Source of the DNA: Stutzerimonas sp. S1
GTDB taxonomy: Bacteria > Pseudomonadota > Gammaproteobacteria > Pseudomonadales > Pseudomonadaceae
Length of the DNA: 64,000 bases
Assembly (NCBI RefSeq): GCF_025966695.1
Contig: NZ_JAOEIY010000008.1
Coordinates: 1 to 64,000 of the forward strand
Direction: 5' to 3'
Numbering within the stretch: the stretch's first letter is position 1; the number at the start of each line of letters is the position of its first letter. The notes under the pieces were generated by a model. It had not been told where the DNA came from, ran no database searches, and saw only the letters and a program-made list of their open reading frames with translations. The translations under genes were made by a program, and so were the position numbers. This document shows positions 1 through 64,000 of this stretch, piece by piece.

Positions 1-74
1 TCGCCGTCGGCGAAGGCGCCAAGGCCTCGCTGAGTGCCTTCGATCACCTGATCCGCACCTCCGCGCCGGCCTGA
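1..74 (+). CDS. ahpF: AhpF, alkyl hydroperoxide reductase flavoprotein subunit (3' end only)
   Basis: Only the last 23 codons and the TGA stop lie in the window. The visible tail, with GEGAKASLSAFDHLIRT near its end, is almost identical to the well-known C-terminus of AhpF, the FAD- and NADH-dependent disulfide reductase that recharges the peroxiredoxin AhpC. The tail belongs to the NAD/FAD-binding part of the protein. A strong hairpin terminator follows, so this gene ends its transcription unit. The rest of the gene and any ahpC partner lie outside the window. The identification rests on a short but very characteristic segment. Confidence 0.85.
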   Translation, partial: AVGEGAKASLSAFDHLIRTSAPA

Positions 75-90
75 CCGCTGCGTGAACAAA

Positions 91-131
91 CAAAAGGGGA
101 GCAGCCGCTAGGTTGCTCCCCTTTTGGTTTT
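91..131 (+). terminator. Intrinsic terminator of ahpF
   Basis: A perfect 13-bp stem (91-103 with 114-126) encloses a 10-base loop and is followed by a T-rich run (128-132). It lies 16 bp after the ahpF stop. The stem begins with four A and ends with four T, so it can also stop the convergent diguanylate cyclase transcript coming from the other strand. Confidence 0.9.
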
Positions 132-147
132 TGCTACAGACCTGCTT

Positions 148-1518
148 TCAGTCGGCGTGCAGCACACAGCGATTGCGCCCGCCGTGCTTGGCCTGATAAA
201 GCGCCTGATCGGCCTGTTGCAGCAGGCGTTCGTAATCCGGATGGCCATCGTGCACCGCCATGCCGATGCTGACGGTCACGTTCAGTCCGTCGCCATTGGG
301 CAGGCGGAAATGTTCGCGGGCGATGCGCTCTCGCAGCTTTTCCGCGGCAGCAAACGCTTTGTCGCCAGCGATATCCACCAAGACCAGCAGAAACTCCTCC
401 CCGCCCAGACGGAACGCATAATCGCCGCCACGGGTGTTGCTGGCCAGTACCGCCGCGATCTGTTGCAGAACGAGATCGCCAGCATCATGACCATGGGTGT
501 CATTGATGCGTTTGAAGTGATCCACATCGATGGCCAGAACGCCGAAAGTGTTGTTTGACTGACGGGCATAGAGCACTTCCTTGGCCATCACCACCGGCAG
601 GAACTTGCGATTGAGTAGCCGCGTCAGCACGTCACGGCCGGCTTCCAGATCGTTGGCCTGCTCGAACAGGCTGTCGAGCAGGAACTTGATCGAGCGGGTC
701 CGCTCGCGGATCTGATGCAGCTTGGCCAGACGCTCGCCGGCGTCCTGCAGCGTGGCGATGGCCTTGAGCTCGTCATCGATCCGTTCGATGTACTCAAGGA
801 TGCTTGCGCTTTCCGGCGAGCCCTGAAAAGCGTGGGACGCCTTGTGGCGGAACCACAGGCCGAACTCGGATCCCGCCAGTTGCGGCAATGCTCCGCTCAG
901 GTTGCCGACGGCCAGGTCGAACATCAGCTGGTTCTCCCAATCCAGCAGTGCAGCACGCTGGCGCTCCTTCTCGACGCCGATGTTCTGTGAGACGGAGAAC
1001 AGTCGGTAGGCCTCCTCTGCCCGCGAATTGCGGTCGTGAGACTGCGAGTAGGCGAAGCAGATGATTTCCACGGCCAGATCGATCAGGTCCGTGCCCATGC
1101 GCGCGGCCTTGCGCCGAACTGGCTCGTCGAGATCGCGCTGTTCCAGCAGCTGGCGCAGACGCCCCTTGAGCGAGCGGGAGCCACGCAGCACGAGGCTGAC
1201 CGGAATTTCTATACGCGCATGGATCTCCCCGATCTTACGTTGCAGGTCGACGACCGCGTCGAGATCGCTATGTGCGGTCGAGGAGCATACCGTCACGATC
1301 CAGCTCTGCATGGACTTGCCGAGGCGGTTTTTGACCTGCTCGTGAGACAAAAAGCTGGCCGAATGGGGATCGGCAAGCATCTGCGTATAGAAATGCTCGG
1401 CCAGTTCGGCGCTCTTGTCTTCCGCAACGGCCTGCAACGCCGTGGCGGCGTCAACGGGATAGCCGTCCAGCAGGCGCAGCCATTCGGCGACCAGCTGGTG
1501 ATTGGGTATTTGCTGCAT
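148..1518 (-). CDS. Globin-coupled diguanylate cyclase (DosC/YddV-like heme oxygen sensor)
   Basis: This 456-residue cytosolic protein has an N-terminal sensor-globin domain (about 1-155), a middle region (about 180-290) and a C-terminal GGDEF domain (about 295-455). In the globin part, His100 in KIGEIHARIEIP sits where the proximal heme ligand is expected, and Tyr44 sits at the distal position. The active site is GGEEF at 372-376. RGGD at 363-366 is spaced like an inhibitory product-binding site. The middle region has conserved-looking Trp/His residues (LWFRHKASHAF) that might bind a metal; that is a guess. The inferred role is oxygen-dependent synthesis of cyclic di-GMP. It lies 54 bp downstream of plsC on the same strand and ends against the ahpF terminator. 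No phosphodiesterase domain is present. Confidence 0.88.
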   Translation of the reverse strand: MQQIPNHQLVAEWLRLLDGYPVDAATALQAVAEDKSAELAEHFYTQMLADPHSASFLSHEQVKNRLGKSMQSWIVTVCSSTAHSDLDAVVDLQRKIGEIHARIEIPVSLVLRGSRSLKGRLRQLLEQRDLDEPVRRKAARMGTDLIDLAVEIICFAYSQSHDRNSRAEEAYRLFSVSQNIGVEKERQRAALLDWENQLMFDLAVGNLSGALPQLAGSEFGLWFRHKASHAFQGSPESASILEYIERIDDELKAIATLQDAGERLAKLHQIRERTRSIKFLLDSLFEQANDLEAGRDVLTRLLNRKFLPVVMAKEVLYARQSNNTFGVLAIDVDHFKRINDTHGHDAGDLVLQQIAAVLASNTRGGDYAFRLGGEEFLLVLVDIAGDKAFAAAEKLRERIAREHFRLPNGDGLNVTVSIGMAVHDGHPDYERLLQQADQALYQAKHGGRNRCVLHAD

Positions 1519-1572
1519 AGCGGACTCGGAAAGATGGGCAGGCGGACGTCCCTGGCTGCCCCAAAGTGTCGA

Positions 1573-2322
1573 TCAGTTGCTCGGACGCCCCAGGGTTTCG
1601 AGCTGACTGACCTGCGCGTTGATCCAGTCCTCGGCGCGCTGATTGAGTTCGGCGATCGCCCGCGGGCTCTCGCTGTCACCGTACATGGCCGGGCCGATAA
1701 CCACTTGGATGGTTCCGGGCCGTTTGCCCCAGCCAGCCTTTGGCCAGAACATGCCGGCGTTATGGGCGATGGGCAACACTGGCAGGCCTGCGTTGACCGC
1801 CAGCGCGGCGCCACTGCGCGAGAACTTGCCAGGCTGGCCGACCGGTACGCGAGTTCCTTCGGGGAAGATCAGCACCCAGGCGCCCTGCTCCAGGCGTTCG
1901 TGGCCCTGCTTGGCGACCTGCCGTAGCGCTGCCTTGGGGTTGTCTCGATCGATGGCGATGGGCTTGAGCAGCATGATCGCCCAACCGAAGAACGGTACCC
2001 GCAGCAACTCGCGCTTGAGCACCTGGGTCAGCGGCTCGAAGTAGGCGGACAGGAAAAAGGTTTCCCAGGTGCTCTGGTGCTTGGCCAAGATCACGCAAGG
2101 GCGCTCCGGGATGTTCTCCGTGCCATGCACCTCATAGCGCAAGCCAATCAGCGTCCTGGCCAGCCAGACGGCGCAGCGGCACCAGTTCTGCACTACGAAG
2201 CGATAACGTGTACGAAAGCCCATGAACGGTGCGCAGACTAGGCTGACCAGACACCAGGCGCACGCGGTGAAGGCCAGCAGGAAATAGAACAGGGCGATGC
2301 GTAGGGGGAACAGGAGGCTCAT
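1573..2322 (-). CDS. plsC: PlsC-family 1-acyl-sn-glycerol-3-phosphate acyltransferase
   Basis: This 249-residue inner-membrane enzyme would transfer a fatty acyl chain to lysophosphatidic acid to make phosphatidic acid. It has an N-terminal hydrophobic segment (about 5-32), the acyltransferase HX4E motif (His82 to Glu87 in LAKHQSTWE) and the substrate-binding FPEGTR motif at 153-158. The HX4D aspartate is Glu here, which is a tolerated variant. The ATG overlaps the gmhB stop (ATGA), so the two genes are translationally coupled in the run glyQ-glyS-gmhB-plsC. Pseudomonas species carry more than one PlsC-like protein, so the exact acyl preference is unknown. Confidence 0.88.
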   Translation of the reverse strand: MSLLFPLRIALFYFLLAFTACAWCLVSLVCAPFMGFRTRYRFVVQNWCRCAVWLARTLIGLRYEVHGTENIPERPCVILAKHQSTWETFFLSAYFEPLTQVLKRELLRVPFFGWAIMLLKPIAIDRDNPKAALRQVAKQGHERLEQGAWVLIFPEGTRVPVGQPGKFSRSGAALAVNAGLPVLPIAHNAGMFWPKAGWGKRPGTIQVVIGPAMYGDSESPRAIAELNQRAEDWINAQVSQLETLGRPSN

Positions 2323-2861
2323 CGAGAACTCTCGAGTAGATGATCGACAACGGCGGCCAGGTCATCGAAGACCTGAGTGCCGGGCGGCAGTGTGCCTTCC
2401 AGCGTGCGCAGGCCCTTGCCAGTACGGACCAGGTACGGCAGGCCGCCGAGCAGCATGCCAGCATGCAGATCGCGGTGGCTGTCGCCCACTACCGGCACAC
2501 CCTTGAGGTCCGCCAGGCCGAAGTGCTCGGCGATGCTGCGATACATCCCGGGTTTGGGCTTGCGGCACTCGCAACCGTCGTCCGGGCCGTGCGGGCAGTG
2601 CACGATCAGGTCGATGCGCCCGCCCTGCTCCAACACCAGCTGCTGCATCTTGAAATGCATGTCGCCGAGGGTGCTCGTATCGAATTTGCCGCGCGCGACA
2701 CCCGACTGGTTGGTGGCCACCGCCACCGTCCAGCCGGCCTTGCACAGTCGCGCGATGGCCTCGAGGGAGCCGGGAATGGGGATCCACTCCTCCGGCGACT
2801 TCACGTACTCGTCGGAGTCCTCGTTGATCACGCCGTCGCGGTCCAGCACGATCAGCTTCAC
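2319..2861 (-). CDS. gmhB: D-glycero-beta-D-manno-heptose-1,7-bisphosphate 7-phosphatase
   Basis: GmhB removes the 7-phosphate from heptose 1,7-bisphosphate in the pathway to ADP-heptose for the LPS core. The HAD nucleophile and acid pair is in VLDRDGVIN at the N-terminus, followed by ATNQSGVARG, and a zinc-binding Cys/His cluster appears as CPHGPDDGCECRKPKPGM. I place the start at a GTG 4 bp after the glyS stop, giving 180 residues, because family members begin a few residues before the DRDG motif. A TTG at 2897, with a good upstream purine run, would add 12 residues and overlap glyS. It overlaps plsC by 4 bp. Confidence 0.9.
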   Translation of the reverse strand: MKLIVLDRDGVINEDSDEYVKSPEEWIPIPGSLEAIARLCKAGWTVAVATNQSGVARGKFDTSTLGDMHFKMQQLVLEQGGRIDLIVHCPHGPDDGCECRKPKPGMYRSIAEHFGLADLKGVPVVGDSHRDLHAGMLLGGLPYLVRTGKGLRTLEGTLPPGTQVFDDLAAVVDHLLESSR

Positions 2862-2865
2862 AGGC

Positions 2866-4920
2866 TTAGCCAAGTGCGGAAATATCGGCAACGCCAAGGA
2901 ACAATCCTCTCAGCCGGGCCAGCAAGGCATAACGGTTGGCGCGCACCGAGGCATCCTCGGCATTCACCAGCACCGCCTCGAAGAAGGCGTCCACCGGGCC
3001 GCGCAGGTGCGCCAGGCGCTCCAGCGCCTCACGGTACTGACGCGCGGCGGCGAGCGGCTGCACGGCCTGCTCGGCCTGCTGGATCGCCGAATACAGCGAG
3101 AACTCGGTGGCGTTGTCGAACCAGCGCGGCTCAACCGCTTCCGGCAGCTTCGCCTCGAATTTGCTCAGCAGGTTGGAGACGCGCTTGTTCGCCGCGGCCA
3201 GCGCCTCGGCTTCCGGCAGTGTGCGGAAAGCCTGCACGGCCTGCACGCGCTGGTCGAAGTCCAGCGCCGAGCCCGGCTGCACGGCACGCACCGACAGGTA
3301 GGCGGCAACGTCGACGCCTTCGTCTTCATAACGAGCGCGCAGGCGATCGAAGATGAACTCCAGTACTTGATCGGCGAGCCCGGCCGACTTGACCTGCGCA
3401 CCGAACTGGCCGATGGCGAAGTTCACCGCTTCGACCAGATCCAGGTCTAGCTGCTTCTCGATCAGGATGCGCAGCACGCCGAGGGCGGCGCGACGCAATG
3501 CGTAGGGGTCCTTGGAGCCGGTCGGCAGCATGCCGATACCGAAGATGCCAACCAGGGTATCGAGCTTGTCGGCTACGGCCACAGCCGCGCCGGTGAGCGT
3601 GCTCGGCAGCTCGCCGCCCGCGCCGCGCGGCATGTACTGCTCGTTCAGTGCCAGCGCCACGTCCTGCGGCTCGCCGTCGTTGAGCGCGTAGTAGTAACCG
3701 GCGACACCCTGCATCTCCGGGAACTCGCCGACCATTTCTGTGGCGAGGTCGCACTTGCAGAGCAGACCGGCGCGGGCGGCACGCTGCTTGTCGCCGCCGG
3801 TACGTTCGGCGATCAGTCCGGCCAGGCGCGAGACACGCTCGGCCTTGTCGAACACGGTGCCGAGCTGGGCCTGGAACACTACGTTCTTCAGGCGCTCGTT
3901 GAAGCTGTCGAGCTTCTGCTTCTTGTCCTGCTTGAAGAAGAACTCGGCGTCGGTCAGACGCGGACGCACGACTTTCTCGTTGCCGGCGACGATCTGCGCG
4001 GGGTCTTTCGATTCGATATTGGCCACGGTGATGAAGCGCGGCAGCAGCTTGCCGTTGGCGTCCAGCAGGCAGAAGTACTTCTGGTTGTCCTGCATGGTGG
4101 TGATCAGCGCTTCCTGCGGCACTTCGAGGAAGCGTTCCTCGAACGAGCAGACCAGCGGCACCGGCCATTCGACCAGCGCGGTCACTTCATCGAGCAGCGC
4201 CGGCGGCACGATGGCCGTGCCGTTCTGCTCGGCCGCCAGTTGCTCGACGCGCTTGGCGATCAGCTCGCGGCGCTCGGCGAAGTCGGCGATCACATGGGCA
4301 CCACGCAGGTCTTCCAGGTAGCTGGACGGCTTGGAGATGTGCACCTGGCCCGGACTGTGGAAACGGTGGCCGCGGGATTCGCGACCGGCGCGCTGGGCGA
4401 GGATTTCGCAATCGATCACCTGCTCGCCGAACAGCATCACCAGCCATTGGGTCGGGCGGACGAACTCTTCCTTGCGCGCCGCCCAGCGCATGCGCTTGGG
4501 AATCGGCAGGTCGTTCAGCGAGGCCTCGACGATGCCTGGCAGCAGCTGGGCAGCCGGCTGGCCCTCGATGGTGCGGCTGAACTTGAGCTTGGGGCCGCTG
4601 CGATCGATCTCGGCCAGATCCACGCCACACTTGCGGGCAAAGCCCAGTGCGGCCTGGGTCGGCTCACCCTCGGCATCGAAGGCGGCCTGCATCGGCGGGC
4701 CGTCGAGGTTGATGCTGCGATCGGGCTGCTGAGTCGCCAGCTGCTCGACCAGCACCGCCAGGCGGCGCGGCGCGGCGTAGGCCTGGGCTTTCACGAAGTC
4801 CAGGCCGGCGTCCTTCAGGCCCTTCTCGATACCCGTACAGAAGGCTTCGGCCAGCTTGGCGAGCGCCTTCGGTGGCAGTTCTTCGGTACCCAGTTCGACG
4901 AGGAAATCCAGTGCACTCAT
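2866..4920 (-). CDS. glyS: Glycyl-tRNA synthetase beta subunit
   Basis: This is the 684-residue beta chain of the alpha2beta2 glycyl-tRNA synthetase. It starts with [14 protein letters not shown], the usual N-terminal signature, and ends in the anticodon-binding domain of the class Ic/DALR type. Its length is close to that of other bacterial GlyS proteins (about 680-690). The ATG overlaps the glyQ stop codon by 4 bp, so alpha and beta chains are made from one message in a coupled way. It acts in the cytosol together with GlyQ to charge tRNA-Gly. Confidence 0.97.
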
Positions 4921-5864
4921 TCTGCAGCCTCCAGCTTGGCCAGCACTTCGTCACGCAGTTCGGGGGTGGCCATGGGGAAGCCGAGTTTGGCCCGCGCCAG
5001 CAGGTAGCTCTGGGCGATCGAGCGCGCCAGGCTGCGCACGCGCAGGATGTACTGCTGGCGCGCGGTGACCGAGATGGCGCGACGGGCATCGAGCAGGTTG
5101 AAGGTGTGCGAGGCCTTGACCACCATTTCATAGGCCGGCAGCGGCAGCTCGGCGGCCATCAGCCGGTTGGCTTCGCTCTCGTAGAAGTCGAAGAGTTCGA
5201 ACAGCTTCGGCACGTTGGCGTGCTCGAAGTTGTAGGTCGACTGCTCCACCTCGTTCTGGTGGAACACGTCGCCATAGGTCACGGTGCCGAATGGACCGTC
5301 GGCCCAGATCAGGTCGTAGACCGAGTCGACGCCCTGCAGGTACATGGCCAGGCGCTCGAGTCCGTAGGTGATCTCGCCGGTGACCGGGTAGCACTCGACG
5401 CCGCCGACTTGCTGGAAATAGGTGAACTGGGTGACTTCCATGCCGTTGAGCCAGACTTCCCAGCCCAGACCCCAGGCGCCGAGGGTCGGCGATTCCCAGT
5501 TGTCCTCGACGAAGCGCACGTCGTGCACCGAGGTGTCGACGCCGATGCGACGCAGCGACTCGAGGTACAGGTCCTGGATGTTGTCCGGGTTGGGCTTCAA
5601 TACCACCTGGAACTGGTAGTAATGCTGCAGGCGGTTGGGGTTCTCGCCGTAGCGGCCGTCGGCCGGGCGGCGCGAAGGCTGAACATAGGCAGCGTTCCAG
5701 GTCTCGGGACCGATGGCGCGCAGGAAGGTGGCGGTGTGGAATGTACCGGCGCCCATTTCCATGTCATAGGGCTGCAGGACCACGCAACCCTGCTCGGCCC
5801 AGTAGCTTTGCAGGGCGAGGATCAGGTCTTGGAAGGTGCGCACGGCAGGCGTAGTCTGGCTCAA
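4917..5864 (-). CDS. glyQ: Glycyl-tRNA synthetase alpha subunit
   Basis: GlyQ is the catalytic class II chain that activates glycine. I choose a TTG start at 5864, giving 315 residues beginning with [14 protein letters not shown], because this matches the family N-terminus and is preceded by AGGTG about 6 bp upstream. The open frame extends to 5978, but the added 38 codons look unlike any GlyQ and run into the divergent tag start. Class II features such as [13 protein letters not shown] and the long conserved central part are intact. It is first in the run glyQ-glyS-gmhB-plsC. A TTG start may keep translation low. Confidence 0.95.
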
Positions 5865-5971
5865 AATTTCACCTGTGCTGGGCTTCGACAGAAAGCCTCG
5901 AAGTATACCCCCCGCATGGTCGCGCTTGCGATGGTTTCGGCCATTCGCTGACGCCTGTACAAGGAGACGAC
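5865..5971. promoter_or_regulatory. Divergent promoter region between glyQ and tag
   Basis: This 107-bp space separates the TTG start of glyQ from the ATG of tag, so it must hold both promoters. The tag ribosome binding site AAGGAG is visible at 5961-5966. I could not single out convincing -35 and -10 boxes for either direction. Confidence 0.5.
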
Positions 5972-6529
5972 ATGCCACGTTGTGCCTGGTGCGGCACGGA
6001 TCCGCTGTACATCGACTACCACGATCGTGAGTGGGGCGTGCCGACTCGCGATTCGCAGGTGCTGTTCGAGTTTCTTCTGCTCGAAGCCTTCCAGGCCGGC
6101 CTGTCGTGGATCACCGTGTTGCGCAAGCGCGAACGCTACCGGCAGGTGTTGTTCGGCTTCGATGCCGAGCGCCTGGCGCGCATGAGCGATGCCGAAATCG
6201 ACGAGCGCCTGCAGGACCCCGGCATCATCCGCAACCGGCGCAAGCTCGAGGCTGCGCGCAGCAACGCGCGCGCCTGGCTGCAGCTGGAAGACCCGGTGGG
6301 GTTTGTCTGGTCTTTCGTCGGCGGCGCGCCGAAGATCAACCGGTTCGAAAGCATCGATCAGGTGCCGGCGGTCACGCCCGAGGCCGAGGCGATGAGCAAG
6401 GCGTTGAAGAAGGCCGGTTTCAGCTTCGTCGGGCCGACTATCTGTTACGCCTACATGCAGGCGTGCGGCCTGGTCATGGACCATCTGGTCGATTGCCAGC
6501 GCCATGCTGTGCTGGCCGATACCGATTGA
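5972..6529 (+). CDS. tag: DNA-3-methyladenine glycosylase I
   Basis: Tag excises 3-methyladenine from alkylated DNA as the first step of base-excision repair. The 185-residue protein begins with the family signature PRCAWCG...YHDREWGVP and carries the expected zinc ligands: Cys4 and His17 near the N-terminus, and the C-terminal His and Cys in MDHLVDC. The internal motif [14 protein letters not shown] is also typical. The ATG has a clean AAGGAG ribosome binding site 5 bp upstream. It is transcribed divergently from glyQ. Confidence 0.96.
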
Positions 6530-6642
6530 GTAGGTGCGGCACGGCTGGCCTTGCCAGGATGTGCAGCCGTTGCTGCCGCCGTGCCTGAACGCTGGTGCCG
6601 GTTGCAGGTAGACTAGGCGACCTGAAAATTTCGGAGTGCGGT

Positions 6643-7530
6643 GTGGAAAAGCTCAAAGGTGCGTTGGTGGTCGGCTCCCTGCGGCTCTTCGCTCGACTGC
6701 CCTGGCGCATGGTCCAGGGCCTGGGCTCGCTGATCGGCTGGCTGATGTGGAAGCTACCCAATCGTTCGCGCGAAGTGGCGCGGATCAATCTGCACAAGTG
6801 CTTCCCCGAGCTGAGCCCGGCGGAACTCGACGCCCTGCTCGGCCGCACCCTGCGTGAAACCGGCATGACCTTCACCGAAAGCGCCTGCGCCTGGATCTGG
6901 CCGGCGGAAAAGACCCTGAGACTGGTGCGTGAGGTCGAAGGGCTCGAGGTGCTGCAGGCGGCGCTGGCCTCGGGCAAGGGCGTGGTCGGCATCACCAGCC
7001 ACCTTGGCAATTGGGAAGTGCTCAACCACTTCTATTGCGCGCAATGCAAACCGATCATCTTCTACCGGCCGCCGAAGTTGAAGGCGGTGGACGAGCTGTT
7101 GCAGCAGCAGCGTGTGCAGCTGGGCAATCGGGTTGCGCCATCGACCAAGGAAGGCATTCTCAGCGTCATCAAGGAAGTACGTCGCGGTGGTGCAGTAGGC
7201 ATTCCTGCCGATCCCGAACCCAGCGAAGGTAGCGGTATATTTGTGCCCTTCTTCGCCACCCGGGCGCTGACCAGCAAGTTCGTCCCGGGGATGCTCGCCG
7301 GCGGCAAGGCCGTGGGCGTGTTCCTCCACGCGTTGCGCCTGGAGGACGGTTCGGGTTTCAAGGTGATCCTCGAGGCGGCGCCCGACGGGATGTACAGCGA
7401 AGACGCCGAAACCGGTGTGGCAGCGATGAGCGCGATGATCGAGAAGTACGTGCGCGCCTATCCGAGCCAGTACATGTGGACGATGAAGCGCTTCAAGAAG
7501 CGTCCGCCGGGTGAGAAACGCTGGTACTGA
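6643..7530 (+). CDS. Lipid A biosynthesis acyltransferase (LpxL/HtrB family)
   Basis: This 295-residue membrane-associated enzyme belongs to the late lipid A acyltransferases that add secondary acyl chains to Kdo2-lipid A. The catalytic HX4E motif is in SHLGNWEV, followed by the family's YRPPK and FVPFF elements. I choose the GTG at 6643, preceded by CGGAG 6 bp upstream, because VEKLKGALVVGSLRLFARLP matches the amphipathic N-terminus of the family. The frame opens earlier, at 6595, without support. Which acyl chain it adds cannot be read from the sequence. Pseudomonas has two or more paralogs. Confidence 0.88.
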   Translation: MEKLKGALVVGSLRLFARLPWRMVQGLGSLIGWLMWKLPNRSREVARINLHKCFPELSPAELDALLGRTLRETGMTFTESACAWIWPAEKTLRLVREVEGLEVLQAALASGKGVVGITSHLGNWEVLNHFYCAQCKPIIFYRPPKLKAVDELLQQQRVQLGNRVAPSTKEGILSVIKEVRRGGAVGIPADPEPSEGSGIFVPFFATRALTSKFVPGMLAGGKAVGVFLHALRLEDGSGFKVILEAAPDGMYSEDAETGVAAMSAMIEKYVRAYPSQYMWTMKRFKKRPPGEKRWY

Positions 7531-7567
7531 GCGGGCCAGACAAGAACGACAACAAGGACGAGCGACC

Positions 7568-7834
7568 ATGAACAACCAACGTCAGTATCCGCGCACCAAC
7601 ATGAAATGTCGGATTCGCATCTGCCATCCCGCGTTTGGCGAGCTCTTCGCGCAAACCCGTGATCTGTCCGACGGTGGCGTCTACATCAAGCACCCTGAGC
7701 TGGCGGCTCTCACCCCGGGCAGCGTGGTCACCGGACAGGTGCAGGATCTGCCCATCCCCGCGCCGGTATTGCAGCTGGAAGTGATGCGGGTGGATGCAGA
7801 GGGTGCCGGGCTGCGCTTTCTCACCGAAGAGTGA
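7568..7834 (+). CDS. PilZ-domain cyclic di-GMP binding protein
   Basis: This 88-residue single-domain protein carries both parts of the PilZ binding signature: Arg5-x3-Arg9 (RQYPR) and DxSxxG at 32-37 (DLSDGG). Its size is about one PilZ domain with no extra module, so it probably acts as an adaptor that binds cyclic di-GMP and then a partner protein. The ATG is preceded by AAGGA. It follows the lpxL-like gene by 37 bp and probably shares its transcript. The target is unknown. Confidence 0.85.
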   Translation: MNNQRQYPRTNMKCRIRICHPAFGELFAQTRDLSDGGVYIKHPELAALTPGSVVTGQVQDLPIPAPVLQLEVMRVDAEGAGLRFLTEE

Positions 7835-7855
7835 AGCCAGGGCGGCGGTGCCGGC

Positions 7856-8173
7856 TCAATCCGGCGTGAGCTTGTCCAGTCGGCGCAGAAACAGCGTCAT
7901 TTCCTTTTCCGCCTGCTTGTCGCCGCGGGCGACCGCCGCGGCAATCCCCTGCTGCCAGGCATGACGCGCACCGGGGATGTCGTCGGCGGCCTGCAGTGCC
8001 TTGCCGAGCAGCTTCCAGGCCGCCGAATACTTCGGATCGAGTTCCACGCAGCGGCGCAGATGCTCGGCCGCCCGGCCCGGCTGTCCCGCATCCAGATAGC
8101 CCTTGCCGAGGCCGAAGCGCAGCATCGGGTTGTCCATGCCTTGCGAGAGCATTTTTTCCAGCGATTCGAGCAT
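7856..8173 (-). CDS. Small TPR-repeat protein
   Basis: This 105-residue protein consists mainly of tetratricopeptide repeats: a first at about 15-48 (LRFGLGKGYLDAGQPGRAAEHL) and a second at about 49-82 (PKYSAAWKLLGKALQAADD). Such repeats usually form protein-protein contacts. I start it at the ATG at 8173, which has AAAAAGG upstream; the open frame is longer but the extension is low-complexity. It is convergent with the PilZ gene. No enzymatic motif is present and its partner is unknown. Confidence 0.75.
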   Translation of the reverse strand: MLESLEKMLSQGMDNPMLRFGLGKGYLDAGQPGRAAEHLRRCVELDPKYSAAWKLLGKALQAADDIPGARHAWQQGIAAAVARGDKQAEKEMTLFLRRLDKLTPD

Positions 8174-8325
8174 CTTCGGACCTTTTTCGGCAGGCGCTCC
8201 GGGTGTCCTCACTGTAGTGCAAAGCATCCTCCGGGCAAGGTCGGCAGCATAAGCCATTGGTCTTAAGGGCCGTTCGCGTGGCACTTGCGGGCGTGCGACG
8301 ACACGTGAGCGGGCTCACAGGGGAC

Positions 8326-9162
8326 TCAGTGGGCCTCGTTGACCGCGCTGAGAAACTCCCGGGTGCGTTCCTCGCGCGGGTTGTTGAACAGCTCGTCCGG
8401 GCTGCCCTGCTCGTGAATCCGGCCCTCATGGAAGAAGCACACCCGGTCGGCGAATTCGCGGGCAAAGCCCATCTGATGGGTCACCATCAGCATCGTCAGG
8501 TTGTGCGCCTCGCCGAGGCGGCGGATCACGTTGAGCACTTCGCCGCACAGCTCCGGGTCCAGCGCCGAGGTCACTTCGTCGAACAGCATCACCTTCGGCC
8601 GCATCGCCAGTGCGCGGGCAATCGCCACGCGCTGTTGCTGGCCGCCGGACAGCTGCGCCGGGAAGTGTTCCAGCTTGTCTTCCAGGCCGACCATGGCCAG
8701 CAGTTCTTCGGCCCGCTCGCGGGCCTCGCGCTTGCTCAGCCCGAGTACCTGCACCGGCGCTTCCATGACGTTCTGCAACGCGTTCATATGCGGGAACAGG
8801 TTGAAGCTCTGGAACACCATGCCGACCTTGCCGCGCACCCGACGCAGGTGACGGGCATTGGCCGGGACCAGCTGGCCGTTGGCGTCGGGCATGTGCGTCA
8901 GCGGCTCGCCGTCGACCTCGATCACGCCTTCGTCGATGCCTTCCAGGGTCATAAGCACCCGCAGCAGGGTGGATTTCCCCGAGCCGCTGGGGCCGATGAT
9001 CGCGACCTTCTCGCCTTCCTCGATTTGCAGATCGAGCCCGTCGAGCACGGTCAGTTCACCGTAGCGTTTGGTCACGCCGGCGAAGCGCACCAAGGGTTGC
9101 GCCTGCTCCGGCTGTTGCGGTGTCGGGTTCAGGGTGTCCGTGGAATGCATCGGCGTATTCAT
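8326..9162 (-). CDS. ehuA: Polar amino acid/ectoine ABC transporter ATP-binding protein
   Basis: This is a 278-residue ABC ATPase with Walker A (GPSGSGKST), signature LSGGQQQR and Walker B (VMLFDEVTSALD). The last two are spelled as in amino-acid importers of the GlnQ/HisP family. The ATG at 9162 overlaps the permease stop by 4 bp (ATGA). It is the last gene of the operon binding protein-permease-permease-ATPase, and the subunits together should form one inner-membrane importer. The Ehu name follows from the binding protein and is the least certain part. Confidence 0.85.
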   Translation of the reverse strand: MNTPMHSTDTLNPTPQQPEQAQPLVRFAGVTKRYGELTVLDGLDLQIEEGEKVAIIGPSGSGKSTLLRVLMTLEGIDEGVIEVDGEPLTHMPDANGQLVPANARHLRRVRGKVGMVFQSFNLFPHMNALQNVMEAPVQVLGLSKREARERAEELLAMVGLEDKLEHFPAQLSGGQQQRVAIARALAMRPKVMLFDEVTSALDPELCGEVLNVIRRLGEAHNLTMLMVTHQMGFAREFADRVCFFHEGRIHEQGSPDELFNNPREERTREFLSAVNEAH

Positions 9163-9818
9163 CGGGCCAGCTCCATGCGGTTTTCCAGGCGGCGCACGCA
9201 CCAGGCGAGGCCGAGGCTGAGAATGAGGAAGAACAGGCCGACCATGGTGATCGGCTCGAGATAGCGGAAACTCTCGGAGCCGATGTTCTTGGCCCGCTGC
9301 ATGATTTCCACCACGGTGATCGCCGACAGTACCGGCGTGTCCTTGAGGATCGAGATCAGGTAGTTGCCCAGCGCCGGCAGCACCGGACGCAGCGCTTGCG
9401 GCAGGATCACGTCGCGGTAGGCGGTCCAGGGCTTCATGTTCAGCGCGGTGACGGCTTCCCACTGCGAACGTGGCACCGCATCCAGGCCGGCGCGGTACAC
9501 CTCGGCGGTGTAGCAGGCGTAATGCAGGGCAATGCCGATGATGCCCGCCTGCATCGCGCTGAGGTTGAGACCGTAGTTGGGGAACACGTAGAACAGGAAG
9601 TACACCTGGATCAGCAGCGGTGTGCTGCGGATGAACTCGATCAGCCCGGTGATCGGCCAGGATAGCCAGCGCAGGCGGCTGCGGCGGCCAATGGCGAGGA
9701 ACAGGCCGAGCACCACGGCGATGGCGAAACCGGCCAGGGCGATGCCGATGGTGGTCAGCGAGGCATCCAGCAGGCGCGGCAGGATTTCGCGGGCGAACTG
9801 CCAGTCGAAGAAGTTCAT
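9159..9818 (-). CDS. ehuD: ABC transporter permease, EhuD-like
   Basis: This 219-residue permease has about five membrane segments and the EAA cytoplasmic loop (EAVTALNMKPWTAYRDVILPQAL), which docks to the ATPase. It belongs to the HisM/GlnP family of polar amino acid permeases. Its start overlaps the preceding permease (9815-9818), so both are translated together and should form the heterodimeric channel. The substrate is inferred from the EhuB-like binding protein. Confidence 0.84.
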   Translation of the reverse strand: MNFFDWQFAREILPRLLDASLTTIGIALAGFAIAVVLGLFLAIGRRSRLRWLSWPITGLIEFIRSTPLLIQVYFLFYVFPNYGLNLSAMQAGIIGIALHYACYTAEVYRAGLDAVPRSQWEAVTALNMKPWTAYRDVILPQALRPVLPALGNYLISILKDTPVLSAITVVEIMQRAKNIGSESFRYLEPITMVGLFFLILSLGLAWCVRRLENRMELAR

Positions 9819-10474
9819 GACAGGCCTCCGCGCATCCGTCCGCGGGCCAGCCGGCGCTCCAGCTGGCGCATGCCGAAGTTGATCGCCTGGGCCAGGACGA
9901 AGTAGATCACCAGTGCCAGGCCGAAGATCTCCAGGGTCATCAGCGTCGCCTGATCCAGCTGGCGGGCACGGAAGGCGAGATCCGACAGGGTGATCAGCGA
10001 TACCAGCGAGGTGTTCTTCAGCAACTCGATCAGCAGGTTGGTGCCGGGCGGAATTGCTGCGAGCAATGCCTGCGGCAGGATGATCCGGCGCATGCGCGTC
10101 AGCGGCGTCATGTTCAGCGCCTGACAGGCTTCGTGCTGGCCGCGATGCACCGAGCGGATCGCGCCCCGCAGCACCTCGGCGCCGTAGGCACCGATGTTCA
10201 GGCCCAGCCCGATCACGGCCACGGTGAAGGCACTCATCTCGACATTGAACGGTGGCAGCGGCAGCACGAAGTACAGCCAGAACAGCTGCACCAGCAGCGA
10301 CGAGCCGCGGAAGACCTCGATATAGGTGATGGCCAGCCAGCGCAATGGCGCCACTGGCGAGAGCCGGGCCAGTGCGGCGATCAGCGCACAGGCGATGGCC
10401 AGCAGGGAGCCGAAGAAAGTCACCTTCACGGTGATCCAGGCACCCTGCAGCAGCAGAGGAAGCAGTTCGATCAT
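9815..10474 (-). CDS. ehuC: ABC transporter permease, EhuC-like
   Basis: This is the second 219-residue permease of the HisM/GlnP family, paralogous to its neighbour. The EAA loop is EACQALNMTPLTRMRRIILPQAL. It is separated by 120 bp from the binding-protein gene, and that gap contains a stem-loop. It overlaps the next permease by 4 bp. The tandem of unlike permeases is typical of ectoine and amino acid importers. Confidence 0.84.
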   Translation of the reverse strand: MIELLPLLLQGAWITVKVTFFGSLLAIACALIAALARLSPVAPLRWLAITYIEVFRGSSLLVQLFWLYFVLPLPPFNVEMSAFTVAVIGLGLNIGAYGAEVLRGAIRSVHRGQHEACQALNMTPLTRMRRIILPQALLAAIPPGTNLLIELLKNTSLVSLITLSDLAFRARQLDQATLMTLEIFGLALVIYFVLAQAINFGMRQLERRLARGRMRGGLS

Positions 10475-10507
10475 GATGGCGCTATCCGGTTTCCGGAGCG
10501 CTGAGCG

Positions 10508-10533
10508 AGGCTGCGCAAACAGCGGCGCAGCCT
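10508..10533. promoter_or_regulatory. Intercistronic stem-loop between ehuB and ehuC
   Basis: A perfect 9-bp GC-rich stem (10508-10516 with 10525-10533) has an 8-base loop and no T tract. Similar hairpins after periplasmic binding-protein genes are known to slow 3' decay, so that more binding protein than permease is made. That role is inferred here. Confidence 0.55.
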
Positions 10534-10594
10534 TGATCAGCGTTCACAGGCGGGACAGCGGGTCGACAGCGCCAACCAGCCGTCCCGACAGGCT

Positions 10595-11452
10595 TCAGGC
10601 GCCGCAGAGTTCGGCGGCAGTCTTGTCGGTGATGTTGGAGCGATCGAAGCCGAACGGCTCGATGGTCTTCAGATGCTCCTCGCTGCCCAGCCACTGCTTG
10701 AGCTCGGCATTGACCGCATCACGTAGCGCCTTGTCCTGCGGACGGAAGGCCAGCGCACCGTAGCCGGCACGGGACGGGTCGTCCTTGAAGTCGGCGATGG
10801 CCTCGACATCGTCACCGGCCTTGTCGGCCAGCCCCTTCATGGTCAGCTGGGTGCCGATGGCGGCGTCGGCGCGACCGCTGCGTACGGCCTGCAGCTGCGA
10901 GGTGGTATCCGGGACCTGCAGGATCTGCGAATCCTTGATGCCGGCCTTGCGCGCATAACCGAGGTTCACCGTGCCGGACATGATGGCGATCTTCACGTCG
11001 GGGTTGTTGGCGATGTCCTCGTAGCTGCGCAGGTTCTTCGGGTTGCCTTCGGCTACCAGCAGGGTGTCGAGCAGGCGGTAATGCGGATCGGTGAACAGCA
11101 CCTGCTTGCAGCGCTCGGGGGTGATGTACATGCCGGCGGCGATGAGGTCGAAGCGCCCGGCGCGCAGGCCGGGGATCAGCGAGCCCCACTCGGTGAGCAC
11201 CGGTTTGATGGTGTCGATCTGCATGCGCTCGAACACCTTGCGCACGATCTCCGGTGATTCGCCGGTGACGCTGCCGTCGAGGGCGGTGTAGGCGAAGGGG
11301 GTTTCGTTGGCGTATCCAATGCGGACGCTGCTGCTGTCCTTGATCTCTTCCAGGGTATCGGCCTGGGTCAGGCTGCCGAAGCTGATGCTGGCCAGAGCGG
11401 TACAACCGATCAGCAGCCGGCGAGTGAGTGTCGGGATGGTGGTGTTCCTCAT
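10595..11452 (-). CDS. ehuB: Periplasmic solute-binding protein, ectoine/hydroxyectoine type (EhuB-like)
   Basis: This 285-residue family 3 solute-binding protein has an N-terminal signal peptide (about 1-30). The mature part starts with the ligand-binding lobe IGYANETPFAY. The sequence DLIAAGMYITPERC is characteristic of EhuB rather than of general amino acid binders, which is why I prefer ectoine/hydroxyectoine. The ATG at 11452 has CAGGAG upstream; the frame extends further without support. It is the first gene of the four-gene operon. No ectoine synthesis or breakdown genes lie nearby, so the ligand remains a prediction. Confidence 0.82.
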   Translation of the reverse strand: MRNTTIPTLTRRLLIGCTALASISFGSLTQADTLEEIKDSSSVRIGYANETPFAYTALDGSVTGESPEIVRKVFERMQIDTIKPVLTEWGSLIPGLRAGRFDLIAAGMYITPERCKQVLFTDPHYRLLDTLLVAEGNPKNLRSYEDIANNPDVKIAIMSGTVNLGYARKAGIKDSQILQVPDTTSQLQAVRSGRADAAIGTQLTMKGLADKAGDDVEAIADFKDDPSRAGYGALAFRPQDKALRDAVNAELKQWLGSEEHLKTIEPFGFDRSNITDKTAAELCGA

Positions 11453-11836
11453 GGGAGATTCTCCTGTTCCTTGTAGAGACCCGAGGAATCGGATCGTTGT
11501 GTTTTTTAGGAGGGATATCGCGCACTTGGTTGGTTGATGGGCTTTATGACGACAACAAGGTTCAAAAGGTTCGGCGGCAATAGTCTTAAGTAATTGATGT
11601 GCAGCGCGAGATTGATCCTTGACGATGCCAAACGGAGGGTACAAAAGCTCGGCATAAAAGGGAAATCGGTGGCCATTTGAGGTGAATGGATGCGATAGCG
11701 ATGAATCCTGCAGATCTGCAGAGATGCGCAGCGATTCAGGGGCTCACGCTGAAAGCAGCGCTTGTCGATTGATAAAACGAAACGACCCGCCAGAGGCGGG
11801 TCGTTACATGCGGGCAGTGGCGTGGGTCTCAGGCGC
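11453..11836. other. Intergenic region upstream of ehuB and downstream of trkA
   Basis: This 384-bp region holds no convincing gene on either strand. The half nearest ehuB must contain its promoter and leader. It is less GC-rich than its surroundings (TTTTTTAGG, GACGACAACAAGG). I found no clear -35/-10 pair or operator. The half nearest trkA contains the trkA terminator. Confidence 0.6.
11771..11805 (-). terminator. Intrinsic terminator of trkA
   Basis: A perfect 11-bp stem (11781-11791 with 11795-11805) with a 3-base loop lies 32 bp past the trkA stop. On the minus strand it is followed by TCGTTTTAT, a T-rich run, which fits a terminator for the trkA-side transcript. Confidence 0.85.
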
Positions 11837-13210
11837 CTAGAAGAAGGTCAGACCGGCCTGGAACAGGCGCTCCACATCGCGGATGTGCTTCTTGTCCACC
11901 AGGAACAGGATCACGTGATCGCCTGACTCGATCACCGTGTTGTCGTGGGCGATCAGCACCTCTTCGTCACGGATGACCGCGCCGATGGTGGCCCCTGGCG
12001 GCAACGCGATCTGGCTGATCATGCGCCCGACCACCTTGCTCGACCGTGAGTCGCCGTGGGCGATCACCTCGATCGCCTCGGCGGCACCGCGACGCAGCGA
12101 GTGAGCGCTGACGATGTCGCCGCGGCGCACGTGAGTGAGCAGTGTGCCGATGGTTGCCAACTGCGGGCTGATGGCGATATCGATCTCGCCACCTTGCACC
12201 AGGTCGACGTAAGCGGTGTTGTTGATGATGCACATGACCTTGCGGGCGCCAAGGCGCTTGGCCAGCAGCGACGACATGATGTTGGCTTCGTCGTCGTTGG
12301 TCAGCGCGAGGAACACGTCGGCATCATTGATGTTCTCTTCCACCAGCAGGTCGCGGTCCGAAGCGCTGCCCTGCAGGATTACCGTGCTGTCGAGGGTTTC
12401 CGACAGGTAGCGACAGCGCGCTGGGCTCATCTCGATGATCTTCACCTGGTAGCGGCTTTCGATAGCTTCGGCCAGGCGCTCGCCGATGTGGCCGCCACCG
12501 GCGATGACGATGCGCTTGTAGTTCTCGTCGAGGCGCCGCATCTCGCTCATCACCGCGCGGATATGGCCCTTGGCGGCGATGAAGAACACCTCGTCGTCCG
12601 CCTCGATCACCGTATCGCCCTGCGGCAGGATCGCGTGGTTGCGGCGAAAGATGGCCGCCACCCGCGTATCGACGTTGGGCATATGGCGCCGGATCTGGCG
12701 CAGTTCCTGTCCGACCAGCGGACCGCCGTAGTAGGCGCGTACGGCCACTAGCTGGGCCTTGCCGCCGGCGAAGTCGATGACCTGCAGCGAACCGGGATGC
12801 TCGATCAGCCGCTTGATGTAGTTGGTCACCACCTGTTCCGGGCTGATCAGCACGTCCACCGGGATGGCCTCGTTGTTGAACAGGCCGGCGTGCACCAGGT
12901 AGGCCGACTCGCGCACCCGGGCGATCTTGGTCGGCGTGTGAAACAGGGTATAGGCGACCTGGCAGGCGACCATGTTGGTCTCGTCGCTGTTGGTCACCGC
13001 CACCAGCATGTCGGCGTCATCCGCGCCGGCCTGACGCAGTACCGTGGGGAACGAACCGCGGCCGTGGATGGTGCGGATGTCCAGGCGGTCGCCGAGATCG
13101 CGCAGGCGATCACCGTCGGTGTCCACTACGGTGATGTCGTTGGCCTCGCTGGCCAGGTGCTCGGCGAGGGTGCCGCCGACCTGGCCGGCTCCGAGAATGA
13201 TGATCTTCAA
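11837..13210 (-). CDS. trkA: TrkA, NAD-binding regulatory subunit of the Trk potassium uptake system
   Basis: This 457-residue cytosolic protein has the duplicated RCK architecture of TrkA: an N-terminal Rossmann domain starting [19 protein letters not shown], its TrkA-C domain, and a second Rossmann domain with [13 protein letters not shown] at about 235-248 followed by a second TrkA-C. It gates the membrane channel TrkH/TrkG in response to nucleotides. It follows rsmB by 57 bp, ending the run def-fmt-rsmB-trkA. The channel gene is not in the window. Confidence 0.96.
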
Positions 13211-13267
13211 GCGATCGCTCCTGAAAAGCGGCTGGTGCGCGGCTTACCGGCGTCCAGCCCGGCCCCG

Positions 13268-14590
13268 TTACGAATTGACGTCGCGCGGCTGCGCGGCAAT
13301 CTTGATCAGCTTGGCATAGTAGAAGCCGTCGTGGCCGTTCAGCTGCGGTAACAACTGGCGACCGTGAGCCTGCGCCAGGCCGAAGCTGTTCGGCAGGTCG
13401 AGTTCGCGCGCACCGGGGGTGCGTTCGAGGAACGCGCCAATCACCTCGCGGTTCTCCGTGGGGAGCACCGAGCAGGTGGCGTAGAGCAGAATGCCGCCGA
13501 CCGCGAGCGTTGGCCACAGCGCGTCGAGCATCGCGCCCTGCAACGCCGCAAGCGGTGCAATGTCCTCGGCCTGGCGAGTCAGCTTGATGTCCGGGTGGCG
13601 CCGGATCACACCGGTGGCCGAGCAGGGCGCATCAAGCAGGATGCGCTGAAACGGCTGGCCGTCCCACCAGCGCTCGGTGGCACGCGCGTCATCGGCAATC
13701 AGTTCGGCGTTCAGTTGCAGTCGATCGAGATTTTCACGCACCCGCAGCAGGCGCTTGGGTTCCAGGTCCAGGGCGATCAGCCCCGCGAGCTGCGGTTCGC
13801 GCTCGAGCAGGTGGCAGGTCTTGCCACCTGGGGCACAGCAGGCATCCAGCACACGCTGGCCGGGCGCCAGCTCCAGCAGCGCGGCGGCCAGCTGCGCGGC
13901 CTCGTCCTGCACGCTGACGCGCCCTTCGGCAAAACCGGGTAGCTGGTACACATCGCAGGGGCTGGCGAGCCGGATGCCGTCCTCGCTGAACGCGCACGGC
14001 TCGGCATCGATTCCGGCGGTCTGCAGTTCGGCAAGATAGGCGTCGCGGCTGGTCTGACGGCGGTTGACCCGCAGCATCATCGGCGGATGCGCGTTGTTCG
14101 CCGTGCAGATTGCCTCCCAATGTTCCGGCCAGTGCGCCTTGAGCGCCTTCTGCAGCCAGCGCGGATGGGCGACGCGGATTACCGGGTCGTGCTCCAGCTC
14201 GGCCAGCAGCGCCTCGCCTTCGCGCTGAGCGCGCCGTAGCACGGCATTGAGCAGACCCTTGGCCCAAGGCTTCTTCAGCTTGTCGACACAACCGACGGTC
14301 TCGCCGATGGCGGCATGGGCCGGGATGCGGGTATGGAACAGCTGATAAAGGCCAACTAGCAACAACGCCTCGACGTCGCGATCAGCGGCTTTGAATGGCT
14401 TCTGCAACAGCTTGTCTGCCAGCCCCGCCAGCCGCGGCTGCCAGCGCGCGGTGCCGAAGGCCAGTTCCTGGGTCAGCCCGCGATCGCGTGCTTCGACCTT
14501 GCCGAGCACCTCGGGCAGGCTGCTGCCTAGCGACGCCTTGCCGGAGAGCACCGTGGCCAGCGCTCGCGCTGCCGCCAGACGCGGATTCAT
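13268..14590 (-). CDS. rsmB: 16S rRNA (cytosine-967) C5-methyltransferase
   Basis: RsmB methylates C967 of 16S rRNA using S-adenosylmethionine. The 440-residue protein has an N-terminal NusB-like RNA-binding domain (about 1-140) and a C-terminal Rossmann methyltransferase. It carries the SAM site [15 protein letters not shown], the [15 protein letters not shown] motif and the catalytic TCS within LLYATCSV. The start ATG overlaps the fmt stop (ATGA), so I reject the longer frame up to 14710. Confidence 0.96.
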
Positions 14591-15519
14591 TGACCGAGCA
14601 CCAGGCCGGGGGCGAACTGGTCGCGACGACTGTTGTACAGATCGGCGAAGCTCAGCGGTTTGCCGCCGGGCAGTTGCAAGCGCGTCAGCCGTAGGGCGCC
14701 CTCGCCACAAGCGATCGTCAGTCCGTCCTTGTTCGCATCGAGAATCTGCCCCGGCGCGCCCTGCCCTTCGCCCAGGCAGGCACCATGAATCTTCAGCGTT
14801 TCACCGTTCAGCATGCTGTGACAGATCGGCCAGGGGTTGAAGGCGCGGACCAGCCGCTCCAGCTCGACCGCCGGGCGTGTCCAGTCGATGCGCGCCTCGT
14901 CCTTGCTCAGCTTGTGCGCATAGGTGGCGAGGCTATCGTCCTGCGCTTCGGGCACCAGCGAACCCGCCGCCAGCGCATCGATGGCTTGCACCACCGCCTG
15001 CGAGCCGAGCACGGCGAGACGGTCGTGCAGCGTGCCGCCGGTATCGTCAGCGCTGATCGGCGTGCTCACCTTGAGCAGCATCGGCCCGGTGTCCAGACCG
15101 GCTTCCATTTGCATCACCGTGACGCCGGATTCGCTGTCGCCGGCTTCGATAGCACGCTGGATCGGTGCGGCACCACGCCAGCGTGGCAGCAGCGAGGCAT
15201 GGCTGTTGATGCAACCCAGACGCGGCATATCGAGCACTGCTTGCGGCAGGATCAGGCCATAGGCGACCACTACCATCAGATCGGCCTGCAGCGCGGCCAG
15301 CTCGGCCTGTGCCGCCGGATCGCGCAGGGTCTGTGGCTGGTACACAGGAATGCCATGCTGCAGAGCAAGCTGCTTGACCGGGCTGGGCGTCAGCTTCTGG
15401 CCACGACCGGCGGGTCGGTCTGGTTGGGTGTAGACGGCGATGATCGACTTGCCCGCATCCAGCAGGGCCTGCAGATGCTGGGCGGCGAATTCCGGGGTAC
15501 CGGCAAAGACAATGCGCAT
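14587..15519 (-). CDS. fmt: Methionyl-tRNA formyltransferase
   Basis: Fmt formylates initiator Met-tRNA with 10-formyltetrahydrofolate. The 310-residue protein starts [16 protein letters not shown] and contains the active-site stretch [20 protein letters not shown] (N, H and the later D), followed by the C-terminal tRNA-binding OB-like domain. It overlaps rsmB by 4 bp and follows def by 54 bp, the classical def-fmt-rsmB arrangement. Confidence 0.97.
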
Positions 15520-15536
15520 GGAGGTCTCGCTAAGAA

Positions 15537-15560
15537 AAAGGCCTGCCGCAGCAAGCCTTT
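15537..15560 (-). terminator. Terminator-like hairpin between def and fmt
   Basis: Read on the minus strand, a 10-bp stem with one G-T pair (15560-15551 with 15546-15537) closes a TGCG tetraloop and runs into TTTTTCTTA. This has the shape of an intrinsic terminator, yet it sits between two genes usually co-transcribed. It may make termination partial after def. Confidence 0.6.
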
Positions 15561-15573
15561 CGGGAATCGACGA

Positions 15574-16080
15574 TCAAGCCTGCTGGCGGTGCAGTTTTTC
15601 CAGCTTCTTCTTGATCCGGTCGCGCTTGAGGTTGGAGAGGTAATCGACGAACAGCTTGCCGTTGAGGTGATCGCATTCGTGCTGGATGCACACCGCCAGC
15701 AGCCCTTCAGCGATCAGTTCGTAGGGTTGGCCATCGCGATCCAGCGCCTTGACCTTGACCCTCTGCGGGCGGTCGACATTCTCGTAGAAACCGGGCACCG
15801 ACAGACAGCCTTCCTGATACTGGTCCTTCTCGTCGGTAAGCGGCTCGAACTCCGGGTTGATGAAGACCCGCGGCTCGCTCTTGTCCTCGGACAGATCCAT
15901 CACCACCACGCGCTTGTGCACGTTGACTTGCGTCGCGGCCAAGCCGATTCCGGGAGCCTCGTACATGGTTTCGAACATGTCGTCGATCAGCTGACGGAGG
16001 GCGTCGTCGACCACATCCACCGGCTTGGCGATGGTGCGCAGGCGCGGATCGGGAAATTCAAGGATGTTCAGAATGGCCAT
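15574..16080 (-). CDS. def: Peptide deformylase
   Basis: Def removes the N-formyl group from new proteins. The 168-residue enzyme shows all three family motifs: [17 protein letters not shown] (metal-binding Cys) and QHECDHLNG (the HExxH zinc/iron motif). It is transcribed divergently from the LysM protein and lies upstream of fmt. A second peptide deformylase could exist elsewhere, but this is the one in the canonical fmt context. Confidence 0.97.
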
Positions 16081-16228
16081 ATGCGTTTGTGATGCACTTA
16101 TGGAATAAAGTCAAAAGCCGCTGCTAAGATGCCCGGCAGCTTGGAAATCGGCTTCACGCCGCATTCCACAAGGGTTCCGCGGCGCTAGGGCGCTTTACGT
16201 GAAGGCACATCATAAAGGGATTCACCAC
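16081..16228. promoter_or_regulatory. Divergent promoter region between def and the LysM gene
   Basis: The 148-bp space separates two divergent starts and must hold promoters for both. TAAGAT at about 16123-16128 resembles a -10 box pointing toward the LysM gene, but no -35 box at proper spacing is convincing. Confidence 0.4.
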
Positions 16229-17254
16229 ATGAGGAAATCACTACTCGCCCTGCTGCTGGTGGCGGTCGGCGGCATCGCCCAGGCCGCGGTACAGCTGAAG
16301 GACGGCCATCCTGAGCGCTATACCGTGGTGAAGGGAGATACCCTGTGGGACATCTCCGGGCGCTTCCTCAAGGAACCCTGGAAATGGCCGGAGCTCTGGC
16401 ACGCCAACCCGCAGATCGAGAATCCCCATCTGATCTATCCAGGTGACAGCCTGAGCCTCGTCTATATCGACGGTCAGCCGCGTCTGGTGCTCAATCGTGG
16501 CGCATCGCGCGGCACCATCAAACTGTCGCCTACCATGCGCACCACGCCGATGGCTGATGCCATTCCGACCATCCCGCTGGAGGCGATCAACAGCTTCCTG
16601 CTGAGCAACCGCATCGTCGACAGCGAAGAGCAGTTCAAGGGTGCGCCGTACATCGTCGCCGGCAATGCCGAACGCGTGGTCAGTGGTTCCGGTGATCGCG
16701 TCTATGGGCGCGGCAGCTTTGCCGATGGCATGCCGGTTTACGGCATCTTCCGTCAGGGCAAGAGCTACGTCGATCCGGACACCGGCGAATTCCTCGGCAT
16801 CAACGCCGATGATGTCGGCACGGCCGAAGTTCTCGAGCGCGAAGGCGACATCGCCACCCTGCAACTCACTCGTACCAGTCAGGAAGTCCGCCTGGGCGAC
16901 CGCCTGTTCGCCAGTGAGGAGCGCTCGGTGAACTCCACCTTCATGCCCAGCGCGCCGGCCGGTCAGGTCGATGGGGTGATTCTCGACGTACCGCGTGGCG
17001 TGACCCAGATCGGCCAGTTCGATGTGGTGACTCTCAACAAGGGCACCCGCGACGGTCTGCAGGATGGCAACGTGCTGGCGGTGTACAAGACCGGCGAAAC
17101 AGTGCGTGATCGGGTCACCGGCGAGAACGTGAAGATTCCGGACGAGCGTTCCGGCCTGCTGATGGTCTTTCGTGCTTACGAAAAGCTGAGCTACGGTCTG
17201 GTCCTACAGGCCACCCGCTCGCTGGCTGTACGCGACAAGGTGCGTAACCCGTAA
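16229..17254 (+). CDS. Exported LysM-domain protein (peptidoglycan binding)
   Basis: This 341-residue protein has a signal peptide (about 1-18, ending IAQAA) and an N-terminal LysM domain at about 30-80 (YTVVKGDTLWDISGRF...IYPGDSL) that should bind peptidoglycan. The remaining 250 residues form a conserved but uncharacterised region without catalytic motif. It sits between def and dprA, as in other pseudomonads. I infer a periplasmic cell-wall-associated role. It ends at a strong terminator. Confidence 0.9.
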   Translation: MRKSLLALLLVAVGGIAQAAVQLKDGHPERYTVVKGDTLWDISGRFLKEPWKWPELWHANPQIENPHLIYPGDSLSLVYIDGQPRLVLNRGASRGTIKLSPTMRTTPMADAIPTIPLEAINSFLLSNRIVDSEEQFKGAPYIVAGNAERVVSGSGDRVYGRGSFADGMPVYGIFRQGKSYVDPDTGEFLGINADDVGTAEVLEREGDIATLQLTRTSQEVRLGDRLFASEERSVNSTFMPSAPAGQVDGVILDVPRGVTQIGQFDVVTLNKGTRDGLQDGNVLAVYKTGETVRDRVTGENVKIPDERSGLLMVFRAYEKLSYGLVLQATRSLAVRDKVRNP

Positions 17255-17259
17255 GCCCA

Positions 17260-17290
17260 CAAGCCCCGCGAAATGCGGGGCTTGTTCTAT
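17260..17290 (+). terminator. Intrinsic terminator after the LysM gene
   Basis: A perfect 10-bp stem (17260-17269 with 17275-17284) with a GAAAT loop begins 6 bp after the stop and is followed by TTCTATT. It separates the LysM gene from dprA. Confidence 0.85.
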
Positions 17291-17347
17291 TCCCTGCCGG
17301 AAAACCACCGCAAGGATGCGGTGCGCAGAGCCAAGGAGCGCTCGCCC

Positions 17348-18442
17348 ATGCCTGCCATATCGCCTGCCGAACTCGAAGCCCGCCTGCGCCTGCATCTGTT
17401 GCCTGAACTGGGCCCGCGGCGGTGGCAGCGTCTGCTCAGCGCCTTCCCTGATGCCAGCTCGGCGCTGAGCGCCCCGGCCGGTGCCTGGCGTGCTCTGGGG
17501 CTGCCGGCGAGCTGCGCCGAGCCGCGGCGTAGCGCGGCGATTCGCGAGCGTGCCAGTGCCGCCCTCGCCTGGCTCGAGCAAACCGATCACCACTTGCTGT
17601 GCTGGGATGATCCCGGCTATCCGGCGCTGCTGGGCGAGCTGCCGGATGCACCACCGTTGCTGTTCGTCAGTGGTGATCCGGCGTTGCTCGAGCTGCCGCA
17701 ACTGGCCATGGTCGGTAGCCGTCGCGCGTCCCGTCCCGGGCTGGACAACGCCCAGGCGTTCGCCCGTAGTCTGGCGGGCGGTGGATTCGTGATCACCAGC
17801 GGCTTGGCGCTGGGTATCGATGGCGCGGCGCACCAGGGTGCGCTGGATGCGCGGGGCAAGACGATCGCGGTGCTCGGCACCGGCCTGCAGCGGCTTTATC
17901 CTCAGCGTCATGTGCGTCTGGCGGCGGCAATCGTCGAGGCTGGCGGCGCTCTGGTATCGGAGCTGCCGTTGGACTGCCCGCCGCAGGCCGGCAACTTTCC
18001 GCGCCGCAATCGCATCATCAGCGGGCTGTCGCTCGGCGTGCTGGTGGTCGAGGCGAGCCTCTCCAGTGGCTCGCTGATCACCGCGCGCCTGGCGGCCGAG
18101 CAGGGCCGCGAGGTTTATGCCATTCCCGGTTCGATTCACCATCCCGGGGCGCGTGGCTGCCATCAGCTCATCCGCCAAGGTGCAACGCTGGTGGAGAGCG
18201 TCGAGGACATTCTCGATGCGCTGCGTGGCTGGCAGCAGCTAGCGCCGGTCGAGGTCACGACGTTGCCGCAGATGGCAACGCATCCCGTGCTGGCGCCGTT
18301 GCACGCCGCACCGCTGAGCAGCGAGGCGTTGGCAGCTGCGGTTGGCCTGCCGTTGTCGCAGCTGCTGGCGCAGCTCACCGAGCTGGAGCTGGACGGTCTC
18401 GTCGCCAATGAAAACGGCCTGTGGTGCGCGCGTCGACACTGA
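17348..18442 (+). CDS. dprA: DNA-processing protein DprA (Smf)
   Basis: DprA binds incoming single-stranded DNA during natural transformation and loads RecA. The 364-residue protein has the Rossmann-like DprA fold with the family segments [38 protein letters not shown] and [12 protein letters not shown], and a C-terminal winged-helix (DprA-WH) region after about 295. I choose the ATG at 17348, which has AAGGAG 9 bp upstream. The frame runs 25 codons further into the preceding terminator. It lies between the LysM gene and tsaC. Confidence 0.95.
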
Positions 18443-18504
18443 GCGACAGGTGTTTTTCCGCTGCGCTTGGGTACACTGCCGCGGTCTTTCGTTTGGAGGT
18501 CGCC

Positions 18505-19062
18505 ATGATCGGCAGTTGGCGTGTGCAGCAGGTCGCTCGGGTAGTCCGGGCCGGTGGCGTGATCGCCTATCCGACCGAGGCAGTCTGGGGGCTGGGGTGC
18601 AATCCGTGGGATGAGGAGGCGGTGCACCGGCTGTTGGCACTCAAGGCGCGGCCGGTGGAGAAAGGCCTGATACTGGTTGCCGACCACATCGACCAGTTCG
18701 ATTTCCTGCTCGAGGATCTGCCTGAGCGCTGGCTCGACCGCCTGGCGGGTAGCTGGCCGGGGCCGAATACCTGGTTGGTGCCGCATCGCGATCGGCTGCC
18801 CTCGTGGATCACCGGGCAGCACGACAGCGTCGCGTTGCGCGTCAGCGATCATCCGCTGGTAGCGCGTCTGTGCGCGCTGACCGGCCCGCTGGTGTCGACC
18901 TCGGCCAATCCCGCCGGGCGCCCGGCGGCGCGTTCGCGTCTACGGGTCGAGCAGTATTTCCCCGGCCAGCTGGATGCGGTGCTGAACGGTGCGCTGGGCG
19001 GGCGTCGCAATCCCAGCACGATCCGCGATGTACGTAACGGCGAGGTGATACGCCCGGCCTGA
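18505..19062 (+). CDS. tsaC: Threonylcarbamoyl-AMP synthase TsaC (YrdC/RimN)
   Basis: TsaC makes threonylcarbamoyl-AMP from threonine, bicarbonate and ATP for the t6A modification of tRNA. The 185-residue single-domain protein shows the YrdC signature: [16 protein letters not shown] near the N-terminus, the KARP element, and [14 protein letters not shown] near the C-terminus. The ATG has a GGAG site 7 bp upstream. It follows dprA by 62 bp on the same strand. Confidence 0.95.
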
Positions 19063-19066
19063 ACGC

Positions 19067-19089
19067 GGCGGCGGGACAGGCCCGCCGCC
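19067..19089. terminator. Hairpin between convergent tsaC and qor
   Basis: A perfect 9-bp all-GC stem (19067-19075 with 19081-19089) with an ACAGG loop fills the 34-bp gap between two convergent genes. There is no T tract on either side, so it may be a weak or factor-assisted terminator. Confidence 0.45.
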
Positions 19090-19096
19090 CGGCAGC

Positions 19097-21143
<2,047 letters not shown>

Positions 21144-21197
21144 GGTTCGGCAGCGACCCCAAGAACAGCGCTGCATGCGCAGAGAGACGGAAGATTC

Positions 21198-22016
21198 ATG
21201 GACCGCTACGGCGTTTTCGGCAACCCCATCGGCCACAGCAAATCCCCGCAGATTCACCGGCAGTTCGCCGCACAGACCGGCCAGGCGCTGAGCTACGAGC
21301 CATTGCTGGCGCCTTTGGAGGATTTCCCCGGCTTTGCCCGCAGGTTCTTCCACGAAGGGCTGGGCGCCAACGTCACCGTGCCGTTCAAGGAACAGGCCTA
21401 CCGCCTGGCCGACCAACTGACCGAGCGTGCCCGGCGCGCCGGGGCGGTGAATACCCTGAAGAAGCTCGCCGACGGCAGCCTGCTGGGCGACAACACTGAT
21501 GGCGTCGGGCTGGTCAGTGACCTGCACAATGCAGGGGTCGCCCTGGCCGGCAAGCGCGTGCTGCTCCTCGGTGCCGGTGGCGCGGTGCGCGGGGTGCTCG
21601 AACCGTTGCTGGCGCAGCGTCCGTTGGCCCTGGTGATCGCCAACCGCACCTTGAGCAAGGCTGAGCAGTTGGCCGCGGAGTTTGCCGAGCTCGGCCCGGT
21701 CACTGCCAGTGCGTTTGCCGACCTGCAGGCGCCGGTCGACGTGATCATCAACGGCACTTCGGCCAGCCTGGCCGGTGATGTGCCGCCGCTCGCCGACAGC
21801 CTGATCATTCCCGGACAGACTTTCTGCTACGACATGATGTACAGCGCCGCGCCGACTGCTTTCTGCCAATGGGCGGCCGCGCGTGGCGCGCCGGTGCGCG
21901 ACGGCCTGGGCATGCTGGTGGAGCAGGCGGCTGCGGCATTCGAGCTGTGGCGCGGCGTGCGCCCGGTCACGGCGCCGGTGCTCGCCGACTTGCGGCGCCA
22001 GCTGACCGCCGGCTGA
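21198..22016 (+). CDS. aroE: Shikimate dehydrogenase (NADP+)
   Basis: AroE reduces 3-dehydroshikimate to shikimate in aromatic amino acid synthesis. The 272-residue protein begins with the substrate-binding [16 protein letters not shown] and has the catalytic Lys in [12 protein letters not shown]. The NADP-binding loop is [16 protein letters not shown], and NRT at the loop end indicates NADP preference. It ends 5 bp from the convergent next gene. Confidence 0.96.
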
Positions 22017-22021
22017 ACCGC

Positions 22022-22609
22022 TCAGGCGCGAAAGTGGATGCGCTGATGGATGTGTTGCGGTTGCTCCAGCTCATCGACGATACCCGCGGCGATGCGCTGC
22101 AGCTGTCGATGCGGATTGCTTTCACCCTGCCCGGCCGCGCTGGCGAGCGTCTCGATACTGACCGGCGCATCGGCTGTGGCCGGCGTATCCACCAGCGTCC
22201 AGCGCAGTGGATGTGTGGCCAGACGATGCAAAGCCGCCGCCACCTCCGGCTGCTCTTCGATGGCCGGGAAATCGGCAATCAGCAGCAGGCGGTTCACCTG
22301 CACCCGTTTCAATCCGAGCAGCAACGCGTCCACCACTTGGTGACAATCCGCTGCTGCCGTCAGCGGTGAGGCGTCGAGCAGACAGATCACCGCATCCATC
22401 CCGGCGACGCTTTGGCTGACATGCACCGGATCGAACAGATCGCCCGGCTTGGTACGCAGACCCGGTCGCGCAGCGATCGAATTGAGATCGTCGAGCAGTG
22501 CGACCGCTTCGTGCTGGCGACTCAGCAGCTCCACCAGCAGCGCATGGCCGAGGTTCGAGTGCGCGCCATACAGCGCGAACTTCAGCCTGGGCGTTTCGGC
22601 GTTGAGCAT
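22022..22609 (-). CDS. NAD(P)-binding Rossmann-fold protein, NmrA-like
   Basis: This 195-residue protein starts with a Rossmann nucleotide-binding pattern (FALYGAHSNLGHALL, residues about 11-25), followed by a second strand ending in DD and a GDLFDPVHVSQSVAGMDAVICL segment, as in NmrA-like and atypical short-chain proteins. No catalytic YxxxK motif is seen, so it is more likely a redox-sensing or binding protein than an enzyme. Its function is unknown to me. It lies alone between aroE and the DUF883 gene. Confidence 0.65.
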   Translation of the reverse strand: MLNAETPRLKFALYGAHSNLGHALLVELLSRQHEAVALLDDLNSIAARPGLRTKPGDLFDPVHVSQSVAGMDAVICLLDASPLTAAADCHQVVDALLLGLKRVQVNRLLLIADFPAIEEQPEVAAALHRLATHPLRWTLVDTPATADAPVSIETLASAAGQGESNPHRQLQRIAAGIVDELEQPQHIHQRIHFRA

Positions 22610-22625
22610 GCAGTAGGTTCTCGCG

Positions 22626-22937
22626 CTAGCGTCGGGTGATCAGATAGCCGATCAGCGCACAGGCGCCCGCGGCCAGGGCCACCGTGGTCCAGGGGTGCTC
22701 GCGGGCGCAGTCCTTGGCCATCCGTCCGGCGTCACGGGTCCGGCGTGAGAGGTCTGCGTAATGATCGTCCCAATGCGCGTCATGCCAGAGCGATTCGGCG
22801 CGTGAGCGCAGATTGTGCAGGCCGTGCCGCGATTCGCGACTGGCGTCCCGCTTGAGTTCGTCGAGGGCCCGCATGAGCGTGTCGATCTCATGCTGGACTT
22901 CGGCACGGGTGGTGGGCGTGTGGCTGAAACGCGACAT
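22626..22937 (-). CDS. DUF883/ElaB-YqjD family membrane-anchored protein
   Basis: This 103-residue protein is made of a charged amphipathic helical part (about 10-78) and one C-terminal membrane segment (about 81-100) followed by two arginines. That is the layout of ElaB/YqjD proteins, which are tail-anchored in the inner membrane; YqjD in E. coli binds ribosomes in stationary phase. The family assignment rests on this layout and on the EHPWTTVALAAGACALIGYLI segment. A strong ribosome binding site, GGGAGG, lies 8 bp upstream. Confidence 0.8.
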   Translation of the reverse strand: MSRFSHTPTTRAEVQHEIDTLMRALDELKRDASRESRHGLHNLRSRAESLWHDAHWDDHYADLSRRTRDAGRMAKDCAREHPWTTVALAAGACALIGYLITRR

Positions 22938-23110
22938 GGTGAAGCCTCCCCTGTGATCAATGTGAGAGTTTGACCCTGAATTGGCTGGAAGGTGCGATTC
23001 GTCACGGTGAGACGGCGCGTCGGCGCGGGGAGCGCTACGCTGAAAATGTGGGTTGTGGTCGGCAAGTCGGCCGAGACCTGGGAAGTGCCTTGCGCAGCCG
23101 CATGCGGGAG

Positions 23111-23139
23111 CTGCGATGCGTCTGCGCCGGGCTTATACT
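23111..23139 (+). promoter_or_regulatory. Candidate sigma-70 promoter of pbpG
   Basis: CTGCGA (23111-23116) and TATACT (23134-23139) are separated by 17 bp and lie 57 bp before the GTG start. The -10 box is good, the -35 box only moderate. Confidence 0.4.
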
Positions 23140-23195
23140 GCGCGCCGCGTCTGTCGTTGCGGCGCGTCCCGTTTCAGCATTTTTGGGTGAAGTCC

Positions 23196-24107
23196 GTGAA
23201 GCTACGTCATGCGTTCCTGGGACTGCTGCTGGCATGCAGCAGCGTCGTATCGGCCACGGTGGCCACCGCTGCGGCGAAGGCCCAGCAGGAACTGGCGTCT
23301 GGCAGCGCGCTGCTGGTCGATCTGCAGACCAATGAGGTGCTGTATTCCAGCAATCCTGATCTGGTGGTGCCGATCGCCTCGGTGACCAAGCTGATGACGG
23401 CGATGGTGACACTGGACGCCAAACTGCCGCTGGACCAGATGCTGCCAGTGACCATCCGCGAAACTGCAGAAATGCGCGGGGTGTATTCACGCGTGCGCCT
23501 CGGCAGCGAGATCAGCCGCCGCAACATGCTGCTGCTAACCCTGATGTCCTCGGAGAATCGCGCAGCGGCGAGCCTGGCGCATCATTACCCGGGCGGCTAC
23601 AGCGCCTTCATCCAGGCAATGAACGCCAAGGCGCGCGCGCTGGGGATGAGCAGCACCCGTTACGTCGAGCCCACCGGGCTGTCGGAGCGCAACGTGTCCA
23701 GCGCCAATGATCTGGTCAAGCTGATCCGCGCCAGCCAGCGCTATCCGCTGATCGAGCAGTTCAGCACCACCCGCGAGAAGACCGTAGCGTTCCGCAAGCC
23801 GGGCTACACCCTTGGCTTTCGCAACACCAACGCGCTGGTGCGCAAACCCAACTGGGACATCCAGCTGACCAAGACCGGCTTCACCAACGCCGCCGGCCAC
23901 TGCTTGGTGATGCGCACCACCATGAACCGGCGTCCGGTGGCTTTCGTGGTGCTGGACGCCTTCGGCAAATACACCCACATGGCCGATGCCAACCGACTGA
24001 AGAAGTGGGTCGAGACCGGCACCATCACCCCGGTTCCGGCGGCAGCGCTGGCCTACAAGAAGCAGAAGATGGCGCAGCGTCAGCAGCTGTTGCAGGCCGC
24101 GCAGTAA
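23196..24107 (+). CDS. pbpG: D-alanyl-D-alanine endopeptidase PBP7 (PbpG)
   Basis: PbpG cleaves peptide crosslinks in peptidoglycan in the periplasm. The 303-residue protein has a signal peptide (about 1-27) and the three penicillin-binding motifs: SVTK at 62-65 (catalytic serine), SEN in LMSSENRAA, and KTG in [11 protein letters not shown]. Its short length and lack of a C-terminal membrane anchor fit PBP7 rather than DacA. The GTG start gives the expected signal sequence; the frame opens earlier, but that part has no support. Confidence 0.92.
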
Positions 24108-24130
24108 CCGTCAGCGTTTCATCGGGATAA

Positions 24131-24158
24131 AAAACGCCGCATCACGCGGCGTTTTTTG
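24131..24158. terminator. Bidirectional intrinsic terminator after pbpG
   Basis: A 10-bp stem (24131-24140 with 24146-24155) with an ATCAC loop begins with four A and ends in TTTTTT. It lies between pbpG and a convergent membrane-protein gene and should work for both. Confidence 0.9.
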
Positions 24159-24170
24159 TTGAGGCGTGAT

Positions 24171-24497
24171 TCAGACAGCGCCAAGCCGCTGGATCGACAG
24201 GAAGAACACCAGCAGCACGCTGTTGATCGCCCAGGCGGCAGTGAGCAGGCGCGCCATGTCGCCGTAGAGCTTGTCGCGCACATTGTCCGCGCAGAGCCAG
24301 ATCTCGGTGATGATCCACGCCGTATAGCCGAGAATCAGCCCGAACATCATCAGATTGGTGGCCAGTGAGGCGCCGTTGAAATAGCCGAACAGCGCCATGC
24401 CCCAGAGAATATGGCTGGGAATCACGCCGTAGAGCCAGAACACTACGCCCAAGGGACGTTTGATCAGCAGGGAAGCCAGCGGAGAAGTGGGTTTCAT
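24171..24497 (-). CDS. Small inner-membrane protein of unknown function
   Basis: This 108-residue hydrophobic protein has about three membrane segments (about 14-38, 47-67 and 84-103) and no recognisable catalytic motif. I start it at the ATG at 24497 with AAGGA upstream. The open frame continues beyond, but that part is basic and unrelated. It faces pbpG tail to tail and is separated by the iron-locus promoter region from the DUF2946 gene. I do not recognise a family. Confidence 0.7.
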   Translation of the reverse strand: MKPTSPLASLLIKRPLGVVFWLYGVIPSHILWGMALFGYFNGASLATNLMMFGLILGYTAWIITEIWLCADNVRDKLYGDMARLLTAAWAINSVLLVFFLSIQRLGAV

Positions 24498-24654
24498 GGC
24501 TGCAATCCTTGTTCTAGAGGACTTGATCGTCAAACACGGAGCCGCGGATGACGTCGGCGGGCGACTGCGAAAGCGCCTCGCGCTTGAATTCACTCTAGTT
24601 CGACACCGAGTGCGTCGCAATGTCGCACCCGGTGATGCGCTGCGCAGCCGGTTC

Positions 24655-24693
24655 TTGAGTTTGCGCAATTTCACTTATTGATATTAATTCTTA
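24655..24693 (+). promoter_or_regulatory. Candidate promoter with overlapping Fur box
   Basis: TGATATT-A-ATTCTTA at 24679-24693 matches 11 of 14 positions of the 7-1-7 Fur operator half-sites (TGATAAT-n-ATTATCA). It overlaps a possible -10 box (TGATAT, 24679-24684) placed 18 bp after TTGAGT (24655-24660). This would make the downstream DUF2946, TonB receptor and PepSY genes iron-repressed. The match is by eye. Confidence 0.5.
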
Positions 24694-24725
24694 AGATCAC
24701 CCACCTTTCTCACCCGGACTCCTCA

Positions 24726-25118
24726 ATGCGTAGGCGCCGTTCGACAGCCTGGATCGCCTGCCTGGCCATGCTCCTGCATGTGCTGGCGATGCCGCTTGCC
24801 GGCAGCCTGTCGGCCGAGACCAAGCGGTTGCTTGGCTGGGGCGGGTACTGTCCGCTGGCGCAGCAGCTCGAACATGCCGGCCATGCGCAGGTCACTGCCG
24901 ACCAGGAAGATTCCGCCCCGGCCGCCCATCACGCCGGTATGCCGCAATGCTGCTGTGGCGCCGGATTCGCCGGATTCGCCGCACTGCCCAGCGCCGTCCC
25001 GCCGCTGCCCGACCCGCGTGCCCGCCTGCTGGCACGCCTGCCTGCGGAACCCGCACTGCTTCCTGCACCGCGTCATCAATGGCCGGCGCTCAACCCGCGC
25101 GCCTCCCCCACCGCCTGA
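24726..25118 (+). CDS. DUF2946-like Cys/His-rich exported protein
   Basis: This 130-residue protein has an N-terminal basic stretch and hydrophobic signal or anchor (about 1-24). It then has scattered metal-type ligands, notably HHAGMPQCCCG at about 70-80, and a Pro/Ala-rich C-terminus. This looks like the DUF2946 family, which is commonly found beside TonB receptors and metal genes. It precedes a TonB-dependent receptor by 125 bp and follows a Fur-box candidate. I infer a metal-related periplasmic role; the exact job is unknown. Confidence 0.6.
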   Translation: MRRRRSTAWIACLAMLLHVLAMPLAGSLSAETKRLLGWGGYCPLAQQLEHAGHAQVTADQEDSAPAAHHAGMPQCCCGAGFAGFAALPSAVPPLPDPRARLLARLPAEPALLPAPRHQWPALNPRASPTA

Positions 25119-25243
25119 AGCGGGCCGACCGGCCCTTTCGATATCTCACCGTACCGGCATCGCGGCCATGGCTGCGCGCCCCGTAGCCGATCACCCGGCA
25201 TTCGCCCTGCCGGGACACGAATCGCTTCAAGGAAAAATCATCG

Positions 25244-27289
25244 ATGACCTTTCACCTGCGCGCCAAGCGCCGCTCCACCCTGCCCTGCGTGCTGGCCGGC
25301 TCGGCCCTGCTGACGCTCTGTACAACGGCGAACGCCGACAACCGCGCCGATTCCGCCCTGAGCCTGGGCACCACCACCGTCACCGCCGACAGCAGCGGCC
25401 CGCTGCAGACCAGCAGCGTCATCAGCTCGGTCGACCTGCTCGGCGGCGACATTCTCGAACAGCAGCCGGTGCTCTACAGCTGGGAGCTGTTCCGCCGCGC
25501 GCCGGGGGTGATGCTCACCGAATTCGGCCAGGGCACGACCTCGGGCAAGCTGTCGTTCCGCGGCTTCAACGGCGAGGGCGAGGTCAACGCGGTCAAGCTG
25601 CTGATCGACGGCATTCCGAGCAACAGCAACGACGGCAACATGCCCTACCTGGACATGCTGTTCCCGCTGGAAATCGACGGCATCGAGGTGGTGCGCGGCA
25701 CCAACGACCCGCGCTATGGCCTGTACAACATCGCCGGCAACGTCACCGTGCATTCACGCACCGGTGGCGATTACGGCAAGGCGCGGCTGCGCTACGGCAG
25801 TTACGACACCCAGGAGCTGCAGGTGGCCAAGGGCATCGAGGGCAGCAACTGGACGCAGAATTACTTCATCGGCCAGCAGAAGAGCGGCGGCTATCGCGAT
25901 CACGCCGATGCCGAGCGCACCAGCCTGTCCGGCAAGTGGTTCTACCAGCCGGACTCCGCTGCCTGGCGCCTGGGCCTGATCGCCCGCCACTACGAGGCCG
26001 ATGCCAACGAGCCGGGCTACCTGTCACGCGAGGATGCGCGCCATTCGCCGCGCGAGTCCTACGCGCTGTCGGCAACCGACATGGGCGAGCGCGAAATGAA
26101 CCAGCTCAGCCTGCATCTGGACAGCGAGCTGGCCGCCGATCTGTCGTGGGCCACCAAGGTCTGGCTCAACACCCTCGATGACGACCGCTGGGTGCGTTTC
26201 TCGCAATCGGCGCCGCAGCAGCAGCGCACCACCGAGGAGCGCCACTACGGCGCGCGCAGTTCGCTGACCTACCGCCCGGAGGTGGCCTGGCTATACGACT
26301 TCTCCCTCGAAGGCGGGCTCGATACCGAGCAGCAGCGCAACCGCAGCGAGCGTTACACCAGCGTTGAGCGCGAGCCGGTGGCGCAGACCCGCGACCAGCG
26401 CTTCGACTACGACAGCTACGGTGCATACCTGCAGGCGGTGATCCAGCCGGTGGAGTCGCTGAAGATCATCCCGGCCTTTCGCGTCGATCGCATCGAGGGT
26501 GACTACACCGACGAGCTGGCCGGCAACGACTATTCGATCAACGACTACGGCACCATCGAGCAGCCGAAGATCAGCCTGGTGTACACCCCGGTGCAGCAGC
26601 TCAGCCTGTACGGCAACTGGGGTCGGACCTTCCAGATCGGCACCGGCGCCGCGGCCTACAAGGTGCCGCCGCGCACTACCGACCTGTCGCCGTCGATCAA
26701 CGACGGCTGGGAAACCGGCCTCAAGTTCAACCCGACGCCCTGGCTCGACGGTCGCATCGCCTACTGGGAGCAGGTGGCCTCCGACGAGGTGCGCCGCCGG
26801 CTCAACGACCCCAGCGGCGAATCGGAAAACCTCGGCCAGACGCGGCGCTGGGGTTACGACGCGCAGCTCAACCTCTACCCGAGCGCGGAGCTGAGCCTGT
26901 GGCTGGCGCACTCCTGGCAGTTCTCCGAGATCGAGAAGGCCGACCCGAGCCTGCCGGCCAGCCAGGGCCAGGAGATCGACCACGTGCCGCAGCGCCTGTA
27001 TTCGGCCGGCAGCACCTACCAGGCGACGCCGGACCTGCAGCTCAGCGCCTGGCTCAACGGCCAGACCGACTACTACCTCGAGCGCGAGAATACCCAGGGC
27101 ACCTACGGCGGCTATGTGCTGTTCAACCTCGGCGCCAGCTACCAGCTGACCGAGCAGTTGGCGGTCGACCTGCAGCTGAAGAACCTCACCGACCGCTACT
27201 ACGAGTACGTCTGGTACGACGGTGTGCAGTCGCTGCATGCGCCGGGTGACGGTCGCGCGCTGTACGCCGCCGTGACCCTGGACTTCTGA
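25244..27289 (+). CDS. TonB-dependent outer-membrane receptor (probable ferric siderophore)
   Basis: This 681-residue outer-membrane protein has a signal peptide (about 1-32), a plug domain (about 50-165, with LSFRGFNGEGEVNAVKLLIDG and IEVVRGTNDPRYGLYNIAG) and a C-terminal beta-barrel ending in a phenylalanine (AAVTLDF), the normal sorting signal. It imports a metal complex using TonB energy. The neighbours, a PepSY membrane protein 5 bp downstream and a Fur-box candidate upstream, argue for iron; the exact siderophore cannot be read. No N-terminal signalling domain of the FecA type is present. Confidence 0.9.
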   Translation: MTFHLRAKRRSTLPCVLAGSALLTLCTTANADNRADSALSLGTTTVTADSSGPLQTSSVISSVDLLGGDILEQQPVLYSWELFRRAPGVMLTEFGQGTTSGKLSFRGFNGEGEVNAVKLLIDGIPSNSNDGNMPYLDMLFPLEIDGIEVVRGTNDPRYGLYNIAGNVTVHSRTGGDYGKARLRYGSYDTQELQVAKGIEGSNWTQNYFIGQQKSGGYRDHADAERTSLSGKWFYQPDSAAWRLGLIARHYEADANEPGYLSREDARHSPRESYALSATDMGEREMNQLSLHLDSELAADLSWATKVWLNTLDDDRWVRFSQSAPQQQRTTEERHYGARSSLTYRPEVAWLYDFSLEGGLDTEQQRNRSERYTSVEREPVAQTRDQRFDYDSYGAYLQAVIQPVESLKIIPAFRVDRIEGDYTDELAGNDYSINDYGTIEQPKISLVYTPVQQLSLYGNWGRTFQIGTGAAAYKVPPRTTDLSPSINDGWETGLKFNPTPWLDGRIAYWEQVASDEVRRRLNDPSGESENLGQTRRWGYDAQLNLYPSAELSLWLAHSWQFSEIEKADPSLPASQGQEIDHVPQRLYSAGSTYQATPDLQLSAWLNGQTDYYLERENTQGTYGGYVLFNLGASYQLTEQLAVDLQLKNLTDRYYEYVWYDGVQSLHAPGDGRALYAAVTLDF

Positions 27290-27294
27290 GCGGC

Positions 27295-28815
27295 ATGAAG
27301 CGCTACCTGTTCCTGGCGCACCGCTGGCTCGGCATCGTCCTCGGCGTGTTCGTGCTGCTGTGGATCATCAGCGGCGCGGTAATGCTCTACGTCGGCTATC
27401 CCAAGCTGACCAGCGGCGAGCACCTGGCGCGGCTGGCACCGCTGGCCGGCGATTGCTGCGTCGCGCCTGGGGTGGCGCTGGCGGCCGCGGGCGCGCGCCC
27501 GGTGAGCCGTCTGCGCCTGACCAGCGCCGGTGGCTCGCCGCGTTACCTGGTCGACTATGGCGAGGGTCCGCTGGTCGCGGTCGATGCACGGAGCGGCCGG
27601 CGCATCGAGCGGATCGGTCCGGGCGAGGCGCTGGCCAGCGCGCGGCAATTCGCCGGCGGCGCCGCGGTTCGTCTCGTCGACCTGATCGAGGAAGACGCCT
27701 GGACGCGCAACCACGCGCTGGCGCGCGAACGGCCGCTGTACCGCGTGCAGAGTGCCGACGCCGAAGGCCGTCTGCTCTACGTCTCCAGCCATACCGGGCT
27801 GGTGGTGCGCGATGCGTCCACGCGGGAACGTGCCTGGAACTATCTGGGCGCCTGGCTGCACTGGCTGTATCCGCTGCGCGAGCTGCTGCCCAAGGCCGCC
27901 TGGGCTGTGGCGCTGGTCCACGGCGCGCTGCTGGCGGGACTGATGGTGCTGCTGGGCCTGCTCATCGGTCTGCTGCGCTGGCGCTTCGCCGGTCGCTACC
28001 GCAACGGTTCGCGCTCGCCCTACCCGAGCGGCGCCGGGCGTCTGCATCATGTCGGCGGCTTGCTGGGTGGCGGTGTGCTGCTGGTCTGGCTGGTCAGTGG
28101 CCTGCTGTCGATGGAGCCCTGGGGGCTGTTCGTCAGCCGCTCGACCATCGATGTCGAGGCGCTGCACGGCACGCTGCGCCCGCAGGTGCTGGGCGACAAC
28201 CTGCCGGGCGCGCTGCGTCAGTTGCGTCGGGCCGGTATCGAGCCGGTCGAACTGCAATGGCGGATGCTGGGAGGCGAGGCCTACCTGACGGGCATCGATG
28301 CCCGGGGCGAGACCCGCATCCTGTCCGCTGCTGGCGGGCCGCCACTGGCGCGTCTGGATCAGGCGGTGCTGGAGCGCAGTATCCGGCGAGCCTGGCCCGC
28401 TCAGCGACCGCAGTTCGACTGGCTGGCGCGCGAGGATTTCCACTACTACGCGCGCAGCGAACCCAGCCTCTACAGTGACCTGCCGCGCCGCCTGCCGGTG
28501 CTGCGCGTGCGCTTCGACGATCCGGCGGCGACCTGGCTGCACATCGATCCCTACAGCGGCGCCGTCCTTGAACAGCTCGACGAACGTCGGCGCGCGGTGC
28601 GCTGGCTGTTCAAGCTGCTGCACAGCTGGGACTGGCCGCCGTTGCTACGCCATGCCGGGCTGCGTGACGGCCTGCTGCTGGCGCTCAGCGCCGGGGTACT
28701 GCTGATTGCCGCCACGGGCGTGATACTGGGCTGGCGGCGACTCAGGCGCCGATCACGGCAGAGGGCCGTCGCCGCAAAGACAAGCGGGACCGGCGCGCGG
28801 TTGCCAGCGCGCTAA
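27295..28815 (+). CDS. PepSY-associated membrane protein, probable ferric-siderophore reductase
   Basis: This 506-residue inner-membrane protein has four membrane segments (about 8-31, 200-225, 248-272 and 460-483) and periplasmic PepSY-type loops. Histidines near the membrane segments (FLAHRWLG, LHHVGG, LLHSWDWP) are typical of PepSY_TM proteins and could bind heme. Relatives beside siderophore receptors are thought to reduce ferric siderophores in the periplasm. The start lies 5 bp after the receptor stop, indicating one operon. Confidence 0.82.
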   Translation: MKRYLFLAHRWLGIVLGVFVLLWIISGAVMLYVGYPKLTSGEHLARLAPLAGDCCVAPGVALAAAGARPVSRLRLTSAGGSPRYLVDYGEGPLVAVDARSGRRIERIGPGEALASARQFAGGAAVRLVDLIEEDAWTRNHALARERPLYRVQSADAEGRLLYVSSHTGLVVRDASTRERAWNYLGAWLHWLYPLRELLPKAAWAVALVHGALLAGLMVLLGLLIGLLRWRFAGRYRNGSRSPYPSGAGRLHHVGGLLGGGVLLVWLVSGLLSMEPWGLFVSRSTIDVEALHGTLRPQVLGDNLPGALRQLRRAGIEPVELQWRMLGGEAYLTGIDARGETRILSAAGGPPLARLDQAVLERSIRRAWPAQRPQFDWLAREDFHYYARSEPSLYSDLPRRLPVLRVRFDDPAATWLHIDPYSGAVLEQLDERRRAVRWLFKLLHSWDWPPLLRHAGLRDGLLLALSAGVLLIAATGVILGWRRLRRRSRQRAVAAKTSGTGARLPAR

Positions 28816-28940
28816 TGCGAGGCTGCCAGGTCGGTCAGGCGGCCTCGCTCGGCTGGGCGCAAGGCGACCGGCGATCTGGCGCCCTTCGCGTGGCTACGGC
28901 ATGTCGCTATAGTGCCGCCGCCCCACCCCGAGGACGTCGC

Positions 28941-29555
28941 GTGTTCGTTACCCTTCCCCTGCGTCTTTACCTGCTCGCCGCCCTGCTGCTCGGCAGTGCT
29001 TCGGTCCAGGCGCAGGCCAGCTGCGCCGTCGGCCAGCAGCCGATCTGTCTGGCCGGTAGCTGCATCTGTGTGCCCGGTTCGTCGGCGGATGCCCGTGCCG
29101 TGTACGACCGCGTGCAGCAGATGAGCGCGGTCGCCCTGCAGGGCTGGATCGAGCAGTCGCGCGACCAGCTGATCGCCGCCGGTGCCGAGCCGATCCCGCT
29201 GCACCTGCGCCTGCAGCTGGAACCCTACTTCGATCTCGCCGTGCTGGAGACGGCACGCTTTCGCGTCGGCGACCAGGTCGCGCTGGATGCTGGCAACGCC
29301 CTGCTGCGCAATCCGGACGTCAACGCCGTCACCCTGATCGACGTCATCGTCTTCCGCCGGCCGGCGGACGCGCAGCACAACGTCGCGCTGTGGGCCCATG
29401 AGCTCAAGCACGTCGAACAGTATCTGGAATGGGGCGTTGCCGAATTCGCGCGGCGCTACACGCTGGATCACCGCGCGGTTGAAAGCCCGGCCTACGCGCT
29501 GGAGCGGGAAGTGGAAAAGGCCCTGGGCGAAGCCGCCGCCACGGCAGCGCCCTGA
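28941..29555 (+). CDS. Secreted HExxH putative zinc metallopeptidase (DUF4157-like)
   Basis: This 204-residue protein has a signal peptide (about 1-27) and a cysteine-rich N-terminus (CAVGQQPICLAGSCICVPG). HELKH at 153-157 within ALWAHELKHVEQYLEWG fits the HExxH zinc site of the DUF4157 group. The following VESPAYALE is also typical of these proteins. I start it at a GTG with GAGGA upstream. Proteolytic activity is not shown. It lies 125 bp after the PepSY gene and converges on pgm, so it may be a separate unit. Confidence 0.75.
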   Translation: MFVTLPLRLYLLAALLLGSASVQAQASCAVGQQPICLAGSCICVPGSSADARAVYDRVQQMSAVALQGWIEQSRDQLIAAGAEPIPLHLRLQLEPYFDLAVLETARFRVGDQVALDAGNALLRNPDVNAVTLIDVIVFRRPADAQHNVALWAHELKHVEQYLEWGVAEFARRYTLDHRAVESPAYALEREVEKALGEAAATAAP

Positions 29556-29571
29556 ACCTGTCGGCTGACGG

Positions 29572-31236
29572 TCAGCCTTCCAGCACCGCATCCACCAGCG
29601 CCTTGGCCTCGGCCTGGATGCGCTTGAGGTGCGCCTCGCCGTCGAAGCTCTCGGCGTAGATCTTGTACACGTCCTCGGTGCCGGACGGCCGTGCGGCGAA
29701 CCAGCCGTTTTCCGTCTCGACCTTCAGCCCGCCGATGGCCGCGCCATTGCCCGGTGCCTCGGTGAGGATGCGGGTGATCGGCTGGCCGGCCAGCTCCTTG
29801 GCGCTGACCTGCGACGCGGAGAGCTTGCCCAGGCGCGTCTTCTGCTCGCGGTTGGCGGCAGCATCGATGCGCTGGTACACCGGGGCGCCGAAGCGGTCGG
29901 TCAGCGCCTGGTAGCGTTCGCTCGGGTCCTGGCCGGTCACCGCGGTGATCTCTGCGGCGAGCAGGCCGAGGATCAGCCCGTCCTTGTCGGTGGACCAGGC
30001 GTTGCCGTTCAGGTCGAGGAACGAGGCACCGGCCGATTCCTCGCCGCCGAAGCCCAGGCTGCCGTCCATCAGGCCGTCGACGAACCATTTGAAACCCACC
30101 GGTACCTCCACCAGCCGCCGACCGATGCCGGCGGCGACGCGGTCGATCATCGACGAGGACACCAGCGTCTTGCCGATGCCGGCCTCGGCGCTCCAGCCCG
30201 GGCGGTGGGTGAACAGGTATTCGATGGCCACCGCCAGGTAATGGTTGGGGTTCATCAGGCCGCCGGAGCGGGTGACGATGCCGTGGCGGTCGTGGTCGGT
30301 GTCGCAGGCGAAGGACACGTCGAAGCGGTCCTTGTTCTCGATCAGCCCGGCCATGGCGTGCGGCGAGCTGCAGTCCATGCGGATCTTGCCGTCCCAGTCC
30401 AGGCGCATGAAGCGGAAGGTCGGGTCGACCACGGTGGACAGCACCTCCAGCGGTAGGCCGAAGCGCTCGGCGATGCGCGGCCAGTAGTGCACACCGGCGC
30501 CGCCCAGCGGGTCGACGGCGAACTTCAGCCCGGAATCGCGGATCGCGGCGAGGTCGATCACCTGCTCCAGCCCGCCGACGTAGGCATCGATGAAGTCGAA
30601 GCGCTGGGTGGTCGACGCGTTCAGCGCCTGGCGGTAATCCATGCGCTTGACGCCGTCGAGCCCGGCGACCAGCAGCACATTGGCGCGCTCCTGAATCCAC
30701 TTGGTCACGCCGGTATCGGCCGGCCCGCCGTTGCTGGGGTTGTACTTGAAGCCGCCATCGCCCGGCGGGTTGTGCGACGGGGTGATGACGATGCCATCGG
30801 CCAGCCCGCTGGTGCGGCCGCGGTTGTAGCTGAGGATCGCGTTGGAGATCGCCGGGGTCGGCGTATAGCCTGGCTCGCCGTTGGTTTCCGCGCAGCCGGC
30901 GTCGATGCGCGTCTGGATGCCGTTGGCCGCCAGCACTTCCAGCGCGGAGATGAACGCCGGTTCGGACAGTGCGTGGGTGTCCATGCCCATGAACAGCGGG
31001 CCGTCGATGCCCTCCTGGCGGCGGTAGTCGCAGATCGCCTGGGTGGTGGCGAGGATGTGCCACTCGTTGAAGCTGCCCTTGAGCGACGTACCGCGGTGCC
31101 CCGAGGTGCCGAACGCCACCTGCTGCGCCGGGTCGGCCGGGTCTGGGCGGTCGCTGTAGTAGCGCGCCACCAGGCGCGGTAGGTGGGTGAGGGTATGCGG
31201 GTCGGGCAGGCATCCGGCGTTGGGGGCGAGGCTCAT
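29572..31236 (-). CDS. pgm: Phosphoglucomutase, alpha-D-glucose-specific
   Basis: Pgm interconverts glucose-1-phosphate and glucose-6-phosphate, feeding UDP-glucose for glycogen, trehalose or surface glycans. The 554-residue protein has the FGTSGHRG N-terminal motif, the phosphoserine loop [11 protein letters not shown], the metal-binding DTDHDRHG loop, and the sugar- and phosphate-binding elements EESAG and RPSGTED. The length matches the bacterial Pgm family (about 546), not the shorter AlgC type. It could supply precursor to the galE/glf cluster further on. Confidence 0.95.
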
Positions 31237-31485
31237 CGGTGGGTCCTGTGGAGAAGTAAGGCGATGCGCCGAACCATGCGGCGGCGCGAAGCGAATGAAA
31301 CGCCACTATGCGGCGTTTATCCAGAGCTAAGACCGCAGCGACGGTGGCGGTTCCCTGATCGCCGTGCGCCGCGCCGCTGCGCTTCAGCCGAACGCGCTCG
31401 TCGCCCCGCCGGAACCTGCACCCGGGCGGCCTTTCTTCTGTTTGTTGGCCGGCAACTCCCCGGCCCGCCACCCGGAGGTTCAGCC

Positions 31486-31683
31486 ATGAACGTCGACGAA
31501 CGCATCCGCCAGCGCGCCTACGAGATATGGCAAGCCGAAGACCAGCCGGAAGGCCAGGAAACCGAGCATTGGCAACAAGCCCGCGAGGACATCGAACCCT
31601 TCTACAAGGAAGGCAACGCCGAGGCCGGCAGTATCGAAAGCAGTGTGGCCATTCCCATGCCGAAATCGGATAACACGCATTAA
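31486..31683 (+). CDS. DUF2934 small protein
   Basis: This 65-residue protein carries the DUF2934 pattern: IRQRAYEIWQAEDQPEGQETEHWQQA, an N-terminal helix pair shared by short proteins found next to carbohydrate genes such as those for trehalose and glycogen. The ATG at 31486 has GGAGG 9 bp upstream. The molecular role is unknown. It sits divergently from pgm, which fits the carbohydrate association. Confidence 0.75.
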   Translation: MNVDERIRQRAYEIWQAEDQPEGQETEHWQQAREDIEPFYKEGNAEAGSIESSVAIPMPKSDNTH

Positions 31684-31867
31684 CCATACAGGCCGGGCGG
31701 CGAGGGCGCGGCACGCGTCGTCCCGCCCGAATCTGTTGCGACGTTCTCAGCCTTCCCATTCTCTGCCCCGACGCGCTGGAGCCTGTCGAGGCGCGCTGCT
31801 AGAGTGCCGCCGCTTGCCAACCAATGGCTGACAGGACGTCTGCCCAGCCGCCGCACAGGATGCTCGA

Positions 31868-33349
31868 ATGAAAAAGCTCGCACTCGCCGTAGCCGTACCC
31901 CTGGCTCTTTTCGGCGCCGCCACCTTCTACACCAGCACCCAGGTCGAAGCGATCGCCCGTGATGCCGTCAACCAGGCCAATCTCCAGCTGCGCGAAATGA
32001 GTGTCGGCGCCGGTGCCGATGTCAGCCTCACCCTGCTCAGCTTCGAGCGCGGCCTGCTGTCCAGCGCCGCGCGCTACCAGATCGACTTCAACATCCCGGA
32101 TGACGAAGGCAACGACCGCCAGTTCTCCCTGCTGCTGAATGATCGCCTCGAACACGGCCCGTTCCCCGTCTCGCGCCTGGCCCGTGGCCAGCTGATGCCG
32201 GTCGCCGCGCAAAGCCACTTCGAACTCGAACGCACGCCGCTGACGCAGAAACTGTTCGATGCCGCTTCCGGCGAAGTGCCGCTGGTGGGTGACGTCACCA
32301 TCGGTTACGACGGCGGCCAGGCCGGCGATCTGCGCACGGCTGCGCTGAATCTCGAAGACGAAGACGGCAGCGTGCGCATCGCCCCCGCCAATCTCAACTT
32401 CAAGGCAAACAAGGACGGCAGCGACGTACGCCTGGATGGCGAACTGGCTGAAATCGATATCGACACGCAGCGCAGCGACAGTGGCCAGCCGGTACAGGTG
32501 AGCCTGCGCGGCATCGGCCTGAGCGCCGACAAGCAGGATTACGACGCCGGTTTCGGCTTCGGCCCGTCCGCCATCACCCTGGAGCGCATGGAGATCAAGG
32601 CGGGCGACGAACCCGCCGTGGTCATCCAGCAGGCCTCGATCGACGAGGCGCTGAGCCGCGGCAGCCGTGGCCTCGACCAGACCATCGCTTACCGCATCGG
32701 TGAGGTCAGCGCCAAAGGCCAGACCTTCCGCAACCTCGCCCTCGCGTTCAGCCTGCGCAACCTCGAGGAAAGCAGCCTCAAGGCCCTGGTGGCGAGCTAC
32801 ATGGAAATTCTCGACCAGAGCGCCACCCCGCAGGAATCCTTCGCCGGCCTGACCAGCGCCCAGCAACAGGGGCTGCAAACTCGCGCCCTTGAGCTACTGG
32901 AACACAAACCCACGCTGGCCCTCGACGAGTTCGGCTTCGAAACCGCTCACGGCGCCGCCCGCCTGTCCGTCGTGCTCGACCTGCAATCGCCGAGTGCGGA
33001 AGCCTTCACCCCGGACGCGATGATCACCAGCATGCTCGCCTCGCTCAAGGCCGACGCCGGCATCGACAAGGACCTGGTGCGCGATATCGCCGGGCTGGTC
33101 GTACAGAACAACGCGCGTGACGGTCAGCTCGACCAGGCGGCACTGCAGCAGGAAACCGATGCCGCCACCGACCTCTTCAGCGGCATGGCGCTCAACACTG
33201 GCTGGTCGCGTCTGGAAGGCGAGCGGCTGGTCAGTTCGCTGCACTACGCCAACGACAAGGTGACCTTCAACGGCCGCGAAATGAGCGTGCCGGAGTTCCT
33301 CGGCTTTGCCTTCGGCTCGGTACAGAACGCGGGCCTGCTGGGGCAATAA
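31868..33349 (+). CDS. YdgA-family (DUF945) exported protein
   Basis: This 493-residue protein has one N-terminal hydrophobic segment (about 3-20) and a long soluble part, as in YdgA proteins, which are anchored or secreted into the periplasm. The family features LLSFERGLLSS near residue 55 and the alternating beta pattern are visible. No catalytic motif is known. In E. coli YdgA is linked to envelope and motility phenotypes, but its function is not settled. A strong terminator follows. Confidence 0.75.
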   Translation: MKKLALAVAVPLALFGAATFYTSTQVEAIARDAVNQANLQLREMSVGAGADVSLTLLSFERGLLSSAARYQIDFNIPDDEGNDRQFSLLLNDRLEHGPFPVSRLARGQLMPVAAQSHFELERTPLTQKLFDAASGEVPLVGDVTIGYDGGQAGDLRTAALNLEDEDGSVRIAPANLNFKANKDGSDVRLDGELAEIDIDTQRSDSGQPVQVSLRGIGLSADKQDYDAGFGFGPSAITLERMEIKAGDEPAVVIQQASIDEALSRGSRGLDQTIAYRIGEVSAKGQTFRNLALAFSLRNLEESSLKALVASYMEILDQSATPQESFAGLTSAQQQGLQTRALELLEHKPTLALDEFGFETAHGAARLSVVLDLQSPSAEAFTPDAMITSMLASLKADAGIDKDLVRDIAGLVVQNNARDGQLDQAALQQETDAATDLFSGMALNTGWSRLEGERLVSSLHYANDKVTFNGREMSVPEFLGFAFGSVQNAGLLGQ

Positions 33350-33376
33350 ACCGCGCTGCTCACGAGCTGAAAGATG

Positions 33377-33416
33377 CGGCCCTGGCCGTCGGTGACTCGA
33401 CGGCCAGGGCCGTTTT
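33377..33416. terminator. Intrinsic terminator between ydgA-like gene and convergent LysR gene
   Basis: A perfect 15-bp stem (33377-33391 with 33398-33412), a 6-base loop and TTTTCC follow the YdgA-like stop by 28 bp. It can also block the convergent LysR transcript. Confidence 0.92.
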
Positions 33417-33472
33417 CCTTCTCGGCTTCAGCCCGCGCCACAGCCGTGGATGCCCGGACGCGCGACCCACGC

Positions 33473-34375
33473 TCAGTCGTGCGAGGCGCCGACCCGAAGG
33501 CGCTCACTCAAAAAATCCAGAAAGCAGGCAATGCGCGAGGCCAGCGCGGTGTTGCGGTAGTACACCGCGTTGATCGGCTGGCGCTCGTCGACCCGTTGTG
33601 CCGCCAGTACCTCCACCAGCTCGCCGCGGTCGCGGTCACCGTCGGTCATGAAGTCCGACAGGCACACCAGCCCCTCGCCAGCCAGCGCCAGTTCACGCAC
33701 CGTATCGCCGCTGGAGGCCCGCAGCGCTGGCGCGATCCGCCAACTTTCGCCCAGTGCATGGCGCAGCGGCCAGTCGTTGAGGCGATCCGGCTCGGTAAAG
33801 CCGATCAGGCTGTGCTCCGCCAGCTCCTCGACCTGTTGCGGCGTGCCATGCCGTGCCAGATAGGCCGGGCTCGCCAGCACCCGGCGTGTGGTATGGCACA
33901 GCGGCCGTGCATGCAGGCTGGAGTCGGGCAGCGGACCGATGCGGATGGCCAGATCGATGCGCCGCTCCAGCAAATCGACGATGCGGTCGTCGCTGTGCAG
34001 CTCCAGCTCGATCAGCGGAAAGCGCGCACGGAAATCGCCGATCAGCGGCACGACCACATGCAGCATGAACGGCGACGCGGTATTGACCCGCAAGCGCCCG
34101 GCCGGCGCCTGCCGCCGCAGCGCCATCTGCTCCTCGGCTTCCTCCACACTGGCCAGAATCCGCCGCGCCTGGGCGAGAAACGCCGCGCCTTCCTCGGTCA
34201 GCTCCAGCCGCCGCGTGGTGCGCCGCAACAGCGTCACCGCCAGCTTCTCTTCCAGCCGACTCAACGCCCGGCTGACGCCCGAGGCGGTCTGTTCCAGCTG
34301 CTCGGCCGCAGCGCTGATCGAGCCACTGTCGACCACGCTGACAAAGGCGAGCATTTCGTCGAGGTTGGTTTTCAT
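33473..34375 (-). CDS. LysR-family transcriptional regulator
   Basis: This 300-residue regulator has an N-terminal winged helix-turn-helix (about 3-62, with FVSVVDSGSISAAAEQLEQTASGVSRALSRLEEKL) and a C-terminal effector-binding domain (about 90-295). It acts as a DNA-binding dimer or tetramer. Its target is unclear because the genes next to it are unrelated and its own promoter region faces the AT-rich intergenic stretch. LysR regulators often control a divergent neighbour, but here the nearest downstream-facing gene is about 500 bp away. Confidence 0.9.
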   Translation of the reverse strand: MKTNLDEMLAFVSVVDSGSISAAAEQLEQTASGVSRALSRLEEKLAVTLLRRTTRRLELTEEGAAFLAQARRILASVEEAEEQMALRRQAPAGRLRVNTASPFMLHVVVPLIGDFRARFPLIELELHSDDRIVDLLERRIDLAIRIGPLPDSSLHARPLCHTTRRVLASPAYLARHGTPQQVEELAEHSLIGFTEPDRLNDWPLRHALGESWRIAPALRASSGDTVRELALAGEGLVCLSDFMTDGDRDRGELVEVLAAQRVDERQPINAVYYRNTALASRIACFLDFLSERLRVGASHD

Positions 34376-34876
34376 AAGGTGGGGGCGTGTGGAAGAGAGC
34401 GGAGTGGTGGAGTCTGGTGGCAGTGGTGAATGGCTTCAACCAGGTGGTGCCGATTGGCCGCTGCCCTGCAGCCGATCAACAGGGCGAACACCCGCACGGC
34501 CTAGGCCAATGACACATCAGGTGGCAATAGGAAAAGCGAGGATTAATCCATCGTCTGCTTTACCCGTAGGGAAGCAGTGGCTAATGTGCCATCACGCGCA
34601 GCAATTGCGCATTCGATCACGTTCCGCTGCGGCAACTTGACGTTGCACCGGCCCGTTTCCAAGGAAGGTATAGATGGCGCGCTTTTTCCCTTTTCGCTCC
34701 CAATGCCAGTTCGATACACGTGGCGAGTGGCGTTTTGCCGAGGAGAAAAGCGAGAGAAAAGGTGGCAGATTTATTATTCGCAGATGTTCCGTCCTGCTAG
34801 AAAAATAAATCTGCCACCTTTGTTATTCTAGGCAAATCAATCGAAACGCAGCTAAATGCACACCATAGGAAATTCC
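34376..34876. other. AT-rich intergenic region with inverted repeat
   Basis: This 501-bp stretch lies between the LysR start and the zinc-ribbon gene. The first part is ordinary. From about 34640 the composition becomes AT-rich and includes a perfect 18-bp inverted repeat (annotated separately). I see no gene on either strand. Confidence 0.65.
34758..34821. repeat. 18-bp perfect inverted repeat, AAAGGTGGCAGATTTATT family
   Basis: Left arm 34758-34775 and right arm 34804-34821 are exact reverse complements around a 28-bp spacer. The arm resembles a motif (pattern GGGGACAGATTTATTT) that I recall as widespread near small transposase-like or orphan genes in gammaproteobacteria. More diverged relatives appear at about 35202-35222 and 35725-35745. 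No transposase is present, so it may be a non-autonomous element or a leftover end. Confidence 0.75.
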
Positions 34877-35170
34877 ATGATCTTTTTCATTGCATTGGTT
34901 TTAGGTCTTATTCCAGCCATAATTGCAGCCCTTAAAGGGCGTCGCTTCTTTGTCTGGTGGATATATGGTGCTCTCATTTTTATTGTTGCCTTGCCGCACT
35001 CGCTGTTCGCGTCGATATTGAAACGTTGTCCGCAGTGTAAGGAAAGTGCGCGGCGCGATGCAAATATATGCCCGCACTGCAGAACAGAATTTCTACATGA
35101 TAAGCCAATAGCGAAAACACAAAGTCAAACGGGAGCCTCACGTTATTCATCTAACAGTTGGCCGGAATAG
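34877..35170 (+). CDS. Small membrane protein with C-terminal zinc ribbon
   Basis: This 97-residue protein has two predicted membrane segments (about 2-21 and 27-47) followed by a soluble zinc ribbon with two CxxC pairs (CPQCKESARRDANICPHC). I choose the ATG at 34877, which has AGGAA 5 bp upstream, over the one at 34856 that lacks a ribosome binding site. Base composition is lower in GC than neighbours, suggesting recent arrival. Similar short proteins are found widely, but no role is established. Confidence 0.7.
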   Translation: MIFFIALVLGLIPAIIAALKGRRFFVWWIYGALIFIVALPHSLFASILKRCPQCKESARRDANICPHCRTEFLHDKPIAKTQSQTGASRYSSNSWPE

Positions 35171-35201
35171 CTCATAAGGGAAAAGGGGGCTAAGAGAAAA
35201 A

Positions 35202-35222
35202 GGGGGCAGGTTTGTTTTTTAT
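35202..35222 (+). repeat. Diverged relative of the GGCAGATTTATT motif
   Basis: GGGGGCAGGTTTGTTTTTT follows the zinc-ribbon gene, preceded by an A/G-rich stretch repeating AAAAGGGGGC. It resembles one arm of the inverted repeat upstream, in the same direction as the left arm, but without an inverted partner here. Confidence 0.45.
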
Positions 35223-35285
35223 TTTCATAGGTGATCGAGATGAGCAGGTGAGCTAAGCCGGATATTACGCTTTGAAGGAGTCACC

Positions 35286-35714
35286 ATGGACGAAGTTGTA
35301 AGTGCCATCGTGGAATGGCTGGGTAGCCCTCAAGGCTTTTCTGCTAGGCGCCCGCCGCCGTATGGTTGGGTTTGGGTTGTGATGGCGGCTATATGGATAG
35401 GTGGGTGGCTGACAGCCCAAGAGCTGAAAGGCAAAAAGAAAAGGCTGAATAGCCAAGCCAACCAGACGCTGATTGACCATGAACTTTCGGTAACTGCGCT
35501 GATTGAAACGGGCAAAACGTTAATCGAGCACTCAGCTCGACTTAAATTCGATCAAAAAGCGTATGTGCTAGATGTAAAGATCACATCTGGCACTGAAACG
35601 GAAAGGCTTATCCATAAAAAGTTCACGTCTTTATCCGAGGTAGAAGCGTTTTTAAGCAGCGAGACGGTATTCATCCTGTCAGATTTCAAGGTTTCTCCCT
35701 CAGCGCCCGCCTGA
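35286..35714 (+). CDS. Membrane-anchored protein of unknown function
   Basis: This 142-residue protein has an N-terminal stretch with one hydrophobic segment (about 28-44), then a lysine-rich turn and a soluble C-terminal part (about 65-140). The ATG is preceded by GAAGGAG, so translation is plausible. GC content is clearly lower than that of neighbouring genes. I recognise no family or catalytic motif. Confidence 0.6.
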   Translation: MDEVVSAIVEWLGSPQGFSARRPPPYGWVWVVMAAIWIGGWLTAQELKGKKKRLNSQANQTLIDHELSVTALIETGKTLIEHSARLKFDQKAYVLDVKITSGTETERLIHKKFTSLSEVEAFLSSETVFILSDFKVSPSAPA

Positions 35715-35724
35715 GCGAGGAATG

Positions 35725-35745
35725 GACGGATTTGTTTACCTTTAA
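35725..35745 (+). repeat. Second diverged relative of the GGCAGATTTATT motif
   Basis: GGACGGATTTGTTTACCTT, 11 bp after the stop of the 142-residue gene, resembles an arm of the upstream inverted repeat with several substitutions and one insertion. It marks the right side of the AT-rich patch. Confidence 0.35.
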
Positions 35746-35813
35746 GGTGGCTAGCTTCATAACACCCTGTCACTTTCTTCGGCGAAACCCTCAACCCTAC
35801 AAGGTATGAAGCC

Positions 35814-36380
35814 ATGCAACTAACGGCACTCCTCGTTCCAACCTATACGCAAATGCTCAAAACCCTCTCCGGCTGGCTGAAGAAGGCGCAGGCCCAGCTA
35901 CCGGAATCCGAGGCGCAGGCGTTGTTATCCGCGCGGTTGGCGCCGGATATGTTTCCGCTGTCGACTCAGGTTCGCTTTGCCTGTGTGCAGGCGCGGGAGG
36001 CCGTGTGCCGACTGAGAGGCGAGGCGTTCCCGGCGGTGATCAACGAGCTGCTGGACGAGGGGCGGCACGCTGGCGAGCGGTCGGGTACGCTGGCTGATGC
36101 CTATGCCCGGATCAATGAGACGGTGGCGTTGCTCGACGGCCTTGCGGCCGATGCGCTGGATGCCAACACGGACAAGCCAATCGCCCACGAGCTGGCAAAC
36201 GGGATGATCTTCGATCTGACCGCGGAGCAATACGCCCGTGACTGGACGCTGGCGCAGTTCTATTTCCACGTGATGACCGCGTATTCGATTCTGCGTAAGG
36301 AAGGGATCGTGCTGGGCAAGGCGGATTACGTGGCGCATATGCTGCCGTATCTGCGTCCGGAATCGGTTCCGAGGGGGTAG
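35814..36380 (+). CDS. DUF1993 family protein
   Basis: This 188-residue protein, beginning MQLTALLVPTYTQMLKTLSGWL, matches the DUF1993 family of predicted DinB-like helical-bundle proteins. The conserved C-terminal part contains FHVMTAYSILRKEG and GKADYV. Function is unknown; metal binding or thiol metabolism has been suggested for the wider superfamily. GC content returns to normal here, so the AT-rich patch ends before this gene. A palindromic repeat follows 23 bp later. Confidence 0.8.
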   Translation: MQLTALLVPTYTQMLKTLSGWLKKAQAQLPESEAQALLSARLAPDMFPLSTQVRFACVQAREAVCRLRGEAFPAVINELLDEGRHAGERSGTLADAYARINETVALLDGLAADALDANTDKPIAHELANGMIFDLTAEQYARDWTLAQFYFHVMTAYSILRKEGIVLGKADYVAHMLPYLRPESVPRG

Positions 36381-36402
36381 CGAGGTAGCCTGGACGTAAC
36401 GC

Positions 36403-36434
36403 GTGGAAAAGGCTTCGCCATTTTCCACCCTACG
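36403..36434 (-). repeat. Palindromic repeat copy 1
   Basis: GTGGAAAA-GGC-TTC-GCC-A-TTTTCCAC forms a stem with one bulge, with CCTACG after it. Read on the minus strand it begins CGTAGGGTGGAAAA, the common head of the five copies. It is head to head with copy 2. Confidence 0.8.
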
Positions 36435-36466
36435 CATGTCCGGTGTCGGCAGAGAAGGCCGAGTGG

Positions 36467-36497
36467 CGTAGGGTGGACAACGCTGCGCTTGTCCACC
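36467..36497 (+). repeat. Palindromic repeat copy 2
   Basis: CGTAGGGTGGACAA leads into a 9-bp stem (36472-36480 with 36489-36497) around CGCTGCGC. It is oriented opposite to copy 1, with about 32 bp between the two heads, so the pair looks like a composite REP-type element. Confidence 0.8.
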
Positions 36498-36630
36498 GAT
36501 GCGAATCGACGGGCAGGGCATGTGGTTGGCGAAACGCTCGCGGGCTTGGGGCGTCCAACCGGGATGCCGCGCCCGAGCGGTCGTATTTGCGAAAGACGTT
36601 CGCCCACCTCGCCACAAAGCAGACCTCCCC

Positions 36631-38466
36631 ATGCTGTTCCGCCGTTTCGAAAACTTGATCGATGTCTTCAAGCCCAGCCCGGACGTTGCGCCGCCGGCCG
36701 GGATGATGCGTTTCTATACCCATTACCTGAAGCAGGTCTGGCCGTTGATGACGGCCGTGCTGGTGGTTGGCTTTTTCGCGGCGCTGATCGAGGTGGCGTT
36801 GTTCAGCTTTCTCGGCCAGTTGATCGATATGGCGCAGGCGACCGACGACGCGCGGACCTTCTTCGCCGAGCACCGCAACGAGTTGCTGTGGATGGCGGCG
36901 GTGGCGCTGGTCATCCGGCCGCTGGTATTCGGCCTGCACAACCTGCTGACGCATCAGGCGATCAACCCCGGGCTGACCAATCTGATCCGCTGGCAGAACC
37001 ATCGCTACGTGCTCAAGCAGAGCCTGAATTTCTTCCAGAACGACTTCGCCGGGCGCATCGCCCAGCGCGTGATGCAGACCGGGCCGTCGCTGCGCGATTC
37101 GGCCATGCAGGTGATCGATGCGCTGTGGCATGTGGTGGTCTATGCCGGCAGCGCGCTGTATTTGTTCGCCGCCGCCGACCTGCGCTTGATCGTGCCGTTG
37201 CTGCTGTGGATCGCCGGCTACAGCGCCGCGCTCTGGTACTTCGTGCCGCGTATCCGCGCGCGTTCGGCGGCGGCGTCCGCGGCGCGTTCGAAGGTGATGG
37301 GGCGGGTGGTGGACGGCTACAGCAATGTCGCCACGCTCAAGCTGTTCGCCCATTCGCGGGAGGAGGAGAGCTACGCCCGCGAGGCGATGCAGGAGCTGCT
37401 CGGCAAGTTCCGCCTGCAGTCGCGGGTGATCACCAGCCTGGATTGCCTCATCACCTGCATGAACGGCCTGTTGATCGTCGGCACCGGCGCGCTGGCGCTG
37501 TGGCTGTGGCGCGAGGCGCTGATCACCACAGGCGCCATCGCCCTGGCGCTGGGCCTGGTGATCCGCATCAACAACATGGCCGAGTGGATCATGTGGGTGG
37601 TCAACGGCATCTTCGAGAACGTCGGCACCGTGCAGGACGGCATGAAGAGCATCGTCCGGCCGCGCGACGTGCTCGACCGCGAGGACGCCAGGCCGCTGCA
37701 GGTGGAGCAGGGCGCCGTGCGCTTCGAGGATGTGCATTTCCATTACGGCAAAAGCGGCGGGGTGATCAGCGGGCTGACCATCGATATTCGCCCGGGCGAG
37801 AAGATCGGCCTGGTCGGGCCGTCGGGTGCGGGCAAGTCGACGCTGGTCAACCTGCTGCTGCGCCTCTATGACCTGGAGAGCGGGCGCATCCTGATCGACG
37901 GGCAGAACGTCGCCGAGGTCAGCCAGGAAAGCCTGCGCGCCAATATTGGCGTGGTCTCCCAGGACACCGCGCTGCTGCACCGTTCGATCCGCGACAACCT
38001 GCGCTACGGCAAGCCCGATGCCACCGAGGAAGAACTCTGGGCCGCGGCACGCAAGGCCCGCGCGGACGCGTTCATCAAGACCCTGGACGACAGCCAGGGC
38101 GGCAAGGGCTTCGAGGCGATGGTGGGCGAGCGCGGCGTGAAGCTCTCCGGCGGGCAACGGCAGCGCATCGCCATCGCCCGGGTGCTGCTCAAGGACGCGC
38201 CGATCCTGGTGCTCGACGAAGCCACCTCGGCGCTGGATTCGGAGGTCGAGGCGGCGATTCAGGAGAGCCTGGATACCCTGATGGAAGGCAAGACGGTGAT
38301 CGCCATCGCCCACCGGCTGTCGACCATCGCGCGCATGGATCGGCTGGTGGTGATCGACCAGGGCCAGGTGATCGAGAGCGGCACCCACGCCGAGCTGATC
38401 GAACGCGGCGGCCTCTATGCGCGGCTGTGGCAGCACCAGACCGGTGGCTTCGTCGGGGTGGATTGA
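36631..38466 (+). CDS. ABC exporter, fused membrane and ATPase domains (MsbA-like)
   Basis: This 611-residue half-transporter has a six-helix membrane domain (about 40-330) and a C-terminal ABC ATPase with Walker A GPSGAGKST, signature LSGGQRQR and Walker B ILVLDEATSALD. It should dimerise in the inner membrane and export a lipid or drug. I start it at the ATG at 36631; the open frame begins within the upstream repeat, which is unlikely to be translated. Substrate unknown. It is flanked by palindromic repeats and stands alone. Confidence 0.85.
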   Translation: MLFRRFENLIDVFKPSPDVAPPAGMMRFYTHYLKQVWPLMTAVLVVGFFAALIEVALFSFLGQLIDMAQATDDARTFFAEHRNELLWMAAVALVIRPLVFGLHNLLTHQAINPGLTNLIRWQNHRYVLKQSLNFFQNDFAGRIAQRVMQTGPSLRDSAMQVIDALWHVVVYAGSALYLFAAADLRLIVPLLLWIAGYSAALWYFVPRIRARSAAASAARSKVMGRVVDGYSNVATLKLFAHSREEESYAREAMQELLGKFRLQSRVITSLDCLITCMNGLLIVGTGALALWLWREALITTGAIALALGLVIRINNMAEWIMWVVNGIFENVGTVQDGMKSIVRPRDVLDREDARPLQVEQGAVRFEDVHFHYGKSGGVISGLTIDIRPGEKIGLVGPSGAGKSTLVNLLLRLYDLESGRILIDGQNVAEVSQESLRANIGVVSQDTALLHRSIRDNLRYGKPDATEEELWAAARKARADAFIKTLDDSQGGKGFEAMVGERGVKLSGGQRQRIAIARVLLKDAPILVLDEATSALDSEVEAAIQESLDTLMEGKTVIAIAHRLSTIARMDRLVVIDQGQVIESGTHAELIERGGLYARLWQHQTGGFVGVD

Positions 38467-38511
38467 GGCTGGCCGCAGCACGGTTGCGGCAGGCGCTGGG
38501 TGGCGCAGGGA

Positions 38512-38539
38512 GGTGGAAAAGGCCGCGCCGTTTTCCACC
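38512..38539 (-). repeat. Palindromic repeat copy 3
   Basis: A 9-bp stem (38512-38520 with 38531-38539) around GGCCGCGCCG lies 46 bp after the ABC exporter stop and 21 bp before the convergent GST stop. It has the minus-strand orientation of copy 1. It may serve as a terminator. Confidence 0.75.
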
Positions 38540-38559
38540 CTGCGAGGATTGGCGGCGGC

Positions 38560-39402
38560 TCAGTCGAGGTCCGCCGCGCTGTGGCGCTCGGGGGCCTGTT
38601 CGGCTTCCTCGCCCCAGGTGCGGTTGACCTTGCGGCCACGGATGACGGCCGGGCGCCCGGCGATCTCGGCAGCCCAGCGCTGCACGTGCTTGTAGTCCTG
38701 CACGGAGAGGAATTCGCCGGCGTCGTACAGCTCGCCACGCACCAGTCCGCCATACCAGGGCCAGATGGCCATGTCGGCGATCGTGTAATCGTCGCCGGCG
38801 ATGTAGCGACGTTCGGCCAGCTGGCGGTCGAGCACGTCGAGCTGGCGCTTGGTTTCCATCGCGTAGCGGTTGATCGGGTACTCGTATTTCTCCGGCGCAT
38901 AGGCATAGAAGTGGCCGAAACCGCCGCCCACAAAGGGCGCCGAGCCCATTTGCCAGAACAGCCAGTTCAGCGTCTCGGTGCGCGCGCGGGTCTCCGTGGG
39001 CAGGAAGGCACCGAACTTCTCCGCCAGGTACACCAGGATCGAGCCGGACTCGAATACCCGCAGCGGCTCGCCTGCGACGCTGCGGTCCACCAGTGCCGGA
39101 ATCTTCGAGTTCGGGTTGATCTCGACGAAGCCGCTGCCGAACTGGTCGCCGTCACCGATCTTGATCAGCCAGGCGTCATACTCGGCACCGCTGTGGCCGA
39201 GGGCGAGCAGCTCTTCGAGCATGATGCTGACCTTCACCCCGTTCGGCGTGGCCAGCGAATACAGCTGCAGCGGGTGCTGGCCCACCGGCAACGCCTTTTC
39301 CACTCGCGCGCCGGCGGTGGGGGCGTTGATGTTGGCGAACTTGCCGCCCGATGGCGCGTCGTGGGTCCAGACCTTCGGCGGTACGTAGCTGGTATCAGGC
39401 AT
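38560..39402 (-). CDS. yghU: Glutathione S-transferase-like disulfide reductase, YghU type
   Basis: This 280-residue protein starts MPDTSYVPPKVWTHDAPSGGKFANIN, the distinctive N-terminus of YghU, and continues with a thioredoxin-like GST domain (about 45-130; VGQHPLQLYSLATPNGVKV, NSKIPALVD) and a helical domain. Relatives are disulfide-bond reductases using glutathione or glutathionylspermidine. I take the ATG at 39402; the extra N-terminal residues in the open frame are not family-like. Confidence 0.9.
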   Translation of the reverse strand: MPDTSYVPPKVWTHDAPSGGKFANINAPTAGARVEKALPVGQHPLQLYSLATPNGVKVSIMLEELLALGHSGAEYDAWLIKIGDGDQFGSGFVEINPNSKIPALVDRSVAGEPLRVFESGSILVYLAEKFGAFLPTETRARTETLNWLFWQMGSAPFVGGGFGHFYAYAPEKYEYPINRYAMETKRQLDVLDRQLAERRYIAGDDYTIADMAIWPWYGGLVRGELYDAGEFLSVQDYKHVQRWAAEIAGRPAVIRGRKVNRTWGEEAEQAPERHSAADLD

Positions 39403-39607
39403 GGCGATCTCCTCGAGTGGGTGAAAGCGGATGTGCACGCATGCTACGCGTTCGGACAACGCGGTCGAAATCGAGTTGGTCGATATTGGTCATCAATATC
39501 GATGCTCCCGCGTGAGACGATCGTCCAGCGTCAGCGCAGCGGTGGGGCCGCTCGATGCTGAATCGGCATGGGGAACGAAAAAGGCCGCTGCCCGGTAAGC
39601 CGAGCAG

Positions 39608-39643
39608 CGTAGGGTGGATGACTCGCCTTGGCGATCATCCACC
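39608..39643 (+). repeat. Palindromic repeat copy 4
   Basis: CGTAGGGTGGATGA begins a stem of 14 pairs with one bulged base (39613-39627 with 39630-39643). It has the same orientation as copy 2 and lies tail to tail with copy 5. The inner stem differs in sequence from the other copies but pairing is kept. Confidence 0.8.
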
Positions 39644-39672
39644 GATGCTCAGGCGGGTGCGGTGGGGCGGTC

Positions 39673-39706
39673 GGGTGGAAAAGGCTGCGCCGTTTTCCAC
39701 CCTACG
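39673..39706 (-). repeat. Palindromic repeat copy 5
   Basis: A perfect 10-bp stem (39673-39682 with 39693-39702) around GGCTGCGCCG is followed by CCTACG at 39701-39706. It matches copies 1 and 3 closely. Being 14 bp past the trpA stop, it may act as the trpBA terminator. Confidence 0.8.
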
Positions 39707-39719
39707 TGAAGCGGGACGT

Positions 39720-41867
<2,148 letters not shown>

Positions 41868-42773
41868 ATGAGTCAGAGCCTTCCGCCCCTCAATGCCCTG
41901 CGCGCCTTCGAGGCTGCCGCGCGCCTGCAGAGCATCGGCCAAGCCGCAGATGAGCTGAGCGTCACTCACGGCGCGATCAGTCGGCAAGTCCGGCAGCTGG
42001 AAGAACAGCTCGGCGTGGCGCTGTTCGTCAAGGAAGGACGCGGCGTAAAACTCACCGATGCCGGCATCCGTCTGCGTGACGCCGCCAGCGAGGCCTTCGA
42101 GCGGCTGCGCAGCACCTGCGCCGAGCTGCAGCGGCAGACAGCCGAGGCCCCCTTCGTGCTCGGCTGTCCCGGCAGCCTGCTGGCACGCTGGTTCATTCCG
42201 CGGCTGGACCGGCTCAATCGCGACCTGCCGGAGCTGCGCCTGCAGCTGTCCGCCAGCGAAGGCGAGCTGGATCCGCGCAAGCCCGGGCTGGATGCCACGC
42301 TGTGGTACGCCGAGCCACCCTGGCCGGCGGATATGCGGGTGTTCGAGCTGGCCGCCGAGCGCATCGGTCCGGTGCTCAGCCCCTACCATGCGCGCGCCGC
42401 CGAGCTGCGCAGCGCGCCGCCGGCGGCCTTGCTCGGCGAGGCGCTGCTGCACACCGTCTCGCGTCCGCAGGCCTGGCCGAGCTGGGCGCGTCAGCAGGGC
42501 CTGGATCCGGCGGGGCTGCGTCTGGGGCAGAGCTTCGAGCATCTGTATTTCCTGCTGGAAGCGGCGCTGGCCGGTCTCGGCGTGGCCATCGCGCCGCAGC
42601 AGCTGGTGGCCGACGACCTCGCCGCGGGTCGCCTGCTGGCGCCCTGGGGCTTCGTCGAAACCAGCGCCAGGCTGGCGCTCTGGGTGCCGGCCCGACGCTC
42701 CGATCGGCGTGCCGAGCGCCTGGCCGAGTGGTTGCGCGAGGAGGTCGGCGGCGCCCGCTTGGCCGCTGGCTGA
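41868..42773 (+). CDS. trpI: TrpI, LysR-family activator of trpBA
   Basis: This 301-residue LysR regulator has an N-terminal winged helix-turn-helix (about 7-65; [41 protein letters not shown]) of the GcvA/TrpI branch and a C-terminal effector domain. Its position divergent from trpBA is diagnostic. In related Pseudomonas the protein binds upstream of trpB, activates it in response to indoleglycerol phosphate, and represses itself. Confidence 0.92.
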
Positions 42774-42977
42774 GCGCATCTGCAGACGCCGTTCGTTGGT
42801 GCTGTAAATGCTGCGACGCCTCGGCGAGGGTGCGCCGGTGATGCTCAGGCCAACTCCTTTCGCGACACCGGGCTCATGGCGCTGTCGAGCGGGGGCGGGA
42901 TCGAGGAGCTGACCCTCGTCGGCAATTTGAGCCAACTCCGCATCGACGCGATCACGCCTGCCACGCCGACCTGGGCC

Positions 42978-44036
42978 TCAGCTGGCGAGCGCGGTCTGAG
43001 TGGCGCCTGCTACGGTGGCTTTGTCTTGTGCATAGCCGCGCGGATTGCGGCTCTGCCAGCGCCAGGCATCACGGAGCATGGTCGGCAGGCCGCGTTGTGC
43101 CTCCCAGCCCAGCTCCTCGCGTGCCTTGCTCGGATCGGACCAGCACTGGGCGATGTCGCCTGGACGGCGTGGCTTGTAGACGTGCGGCAACGGCCGGCCA
43201 ATGACCTCCTCGAAGGCGCTGAGCATCTGGCGCACCGAGTAACCGCGGCCGGTGCCGAGGTTCCACACCGAGACGCCGGCGACCTGCTCAAGGCGTTCCA
43301 GCGCCTTGAGGTGCCCCTGCGCCAGGTCGACCACGTGGATGTAGTCGCGTACGCCGGTGCCGTCCGGTGTCGGGTAATCGTTGCCGTAGATGTTCAGTTG
43401 CGCACGTCGGCCGACTGCCACCTGCAGCATGTATGGCAAGAGGTTGTTCGGCGTGCCGTTGGGGTCTTCGCCGATCAGCCCTGATTCGTGGGCGCCGATC
43501 GGATTGAAGTAGCGCAGCAATCCGATGGACCAGCGCGGGTCGGAGTCCGCCAGGCCCTTGAGCACGTTTTCGGCCATCAGCTTGGACTGGCCGTATGGAT
43601 TGGTCGGTACGCCGGTCGGGCGCTCCTCGGTGATCGGCATCACCGGCGACTCGCCATAGACCGTGGCCGATGAGCTGAACACCAGCTTGAAGATGCCGGC
43701 CTCGGCCATCGCCTGGCACAGCGCGATGCTGCCGCTGACATTGGTTTCGTAGTAACGCAGCGGTTCGCGCACGCTCTCGCCGACGGCCTTGAGACCGGCG
43801 AAGTGCAGCACCGCGCTGACCGGGTAGGCGGCGAACAGCGCCTTGAGCAGCGCGCGGTTGCGCACGTCGCCGCGGACGAAGTGCGGCGCGCGTCCGGCGA
43901 GTTGCTCGACCCGCTGCAGCGCGGCTGGCGAGCTGTTGCACAGGTTGTCGAGCACCAGCACCTCGTGCCCCGCCAGGAGCAGCTCGAGTACCGCGTGGGA
44001 GCCGATATAGCCTGCTCCGCCTGTCACCAGAATCAT
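42978..44036 (-). CDS. galE: UDP-glucose 4-epimerase
   Basis: GalE interconverts UDP-glucose and UDP-galactose. The 352-residue short-chain protein has the NAD loop VTGGAGYIGSHAV at the N-terminus, Ser/Tyr/Lys catalytic residues (FSSSATVYGE and NPYGQSK) and GTGRGYSVRQ near the C-terminus. I start it at the ATG at 44036. It is divergent from the glycosyltransferase-glf operon and could provide its UDP-galactose. Confidence 0.94.
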   Translation of the reverse strand: MILVTGGAGYIGSHAVLELLLAGHEVLVLDNLCNSSPAALQRVEQLAGRAPHFVRGDVRNRALLKALFAAYPVSAVLHFAGLKAVGESVREPLRYYETNVSGSIALCQAMAEAGIFKLVFSSSATVYGESPVMPITEERPTGVPTNPYGQSKLMAENVLKGLADSDPRWSIGLLRYFNPIGAHESGLIGEDPNGTPNNLLPYMLQVAVGRRAQLNIYGNDYPTPDGTGVRDYIHVVDLAQGHLKALERLEQVAGVSVWNLGTGRGYSVRQMLSAFEEVIGRPLPHVYKPRRPGDIAQCWSDPSKAREELGWEAQRGLPTMLRDAWRWQSRNPRGYAQDKATVAGATQTALAS

Positions 44037-44458
44037 CTGTTCACCTCCGAATCGCAGCGCTGCTGCACACGCCCGGGACCCGGCGCCAGGCCCGTGGGCC
44101 ACGCTGCTTGAGTCACCACAGTAGGAATCGGCGAAGCGGAACCGGACGGCGATTGCTGGCTGCGCGCGGAGGGTTCCGAAGCCGTTGTGAAACGCTGTCC
44201 TGGCATTAGGGACGGATGAGGTCGAACGGGAGTTCCATCACGATTGGATTAACCGACAGCCGACTGTCGGGCGCTGCGCTGTCGGATGGCTGGTGGGAAC
44301 CCTGCCGATCATGCGCCGTCAATAGCCCGCGGACCGCTGGCCGACGAACGTCGCGGTGCGGTCCGGTTCATTCGCCTTACGCAGGGCAGCGCTGGCTTCA
44401 GGTGATGGGCGAGCGGGCAGGAACGGCCCGGCCGCCGCCATTCGAAACGAGGTGTCAG
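44037..44458. other. Intergenic region between galE and the glycan operon
   Basis: This 422-bp stretch has no convincing gene on either strand and must contain the divergent promoters of galE and the glycosyltransferase operon. I could not identify a clear sigma-70, sigma-54 or AlgU-type promoter by eye. The operon's first ribosome binding site, GAGG, is at 44449-44452. Confidence 0.55.
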
Positions 44459-45643
44459 ATGAGCTGGGCCGGCCCCTTCCAGTACCCCATCGGCAAATCC
44501 CGCAACGCGCAGCAGACGCCGGCCGAGGTGGTCTTCGACGAGCAGGTGCCGACCCTGCTGTGCCTGTCGCACCTGCGCTGGAGCTTCGTCTACCAGCGCC
44601 CGCAGCACCTGATGTCGCGCTTCGCCCGCGACTACAACGTGCTCTTCCATGAAGAGCCGATTCCCACTGAGGACGCCGAGCCCTGGCTGGAAGTGCGTCC
44701 CGAGGAGAACGGCGTGCAGGTGCTGATCCCGCGGCTGCCGGCTGGCTGCGAAGGCGATGCGGCGAACCGCGCGCAACGCCAGCTGCTCGATGACTACCTG
44801 GAAAAGCTCGGCGTCGGCGAGCTGCTGCTCTGGTACTACACGCCGATGAGCCTGGCCATCTCCGAGCACCTGGCGCCGAGCCTGATCGTCTATGACTGCA
44901 TGGACGAACTGTCGGCGTTTCGTGGCGCGCCACCCGAGCTGATCGAGCGCGAAGTGGAGCTGATGTGCCGCGCCAATCTGGTCTTCACCGGCGGCTACAG
45001 CCTCTACGAGGCCAAGCGCCAGCGTCACGACAACGCCCACCCGTTTCCCAGCAGTGTCGATGTCGAGCACTTCGCCGCCGCGCGCCGCCCGCAGCACGAT
45101 CCGGACGACCAGGCGGAGATTCCGCATCCACGCCTGGGCTTCTACGGCGTGATTGACGAACGCCTGGACCTCGGGCTGATCGAGCAGGTCGCGCGTCTGC
45201 GCCCGGACTGGCAGATCGTGCTGGTCGGCCCGGTGGTCAAGATCGACCCGACCGAGCTGCCGCAGCGCGACAACATCCATTACCTGGGCGGCAAGACCTA
45301 CGAGGAGCTGCCGCAATACCTGTCGGGCTGGGACGTGGCGATCATGCCGTTCGCGCTGAACGAGTCGACCCGCTTCATCAGTCCGACCAAGACCCCCGAG
45401 TACCTCGCCGGCGGCTGCCCGGTGGTGTCCACGCCGATCACCGATGTGGTGCGCACCTACGGTGACACCGGCATCGTGCGCATCGCCGACAGCGCCGAGG
45501 CGTTCGTCGCCGCCAGCGAAGCCGCCCTGGCCGATGCCGAAGATCGTGACGCGCTCTTGGCCAAGGCCGACGAGATCCTCGGCGACATGTCCTGGGATCA
45601 CACCTGGAGCCTGATGAAGGAGAAGATGCAATGCGCGATATGA
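44459..45643 (+). CDS. GT-B fold glycosyltransferase (GT1/GT4-like)
   Basis: This 394-residue glycosyltransferase has N-terminal and C-terminal Rossmann halves. The C-terminal donor-binding stretch SPTKTPEYLAGGCPVVSTPI (about 310-330) is typical of GT4-like enzymes. The N-terminal half has WSFVYQRPQHLMSRFA. I use the ATG at 44459 with GAGG upstream. It overlaps glf by 13 bp and starts a tight operon; a galactofuranose or galactose transfer would fit, but the donor is unknown. Confidence 0.85.
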   Translation: MSWAGPFQYPIGKSRNAQQTPAEVVFDEQVPTLLCLSHLRWSFVYQRPQHLMSRFARDYNVLFHEEPIPTEDAEPWLEVRPEENGVQVLIPRLPAGCEGDAANRAQRQLLDDYLEKLGVGELLLWYYTPMSLAISEHLAPSLIVYDCMDELSAFRGAPPELIEREVELMCRANLVFTGGYSLYEAKRQRHDNAHPFPSSVDVEHFAAARRPQHDPDDQAEIPHPRLGFYGVIDERLDLGLIEQVARLRPDWQIVLVGPVVKIDPTELPQRDNIHYLGGKTYEELPQYLSGWDVAIMPFALNESTRFISPTKTPEYLAGGCPVVSTPITDVVRTYGDTGIVRIADSAEAFVAASEAALADAEDRDALLAKADEILGDMSWDHTWSLMKEKMQCAI

Positions 45644-46857
45644 GCCCGCAGGACAGCAATCCGGAACGTCTCGGCGCAGGCGCTGGCGACCAGCCGCAGG
45701 CGCGCCGACGCGGCTTCGACTACCTCATCGTCGGCGCCGGTTTCGCTGGCAGCGTGCTCGCCGAGCGTCTCGCCGCCGGGCTGAACAAGCGCGTGCTGGT
45801 GGTCGACCGCCGCCCGCACATCGCCGGCAACGCCTACGACTACCACGACGAGTCCGGCGTGCTGATCCACCGCTATGGCCCGCACATCTTCCACACCAAT
45901 GCCCAGCGCATCGTCGACTACCTCTCGCAGTTCACCGAGTGGCGCCCCTACGAGCATCGCGTGCTGGCGCAGGTGGACGGGCAGGAGGTGCCGATCCCGA
46001 TCAACATGACCACGCTGAACAGGCTCTACGGTCTGAACATGACCAGCGAAGAGGAAGCGGCAGATTTCCTCGCCAGCCGCGCCGAGCCGGTGGAAGACAT
46101 CCAGACCAGCGAAGACGTGGTGATCAACGGCATCGGTCGCGAGCTGTACCAGAAGTTCTTCCGCGGCTACACCCGCAAGCAGTGGGGCCTGGACCCGTCG
46201 CAGCTGGACAAGTCGGTGACCTCGCGCATCCCCACGCGCACCAACACCGACGATCGCTACTTCACCGACAGCTTCCAGCAGATGCCCAAGCACGGCTACA
46301 CCAGGATGTTCGAGAAGATGCTGGCGCACCCGAACATCAAGGTCATGCTCAACACCGATTACCGTGAGATCCGCGACGAGGTGCAGTACGACCAGCTGAT
46401 CTTCTGCGGGCCGATCGACGAGTACTTCGACTACCGCTTCGGCAAGCTGCCGTACCGCTCGCTGAAGTTCGAGCACAAGCAGCTCGATCAGGAGCAGTTC
46501 CAGGCCGTGGGCACGGTCAACTACCCCAGCGAGGACGTGCCCTACACGCGCGTCAGCGAGTACAAGCACCTCACCGGGCAGGTGCATCCGAAGACCAGCA
46601 TCACCTACGAGTACCCCTCGGCCGAGGGCGACCCCTACTACCCGATCCCGCGGCCGGAGAATGCCCAGCTGTACAAGCGCTACCAGCAGTTGGCGGACGA
46701 GACGCCAAACGTGACCTTCGTCGGCCGCCTGGGCACCTACAAGTACTACAACATGGATCAGGTGATCGGCCAGGCGCTGGCGCTGTACAAGCGCATCGAG
46801 GAAGCCGAGAGCACCCGGCCCGTCGCCGAGGAAGCCGCCGAGGCGCCACTGTCATAG
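45631..46857 (+). CDS. glf: UDP-galactopyranose mutase
   Basis: Glf is an FAD enzyme that converts UDP-galactopyranose to UDP-galactofuranose. The 408-residue protein has an extra N-terminal tail of about 27 residues, then the dinucleotide-binding YLIVGAGFAGSVLAERL, RPHIAGNAYDY, YGPHIFHTN, and the active-site RKQWG. It overlaps the glycosyltransferase by 13 bp. Its presence means that the cell can make galactofuranose for a surface glycan. Confidence 0.94.
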   Translation: MRDMSPQDSNPERLGAGAGDQPQARRRGFDYLIVGAGFAGSVLAERLAAGLNKRVLVVDRRPHIAGNAYDYHDESGVLIHRYGPHIFHTNAQRIVDYLSQFTEWRPYEHRVLAQVDGQEVPIPINMTTLNRLYGLNMTSEEEAADFLASRAEPVEDIQTSEDVVINGIGRELYQKFFRGYTRKQWGLDPSQLDKSVTSRIPTRTNTDDRYFTDSFQQMPKHGYTRMFEKMLAHPNIKVMLNTDYREIRDEVQYDQLIFCGPIDEYFDYRFGKLPYRSLKFEHKQLDQEQFQAVGTVNYPSEDVPYTRVSEYKHLTGQVHPKTSITYEYPSAEGDPYYPIPRPENAQLYKRYQQLADETPNVTFVGRLGTYKYYNMDQVIGQALALYKRIEEAESTRPVAEEAAEAPLS

Positions 46858-46880
46858 CGCAGCCAGTCATGAGGTAGACG

Positions 46881-48032
46881 ATGCATCACCCCAGTCTGTT
46901 CCAGAGCTTCTTTCTCGGCGGTTTCGAGTGTTCCACCCATCGTCGCGCCGACGGTCGCCGGCTCGACCTGCTGGCCGCCACCGGCCATGACCGCTGGGCT
47001 GCCGAGGACTATGCCGCGCTGCAGCGCCACGGCATCCGCACGGTACGTGATGGTCTGCGCTGGCACCTGATCGAGCGCCTGCCGGGCGAGTACGACTGGT
47101 CCAGCGTCCTGCCGCAGCTGCGCGCGGCGAATGCCTGCGGCACTCAGGTGATCTGGGATCTGTGCCACTACGGCTGGCCGGAGGGCCTGGACATCTGGCG
47201 GCCGCGTTTCGTCGAGCGCTTCGCGAGGTTCGCCGCCGCCGCCGCGCGGCTGGTGCGCGAGGAGAGCGACGCAGTGCCGTTCTATGCGCCGATCAACGAG
47301 ATTTCCTTTTGGGCCTGGGCCGGCGGTGACCATGCGCGCTTCAACCCGATGGGCGAGGGCCGCGGCGCCGAGCTCAAGCAGCAGCTGGTGCGCGCCAGCA
47401 TCGCCGCCATCGACGCGGTGCGCGAGGTCGATCCGCGCGCGCGTTTCGTCCAGGTCGACCCGGCCATCCATATCAGCGCCAGCAGCATAAGGCCCGGCCC
47501 GCAGCGCGAGGCGGAGAATGCCCGGCAGGCGCAGTTCGAGGCCTGGGACATGCTCTGCGGCAAGGCCTGGCCAGGCCTGGGCGGCAAGCCCGAGTACCTC
47601 GATATCGTCGGCATCAACTACTACGCGGACAACCAGTGGTACCTGGGCGGGCCGACCATCGAGCGCGGTCATGCGGACTACCGGCCGTTCCAGGGCATTC
47701 TCGCCGAGATCCACCAGCGTTACGGGCGGCCGCTGCTGGTGGCCGAGACCGGCGCCGAAGGCGAGTTACGCGGCGAATGGCTGCGTTACGTCAGTGAACA
47801 GGTGGGCATCGCCCTGCAGCGTGGCGTGCCCATCGAGGGCATCTGCCTGTATCCGGTGCTCGATTACCCGGGCTGGGATGACGACCGGCATTGCCCCACT
47901 GGCCTGCTCGGCTTCGCCGATGCCCAGGGCCGGCGCGACGAGCATGCCGGGCTGGCCGACGAGTTGCGCCTGCAGCAGACCCGCTTCGTCGCCTTCGCGC
48001 CCGACCGGCAGGCGGCTGTGACCCCGGCATGA
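46881..48032 (+). CDS. Clan GH-A glycoside hydrolase-like protein (beta-glucosidase-like)
   Basis: This 383-residue protein has the TIM-barrel glycosidase layout. Glu140 in APINEISFW is in the acid/base position, and Glu289 in LLVAETGAEG is in the nucleophile position. There is no signal peptide, so it should be cytosolic. It overlaps the following ABC exporter by 4 bp (ATGA). A cytosolic glycosidase in a glycan assembly operon is unusual; it might edit or transfer sugars. The exact GH family is not clear to me. Confidence 0.78.
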   Translation: MHHPSLFQSFFLGGFECSTHRRADGRRLDLLAATGHDRWAAEDYAALQRHGIRTVRDGLRWHLIERLPGEYDWSSVLPQLRAANACGTQVIWDLCHYGWPEGLDIWRPRFVERFARFAAAAARLVREESDAVPFYAPINEISFWAWAGGDHARFNPMGEGRGAELKQQLVRASIAAIDAVREVDPRARFVQVDPAIHISASSIRPGPQREAENARQAQFEAWDMLCGKAWPGLGGKPEYLDIVGINYYADNQWYLGGPTIERGHADYRPFQGILAEIHQRYGRPLLVAETGAEGELRGEWLRYVSEQVGIALQRGVPIEGICLYPVLDYPGWDDDRHCPTGLLGFADAQGRRDEHAGLADELRLQQTRFVAFAPDRQAAVTPA

Positions 48033-49825
48033 ACGCCCCGGCCGTGGCGCGCACGTCCACCCCCGTGCTGCCGAGCCGGCCGCTGGCGTTCCTCTGGCAT
48101 TACGTTTGCGTGCGGCCGTGGCATTTCGGCGGGCTGCTGAGTCTGGTGGTGAGCGCTGCGCTCTGTGCGGTGGCGGTGCAGTACGGCATGAAGCTGCTGG
48201 TCGATGCGATGGCCGACGGCACCGGCGAGCGCGGCGCGGCGAATGTGTGGTCGCCGCTGTGGCTGTTCCTCGGGCTGATCGTGGTGGAAAACGTCTTCTG
48301 GCGCCTCGGTGGCTGGCTTGGCTGCCGCACCGTGGTGGCCAGTTGCGTGGACATCCGCGTCGACCTGTTCAAGTACCTCACCGGCCACCCGATGCGCTAT
48401 TTCAACGAGCACTTCGCCGGCTCGCTGGGCAATCGCATCTCCGCCGTCGGCCAGGCGGCCGGCAGCATCTACGGCGGGCTGGCGTGGAAGATCGTGCCGC
48501 CGATCGTCGACTTCATCGGCGCGGTGCTGGTGCTGCTCACCGTCGACTGGCGCATGGCGTTGGCGCTGATCATCTTCGTCCTCGTTGTGGCGCTGTTGAT
48601 CACCGGCTTCGGCATCCGCGGGCGCAGCAAGCACCAGCGCTTCGCCGCGCAGGCCGCGCGGGTCGGCGGCGAGCTGGTGGATGCGGTGTCCAATGTCTGG
48701 ACGATCAAGGCCTTCTCCGCGCGCGACCGCGAGGCCGAGCGCCTGGCCAACGAGATCGGCTACGAGGCGCGCGCCCAGCGGCGCAGCTGGATGTACCTGG
48801 AAAAGGCGCGGGTGCTGCATGACATCTGCCTGTCGCTGATGGCCGGCGGCATGCTGGTCTGGGCGATCCGCAGCTGGATCGGCGGCGCGGTGACTGCTGG
48901 CGACGTGGTACTGGTCAGCGCGCTGACCTTCCGCATCCTGCATGGCTCGCGCGACCTGGCGCTGGCGCTGGTGGACACCACGCAGCAGGTCGGCGCGATT
49001 GCCGACACCCTGCGCATCATCAACCAGCCTCATGGCCTGGAAGACCCCGAGTCCGAACTGACCTTGGACGAAGGCGTCATCGACTTCGTGCGCATCCGCT
49101 TCGGCTACCCCGGGCGGGGGCCGATCTTCGACGACTTCAGCCTGCACATTCCGGCCGGGCAGACGGTCGGCGTCGTCGGCGCTTCCGGGGCCGGCAAGTC
49201 GACGCTGATCAGCCTGCTGCAGCGCCTCGACGACGTGCAGGGCGGGCAGATCCTCATCGACGGTCAGGACCTCCGCCAGGTCAGCCAGGACAGCCTGCGC
49301 GCGAAGATCGCCGTGGTGCCGCAGGAATCCGCGCTGTTCAACCGCAGCATCCTCGAGAACATCCGCTACGGCCGCCCCGAGGCCAGCGACGAGGAGGTCT
49401 TCGAGGCCGCGCGACATGCCTTCTGCGACGGTTTCATCCGCGCCTTGCCGCAGGGTTATCAGACGCTGGTGGGCGAGCGCGGGGTGATGCTTTCCGGTGG
49501 CCAGCGTCAGCGTCTGGGCATCGCCCGCGCTTTCCTCAAGGATGCGCCGATTCTGATCCTCGACGAGGCCACCTCGGCGCTGGATACCCAATCCGAGGCG
49601 GAAATCCAGGCGGCGCTGAACCGGCTGATTCGCGGGCGCACCGTGGTGGCGGTGGCACACCGGCTGTCGACCCTGGCCAGCTTCGAGCGCATCGTCGTGC
49701 TGCGTGACGGGTGCATCGTCGAGGATGGCCCGCCGCAGCAGCTGCGCCGCCTGGGCGGGGAATTCGACGCGCTCTGGCGCATGCAGGCCGAGGGCTTCAG
49801 CCGCAGCGCCGAAGCCGCGCGATGA
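48029..49825 (+). CDS. ABC exporter, fused membrane and ATPase domains
   Basis: This 598-residue half-transporter has about six membrane helices (about 35-325) and a C-terminal ATPase with Walker A GASGAGKST, signature LSGGQRQR and Walker B ILILDEATSALD. Position in the operon suggests that it flips a lipid-linked galactofuranose-containing product across the inner membrane. It is coupled by ATGA to the glycosidase before it and to the KTSC gene after it. It is related to, but distinct from, the exporter at 36631-38466. Confidence 0.86.
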   Translation: MNAPAVARTSTPVLPSRPLAFLWHYVCVRPWHFGGLLSLVVSAALCAVAVQYGMKLLVDAMADGTGERGAANVWSPLWLFLGLIVVENVFWRLGGWLGCRTVVASCVDIRVDLFKYLTGHPMRYFNEHFAGSLGNRISAVGQAAGSIYGGLAWKIVPPIVDFIGAVLVLLTVDWRMALALIIFVLVVALLITGFGIRGRSKHQRFAAQAARVGGELVDAVSNVWTIKAFSARDREAERLANEIGYEARAQRRSWMYLEKARVLHDICLSLMAGGMLVWAIRSWIGGAVTAGDVVLVSALTFRILHGSRDLALALVDTTQQVGAIADTLRIINQPHGLEDPESELTLDEGVIDFVRIRFGYPGRGPIFDDFSLHIPAGQTVGVVGASGAGKSTLISLLQRLDDVQGGQILIDGQDLRQVSQDSLRAKIAVVPQESALFNRSILENIRYGRPEASDEEVFEAARHAFCDGFIRALPQGYQTLVGERGVMLSGGQRQRLGIARAFLKDAPILILDEATSALDTQSEAEIQAALNRLIRGRTVVAVAHRLSTLASFERIVVLRDGCIVEDGPPQQLRRLGGEFDALWRMQAEGFSRSAEAAR

Positions 49826-50037
49826 AGCGCATCGCGTTGCAGTCCAGCAGCCTGCGCTCGCTCGGCTACGACGCCGAGCAGCAGGTGCTGGAAGTGGAAT
49901 TCGTCAGCGGTGCGCGGTACCGCTACGAGCAGGTGCCGCCCGAGGCGGTGCAGGCGCTGTTGCAGGCCGATTCGCTGGGACGGCACTTCAACCAGGTGTT
50001 CAAGCCGCAGCACTACCGCTATCGGCGGATCGAATAA
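49822..50037 (+). CDS. KTSC-domain small protein
   Basis: This 71-residue protein is a single KTSC domain (SSSLRSLGYDAEQQVLEVEF...YRYEQVPPEAVQALLQADSLGRHFNQVFKP), a small beta-rich domain of unknown function also found at the end of lysyl-tRNA synthetases. It overlaps the ABC exporter stop by ATGA, so it is translated with it. The tight coupling suggests that it works with this operon. Confidence 0.8.
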   Translation: MKRIALQSSSLRSLGYDAEQQVLEVEFVSGARYRYEQVPPEAVQALLQADSLGRHFNQVFKPQHYRYRRIE

Positions 50038-50172
50038 CGCGGTGCTGGAAAGGCGTGGATAAGCGCCGCGCTATCCAGCGGCGAGCTGAACTTCGCCGAA
50101 CGCTGCTAGCCTCAATCCAGACAGGACGCCATTTCAGCGAGCGGAGTCTCGTCAGACCAGAAGGAGACACTC

Positions 50173-50388
50173 ATGTCCGATCATCGCACCTACAAGAAGA
50201 TCGAGATCGTCGGGTCCTCGCGCAACAGCGTGGACGAAGCCATCCGCAATGGCATCACCGAGGTCAGCCGTACCCTGCGCAACGTCGAGTGGTTTGAAGT
50301 GGGCGAAATCCGTGGGCACGTGGAGAACGGCAAGGTCGGCCACTTCCAGGTGACCATGAAGGTCGGCTTCCGCATCGAAGACAGCTGA
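50173..50388 (+). CDS. Dodecin, flavin-binding dodecamer
   Basis: Dodecins are about 70-residue proteins that store flavins in a hollow dodecamer. This one, 71 residues, starts YKKIEIVGSSRNSVDEAI and has the stacking Trp in LRNVEWFEVGEIRGHV and the ending GHFQVTMKVGFRIED, all typical. It has a good AAGGAGA ribosome binding site. It may buffer FAD for Glf, but it is more likely a general flavin store. Confidence 0.94.
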   Translation: MSDHRTYKKIEIVGSSRNSVDEAIRNGITEVSRTLRNVEWFEVGEIRGHVENGKVGHFQVTMKVGFRIEDS

Positions 50389-50436
50389 TCACACTGCGCC
50401 CGCCGCGCATTGCCGGCAGGCGGCGCTGGGCCCCGG

Positions 50437-51438
<1,002 letters not shown>

Positions 51439-51465
51439 CGATAACCTCATGCGGAAGGCGGGCGG

Positions 51466-51876
51466 CTAGTAGCAGTGCTCGGCCTTGGCCTCGACCAGCA
51501 CGTTGCGCTGCTCGTCGAGCAGCCAGCCCTGCGGGGTGAAGCCGAGCGAGCGGGCCTGGAACAGGTAGCGCTTGCCGGCCTCGAAGTGGTCGTAGCGCAC
51601 TATCATGCTGCAGCGCATGGTCTGGGTTTCGGCGAACAGACCGAGGCCGCCGCCACTGACTTCGAATTCGTAGTTCGCCTCGAGTTCATGACTGCCCGGC
51701 GGCACCTGGAAATAGCGGCCGTCGTAGGTGCGCTTCTTGTCCAGGCGGTCGGCCATGAAGATGTCGATGGTCTGCGCGCGCAGATCGACCCAGGCCATCT
51801 GCGGATCGTGCGGTGGCAGCGGGCTGGCGCAGCCGGCCAGGGCGAGGACGGACAGGAGAACGAGCGTCAGGCGCAT
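51466..51876 (-). CDS. Lipoprotein of unknown function (paralog A)
   Basis: This 136-residue protein has a lipobox (LALAGC, Cys16) after a hydrophobic leader, so it is a lipoprotein. The mature part shares layout with its neighbour at 51985: AWVDLR, DGRYFQVPPGSHELE and a conserved C-terminal Cys. No catalytic motif is seen. It might be a periplasmic envelope-stress or scaffold protein; that is a guess. Confidence 0.75.
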   Translation of the reverse strand: MRLTLVLLSVLALAGCASPLPPHDPQMAWVDLRAQTIDIFMADRLDKKRTYDGRYFQVPPGSHELEANYEFEVSGGGLGLFAETQTMRCSMIVRYDHFEAGKRYLFQARSLGFTPQGWLLDEQRNVLVEAKAEHCY

Positions 51877-51984
51877 GATGCAGTTCCTTGGCGGGGTGCG
51901 GGGGCGAGGGTGCTTCAGCCACGCCGTGATGCTGCGAGCCTGCGCCAGATGCCGGGGCTTTTCAATCCGCGTCGCGCGCCAAGG

Positions 51985-52410
51985 TCAGCGTTCGGCGAGG
52001 TTGCCGCAGCCCTTCTCCTCGGCGCGCGCCAGCACGTACTGGTGTTCGTCGTAGAGCTTGGCCCACGGGCGAAAGCCGTAGCCACCGGCGACTAGGCGGT
52101 AGCGGGCGCCGGCGTTGAAGCGGTCGTAGGCCAGGGTCAGCTTGCAATCGCGCGACAGTGGCGCGCTGGCCGGGCCGATGTTGCTGCCCTCGACCTGGAA
52201 GCGGTAGCGCATCTCCAGCGTGCGGCTGCCCGGCTCGACCTGGAAGTAGCGGCCATCGTCCAGCGCCTTGCCGTCCACCGCCAGCGCCTGCAGCTGCGTT
52301 TCGCCATGCGGCCGGAGGTCGACCCAGGCCTGGCTGGGGTCCGGCGTGGGCATCCACAGCGAACAGCCGGCGAGAGACGAGAGAAGGAAGGCAATGACGA
52401 AACCGCGCAT
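51985..52410 (-). CDS. Lipoprotein of unknown function (paralog B)
   Basis: This 141-residue protein has a lipobox (LSSLAGC, Cys16) and the same layout as paralog A: AWVDLRPHGE, DGRYFQVEPGSRTLE, FNAGARYRL and a cysteine near the end. The two genes are 108 bp apart on the same strand, so they are tandem duplicates that have diverged considerably. The function is unknown. Confidence 0.75.
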   Translation of the reverse strand: MRGFVIAFLLSSLAGCSLWMPTPDPSQAWVDLRPHGETQLQALAVDGKALDDGRYFQVEPGSRTLEMRYRFQVEGSNIGPASAPLSRDCKLTLAYDRFNAGARYRLVAGGYGFRPWAKLYDEHQYVLARAEEKGCGNLAER

Positions 52411-52560
52411 CTGGGAGCTCCGACCGGGCAGGCAGCGTCCCGGCTAGCGAATCAGGAAAGCGAATATCCGGCGGCAGGATTGCAATCCACCGCGCGGCCT
52501 TTGTAGGGTGCCGGCAGCACCTAGCACGACGCCTGTCCCCGACTCTTACCGGTGTTCCCG

Positions 52561-53622
52561 ATGTCGAAGCCCAACGCCGCCTTGATCGACAGCTGCGCCC
52601 TGCATTGGGTTCCGCTGCTGCTTGCCGTTAGTCTGAATGGTTGCAGCAGCTATTACGGCCAACTGGCGGTTGGCCAGGCGCAGCTGCTGTCCCAGCGCGA
52701 GCCGATCGCCCGGGTCGTCGCCGACGACAGCCGTGATCCGGCCCTGCGCCAGCGCCTGGCGCGGGTGCTCGAGGCGCGCAGCTTCGCCAGCTCGACGCTG
52801 GGTCTGCCGGACAATGACAGCTATCGGTTGTACGCGGATATCCAGCGGCCCTACGTGGTGTGGAACCTGTTCGCCAGCGAAGCATTCTCCGTGGATGCGC
52901 TGGAGCACTGTTTCCCGATTGCCGGCTGCGTGGCCTATCGCGGCTATTACCGCCAGGGTGCGGCGCGCGCTGCGGCCGCACGACTGCAGGTGCAGGGGCT
53001 GGACACCCACGTGGCGGGCGTCGAAGCCTATTCGACCCTCGGCTGGTTTGCCGATCCGTTGCTCAGCTCGATGTTGCGGCGCAACGATGAGCAACTGGCG
53101 GCGCTGGTATTTCACGAGCTGGCGCACCAGCGGCTCTACCTGCCCGGCGACACGGCGTTCAACGAGTCCTACGCCAGTTTCGTCGAGCGTGAGGGGCTGC
53201 AGCAGTGGCGGCGTGAGCGCGGCCTGCCGCCCGTCGATGGCGAGGCACAGCGGCAGTATCGCCAGCTGGTCGAGCTGCTGCTGGCGACCCGGGAGCGACT
53301 GCGCACGCTGTATGCCTCGGGCAAGCCGGACGCCGAGCTGCGTGAGCTGAAGCAGGCGGCGTTCGATCGCCTGCGTCGTGACTATCGCCACCTGCGTGAT
53401 GGTGTCTGGGGCGGCTCGCGGCGTTTCGACGGCTGGTTCGCGCGGCCGCTGAACAACGCCAGCCTGCTGCCATTTGGCCTGTACGACCGCTGGGTGCCGG
53501 CGTTCGCCGCGCTGTTCGAGCAGGTCGGCCGCGACTGGTCGCGCTTCCATGCAGCGGTCGCGACGTTGGCTCAGCTGCCTGCCGACGAGCGGGAAGCCAA
53601 GCTCGCGCAACTGGCCGACTGA
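52561..53622 (+). CDS. Lipoprotein putative aminopeptidase/metallopeptidase (HExxH)
   Basis: This 353-residue protein has a lipobox-like leader (SLNGC, Cys28) and a predicted peptidase core with HELAH at 185-189 (HExxH) and NESYA at 201-205, where the Glu could be the third zinc ligand. This resembles the group of uncharacterised predicted aminopeptidases. I use the ATG at 52561; a GTG at 52552 is also possible. It is probably bound to the outer or inner membrane facing the periplasm. Confidence 0.78.
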   Translation: MSKPNAALIDSCALHWVPLLLAVSLNGCSSYYGQLAVGQAQLLSQREPIARVVADDSRDPALRQRLARVLEARSFASSTLGLPDNDSYRLYADIQRPYVVWNLFASEAFSVDALEHCFPIAGCVAYRGYYRQGAARAAAARLQVQGLDTHVAGVEAYSTLGWFADPLLSSMLRRNDEQLAALVFHELAHQRLYLPGDTAFNESYASFVEREGLQQWRRERGLPPVDGEAQRQYRQLVELLLATRERLRTLYASGKPDAELRELKQAAFDRLRRDYRHLRDGVWGGSRRFDGWFARPLNNASLLPFGLYDRWVPAFAALFEQVGRDWSRFHAAVATLAQLPADEREAKLAQLAD

Positions 53623-53835
53623 GCAAGCGAAACGGCGCGGCCTGTTGCCGTGGGCGTTACGCGCCGTTATCGCTCTTGCGTCGAAAATCTCCAATCTCCC
53701 GTTCATCGGCTGCGATACGCCTGTCCGCTGAACGGTGCGAATCGTTTGCCGAAGCCTCCGGTCCTCTTTATTAGGTCGCCGATTCAAACGGCGGCGATCC
53801 CCATGCCTGATTCCACGCATAACAACGGAGGCTCC

Positions 53836-55005
53836 ATGGAGACCCTATCCGGAATTTTCGACAATAAAGGCACGCCCCTGGAGAAGCAGAAGTTCACCTG
53901 GAAGGAGATGGCCGGCAAGCCGATCAGCAAGCTCGATGACGATGCGTTTACCCGTGTGCGCATCATCCTCATGAACGGCGTCGAGACGGATGCCCTGCGC
54001 CTGTCCCACGGCATCGCCCGCTTCAACAAGGAACTGCGCCTGCCGCTGGCGCAGATTCGCCGCGCCGAGCAGCACCAGGCGACCATGATCAACTGGCTGA
54101 TCGGCGCCGACCACTCGCCGCTGGAAACCACCGTCGCCTACGAGCAGGTCGCCATCGAGGTGACCGCCGCCGTGGCGCAGAACGAGCCCGATCCCTACCA
54201 GGCGCAGACCTATCGCTTCGGTCTGCTCGAGGACTTCGACCATCTGTACCGCTACTCGGCGATGCTCGACCGCCTCGAGGGCAAGGATGCCAACAACATC
54301 CTGCAGGGCTACACCGACATCGTGCCGGGACGGAAAACCTCCGAGCACCACCGGCACCCGGAGAACGACATCCGCGACAATTACGAGAAGGACAGCGCCG
54401 CGCTGATCACCAAGATCCACGCGGCGCTGATCACCGGCGCGGAATACCAGACCCACGACTACTACCAGAACATCGGCCCGCTGTTCGCCGATCCGCTGGC
54501 GCGCCAGTTGTACGCCGAGATCGCTTCGGTGGAGGAGCAGCACGTGACCCAGTACGGCTCGCTCTCCGACCCCAGCGAAAGCCATATCGAGAAGTGGCTG
54601 GTGCACGAGGCGATGGAGGTCTACATGTACGCCAGCTGCGCCGAGCAGGAAACCAATCCGCGCATCAAGGCCATGTGGGAGCGTTTCCTCGACTACGAAC
54701 TGGGCCACCTCAACGTCGCCTGCGAGTGGTTCAAGAAGCTCGAGGGCCGCGATCCGGCCGAAATCCTCGCCGGCCCGCTGCCGAAGATGGTCGAGTTCAA
54801 GAGCCAGCGCGATTTCGTCCGCCAGGTGCTGGCCGCCGAGGTCAACCTGCGCACCGCCGGCCCGGCCTACGTGGACAAGGCCAAAGAGCCGCAATCGTCG
54901 CTGGATTACCGCAACCATCTCGCTTCGGAAGGCCTCGCCTCGGACATCGTCTCGGCGGGTTACCAGTGGGCGCCGGGTGGCGAACTGATGCGCAAGGCTT
55001 CCTGA
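53836..55005 (+). CDS. Large ferritin-like protein, first of a pair
   Basis: This 389-residue cytosolic protein is largely alpha-helical with carboxylate/histidine pairs that could bind a di-iron site: E132 with H136, E233 with H236 and E288 with H291. It has the general appearance of ferritin-like four-helix bundle proteins, perhaps two bundles in one chain given its length. The ATG at 53836 has GGAGG 6 bp upstream. It lies 10 bp before the second ferritin-like gene. Neither role nor metal is known to me. Confidence 0.7.
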   Translation: METLSGIFDNKGTPLEKQKFTWKEMAGKPISKLDDDAFTRVRIILMNGVETDALRLSHGIARFNKELRLPLAQIRRAEQHQATMINWLIGADHSPLETTVAYEQVAIEVTAAVAQNEPDPYQAQTYRFGLLEDFDHLYRYSAMLDRLEGKDANNILQGYTDIVPGRKTSEHHRHPENDIRDNYEKDSAALITKIHAALITGAEYQTHDYYQNIGPLFADPLARQLYAEIASVEEQHVTQYGSLSDPSESHIEKWLVHEAMEVYMYASCAEQETNPRIKAMWERFLDYELGHLNVACEWFKKLEGRDPAEILAGPLPKMVEFKSQRDFVRQVLAAEVNLRTAGPAYVDKAKEPQSSLDYRNHLASEGLASDIVSAGYQWAPGGELMRKAS

Positions 55006-55015
55006 GGAGACGAAC

Positions 55016-55735
55016 ATGGCTACTGCAGCGAAAGTAGGTACCAATTACACCGGCGTGCAGATGTCGCCGAAGGACACCAAGCGCCTGCTCGAGGCGGTCA
55101 ACGAGATTCACCCGGACGTGCCGGGCGACGAACACGGGATGCTGGTCGAGCGCGCCGAACGCTATGAAGAGGCCGATCGCATCGGCTCCGTGCCGGTGCC
55201 GGGTTCGGCCAAGGGCATGCTCAAGACCGGCTTCGACATGATGAAAGGCAAGAGCCCCGAGGTGTTCATCGACAAGCTCGGCGAGCGCCTGGCATTCGAG
55301 CGCAACGGTGTGCGTCTGTACGAGGCGATGATCGCCAAGGCACGCAACCTCGATTCCGGCAGCGCGCTGGTGGACGAGTTGCAGCACATCCGTGACGAAG
55401 AGTTCGAGCACATGATGCTGGTGCATGCGGCGCTGGAAAAACTCGGCGCCGATCCCACCGCGCAGACGCCCTGTGCCGATGTGGCCGGGGTCATGGCGAT
55501 GGGCATCATGCAGGTGCTGACCGATCCGCGGACCAACATCCCGCAGTGTCTGAATGCCCTGCTGACCGCGGAGCTGGCGGACAACGCCGCCTGGGAACTG
55601 CTGATCGAACTGGCGCAGGCGGCGGGCCATCCGAACATTGCCGACAGCTTCGCCAAGGCCAAGACCCAGGAGGACGACCACCTGCTGAAGATCAAGACGC
55701 TGATGCGCCGTGATCTGATCCTGCAGACCAAGTAA
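55016..55735 (+). CDS. Ferritin-like protein, second of a pair
   Basis: This 239-residue protein has the four-helix ferritin-like pattern, with DKLGERLAFERNGVRLYE, an ExxH in RDEEFEHMM and another in TQEDDHLLK, suggesting a di-iron centre. It follows the larger ferritin-like gene by 10 bp with its own AGGAG site, so the two should be co-expressed. It might form a mixed complex with its partner. A terminator follows. Confidence 0.75.
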   Translation: MATAAKVGTNYTGVQMSPKDTKRLLEAVNEIHPDVPGDEHGMLVERAERYEEADRIGSVPVPGSAKGMLKTGFDMMKGKSPEVFIDKLGERLAFERNGVRLYEAMIAKARNLDSGSALVDELQHIRDEEFEHMMLVHAALEKLGADPTAQTPCADVAGVMAMGIMQVLTDPRTNIPQCLNALLTAELADNAAWELLIELAQAAGHPNIADSFAKAKTQEDDHLLKIKTLMRRDLILQTK

Positions 55736-55750
55736 GCGGTTCCCCGAAAG

Positions 55751-55776
55751 CAAAGCGCGGCTTTCGCCGCGCTTTG
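55751..55776 (+). terminator. Terminator-like hairpin after the ferritin-like pair
   Basis: A perfect 11-bp stem (55751-55761 with 55766-55776) closes a TTTC loop, followed by TCGTTCC, a weak T run. It lies 16 bp past the stop and also faces the end of the oxidase operon coming from the other strand. Confidence 0.75.
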
Positions 55777-55804
55777 TCGTTCCTACGGAGAGGAAGGCGG
55801 GCGC

Positions 55805-56440
55805 TCAGCGCTGTTGCTGCACCAGCGCAGACAGCTGCTCGGCGAGCTTCTGCACCCGCAGCGGCGCGCGGATGAAGCCGTGCTGGCGGCCGTCCGGGCC
55901 GATGATGACCAGGTTGCCGCTGTGATCGACGGTGTAGTTTTCCTTGCTGGTGTCCGGCGGAATGAACGGGATGCCGACAGCATTGGCGAGGGTCTGGATA
56001 TCCTCCGGGCTGCCGGTCAGGCCGCGGAATCCGGCCTTGAAGTGGCCGAGGTATTCCTTGAGCTTGGCCGGTGTGTCGCGGTTGGGGTCCACGCTGACCA
56101 GGATCGGCTGGAGCTGCCCTCGCACCGTTTCGGGCAGCAGGCCGTTGAGCTGGCGCAGTTCGGCAAGGGTGGTCGGGCAGATGTCGGGGCAGAAGGTGTA
56201 GCCGAAGAACAGCAGCGTCCAGCCGCCCTTGAACTGGTCGACCTGCACCGCCTCGCCGGCTTCGCTGGTCAGGCTCAGCGCTGGCACCGGCCGGCTCTGC
56301 GGCAGCAGCACGATGCCGGCATCCAGCAGCTGGGTTGGGTCGAGCTGGCGCTCGCCGTTGAGTACCTTGGAAACCGTCAGCCCGACGACCAGTGCAATCA
56401 GCGCAACGAGAATGAAGACGGTTTTCTGGATGCGGGTCAT
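55805..56440 (-). CDS. SCO1/SenC family copper chaperone
   Basis: This 211-residue protein has an N-terminal membrane anchor (about 5-25) and a thioredoxin-like domain facing the periplasm with the copper-binding pair CPDIC (in GYTFCPDICPTTL) and a conserved His in YTVDHSG. It delivers copper to the CuA site of cytochrome oxidase. I choose the ATG at 56440 with AAGGA upstream. It is the last gene of the cox operon. Confidence 0.92.
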   Translation of the reverse strand: MTRIQKTVFILVALIALVVGLTVSKVLNGERQLDPTQLLDAGIVLLPQSRPVPALSLTSEAGEAVQVDQFKGGWTLLFFGYTFCPDICPTTLAELRQLNGLLPETVRGQLQPILVSVDPNRDTPAKLKEYLGHFKAGFRGLTGSPEDIQTLANAVGIPFIPPDTSKENYTVDHSGNLVIIGPDGRQHGFIRAPLRVQKLAEQLSALVQQQR

Positions 56441-56478
56441 GGGCGTCCTTGTGGGCGGCTGGGTGGCCTGTTCGGCCA

Positions 56479-57378
56479 CTAGAAATCGAGCAGCAGATAA
56501 TGATCAACCAGTAGCGCGATGAACAGCGCGAACAGGTACCAGATGCTGAATTTGAAGGTCTTGATTGCCGCATGTGGCCGGCTGTCGCGGTACAGCGCTA
56601 TGGCCCAGTAGAGAAAGCGCGCGCCCAGCAACGCCGCGGCGACCAGGTACAGCAGGCCGCTCATGTGGATGGCGAACGGCATGAAGCTGACCGCCAGCAG
56701 GGTCGCGGTGTAGAGCAGGATATGCACCTTGGTGTAGTGCACGCCGTGAGTCACCGGCAGCATCGGGATGTTCACCTTGGCGTACTCGGCCTTGCGATGG
56801 ATTGCCAGCGCCCAGAAATGCGGCGGCGTCCAGGCGAAGATGATCAGCACCAGCAGCAGCGGTTCGGCGCTGACCTGGCCAGTCACCGCGACCCAGCCGA
56901 GCAGCGGCGGCGCGGCGCCGGCGAGACCGCCGATGACGATGTTCTGCGGCGTGGCGCGCTTGAGAAAACCGGTGTAGATCACCGCGTAGCCGATCAGCGA
57001 GGCGAGCGTCAGCCAGGCGGCCAGTGCATTGGTGAAGGTCAGCAGCAGCGCGAGCCCGGCGACGCCCAATGCCAGGGCAAAGGTCAGCGCGGCAGCGGGC
57101 GACACCCGGCCCTCGGCCAGCGGACGCTTGTGGGTGCGCGCCATCACCGAGTCGATTCGACGGTCCACCACATGGTTGACCGCCGCCGCGCCACCGGCGC
57201 ACAGCGCGATGCCCAAGTTGCCGAACAGCAGCACCGTCCACGGCACTCCGGCGCGGGTGGCGAGGAACATGCCGACCAGCGAGGTGATGAGCATCAGCAG
57301 CACCACCTTCGGCTTGGTCAGCTCCAGGTAGTCGCGCCAGCTGGCCTGAACGCGACGTTCGCTGAGTACGATGGCCAT
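56479..57378 (-). CDS. ctaB: Protoheme IX farnesyltransferase (heme O synthase)
   Basis: This 299-residue UbiA-family enzyme has about eight membrane helices and makes heme O by adding farnesyl to heme B. The substrate-binding motif [15 protein letters not shown] (the N/D-rich motif) and the second acidic loop are visible. It follows ctaA by 10 bp. Pseudomonads also have a cyoE in the bo3 operon, so this copy would serve the aa3-type oxidase. Confidence 0.95.
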
Positions 57379-57388
57379 GATGTTCTCC

Positions 57389-58459
57389 TTATGGTCGTGC
57401 GCCGGGCAGGTCGAGCCGAGCCGGTGCAGGGGAAAGCGGGCGCTGCGGCTGGCGGGCCGGCAGTGCGGCCTGGCGTGGCGCCGCGCGCAGCCGGTAGTTG
57501 ATCAGCACCAGTACCAGCAGCAGCGCGGCACCACCGCCGTTGTGTGCCACCGCCACGGCCAGCGGCAGGTGCAGCACCACGTTGGCGATACCGAGCGCGA
57601 TCTGCAGCACCAGCGCCGCCAGGAGCAGGCCGGCAAGGTGGTGCAGCCCGTTGCGTCGCAGCAGCGCGGCGAGCAGCAGCAGCACGAGCGTCACGCTCAG
57701 GGCGCCAAGGCGATGAGTGACATGGATCGCCGTGCGTGCTTCGCCGTAGAGCAGGCCGCCGAGGTAGTTGGGGCCGATGTCGTGATGGGTAAGGTTGAAG
57801 GCGTTGGTGAAATCCATCCGCGGCCACCACTCACCGTGGCAGGTCGGGAAATCGGTGCAGGCGACCGCCGCATAGTTGCTGCTGACCCAGCCGCCGAGGG
57901 TGATCTGGCCGATCACCAGTAGCAGGGCGAACGCGGCGAAAGCGCGCAATCTGCCGGGGGCCGCGGGCAGCGGCGCCAGCGCACCGGACAGGCGCAGGCA
58001 GAGCAGGAACAACAGGCTCAGGGTGGTGAAACCGCCCAGCAGGTGTGCCGTGACGACTTGCGGCCAGAGCTGCAGCGTCACCGTCCACATGCCGAACAGC
58101 GCCTGGGCGATGACCACGGCGAGCAGCAGCAGCGGCAGTTTCACCGGCTGGCCCGGTTCGCCGCGGCGGCGCAGCGCCTGCACCGCCAGCGCGAGGATCA
58201 CCAGACCGAGGCTGCCGGCGAAATAGCGATGGACCATCTCGTTCCAGCCCTTGTGCACTTCCACCGGCGCATCGGGGAAGCGTTCGGCGGCCAGGCTCTG
58301 CGCCTGCTCGCTCATCGGTACGCCGAGAAAACCGTAGCACCCCGGCCAGTCCGGGCAGCCGAGGCCGGCGTGGGTCAGCCGGGTATAGGCGCCGAGCAGC
58401 ACGACCACCACGGCCAGCGCGGTAGCGAAGAGGGCGAGGCGGTAACCAGGTCGGGCCAT
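57389..58459 (-). CDS. ctaA: Heme A synthase
   Basis: This 356-residue CtaA/COX15 protein has about eight membrane helices and oxidises heme O to heme A, the cofactor of the aa3 oxidase. The N-terminal [21 protein letters not shown] contains the conserved cysteines, and histidines such as HRLGALSV and LTHHDIG would hold heme. AGGAGAA precedes the ATG. Confidence 0.94.
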
Positions 58460-58511
58460 CGGGTTCTCCTTATGCGGCCTCGTTATGACCTCAGCGCAGC
58501 GGCTGCGTGCG

Positions 58512-59099
58512 TCAGCCGATCTGCGAGATCTTCAGCAGGTACTTCAGGTCGTCGAGAATCGCCTTGCCCTCGGCGTCGGCGTCGTAACGCAGCACCAGGT
58601 TGCCGTGGGGATCGACGATCCACAGCTGCGGTTCCGCCGGCGCTTCGGGGTTGCCGGCGTAGATCGTGGCGTCGAGCGCATGGCGTTGCAGCTGCGGGTA
58701 TTCGCGGCGCAGGCGCTGTTCGTAGGTTGCGTCCAGCGTCGTTGCGCTAGCCAGCGCGTGGCTGGCGCGGGCCGCCTCGCGAGCCAGGCCGATATTGATC
58801 TGGCGCGCCAGGTAGACCAGCTGTTGGCATTGCGCCTCGCAGCCTTGCGGGGCGGTGACCAGCAGTTCCCAACGGCGCTCGGCTGTCGCGGTCGTCACGC
58901 CGATGGCGGTGCGGTCCTGGCCGTTGGCGATCAGTACGCCGTGGTAGCTGCGGGTCTGTGGCACCCAGAAACCGTAGCGGTACATGGCCGAGGCCAGCAG
59001 CATCGGCCCCAGCACCACCGCGAGGATCAGCAGCAGCTGTAGCCGGCCGCGCCCGCGCTTGGGCTCACGGCTGGCGATGGTCGGATTCATCGTGTTCAT
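58512..59099 (-). CDS. Membrane-anchored cytochrome oxidase assembly-associated protein
   Basis: This 195-residue protein has one N-terminal membrane segment (about 21-42) and a soluble domain with a thioredoxin-like feel (APQGCEAQCQQLVYLARQ, PQLWIVDPHGNLVLRY), similar to SCO-type folds but with the Cys pair spaced as CEAQC. It resembles the uncharacterised gene between SURF1 and ctaA in other Pseudomonas cox operons. It overlaps the SURF1 coding end by 35 bp. It probably assists metal or heme insertion. Confidence 0.7.
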   Translation of the reverse strand: MNTMNPTIASREPKRGRGRLQLLLILAVVLGPMLLASAMYRYGFWVPQTRSYHGVLIANGQDRTAIGVTTATAERRWELLVTAPQGCEAQCQQLVYLARQINIGLAREAARASHALASATTLDATYEQRLRREYPQLQRHALDATIYAGNPEAPAEPQLWIVDPHGNLVLRYDADAEGKAILDDLKYLLKISQIG

Positions 59100-59802
59100 G
59101 ACGCGTCCCCCGTGCCTGATGCACGCCGAAGTAGATGAACAGCGCCAGCAGCGCGACGGCCAGGGCAAACCACTGCACGGCGTAGCCGATATGCTGCTGC
59201 GGGCTCATGGTGGTCACTGGCCAGTCCGCGCGATAGGCGCTCGGCCCGGGCTCCAGGCGCAGCTCATAAGGCACGCCGTTGCGGCCGAGCGCTTTCCATA
59301 GTTCGGCGACATCGACGTGGTTGATCAGCCGTGGCCAGCCCTCGGCCATGCGGTGGCTGAAGACGAATGGCGGGCGCGACGGTGCGTAGACCCACGCGGC
59401 GAGCTTGAGCGATTGTGGCGGGGTGTCGAACTGCGGGGTGACGCGCCGGTCCGGCCAGGGCAGCCAGCCGCGGTTGACCAGTACCCAACGACCGCTAGGC
59501 TCGTCGTAGAACGGCTGCAGCAGCTCCACGCCGACCTTGCCATCACGGGTGCGGCTGTCGAGCAGGAAGCTGTGCTCGGCATCGAAGCTGCCCTGCAGGA
59601 AGACCCGCGCGAAGGCCGGATCGTTCAGGCGCTCGATCTCGTTCGGTGCCAGCGGTGCGGCCTGCTGACGCGCATCCTGACGGCCGAGCAGTTCGCTCTT
59701 CTGCGCGCTGCGTTCCAGCTGCCAGAAGCCGAGCCAGAGCAGCACCGGAAAAAGCGCCAGGACCAGCAACGTCGGCAGCAATCCCGGTCGGAAGCCGCTC
59801 AT
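59065..59802 (-). CDS. SURF1 family oxidase assembly protein
   Basis: This 245-residue protein has two membrane segments, at the N-terminus (about 8-25) and the C-terminus (about 208-228), with a soluble domain between them, the SURF1 layout. Typical stretches are LGFWQLERS and WVLVNRGWLPWPDRR. It helps to insert heme A into CoxA. The open frame continues far upstream through coxC in another phase; the true start is the ATG at 59802. Confidence 0.9.
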   Translation of the reverse strand: MSGFRPGLLPTLLVLALFPVLLWLGFWQLERSAQKSELLGRQDARQQAAPLAPNEIERLNDPAFARVFLQGSFDAEHSFLLDSRTRDGKVGVELLQPFYDEPSGRWVLVNRGWLPWPDRRVTPQFDTPPQSLKLAAWVYAPSRPPFVFSHRMAEGWPRLINHVDVAELWKALGRNGVPYELRLEPGPSAYRADWPVTTMSPQQHIGYAVQWFALAVALLALFIYFGVHQARGTRHEHDESDHRQP

Positions 59803-59871
59803 GGCACGCTCCGCTGATCGTCGATACGGCTGGCTATACTCCACCCCATTTCCCCCGTTGCGGACCCGCCC

Positions 59872-60075
59872 ATGCTCAAGGTGGCGATCGTTGTTCTCTT
59901 GCTGGCCACGCTGATCAGTTTGTTCAGTGGCCTGGTCTTTCTGGTCAAGGACGAGGGCCGCAGCTCTCGTGTCGTCACCGCGCTGTTCATCCGCGTCACC
60001 CTCACCGCTCTGACCGTCCTGTTGATCGGCTGGGGTTTTTGGTCCGGCCAGCTGCGGCCGGGTTTCGGTCCCTAG
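59872..60075 (+). CDS. DUF2909 twin transmembrane protein
   Basis: This 67-residue protein has two membrane helices (about 4-25 and 38-58) separated by KDEGRSS, the DUF2909 layout. It lies on the opposite strand inside the cox operon. Its stop TAG overlaps the coxC stop in the palindrome CTAG. The position within the cox operon is conserved in pseudomonads as I recall it, suggesting an oxidase-linked role. Confidence 0.85.
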   Translation: MLKVAIVVLLLATLISLFSGLVFLVKDEGRSSRVVTALFIRVTLTALTVLLIGWGFWSGQLRPGFGP

Positions 60076-60965
60076 AGCACGTAGACAAAGACGAACAGGC
60101 CGATCCACACCACGTCGACGAAGTGCCAGTACCAGCTCGCGGCCTCGAAGCCGAAGTGCTGCTCGGCGTTGAAATGCCCGCGCAGGATGCGGATCAGCAT
60201 CACCGTGAGGATGATTGCGCCCATGGTTACGTGGGCGCCGTGAAAGCCGGTGAGCATGAAGAAAGTGGCGCCGTAGATGCCCGAACCGAGCGTCAGCCCA
60301 AGCTCGGTGTAGGCATGGATGTATTCCTCGGCCTGCAGGATCAGGAAGGCTGCGCCGAGCAGCACGGTGATCGCCAGACCGATCTTCAGCTGCTTGCGCT
60401 GGTTCTTCTTCAGCGCGTGGTGGGCCCACGTCAGGGTGAAGCTGGAGCTGACCAGCAGGATGGTGTTGATCAATGGCAGGCCCCAGGCGCTGATGGTGCC
60501 TTCCGGCGCCGGGTAGAGCTTGGGATCGGGGTTGTTCAGCAGCGGCCAGCTGTATTCGAAACCGGGCCAGAGCATGTTGCTGATGCCCTTGTCGCCCTCG
60601 CCGGCGAGCCAGGGGCCGGTCCAGTAGCGGATGTAGAACAGCGCGCCGAAGAAGGCGAGGAAGAACATCACTTCCGAGAAGATGAACCAGCTCATGCCCC
60701 AGCGGAACGAGCGGTCCATCTGCGCGCTGTACAGCCCGGCGCGGCTTTCCTTCACCACCGCGCCAAACCAGCCGAACATCATGTAGGCGATCAGCAGGGC
60801 GCCGATGAAGAAGATCAGCGGCCCGTTGGATTCGGCGCGCTCGGCCTTGAGGTCGTTGAACCAGGTGCCGAGGCCGAAGACGGTGACCAGCAGGGCGATG
60901 GTGGCGATGATCGGCCACTTGCTCTGCGCGGGGACGTAGTACTGCTCATGGGTCTGGGTGCTCAT
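60072..60965 (-). CDS. coxC: Cytochrome c oxidase subunit III
   Basis: This 297-residue membrane protein has seven helices typical of aa3-type subunit III. Conserved parts include YYVPAQSKWP at the N-terminus, the region MSWFIFSEVMFFLAFFGALF, and HVTMGAI and WYWHFVDVVWIGLFV near the end. It starts at an ATG overlapping the ctaG stop. It stabilises the catalytic subunits. Confidence 0.97.
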   Translation of the reverse strand: MSTQTHEQYYVPAQSKWPIIATIALLVTVFGLGTWFNDLKAERAESNGPLIFFIGALLIAYMMFGWFGAVVKESRAGLYSAQMDRSFRWGMSWFIFSEVMFFLAFFGALFYIRYWTGPWLAGEGDKGISNMLWPGFEYSWPLLNNPDPKLYPAPEGTISAWGLPLINTILLVSSSFTLTWAHHALKKNQRKQLKIGLAITVLLGAAFLILQAEEYIHAYTELGLTLGSGIYGATFFMLTGFHGAHVTMGAIILTVMLIRILRGHFNAEQHFGFEAASWYWHFVDVVWIGLFVFVYVL

Positions 60966-61534
60966 TGCAGACTCTCCTTGGCCGCGGCCGGTGCCAGAGC
61001 GGCGACCGGTGGCTGGCGGGACGTGATGTCGAACAGCGTGTAGGCGAGGGTCAGGTGGCGCACGTCTGTGGGCAGGTCGCGATCGACGATGAAGCGCACC
61101 GGCATCTCGATGCGCTCGCCCGGCTGCAGCACCTGCTGGGTGAAGCAGAAGCATTCGGTCTTGTGGAAATAGGCCGCCGCCCGCGACGGTGACACGCTGG
61201 GAATCGCCTGTGCGGTCATCGGCTTGTCGGTCGGATTGAAGGCGACGAAGCGCATCTCGCGGCTGGCGCCGGGATTGACCTCTAGCTGGTCGGCCACCGG
61301 TTGGAACTCCCAGACCATTCCCGCGGCATTGGTGGCGAGAAACTGCACGCGCACCTGCCGTCCTTCATCCGTCGTCTGCGTGCCTTGATAGGCACCGGCA
61401 GTCTTGCCGTTGATGCCGAAGGCCTGGCACATGACGTCGTAGATCGGCACCAGTAGGAAGCCGAAGGCGAACATGCCGACGACCACCAGCAGCAGCCGAC
61501 GGACCAGACGGGCGGTGGCAATCGGCTCGTTCAT
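60962..61534 (-). CDS. ctaG: Cytochrome c oxidase assembly protein CtaG (COX11 family)
   Basis: This 190-residue protein has one N-terminal membrane helix (about 10-32) and a periplasmic domain with the copper-binding CFCFTQQ motif (KTECFCFTQQ), typical of COX11. It delivers copper to the CuB site of CoxA. It lies 27 bp past coxA and overlaps coxC by 4 bp. Confidence 0.95.
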   Translation of the reverse strand: MNEPIATARLVRRLLLVVVGMFAFGFLLVPIYDVMCQAFGINGKTAGAYQGTQTTDEGRQVRVQFLATNAAGMVWEFQPVADQLEVNPGASREMRFVAFNPTDKPMTAQAIPSVSPSRAAAYFHKTECFCFTQQVLQPGERIEMPVRFIVDRDLPTDVRHLTLAYTLFDITSRQPPVAALAPAAAKESLQ

Positions 61535-61564
61535 GGCTGCCGCTCCCAGGCGTTCGGCATCGTG

Positions 61565-63190
61565 CTAGTCATGGCTCGGCCCGGTGCGATGGGCGTGCAG
61601 CTCGTCCATGTCCGGTGGCGTGCTGAAGGTGTGGTACGGCGCCGGCGACGGCACGCTCCACTCCAGGCCTTCGGCACCGTCCCAGGGTTTGGCCGGGGCC
61701 GGCACGCCGCCGCGGATGCACTTGATGACGATGAACAGGAACAGCAGCTGGGTGGCGCCGAAGAGGAAGGCGCCGATGCTGGAGACCATGTTGAAGTTGG
61801 CGAACATCATGTTGTAGTCGGGGATGCGCCGCGGCATACCGGCCAGGCCGACGAAGTGCATCGGGAAGAACGCCAGGTTCATGCCGACGAAGCTCAGCCA
61901 GAAGTGCAGCTTGGCCAACGTCTCGTCGTACATGTGCCCGGTCCATTTGGGCAGCCAGTAGTAGGCTGAGGCGAAGATGCCGAAGATCGCGCCTGGCACC
62001 AGCACGTAGTGGAAGTGCGCCACCACGAAGTAGGTGTCGTGGTACTGGAAGTCCGCCGGGGCGATGGCCAGCATCAGCCCGGAGAAACCGCCGATGGTGA
62101 ACAGAATGACGAAGGCCACGGCGAACAGCATCGGTGCCTCGAAGGTCAGCGAGCCGCGCCACATGGTCGACACCCAGTTGAACACCTTCACTCCGGTGGG
62201 CACGGCAATCAGCATGGTGGCGTACATGAAGAACAGCTCGCCGGTCAGCGGCACGCCGACGGTGAACATGTGGTGCGCCCAGACGATGAAGGAGAGGAAG
62301 GCGATCGCGCCGGTGGCGTAGACCATCGAGGTGTAGCCGAACAGCGGCTTGCGGCTGAACGCCGGGATGATCGAACTGACCGCGCCGAACGCCGGCAGGA
62401 TCATGATGTACACCTCGGGGTGGCCGAAGAACCAGAACACGTGCTGGAACAGCACCGGGTCACCGCCGCCGGCCGCGCTGAAGAAACTGGTGCCGAAGTG
62501 GATATCCATCAGCATCATGGTCACCACGCCGGCCAGCACCGGCATCACCGCGATCAAGAGGAAGGCAGTGATCAGCCAGGTCCAGACGAACAGCGGCATC
62601 TTCATCAGCGTCATGCCCGGCGCGCGCAGGTTGAGCACGGTGGCTATGACGTTGATGGCGCCCATGATCGAGCTGATGCCCATCAGGTGGATGGCGAAGA
62701 TGAAGAAGGTCACCGACTCCGGCGCGTAGGTCGTCGACAGCGGCGCGTAGAAGGTCCAGCCGAAGTTCGGCCCACCACCCTCCATGAACAGCGTGGAAAC
62801 CAGCAGGCCGAAGGCCGCCGGCAGCAGCCAGAAGCTGAAGTTGTTCATCCGCGGCAGGGCCATGTCCGGCGCGCCGATCATCAGCGGGATCATCCAGTTG
62901 GCCAGGCCGACGAAGGCCGGCATCACCGCGCCGAACACCATGATCAGGCCGTGCATGGTGGTCATCTGGTTGAAGAATTCCGGCTGCACGATCTGCAGCC
63001 CCGGCTGGAACAGCTCGGCGCGGATCACCATCGCCATCGAGCCGCCCAGGAGGAAGGCGCAGAAGCTGAACCACAGGTACATCGAGCCGATGTCCTTGTG
63101 GTTGGTAGTCAGCAGCCAGCGCGAGAGGCCCTTGGCCGGGCCGTGGTGGTGGTCATGCCCGACATGACCATGATCGATCACTGCACTCAT
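61565..63190 (-). CDS. coxA: Cytochrome c oxidase subunit I (aa3-type)
   Basis: This 541-residue subunit has twelve helices holding heme a, heme a3 and CuB. It starts MSAVIDHGHVGHDHHHG (His-rich) and carries the heme a ligand region MTTMHGLIMVFG, the CuB/Tyr stretch WFFGHPEVYIMILPAFG and the paired histidines YFVVAHFHYVLVPG. A GTG one codon upstream could also be the start. The gene order coxB-coxA-ctaG-coxC is the usual one. Confidence 0.98.
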   Translation of the reverse strand: MSAVIDHGHVGHDHHHGPAKGLSRWLLTTNHKDIGSMYLWFSFCAFLLGGSMAMVIRAELFQPGLQIVQPEFFNQMTTMHGLIMVFGAVMPAFVGLANWMIPLMIGAPDMALPRMNNFSFWLLPAAFGLLVSTLFMEGGGPNFGWTFYAPLSTTYAPESVTFFIFAIHLMGISSIMGAINVIATVLNLRAPGMTLMKMPLFVWTWLITAFLLIAVMPVLAGVVTMMLMDIHFGTSFFSAAGGGDPVLFQHVFWFFGHPEVYIMILPAFGAVSSIIPAFSRKPLFGYTSMVYATGAIAFLSFIVWAHHMFTVGVPLTGELFFMYATMLIAVPTGVKVFNWVSTMWRGSLTFEAPMLFAVAFVILFTIGGFSGLMLAIAPADFQYHDTYFVVAHFHYVLVPGAIFGIFASAYYWLPKWTGHMYDETLAKLHFWLSFVGMNLAFFPMHFVGLAGMPRRIPDYNMMFANFNMVSSIGAFLFGATQLLFLFIVIKCIRGGVPAPAKPWDGAEGLEWSVPSPAPYHTFSTPPDMDELHAHRTGPSHD

Positions 63191-63202
63191 CACCGGATCC
63201 TC

Positions 63203-64000
63203 TTACTGGGTGGCTTCTTCGGCCTGTTTGAAGTCGAGCACGTCTTTCGGCGTGACCATGTCGCCCTTGTCGTTGCCCCAGGCGTTGCGCTCGTAGGTGA
63301 TGACCGCGGCCAGATCGACCTCGGACAGTTGCTTGCCGAAGGCCGCCATGGCGGTGCCCGGCTTGCCGTTGACGACGATGTCGATGTGCGCCTCGGCTTC
63401 ACCGGTGGCGATCGCCGAGCCCTTGAGCGCAGGGAACATCGGCGGCAGACCCTCGCCGGTCGGCTGGTGACAGGAGGCGCAGCTGGTCTGGTAGACCTTC
63501 TCGCCCCGCGCGACGAGCTCGTCGAGCGTCCATTCCTTGCCGGTCAGCTCCTTGAGCTTGGCGGCTTCGACCTTGCGCTCGGCCAGCCAGGTGGCGTAGT
63601 CCGCCTGCGACTTGACCTCCACCACCACCGGCATGAAGCCGTGGTCCTTGCCGCACAGCTCGGTGCACTGGCCGCGGTAGATGCCGGGCTCTTCGACACG
63701 GGTCCAGGACTCGTTGATGAAGCCGGGAATGGCGTCTTTCTTCACCGCCAGGTCCGGCACCCACCAGGAGTGGATCACGTCCGCGGCGGTGATGAGGAAG
63801 CGCACCTTGGCGCCGGCGGGAATCACCAGCGGCTCGTCCACCTCCAGCAGGTAGTGCTCGCCCTTGGGTGCCTGGTTGTTGATCTGCTCGCGTGGCGTGG
63901 TCAGGTTGCTGAAGAACTCGACGTCCTCGCCCAGGTACTTGTAGTGCCACTTCCACTGGTAGCCGGTGATCTGCACATCCACGTCGGACTCGCTGGTGTC
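63203..64000 (-). CDS. coxB: Cytochrome c oxidase subunit II with fused cytochrome c domain (5' part missing)
   Basis: The window ends inside this gene; about 265 residues are present, lacking the signal and N-terminal membrane helices. The CuA domain shows CTELCGKDHGFMPV, with ligands Cys, Cys, His and Met, and then a C-terminal c-type cytochrome domain with heme-binding CASCH and PPMFPALKGS. Such a caa3-like fusion lets subunit II accept electrons directly. It is the first gene visible in the operon, 12 bp before coxA. Confidence 0.97.
   Translation of the reverse strand, partial: DTSESDVDVQITGYQWKWHYKYLGEDVEFFSNLTTPREQINNQAPKGEHYLLEVDEPLVIPAGAKVRFLITAADVIHSWWVPDLAVKKDAIPGFINESWTRVEEPGIYRGQCTELCGKDHGFMPVVVEVKSQADYATWLAERKVEAAKLKELTGKEWTLDELVARGEKVYQTSCASCHQPTGEGLPPMFPALKGSAIATGEAEAHIDIVVNGKPGTAMAAFGKQLSEVDLAAVITYERNAWGNDKGDMVTPKDVLDFKQAEEATQ

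Follow-up and report, generated by a model that had tools for sequence, protein, structure and literature searches.

In the encapsulated ferritin EncFtn (PMC5012862), the ligands of the helix hairpin are Glu32, Glu62, and His65, the metal site is formed between two chains, and the duplication of such a hairpin has been proposed as the origin of the ferritin fold. The locus described in this work is part of a window of 64,000 nucleotides (the whole stretch of DNA that was analysed, from a contig of Stutzerimonas sp. S1) and it consists of two adjacent genes, referred to here as A and B. The product of A is predicted to carry four helix hairpins in a single chain, and that of B to form a single ferritin-like bundle.

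Gene A (53836..55005, forward strand) codes for a protein of 389 residues and gene B (55016..55735, forward strand) for one of 239 residues, with a gap of 10 bases between them, as had been reported in an earlier note based upon the sequence alone. The motif GGAGG is present at 53827-53831, 5' of gene A. Farther upstream, a block on the forward strand (GCGAATC ... GGTCC, 53737..53769), when an alignment of Stutzerimonas-type upstream regions was inspected by eye, was apparently more conserved than its surroundings, and it is a possible promoter, noted here as a lead only. The pair is flanked in the window by a putative aminopeptidase (52552-53622) and by convergent genes for SCO1 and a UbiA-family prenyltransferase; we interpret the latter flank as belonging to a gene cluster for cytochrome-oxidase assembly and take it as an indication of position only. 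In a set of 38 genomes (own genome included), A was near full length and free of stop codons in 21 and present as a fragment in one more, and B was found in exactly those 22 genomes. As both genes are kept in this manner, and at least 553 stretches encoding relatives of A were detected (see below), A and B are considered to be real genes and not chance reading frames.

When one genome from each of 84,980 species was scanned with the guidance of a profile, at least 586 pattern matches were obtained, in at least 553 of which a relative of A was encoded, and the best 80 of these were kept as loci. Based upon the reading of organism names, these best 80 loci belong to the Pseudomonadota, Myxococcota, Bdellovibrionota, Nitrospira, Acidobacteriota, Chloroflexota, and Actinobacteria, and the nearest named relatives of the window's A in our tree are those from Stutzerimonas kunmingensis, S. 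xanthomarina, and S. stutzeri. The occurrence of A in wider genome samples, each of which includes the genome on which it was centred, is sporadic, viz. 7 of 398 genomes from the window's phylum, 5 of 190 from the class of genome G167 (which we take to be the Alphaproteobacteria), 22 of 197 from the class of a Streptomyces, and 28 of 117 from the phylum of a Myxococcus.

The window's A is below every Pfam and NCBIfam cut-off. Its single Pfam match at E ≤1 was to the ribonucleotide reductase R2 family (PF00268; E 0.046, 13.5 bits versus a cut-off of 33.6), and its NCBIfam matches, all of them sub-threshold, were to encapsulated ferritins. The ferritin family PF00210 was matched neither by this sequence at E ≤1 nor, at E ≤0.01, by any of the 68 rows of an alignment consisting of the window's A and 67 of the 80 loci (L023-L026, L028, L030, L031, L055, L058, L083, L087, L094, and L097 were excluded); the sub-threshold Pfam matches among these rows were to Ribonuc_red_sm (5), FA_desaturase_2 (2), Metal_hydrol (1), and COQ7 (1). 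No solved relative of A was revealed by a profile search, where the best match was EncB (E 0.46). Single-sequence searches of the PDB with A and B produced matches only at E ≥0.076, which were read as chance, and in PHROGs, A was matched only weakly (E ≥0.18) and B not at all. In a plasmid collection, the matches to A are annotated as "hypothetical protein" in three of seven records and correspond to no listed gene in the other four, and both matches to B are annotated as "ferritin-like domain-containing protein." Lastly, among the papers listed in searches of open-access literature, none has a title or abstract opening that describes the A-B pair or the A family.

The AlphaFold2 model of A, based upon 68 sequences, has a pLDDT of 93.2 and a pTM of 0.92, and DSSP assigned to it eight bundle helices (residues 37-63, 65-86, 95-116, 120-148, 190-216, 220-241, 250-271, and 275-303), among which no membrane part is apparent. 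When VIA-align 2 was run on Foldseek's match list, solved ferritin-like bundles were placed on A in two main ways, either at residues 94..246, as for the mini-bacterioferritin 9qq4_B (Z 13.3, rmsd 1.9, 119 aligned), or across residues 32..306, as for the apobacterioferritin 4cvp (Z 12.7, rmsd 2.7, 129 aligned), both Z values being borderline for helical bundles according to the tool's own note. Foldseek searches against the PDB gave no match at E ≤0.001 for the model of either A or B. The first of these placements corresponds to a contiguous predicted bundle (bundle I; helices 3-6, residues 94-246, 54115..54573, forward strand) containing a 41-residue crossover. The second, extending over approximately residues 33..306, would be made up of two separate parts on the same strand, namely helices 1-2 with E50 and E78xxQ81 (residues 33-88, 53932..54099) and helices 7-8 with E258 and E288xxH291 (residues 250-306, 54583..54753), which together form the putative bundle II. 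Ferritins have a long B-C crossover. The link between helices 4 and 5 of A is 41 residues long (149-189), and those between helices 2 and 3 and between helices 6 and 7 comprise 8 residues each, as is expected if helices 3-6 make one ferritin.

Independently of the model, a profile-profile comparison of residues 30-150 of A with residues 183-306 covered 120 columns with an E value of 2.3e-5 and a probability of 76, in comparison to an E value of 0.057 for the reversed control, and the chain is therefore probably a tandem duplication of its halves. In the register of this duplication, E50 is paired with E203, E78 with E233, Q81 with H236, E103 with E258, D133 with E288, and H136 with H291. Comparisons between individual hairpins gave an E value of 5.2e-4 for helices 3-4 versus 7-8 (reversed control 0.012), 0.053 for helices 1-2 versus 5-6 (reversed control 0.045), and 0.11-0.30 for the other four comparisons; these values support a duplication of halves only, and two rounds of hairpin duplication were not adopted on the basis of sequence.

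The ligand positions of A were examined in a set of 133 aligned rows, which comprises 131 different sequences (the identical pairs L085/L175 and L086/L176 were retained) and excludes L055, L083, and L094, two fragments (L118 and L120), and the duplicates of places that had been retrieved more than once. The predicted site I, consisting of E103, D133xxH136, E203, and E233xxH236, is complete with respect to the E, ExxH, E, ExxH set, with Asp (D133) in place of one Glu, and it is identical in 132 of these rows. The repeated ExxH/carboxylate patterns indicated by the earlier note are thus upheld as genuine and conserved, in A above all in the two middle groups, and in B in all six ligands (see below). 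The residues E132, D133, D135, and H136 of the EDFDH signature (residues 132-136, 54229..54243, forward strand), as well as H172, are present in 133 of 133 rows, and R166 and T168 in 68 of 68. In the predicted site II (E258, E288xxH291, E50, and E78xxQ81), no His is found at position 81 in any of the 133 rows. With the swapped pairing of helices, 3 of 798 ligand cells are changed in site I and 71 of 798 in site II, in comparison to 32 and 42 when the helices are grouped into consecutive bundles; the fewest changes on the tree are 3 and 30 for the swapped pairing and 11 and 22 for the consecutive grouping. The ligand changes thus fit the swapped pairing better. All three changes in site I are in one long-branch row, L093. 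For site II, position 291 accounts for 14 of the 30 tree changes, with Q291 in 33 rows, and M50, E81, and Q291 occur together in 11 rows; as no more than three changes on the tree are required at position 50, and likewise at position 81, this combination is largely one lineage and does not constitute independent evidence.

Because of the ranges of the structure matches, the lengths of the linkers, and the ligand statistics, the two bundles of A appear to be interlaced, with helices 3-6 forming one and helices 1, 2, 7, and 8 the other, and on the same three counts it is less likely that helices 1-4 make up one bundle and helices 5-8 the next. The suggestion that A could contain two bundles is, hence, correct as to their predicted number, but they appear to be interlaced instead of consecutive and only one site has a full ligand set. 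Judging from the aligned residues, we take A to be asymmetric, with the full predicted ligand set at site I only and a site II that has decayed.

The AlphaFold2 model of B (pLDDT 90.3) contains helices at residues 81-111, 116-142, 152-169, 175-202, and 206-238, preceded by an N-terminal extension (residues 1-80) with three shorter helices and some conserved positions. Its predicted four-helix bundle (residues 81-238, 55256..55729, forward strand) has a putative site consisting of E95, E129xxH132, E186, and E219xxH222, whose six ligands do not vary in any of the 68 rows aligned (the window's B and 67 of 73 B sequences; L023, L025, L026, L028, L031, and L087 were excluded). The ligand spacing, 34 + 3 and 33 + 3, is close to that of ferritin and bacterioferritin. 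The window's B passes three Pfam cut-offs, Ferritin (PF00210; 30.8 versus 24.5 bits), COQ7 (27.2 versus 23.5), and DUF892 (PF05974; 27.0 versus 23.7), and its assignment to DUF892 is thus not unique; it misses that for Rubrerythrin (PF02915; 20.8 versus 22.8). At E ≤1e-3, Ferritin was matched by 47 of the 68 B rows and DUF892 by 25. Fold matches to bacterioferritins, ferritins, YciF, and YciE were tied at Z values of 18-19 by VIA-align, the top Foldseek matches were 7tmv_B (E 2.9e-3) followed by YciF 2gs4 (E 4.4e-3), and the best solved match of the B profile was symerythrin 3qhb (E 5.8e-7, profile positions 122-235). A homology of B to bundle I of A was also considered and rejected, the profile comparison giving an E value of 0.75 with a reversed control of 0.51. 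Based upon their models, which are helical bundles in both cases, A and B are predicted to be of the ferritin-like (di-iron four-helix bundle) type, as anticipated by the earlier note, with the Z values of A being borderline; its denial of a resemblance to classical ferritin is borne out for A, which reaches no Pfam cut-off, but not for B, which passes that of PF00210.

In 129 of the 133 rows, a second four-helix protein is encoded within 1.5 kb of A, viz. B in 99, B-like proteins of two further groups (fl2 and fl3) in 5 and 2, and a hemerythrin in 23, with none in the remaining 4. For the best 80 loci, the corresponding numbers within the same distance are 74 for B, 5 for hemerythrin without B, and 1 for neither, the order of the genes being B then A in 11 of the 80. 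These loci were selected for encoding A, so that the partner counts are informative for genomes possessing A, and it is the searches for B in the 38 genomes and in the sample of 398 that also bear on genomes without it. In the latter sample, strong matches to B (E <1e-40) were found in 6 genomes, all of them among the 7 with A, and in the seventh (G167) a hemerythrin is present downstream in place of B. Seven further genomes, all without a match to A, had only weaker matches to B (best E 8e-7 to 9e-4), which are probably other ferritin-like proteins. The coupling of A and B that had been proposed from their proximity is therefore supported by their co-occurrence across phyla and by the presence of B in the same 22 of 38 genomes as A.

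In the sample from the phylum of Myxococcus, B is present at 27 of 28 A loci, the remaining one (L168) ending about 200 bases past the A match. Among the 23 actinobacterial loci with a usable A in the Streptomyces-class sample, 15 have a hemerythrin (one of them, L126, is the same place as L099), 7 have a B-like protein (fl2 in L144-L148, fl3 in L149 and L150), and at one (L140) nothing was seen. The hemerythrin gene is on the opposite strand from A in 7 of these 15 loci, and these genes are therefore neighbours of A rather than its operon mates. Of five complete A genes in the G167-class sample, four have a hemerythrin 102-697 bases downstream, which in one of the four (L122) is fused to DUF892, and one has none. 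In comparisons by hhalign, the B profile matched fl3 (E 2.2e-14), fl2 (E 6.8e-5), and a three-sequence DUF892 profile (E 5.8e-5), and showed no similarity to the profile of the hemerythrins (E 0.35); these loci themselves had supplied the sequences for the hemerythrin, fl2, fl3, and DUF892 profiles. A comparison with Pfam confirmed eight of the hemerythrins, and the fl2 and fl3 proteins are below every Pfam cut-off. The five fl2 partners have other residues where B has H132, E186, E219, and H222, and the two fl3 partners have another residue in place of E129, which suggests that a partner can in some cases do without a metal site of its own.

When the rows lacking a partner are left aside, the four partner classes require three changes on the tree, the least possible for four, and with these rows included, seven changes are required for five groups; this was a quick tree with long-branch warnings. 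As only three changes are needed among the partner classes, the exchange of partners rests on few events. A 757-aa ORF in L083 (Nannocystis pusilla), which spans both A and B, was considered as Rosetta-stone evidence for a fusion; inspection by eye placed the last conserved stretch of A out of frame, and this join was discarded because a shifted frame explains the single ORF.

Of 139 neighbours in other genomes, 4 each are short-chain dehydrogenases, DUF892 proteins, and hemerythrins, 3 are KGG proteins, and 2 belong to Usp. This tally was limited to two neighbours per locus, within 3.5 kb and of not more than 1000 aa, without L023-L031, and it covers 139 of 142 neighbours; two from Massilia and a fragment of A from L055, where this gene is broken, were left out. 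In the 80 loci, DUF892 (YciF-type) genes are found within 1.5 kb of A in 6 cases and 1.5-4 kb away in 1, with no case at 4-8 kb, a count in which two of the six near loci had also fed the profile and 51 of the 80 loci had about 8 kb on both sides. The neighbours thus point to stress genes as a minority signal, present in a minority of loci, and none is found beside the pair in the window.

Starting from what was computed (the fold, the duplication, the swapped helix pairs, the sets of ligands, the coupling of the genes, and the exchange of partners), we infer a physical complex, cell location, metal, reaction, and stress role of the following kind, holding this reading as a whole with middling confidence. 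A and B would be subunits or steps of one cytoplasmic di-iron system for stress protection, with site I as the reactive site and the partner assisting. In A, the duplicated ferritin-like halves would have exchanged helix pairs, leaving one working di-metal site and one that has decayed. Site I would most likely react Fe(II) (or Fe/Mn) with O2 or H2O2, in the manner of ferroxidases and rubrerythrin-type peroxidases, and site II (helices 1, 2, 7, and 8) may serve as a scaffold or as a docking or regulatory surface. B, with its own complete ferritin-type site, may supply or take iron, electrons, or O2, and some lineages would have a B-like protein or a hemerythrin instead; a simple relay role of the partner is counted against because fl2 and fl3 lose ligand positions. 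The probable use of such a system would be in protection against iron and peroxide under stress or during slow growth.

The main rival reading of A is that of a substrate-specific oxygenase. A would then be a di-iron enzyme, either an oxygenase or an oxidase, with a specific organic substrate, comparable to COQ7, aldehyde-deformylating oxygenase, or the R2-like ligand-binding oxidases, and B or hemerythrin would be an accessory for iron loading, electrons, or O2. The single strictly kept site I with D133 and the invariant E132, D135, H172, R166, and T168 would suit an enzyme better than a store, and the weak sub-threshold matches of A rows to Ribonuc_red_sm, FA_desaturase_2, Metal_hydrol, and COQ7, as well as the passing of the COQ7 cut-off by B, are consistent with this possibility. 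However, among the top 25 of the 148 families represented by the 139 neighbours, there is no conspicuous conserved gene for biosynthesis or electron transfer next to the pair, and we regard such a function as unlikely. It is quite improbable that the pair is a sensor or a structural stress protein without turnover, in which site II and the partner would sense O2, peroxide, or iron and A would be the structural effector; although the hemerythrin partners, the stress-type DUF892 and KGG neighbours at some loci, and the decayed site II are in its favor, all six site I ligands are kept in 132 of 133 rows and no Pfam signalling domain is present in A or B of the window. Least probable of all is an iron store in which A and B would co-assemble as a mixed ferritin-like oligomer depositing ferric iron, for despite the fold matches of B to bacterioferritins and ferritins (tied with YciF/YciE), the hetero-oligomeric ferritins 9bts_a and 9h1u_M in its fold-match list, and the sub-threshold MbfA matches of some A rows (see below), A as two fused bundles with a C-terminal tail is no standard cage subunit, three other PF00210 proteins are present in the own genome, and B is replaced in one group of genomes by hemerythrins, which are not known to build cages.

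Returning to the reading of A and B as one di-iron system, we tentatively advance, while thinking it somewhat less than probable, that A founds an unnamed class of ferritin-like enzymes, characterized by four EncFtn-like hairpins, interlaced bundles with a lasting asymmetry (one catalytic site and one decayed site with a regulatory or docking role), an exchangeable four-helix partner with which A would make up a two-component di-iron system, and an occurrence in several phyla; A would also retain within one chain the hairpin-duplication route proposed for the ferritin fold. The family spans Pseudomonadota, Myxococcota, Actinobacteria, Nitrospira, and Chloroflexi, yet the window's sequence passes no Pfam or NCBIfam cut-off. 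Its predicted architecture naturally lends itself to testing how di-iron proteins become asymmetric after duplication and also to testing the idea that the ferritin fold arose from duplicated hairpins, and the hemerythrin in B's place offers a direct handle on the function of the partner.

With regard to known systems, bacterioferritin and ferritin resemble B in having a single bundle with two ExxH motifs, in the passing of the PF00210 cut-off, and in fold (4cvs; Z 19.4, rmsd 1.9, 147 aligned), but they differ from A, which is predicted to be a double bundle and is without a Pfam match. YciF and YciE are similarly related to B by their fold matches (2gs4, Z 18.9; 3ogh, Z 18.8) and by the DUF892 cut-off, although B has in addition the 80-residue N-terminal extension and the tie to A. 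Of the symerythrin/rubrerythrin group, symerythrin 3qhb is the best solved match of the B profile, but the Pfam Rubrerythrin cut-off is missed by the window's B. The erythrin-type iron exporter MbfA was matched, below the NCBIfam threshold, by 12 of the 68 A rows (best E 1.8e-5), but the window's A did not match it at E ≤1. The hemerythrin HHE proteins adjoin A where B is absent, yet they share no profile similarity with it. EncFtn and EncB are matched by A in the spacing of an E, an E/D 30 residues later, and an H after three more in three of its hairpins (E103/D133/H136, E203/E233/H236, and E258/E288/H291), from which the fourth (E50/E78/Q81) differs in its spacing of 28 + 3. The EncB_fam of NCBIfam was matched by 32 of the 68 A rows at E ≤0.01 (best 1.9e-4), but its cut-off of 90 bits is not reached by the window's A (17.6) or B (20.1). 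The encapsulin shell gene (PF04454) was found in none of the 23 genomes searched, own genome included, and on account of this and of the missed cut-off, A was not retained as an encapsulin cargo. In contrast to EncFtn and EncB, A combines its four hairpins in one chain. The kind of protein, a ferritin-like di-iron protein, is known, and what appears to be new is this form of it, in which two bundles are interlaced and the partner is exchangeable.

In one genome of the Stutzerimonas genus (G014), an ORF of 141 aa (L181:1344-1769, minus strand) was identified in which approximately the first 52 matched residues of A, the predicted interlaced double ferritin-like protein, are joined to approximately the last 85 of its ferritin-like partner B. 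This ORF is a remnant of the A-B pair left by a deletion, which takes away site I of A (E103, D133xxH136, E203, E233xxH236) entirely and also a part of the site in B. A and B are also found within a single ORF of 757 aa in Nannocystis pusilla (L083:7674-9947, plus strand), but a clean A-B fusion was rejected in this case, because the shared frame results from a frame shift near the end of A.

A record titled Comamonas sp. KCTC 72670 (L086) and L176, from a genome of the Myxococcus phylum sample, encode identical A proteins; the former record may carry a wrong organism name or a foreign contig.

In the loci where A is accompanied by a hemerythrin, one A gene is directly followed by a 382 aa protein consisting of a hemerythrin domain and then a DUF892 domain (L122:6497-7642, plus strand), and DUF4142 proteins are part of the A-hemerythrin gene group in two others (L124:7285-7794 and L125:6322-6840, both plus strand).

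Elsewhere in the window, two adjoining small lipoprotein-like ORFs (51466-51876 and 51985-52410, both minus strand) share by eye the stretches AWVDLR and GRYFQV.PGS and, from their sequences, look like tandem paralogues; a Pfam search with the ORF at 51466-51876 detected no family at the cut-off.

Lastly, genes resembling those for Ku/LigD-type repair and glycogen/trehalose enzymes, named by eye from the sequence starts, are present within some kb of A-B in four loci (L033, L034, L062, and L072), whose gene setting resembles the stress islands of other bacteria.
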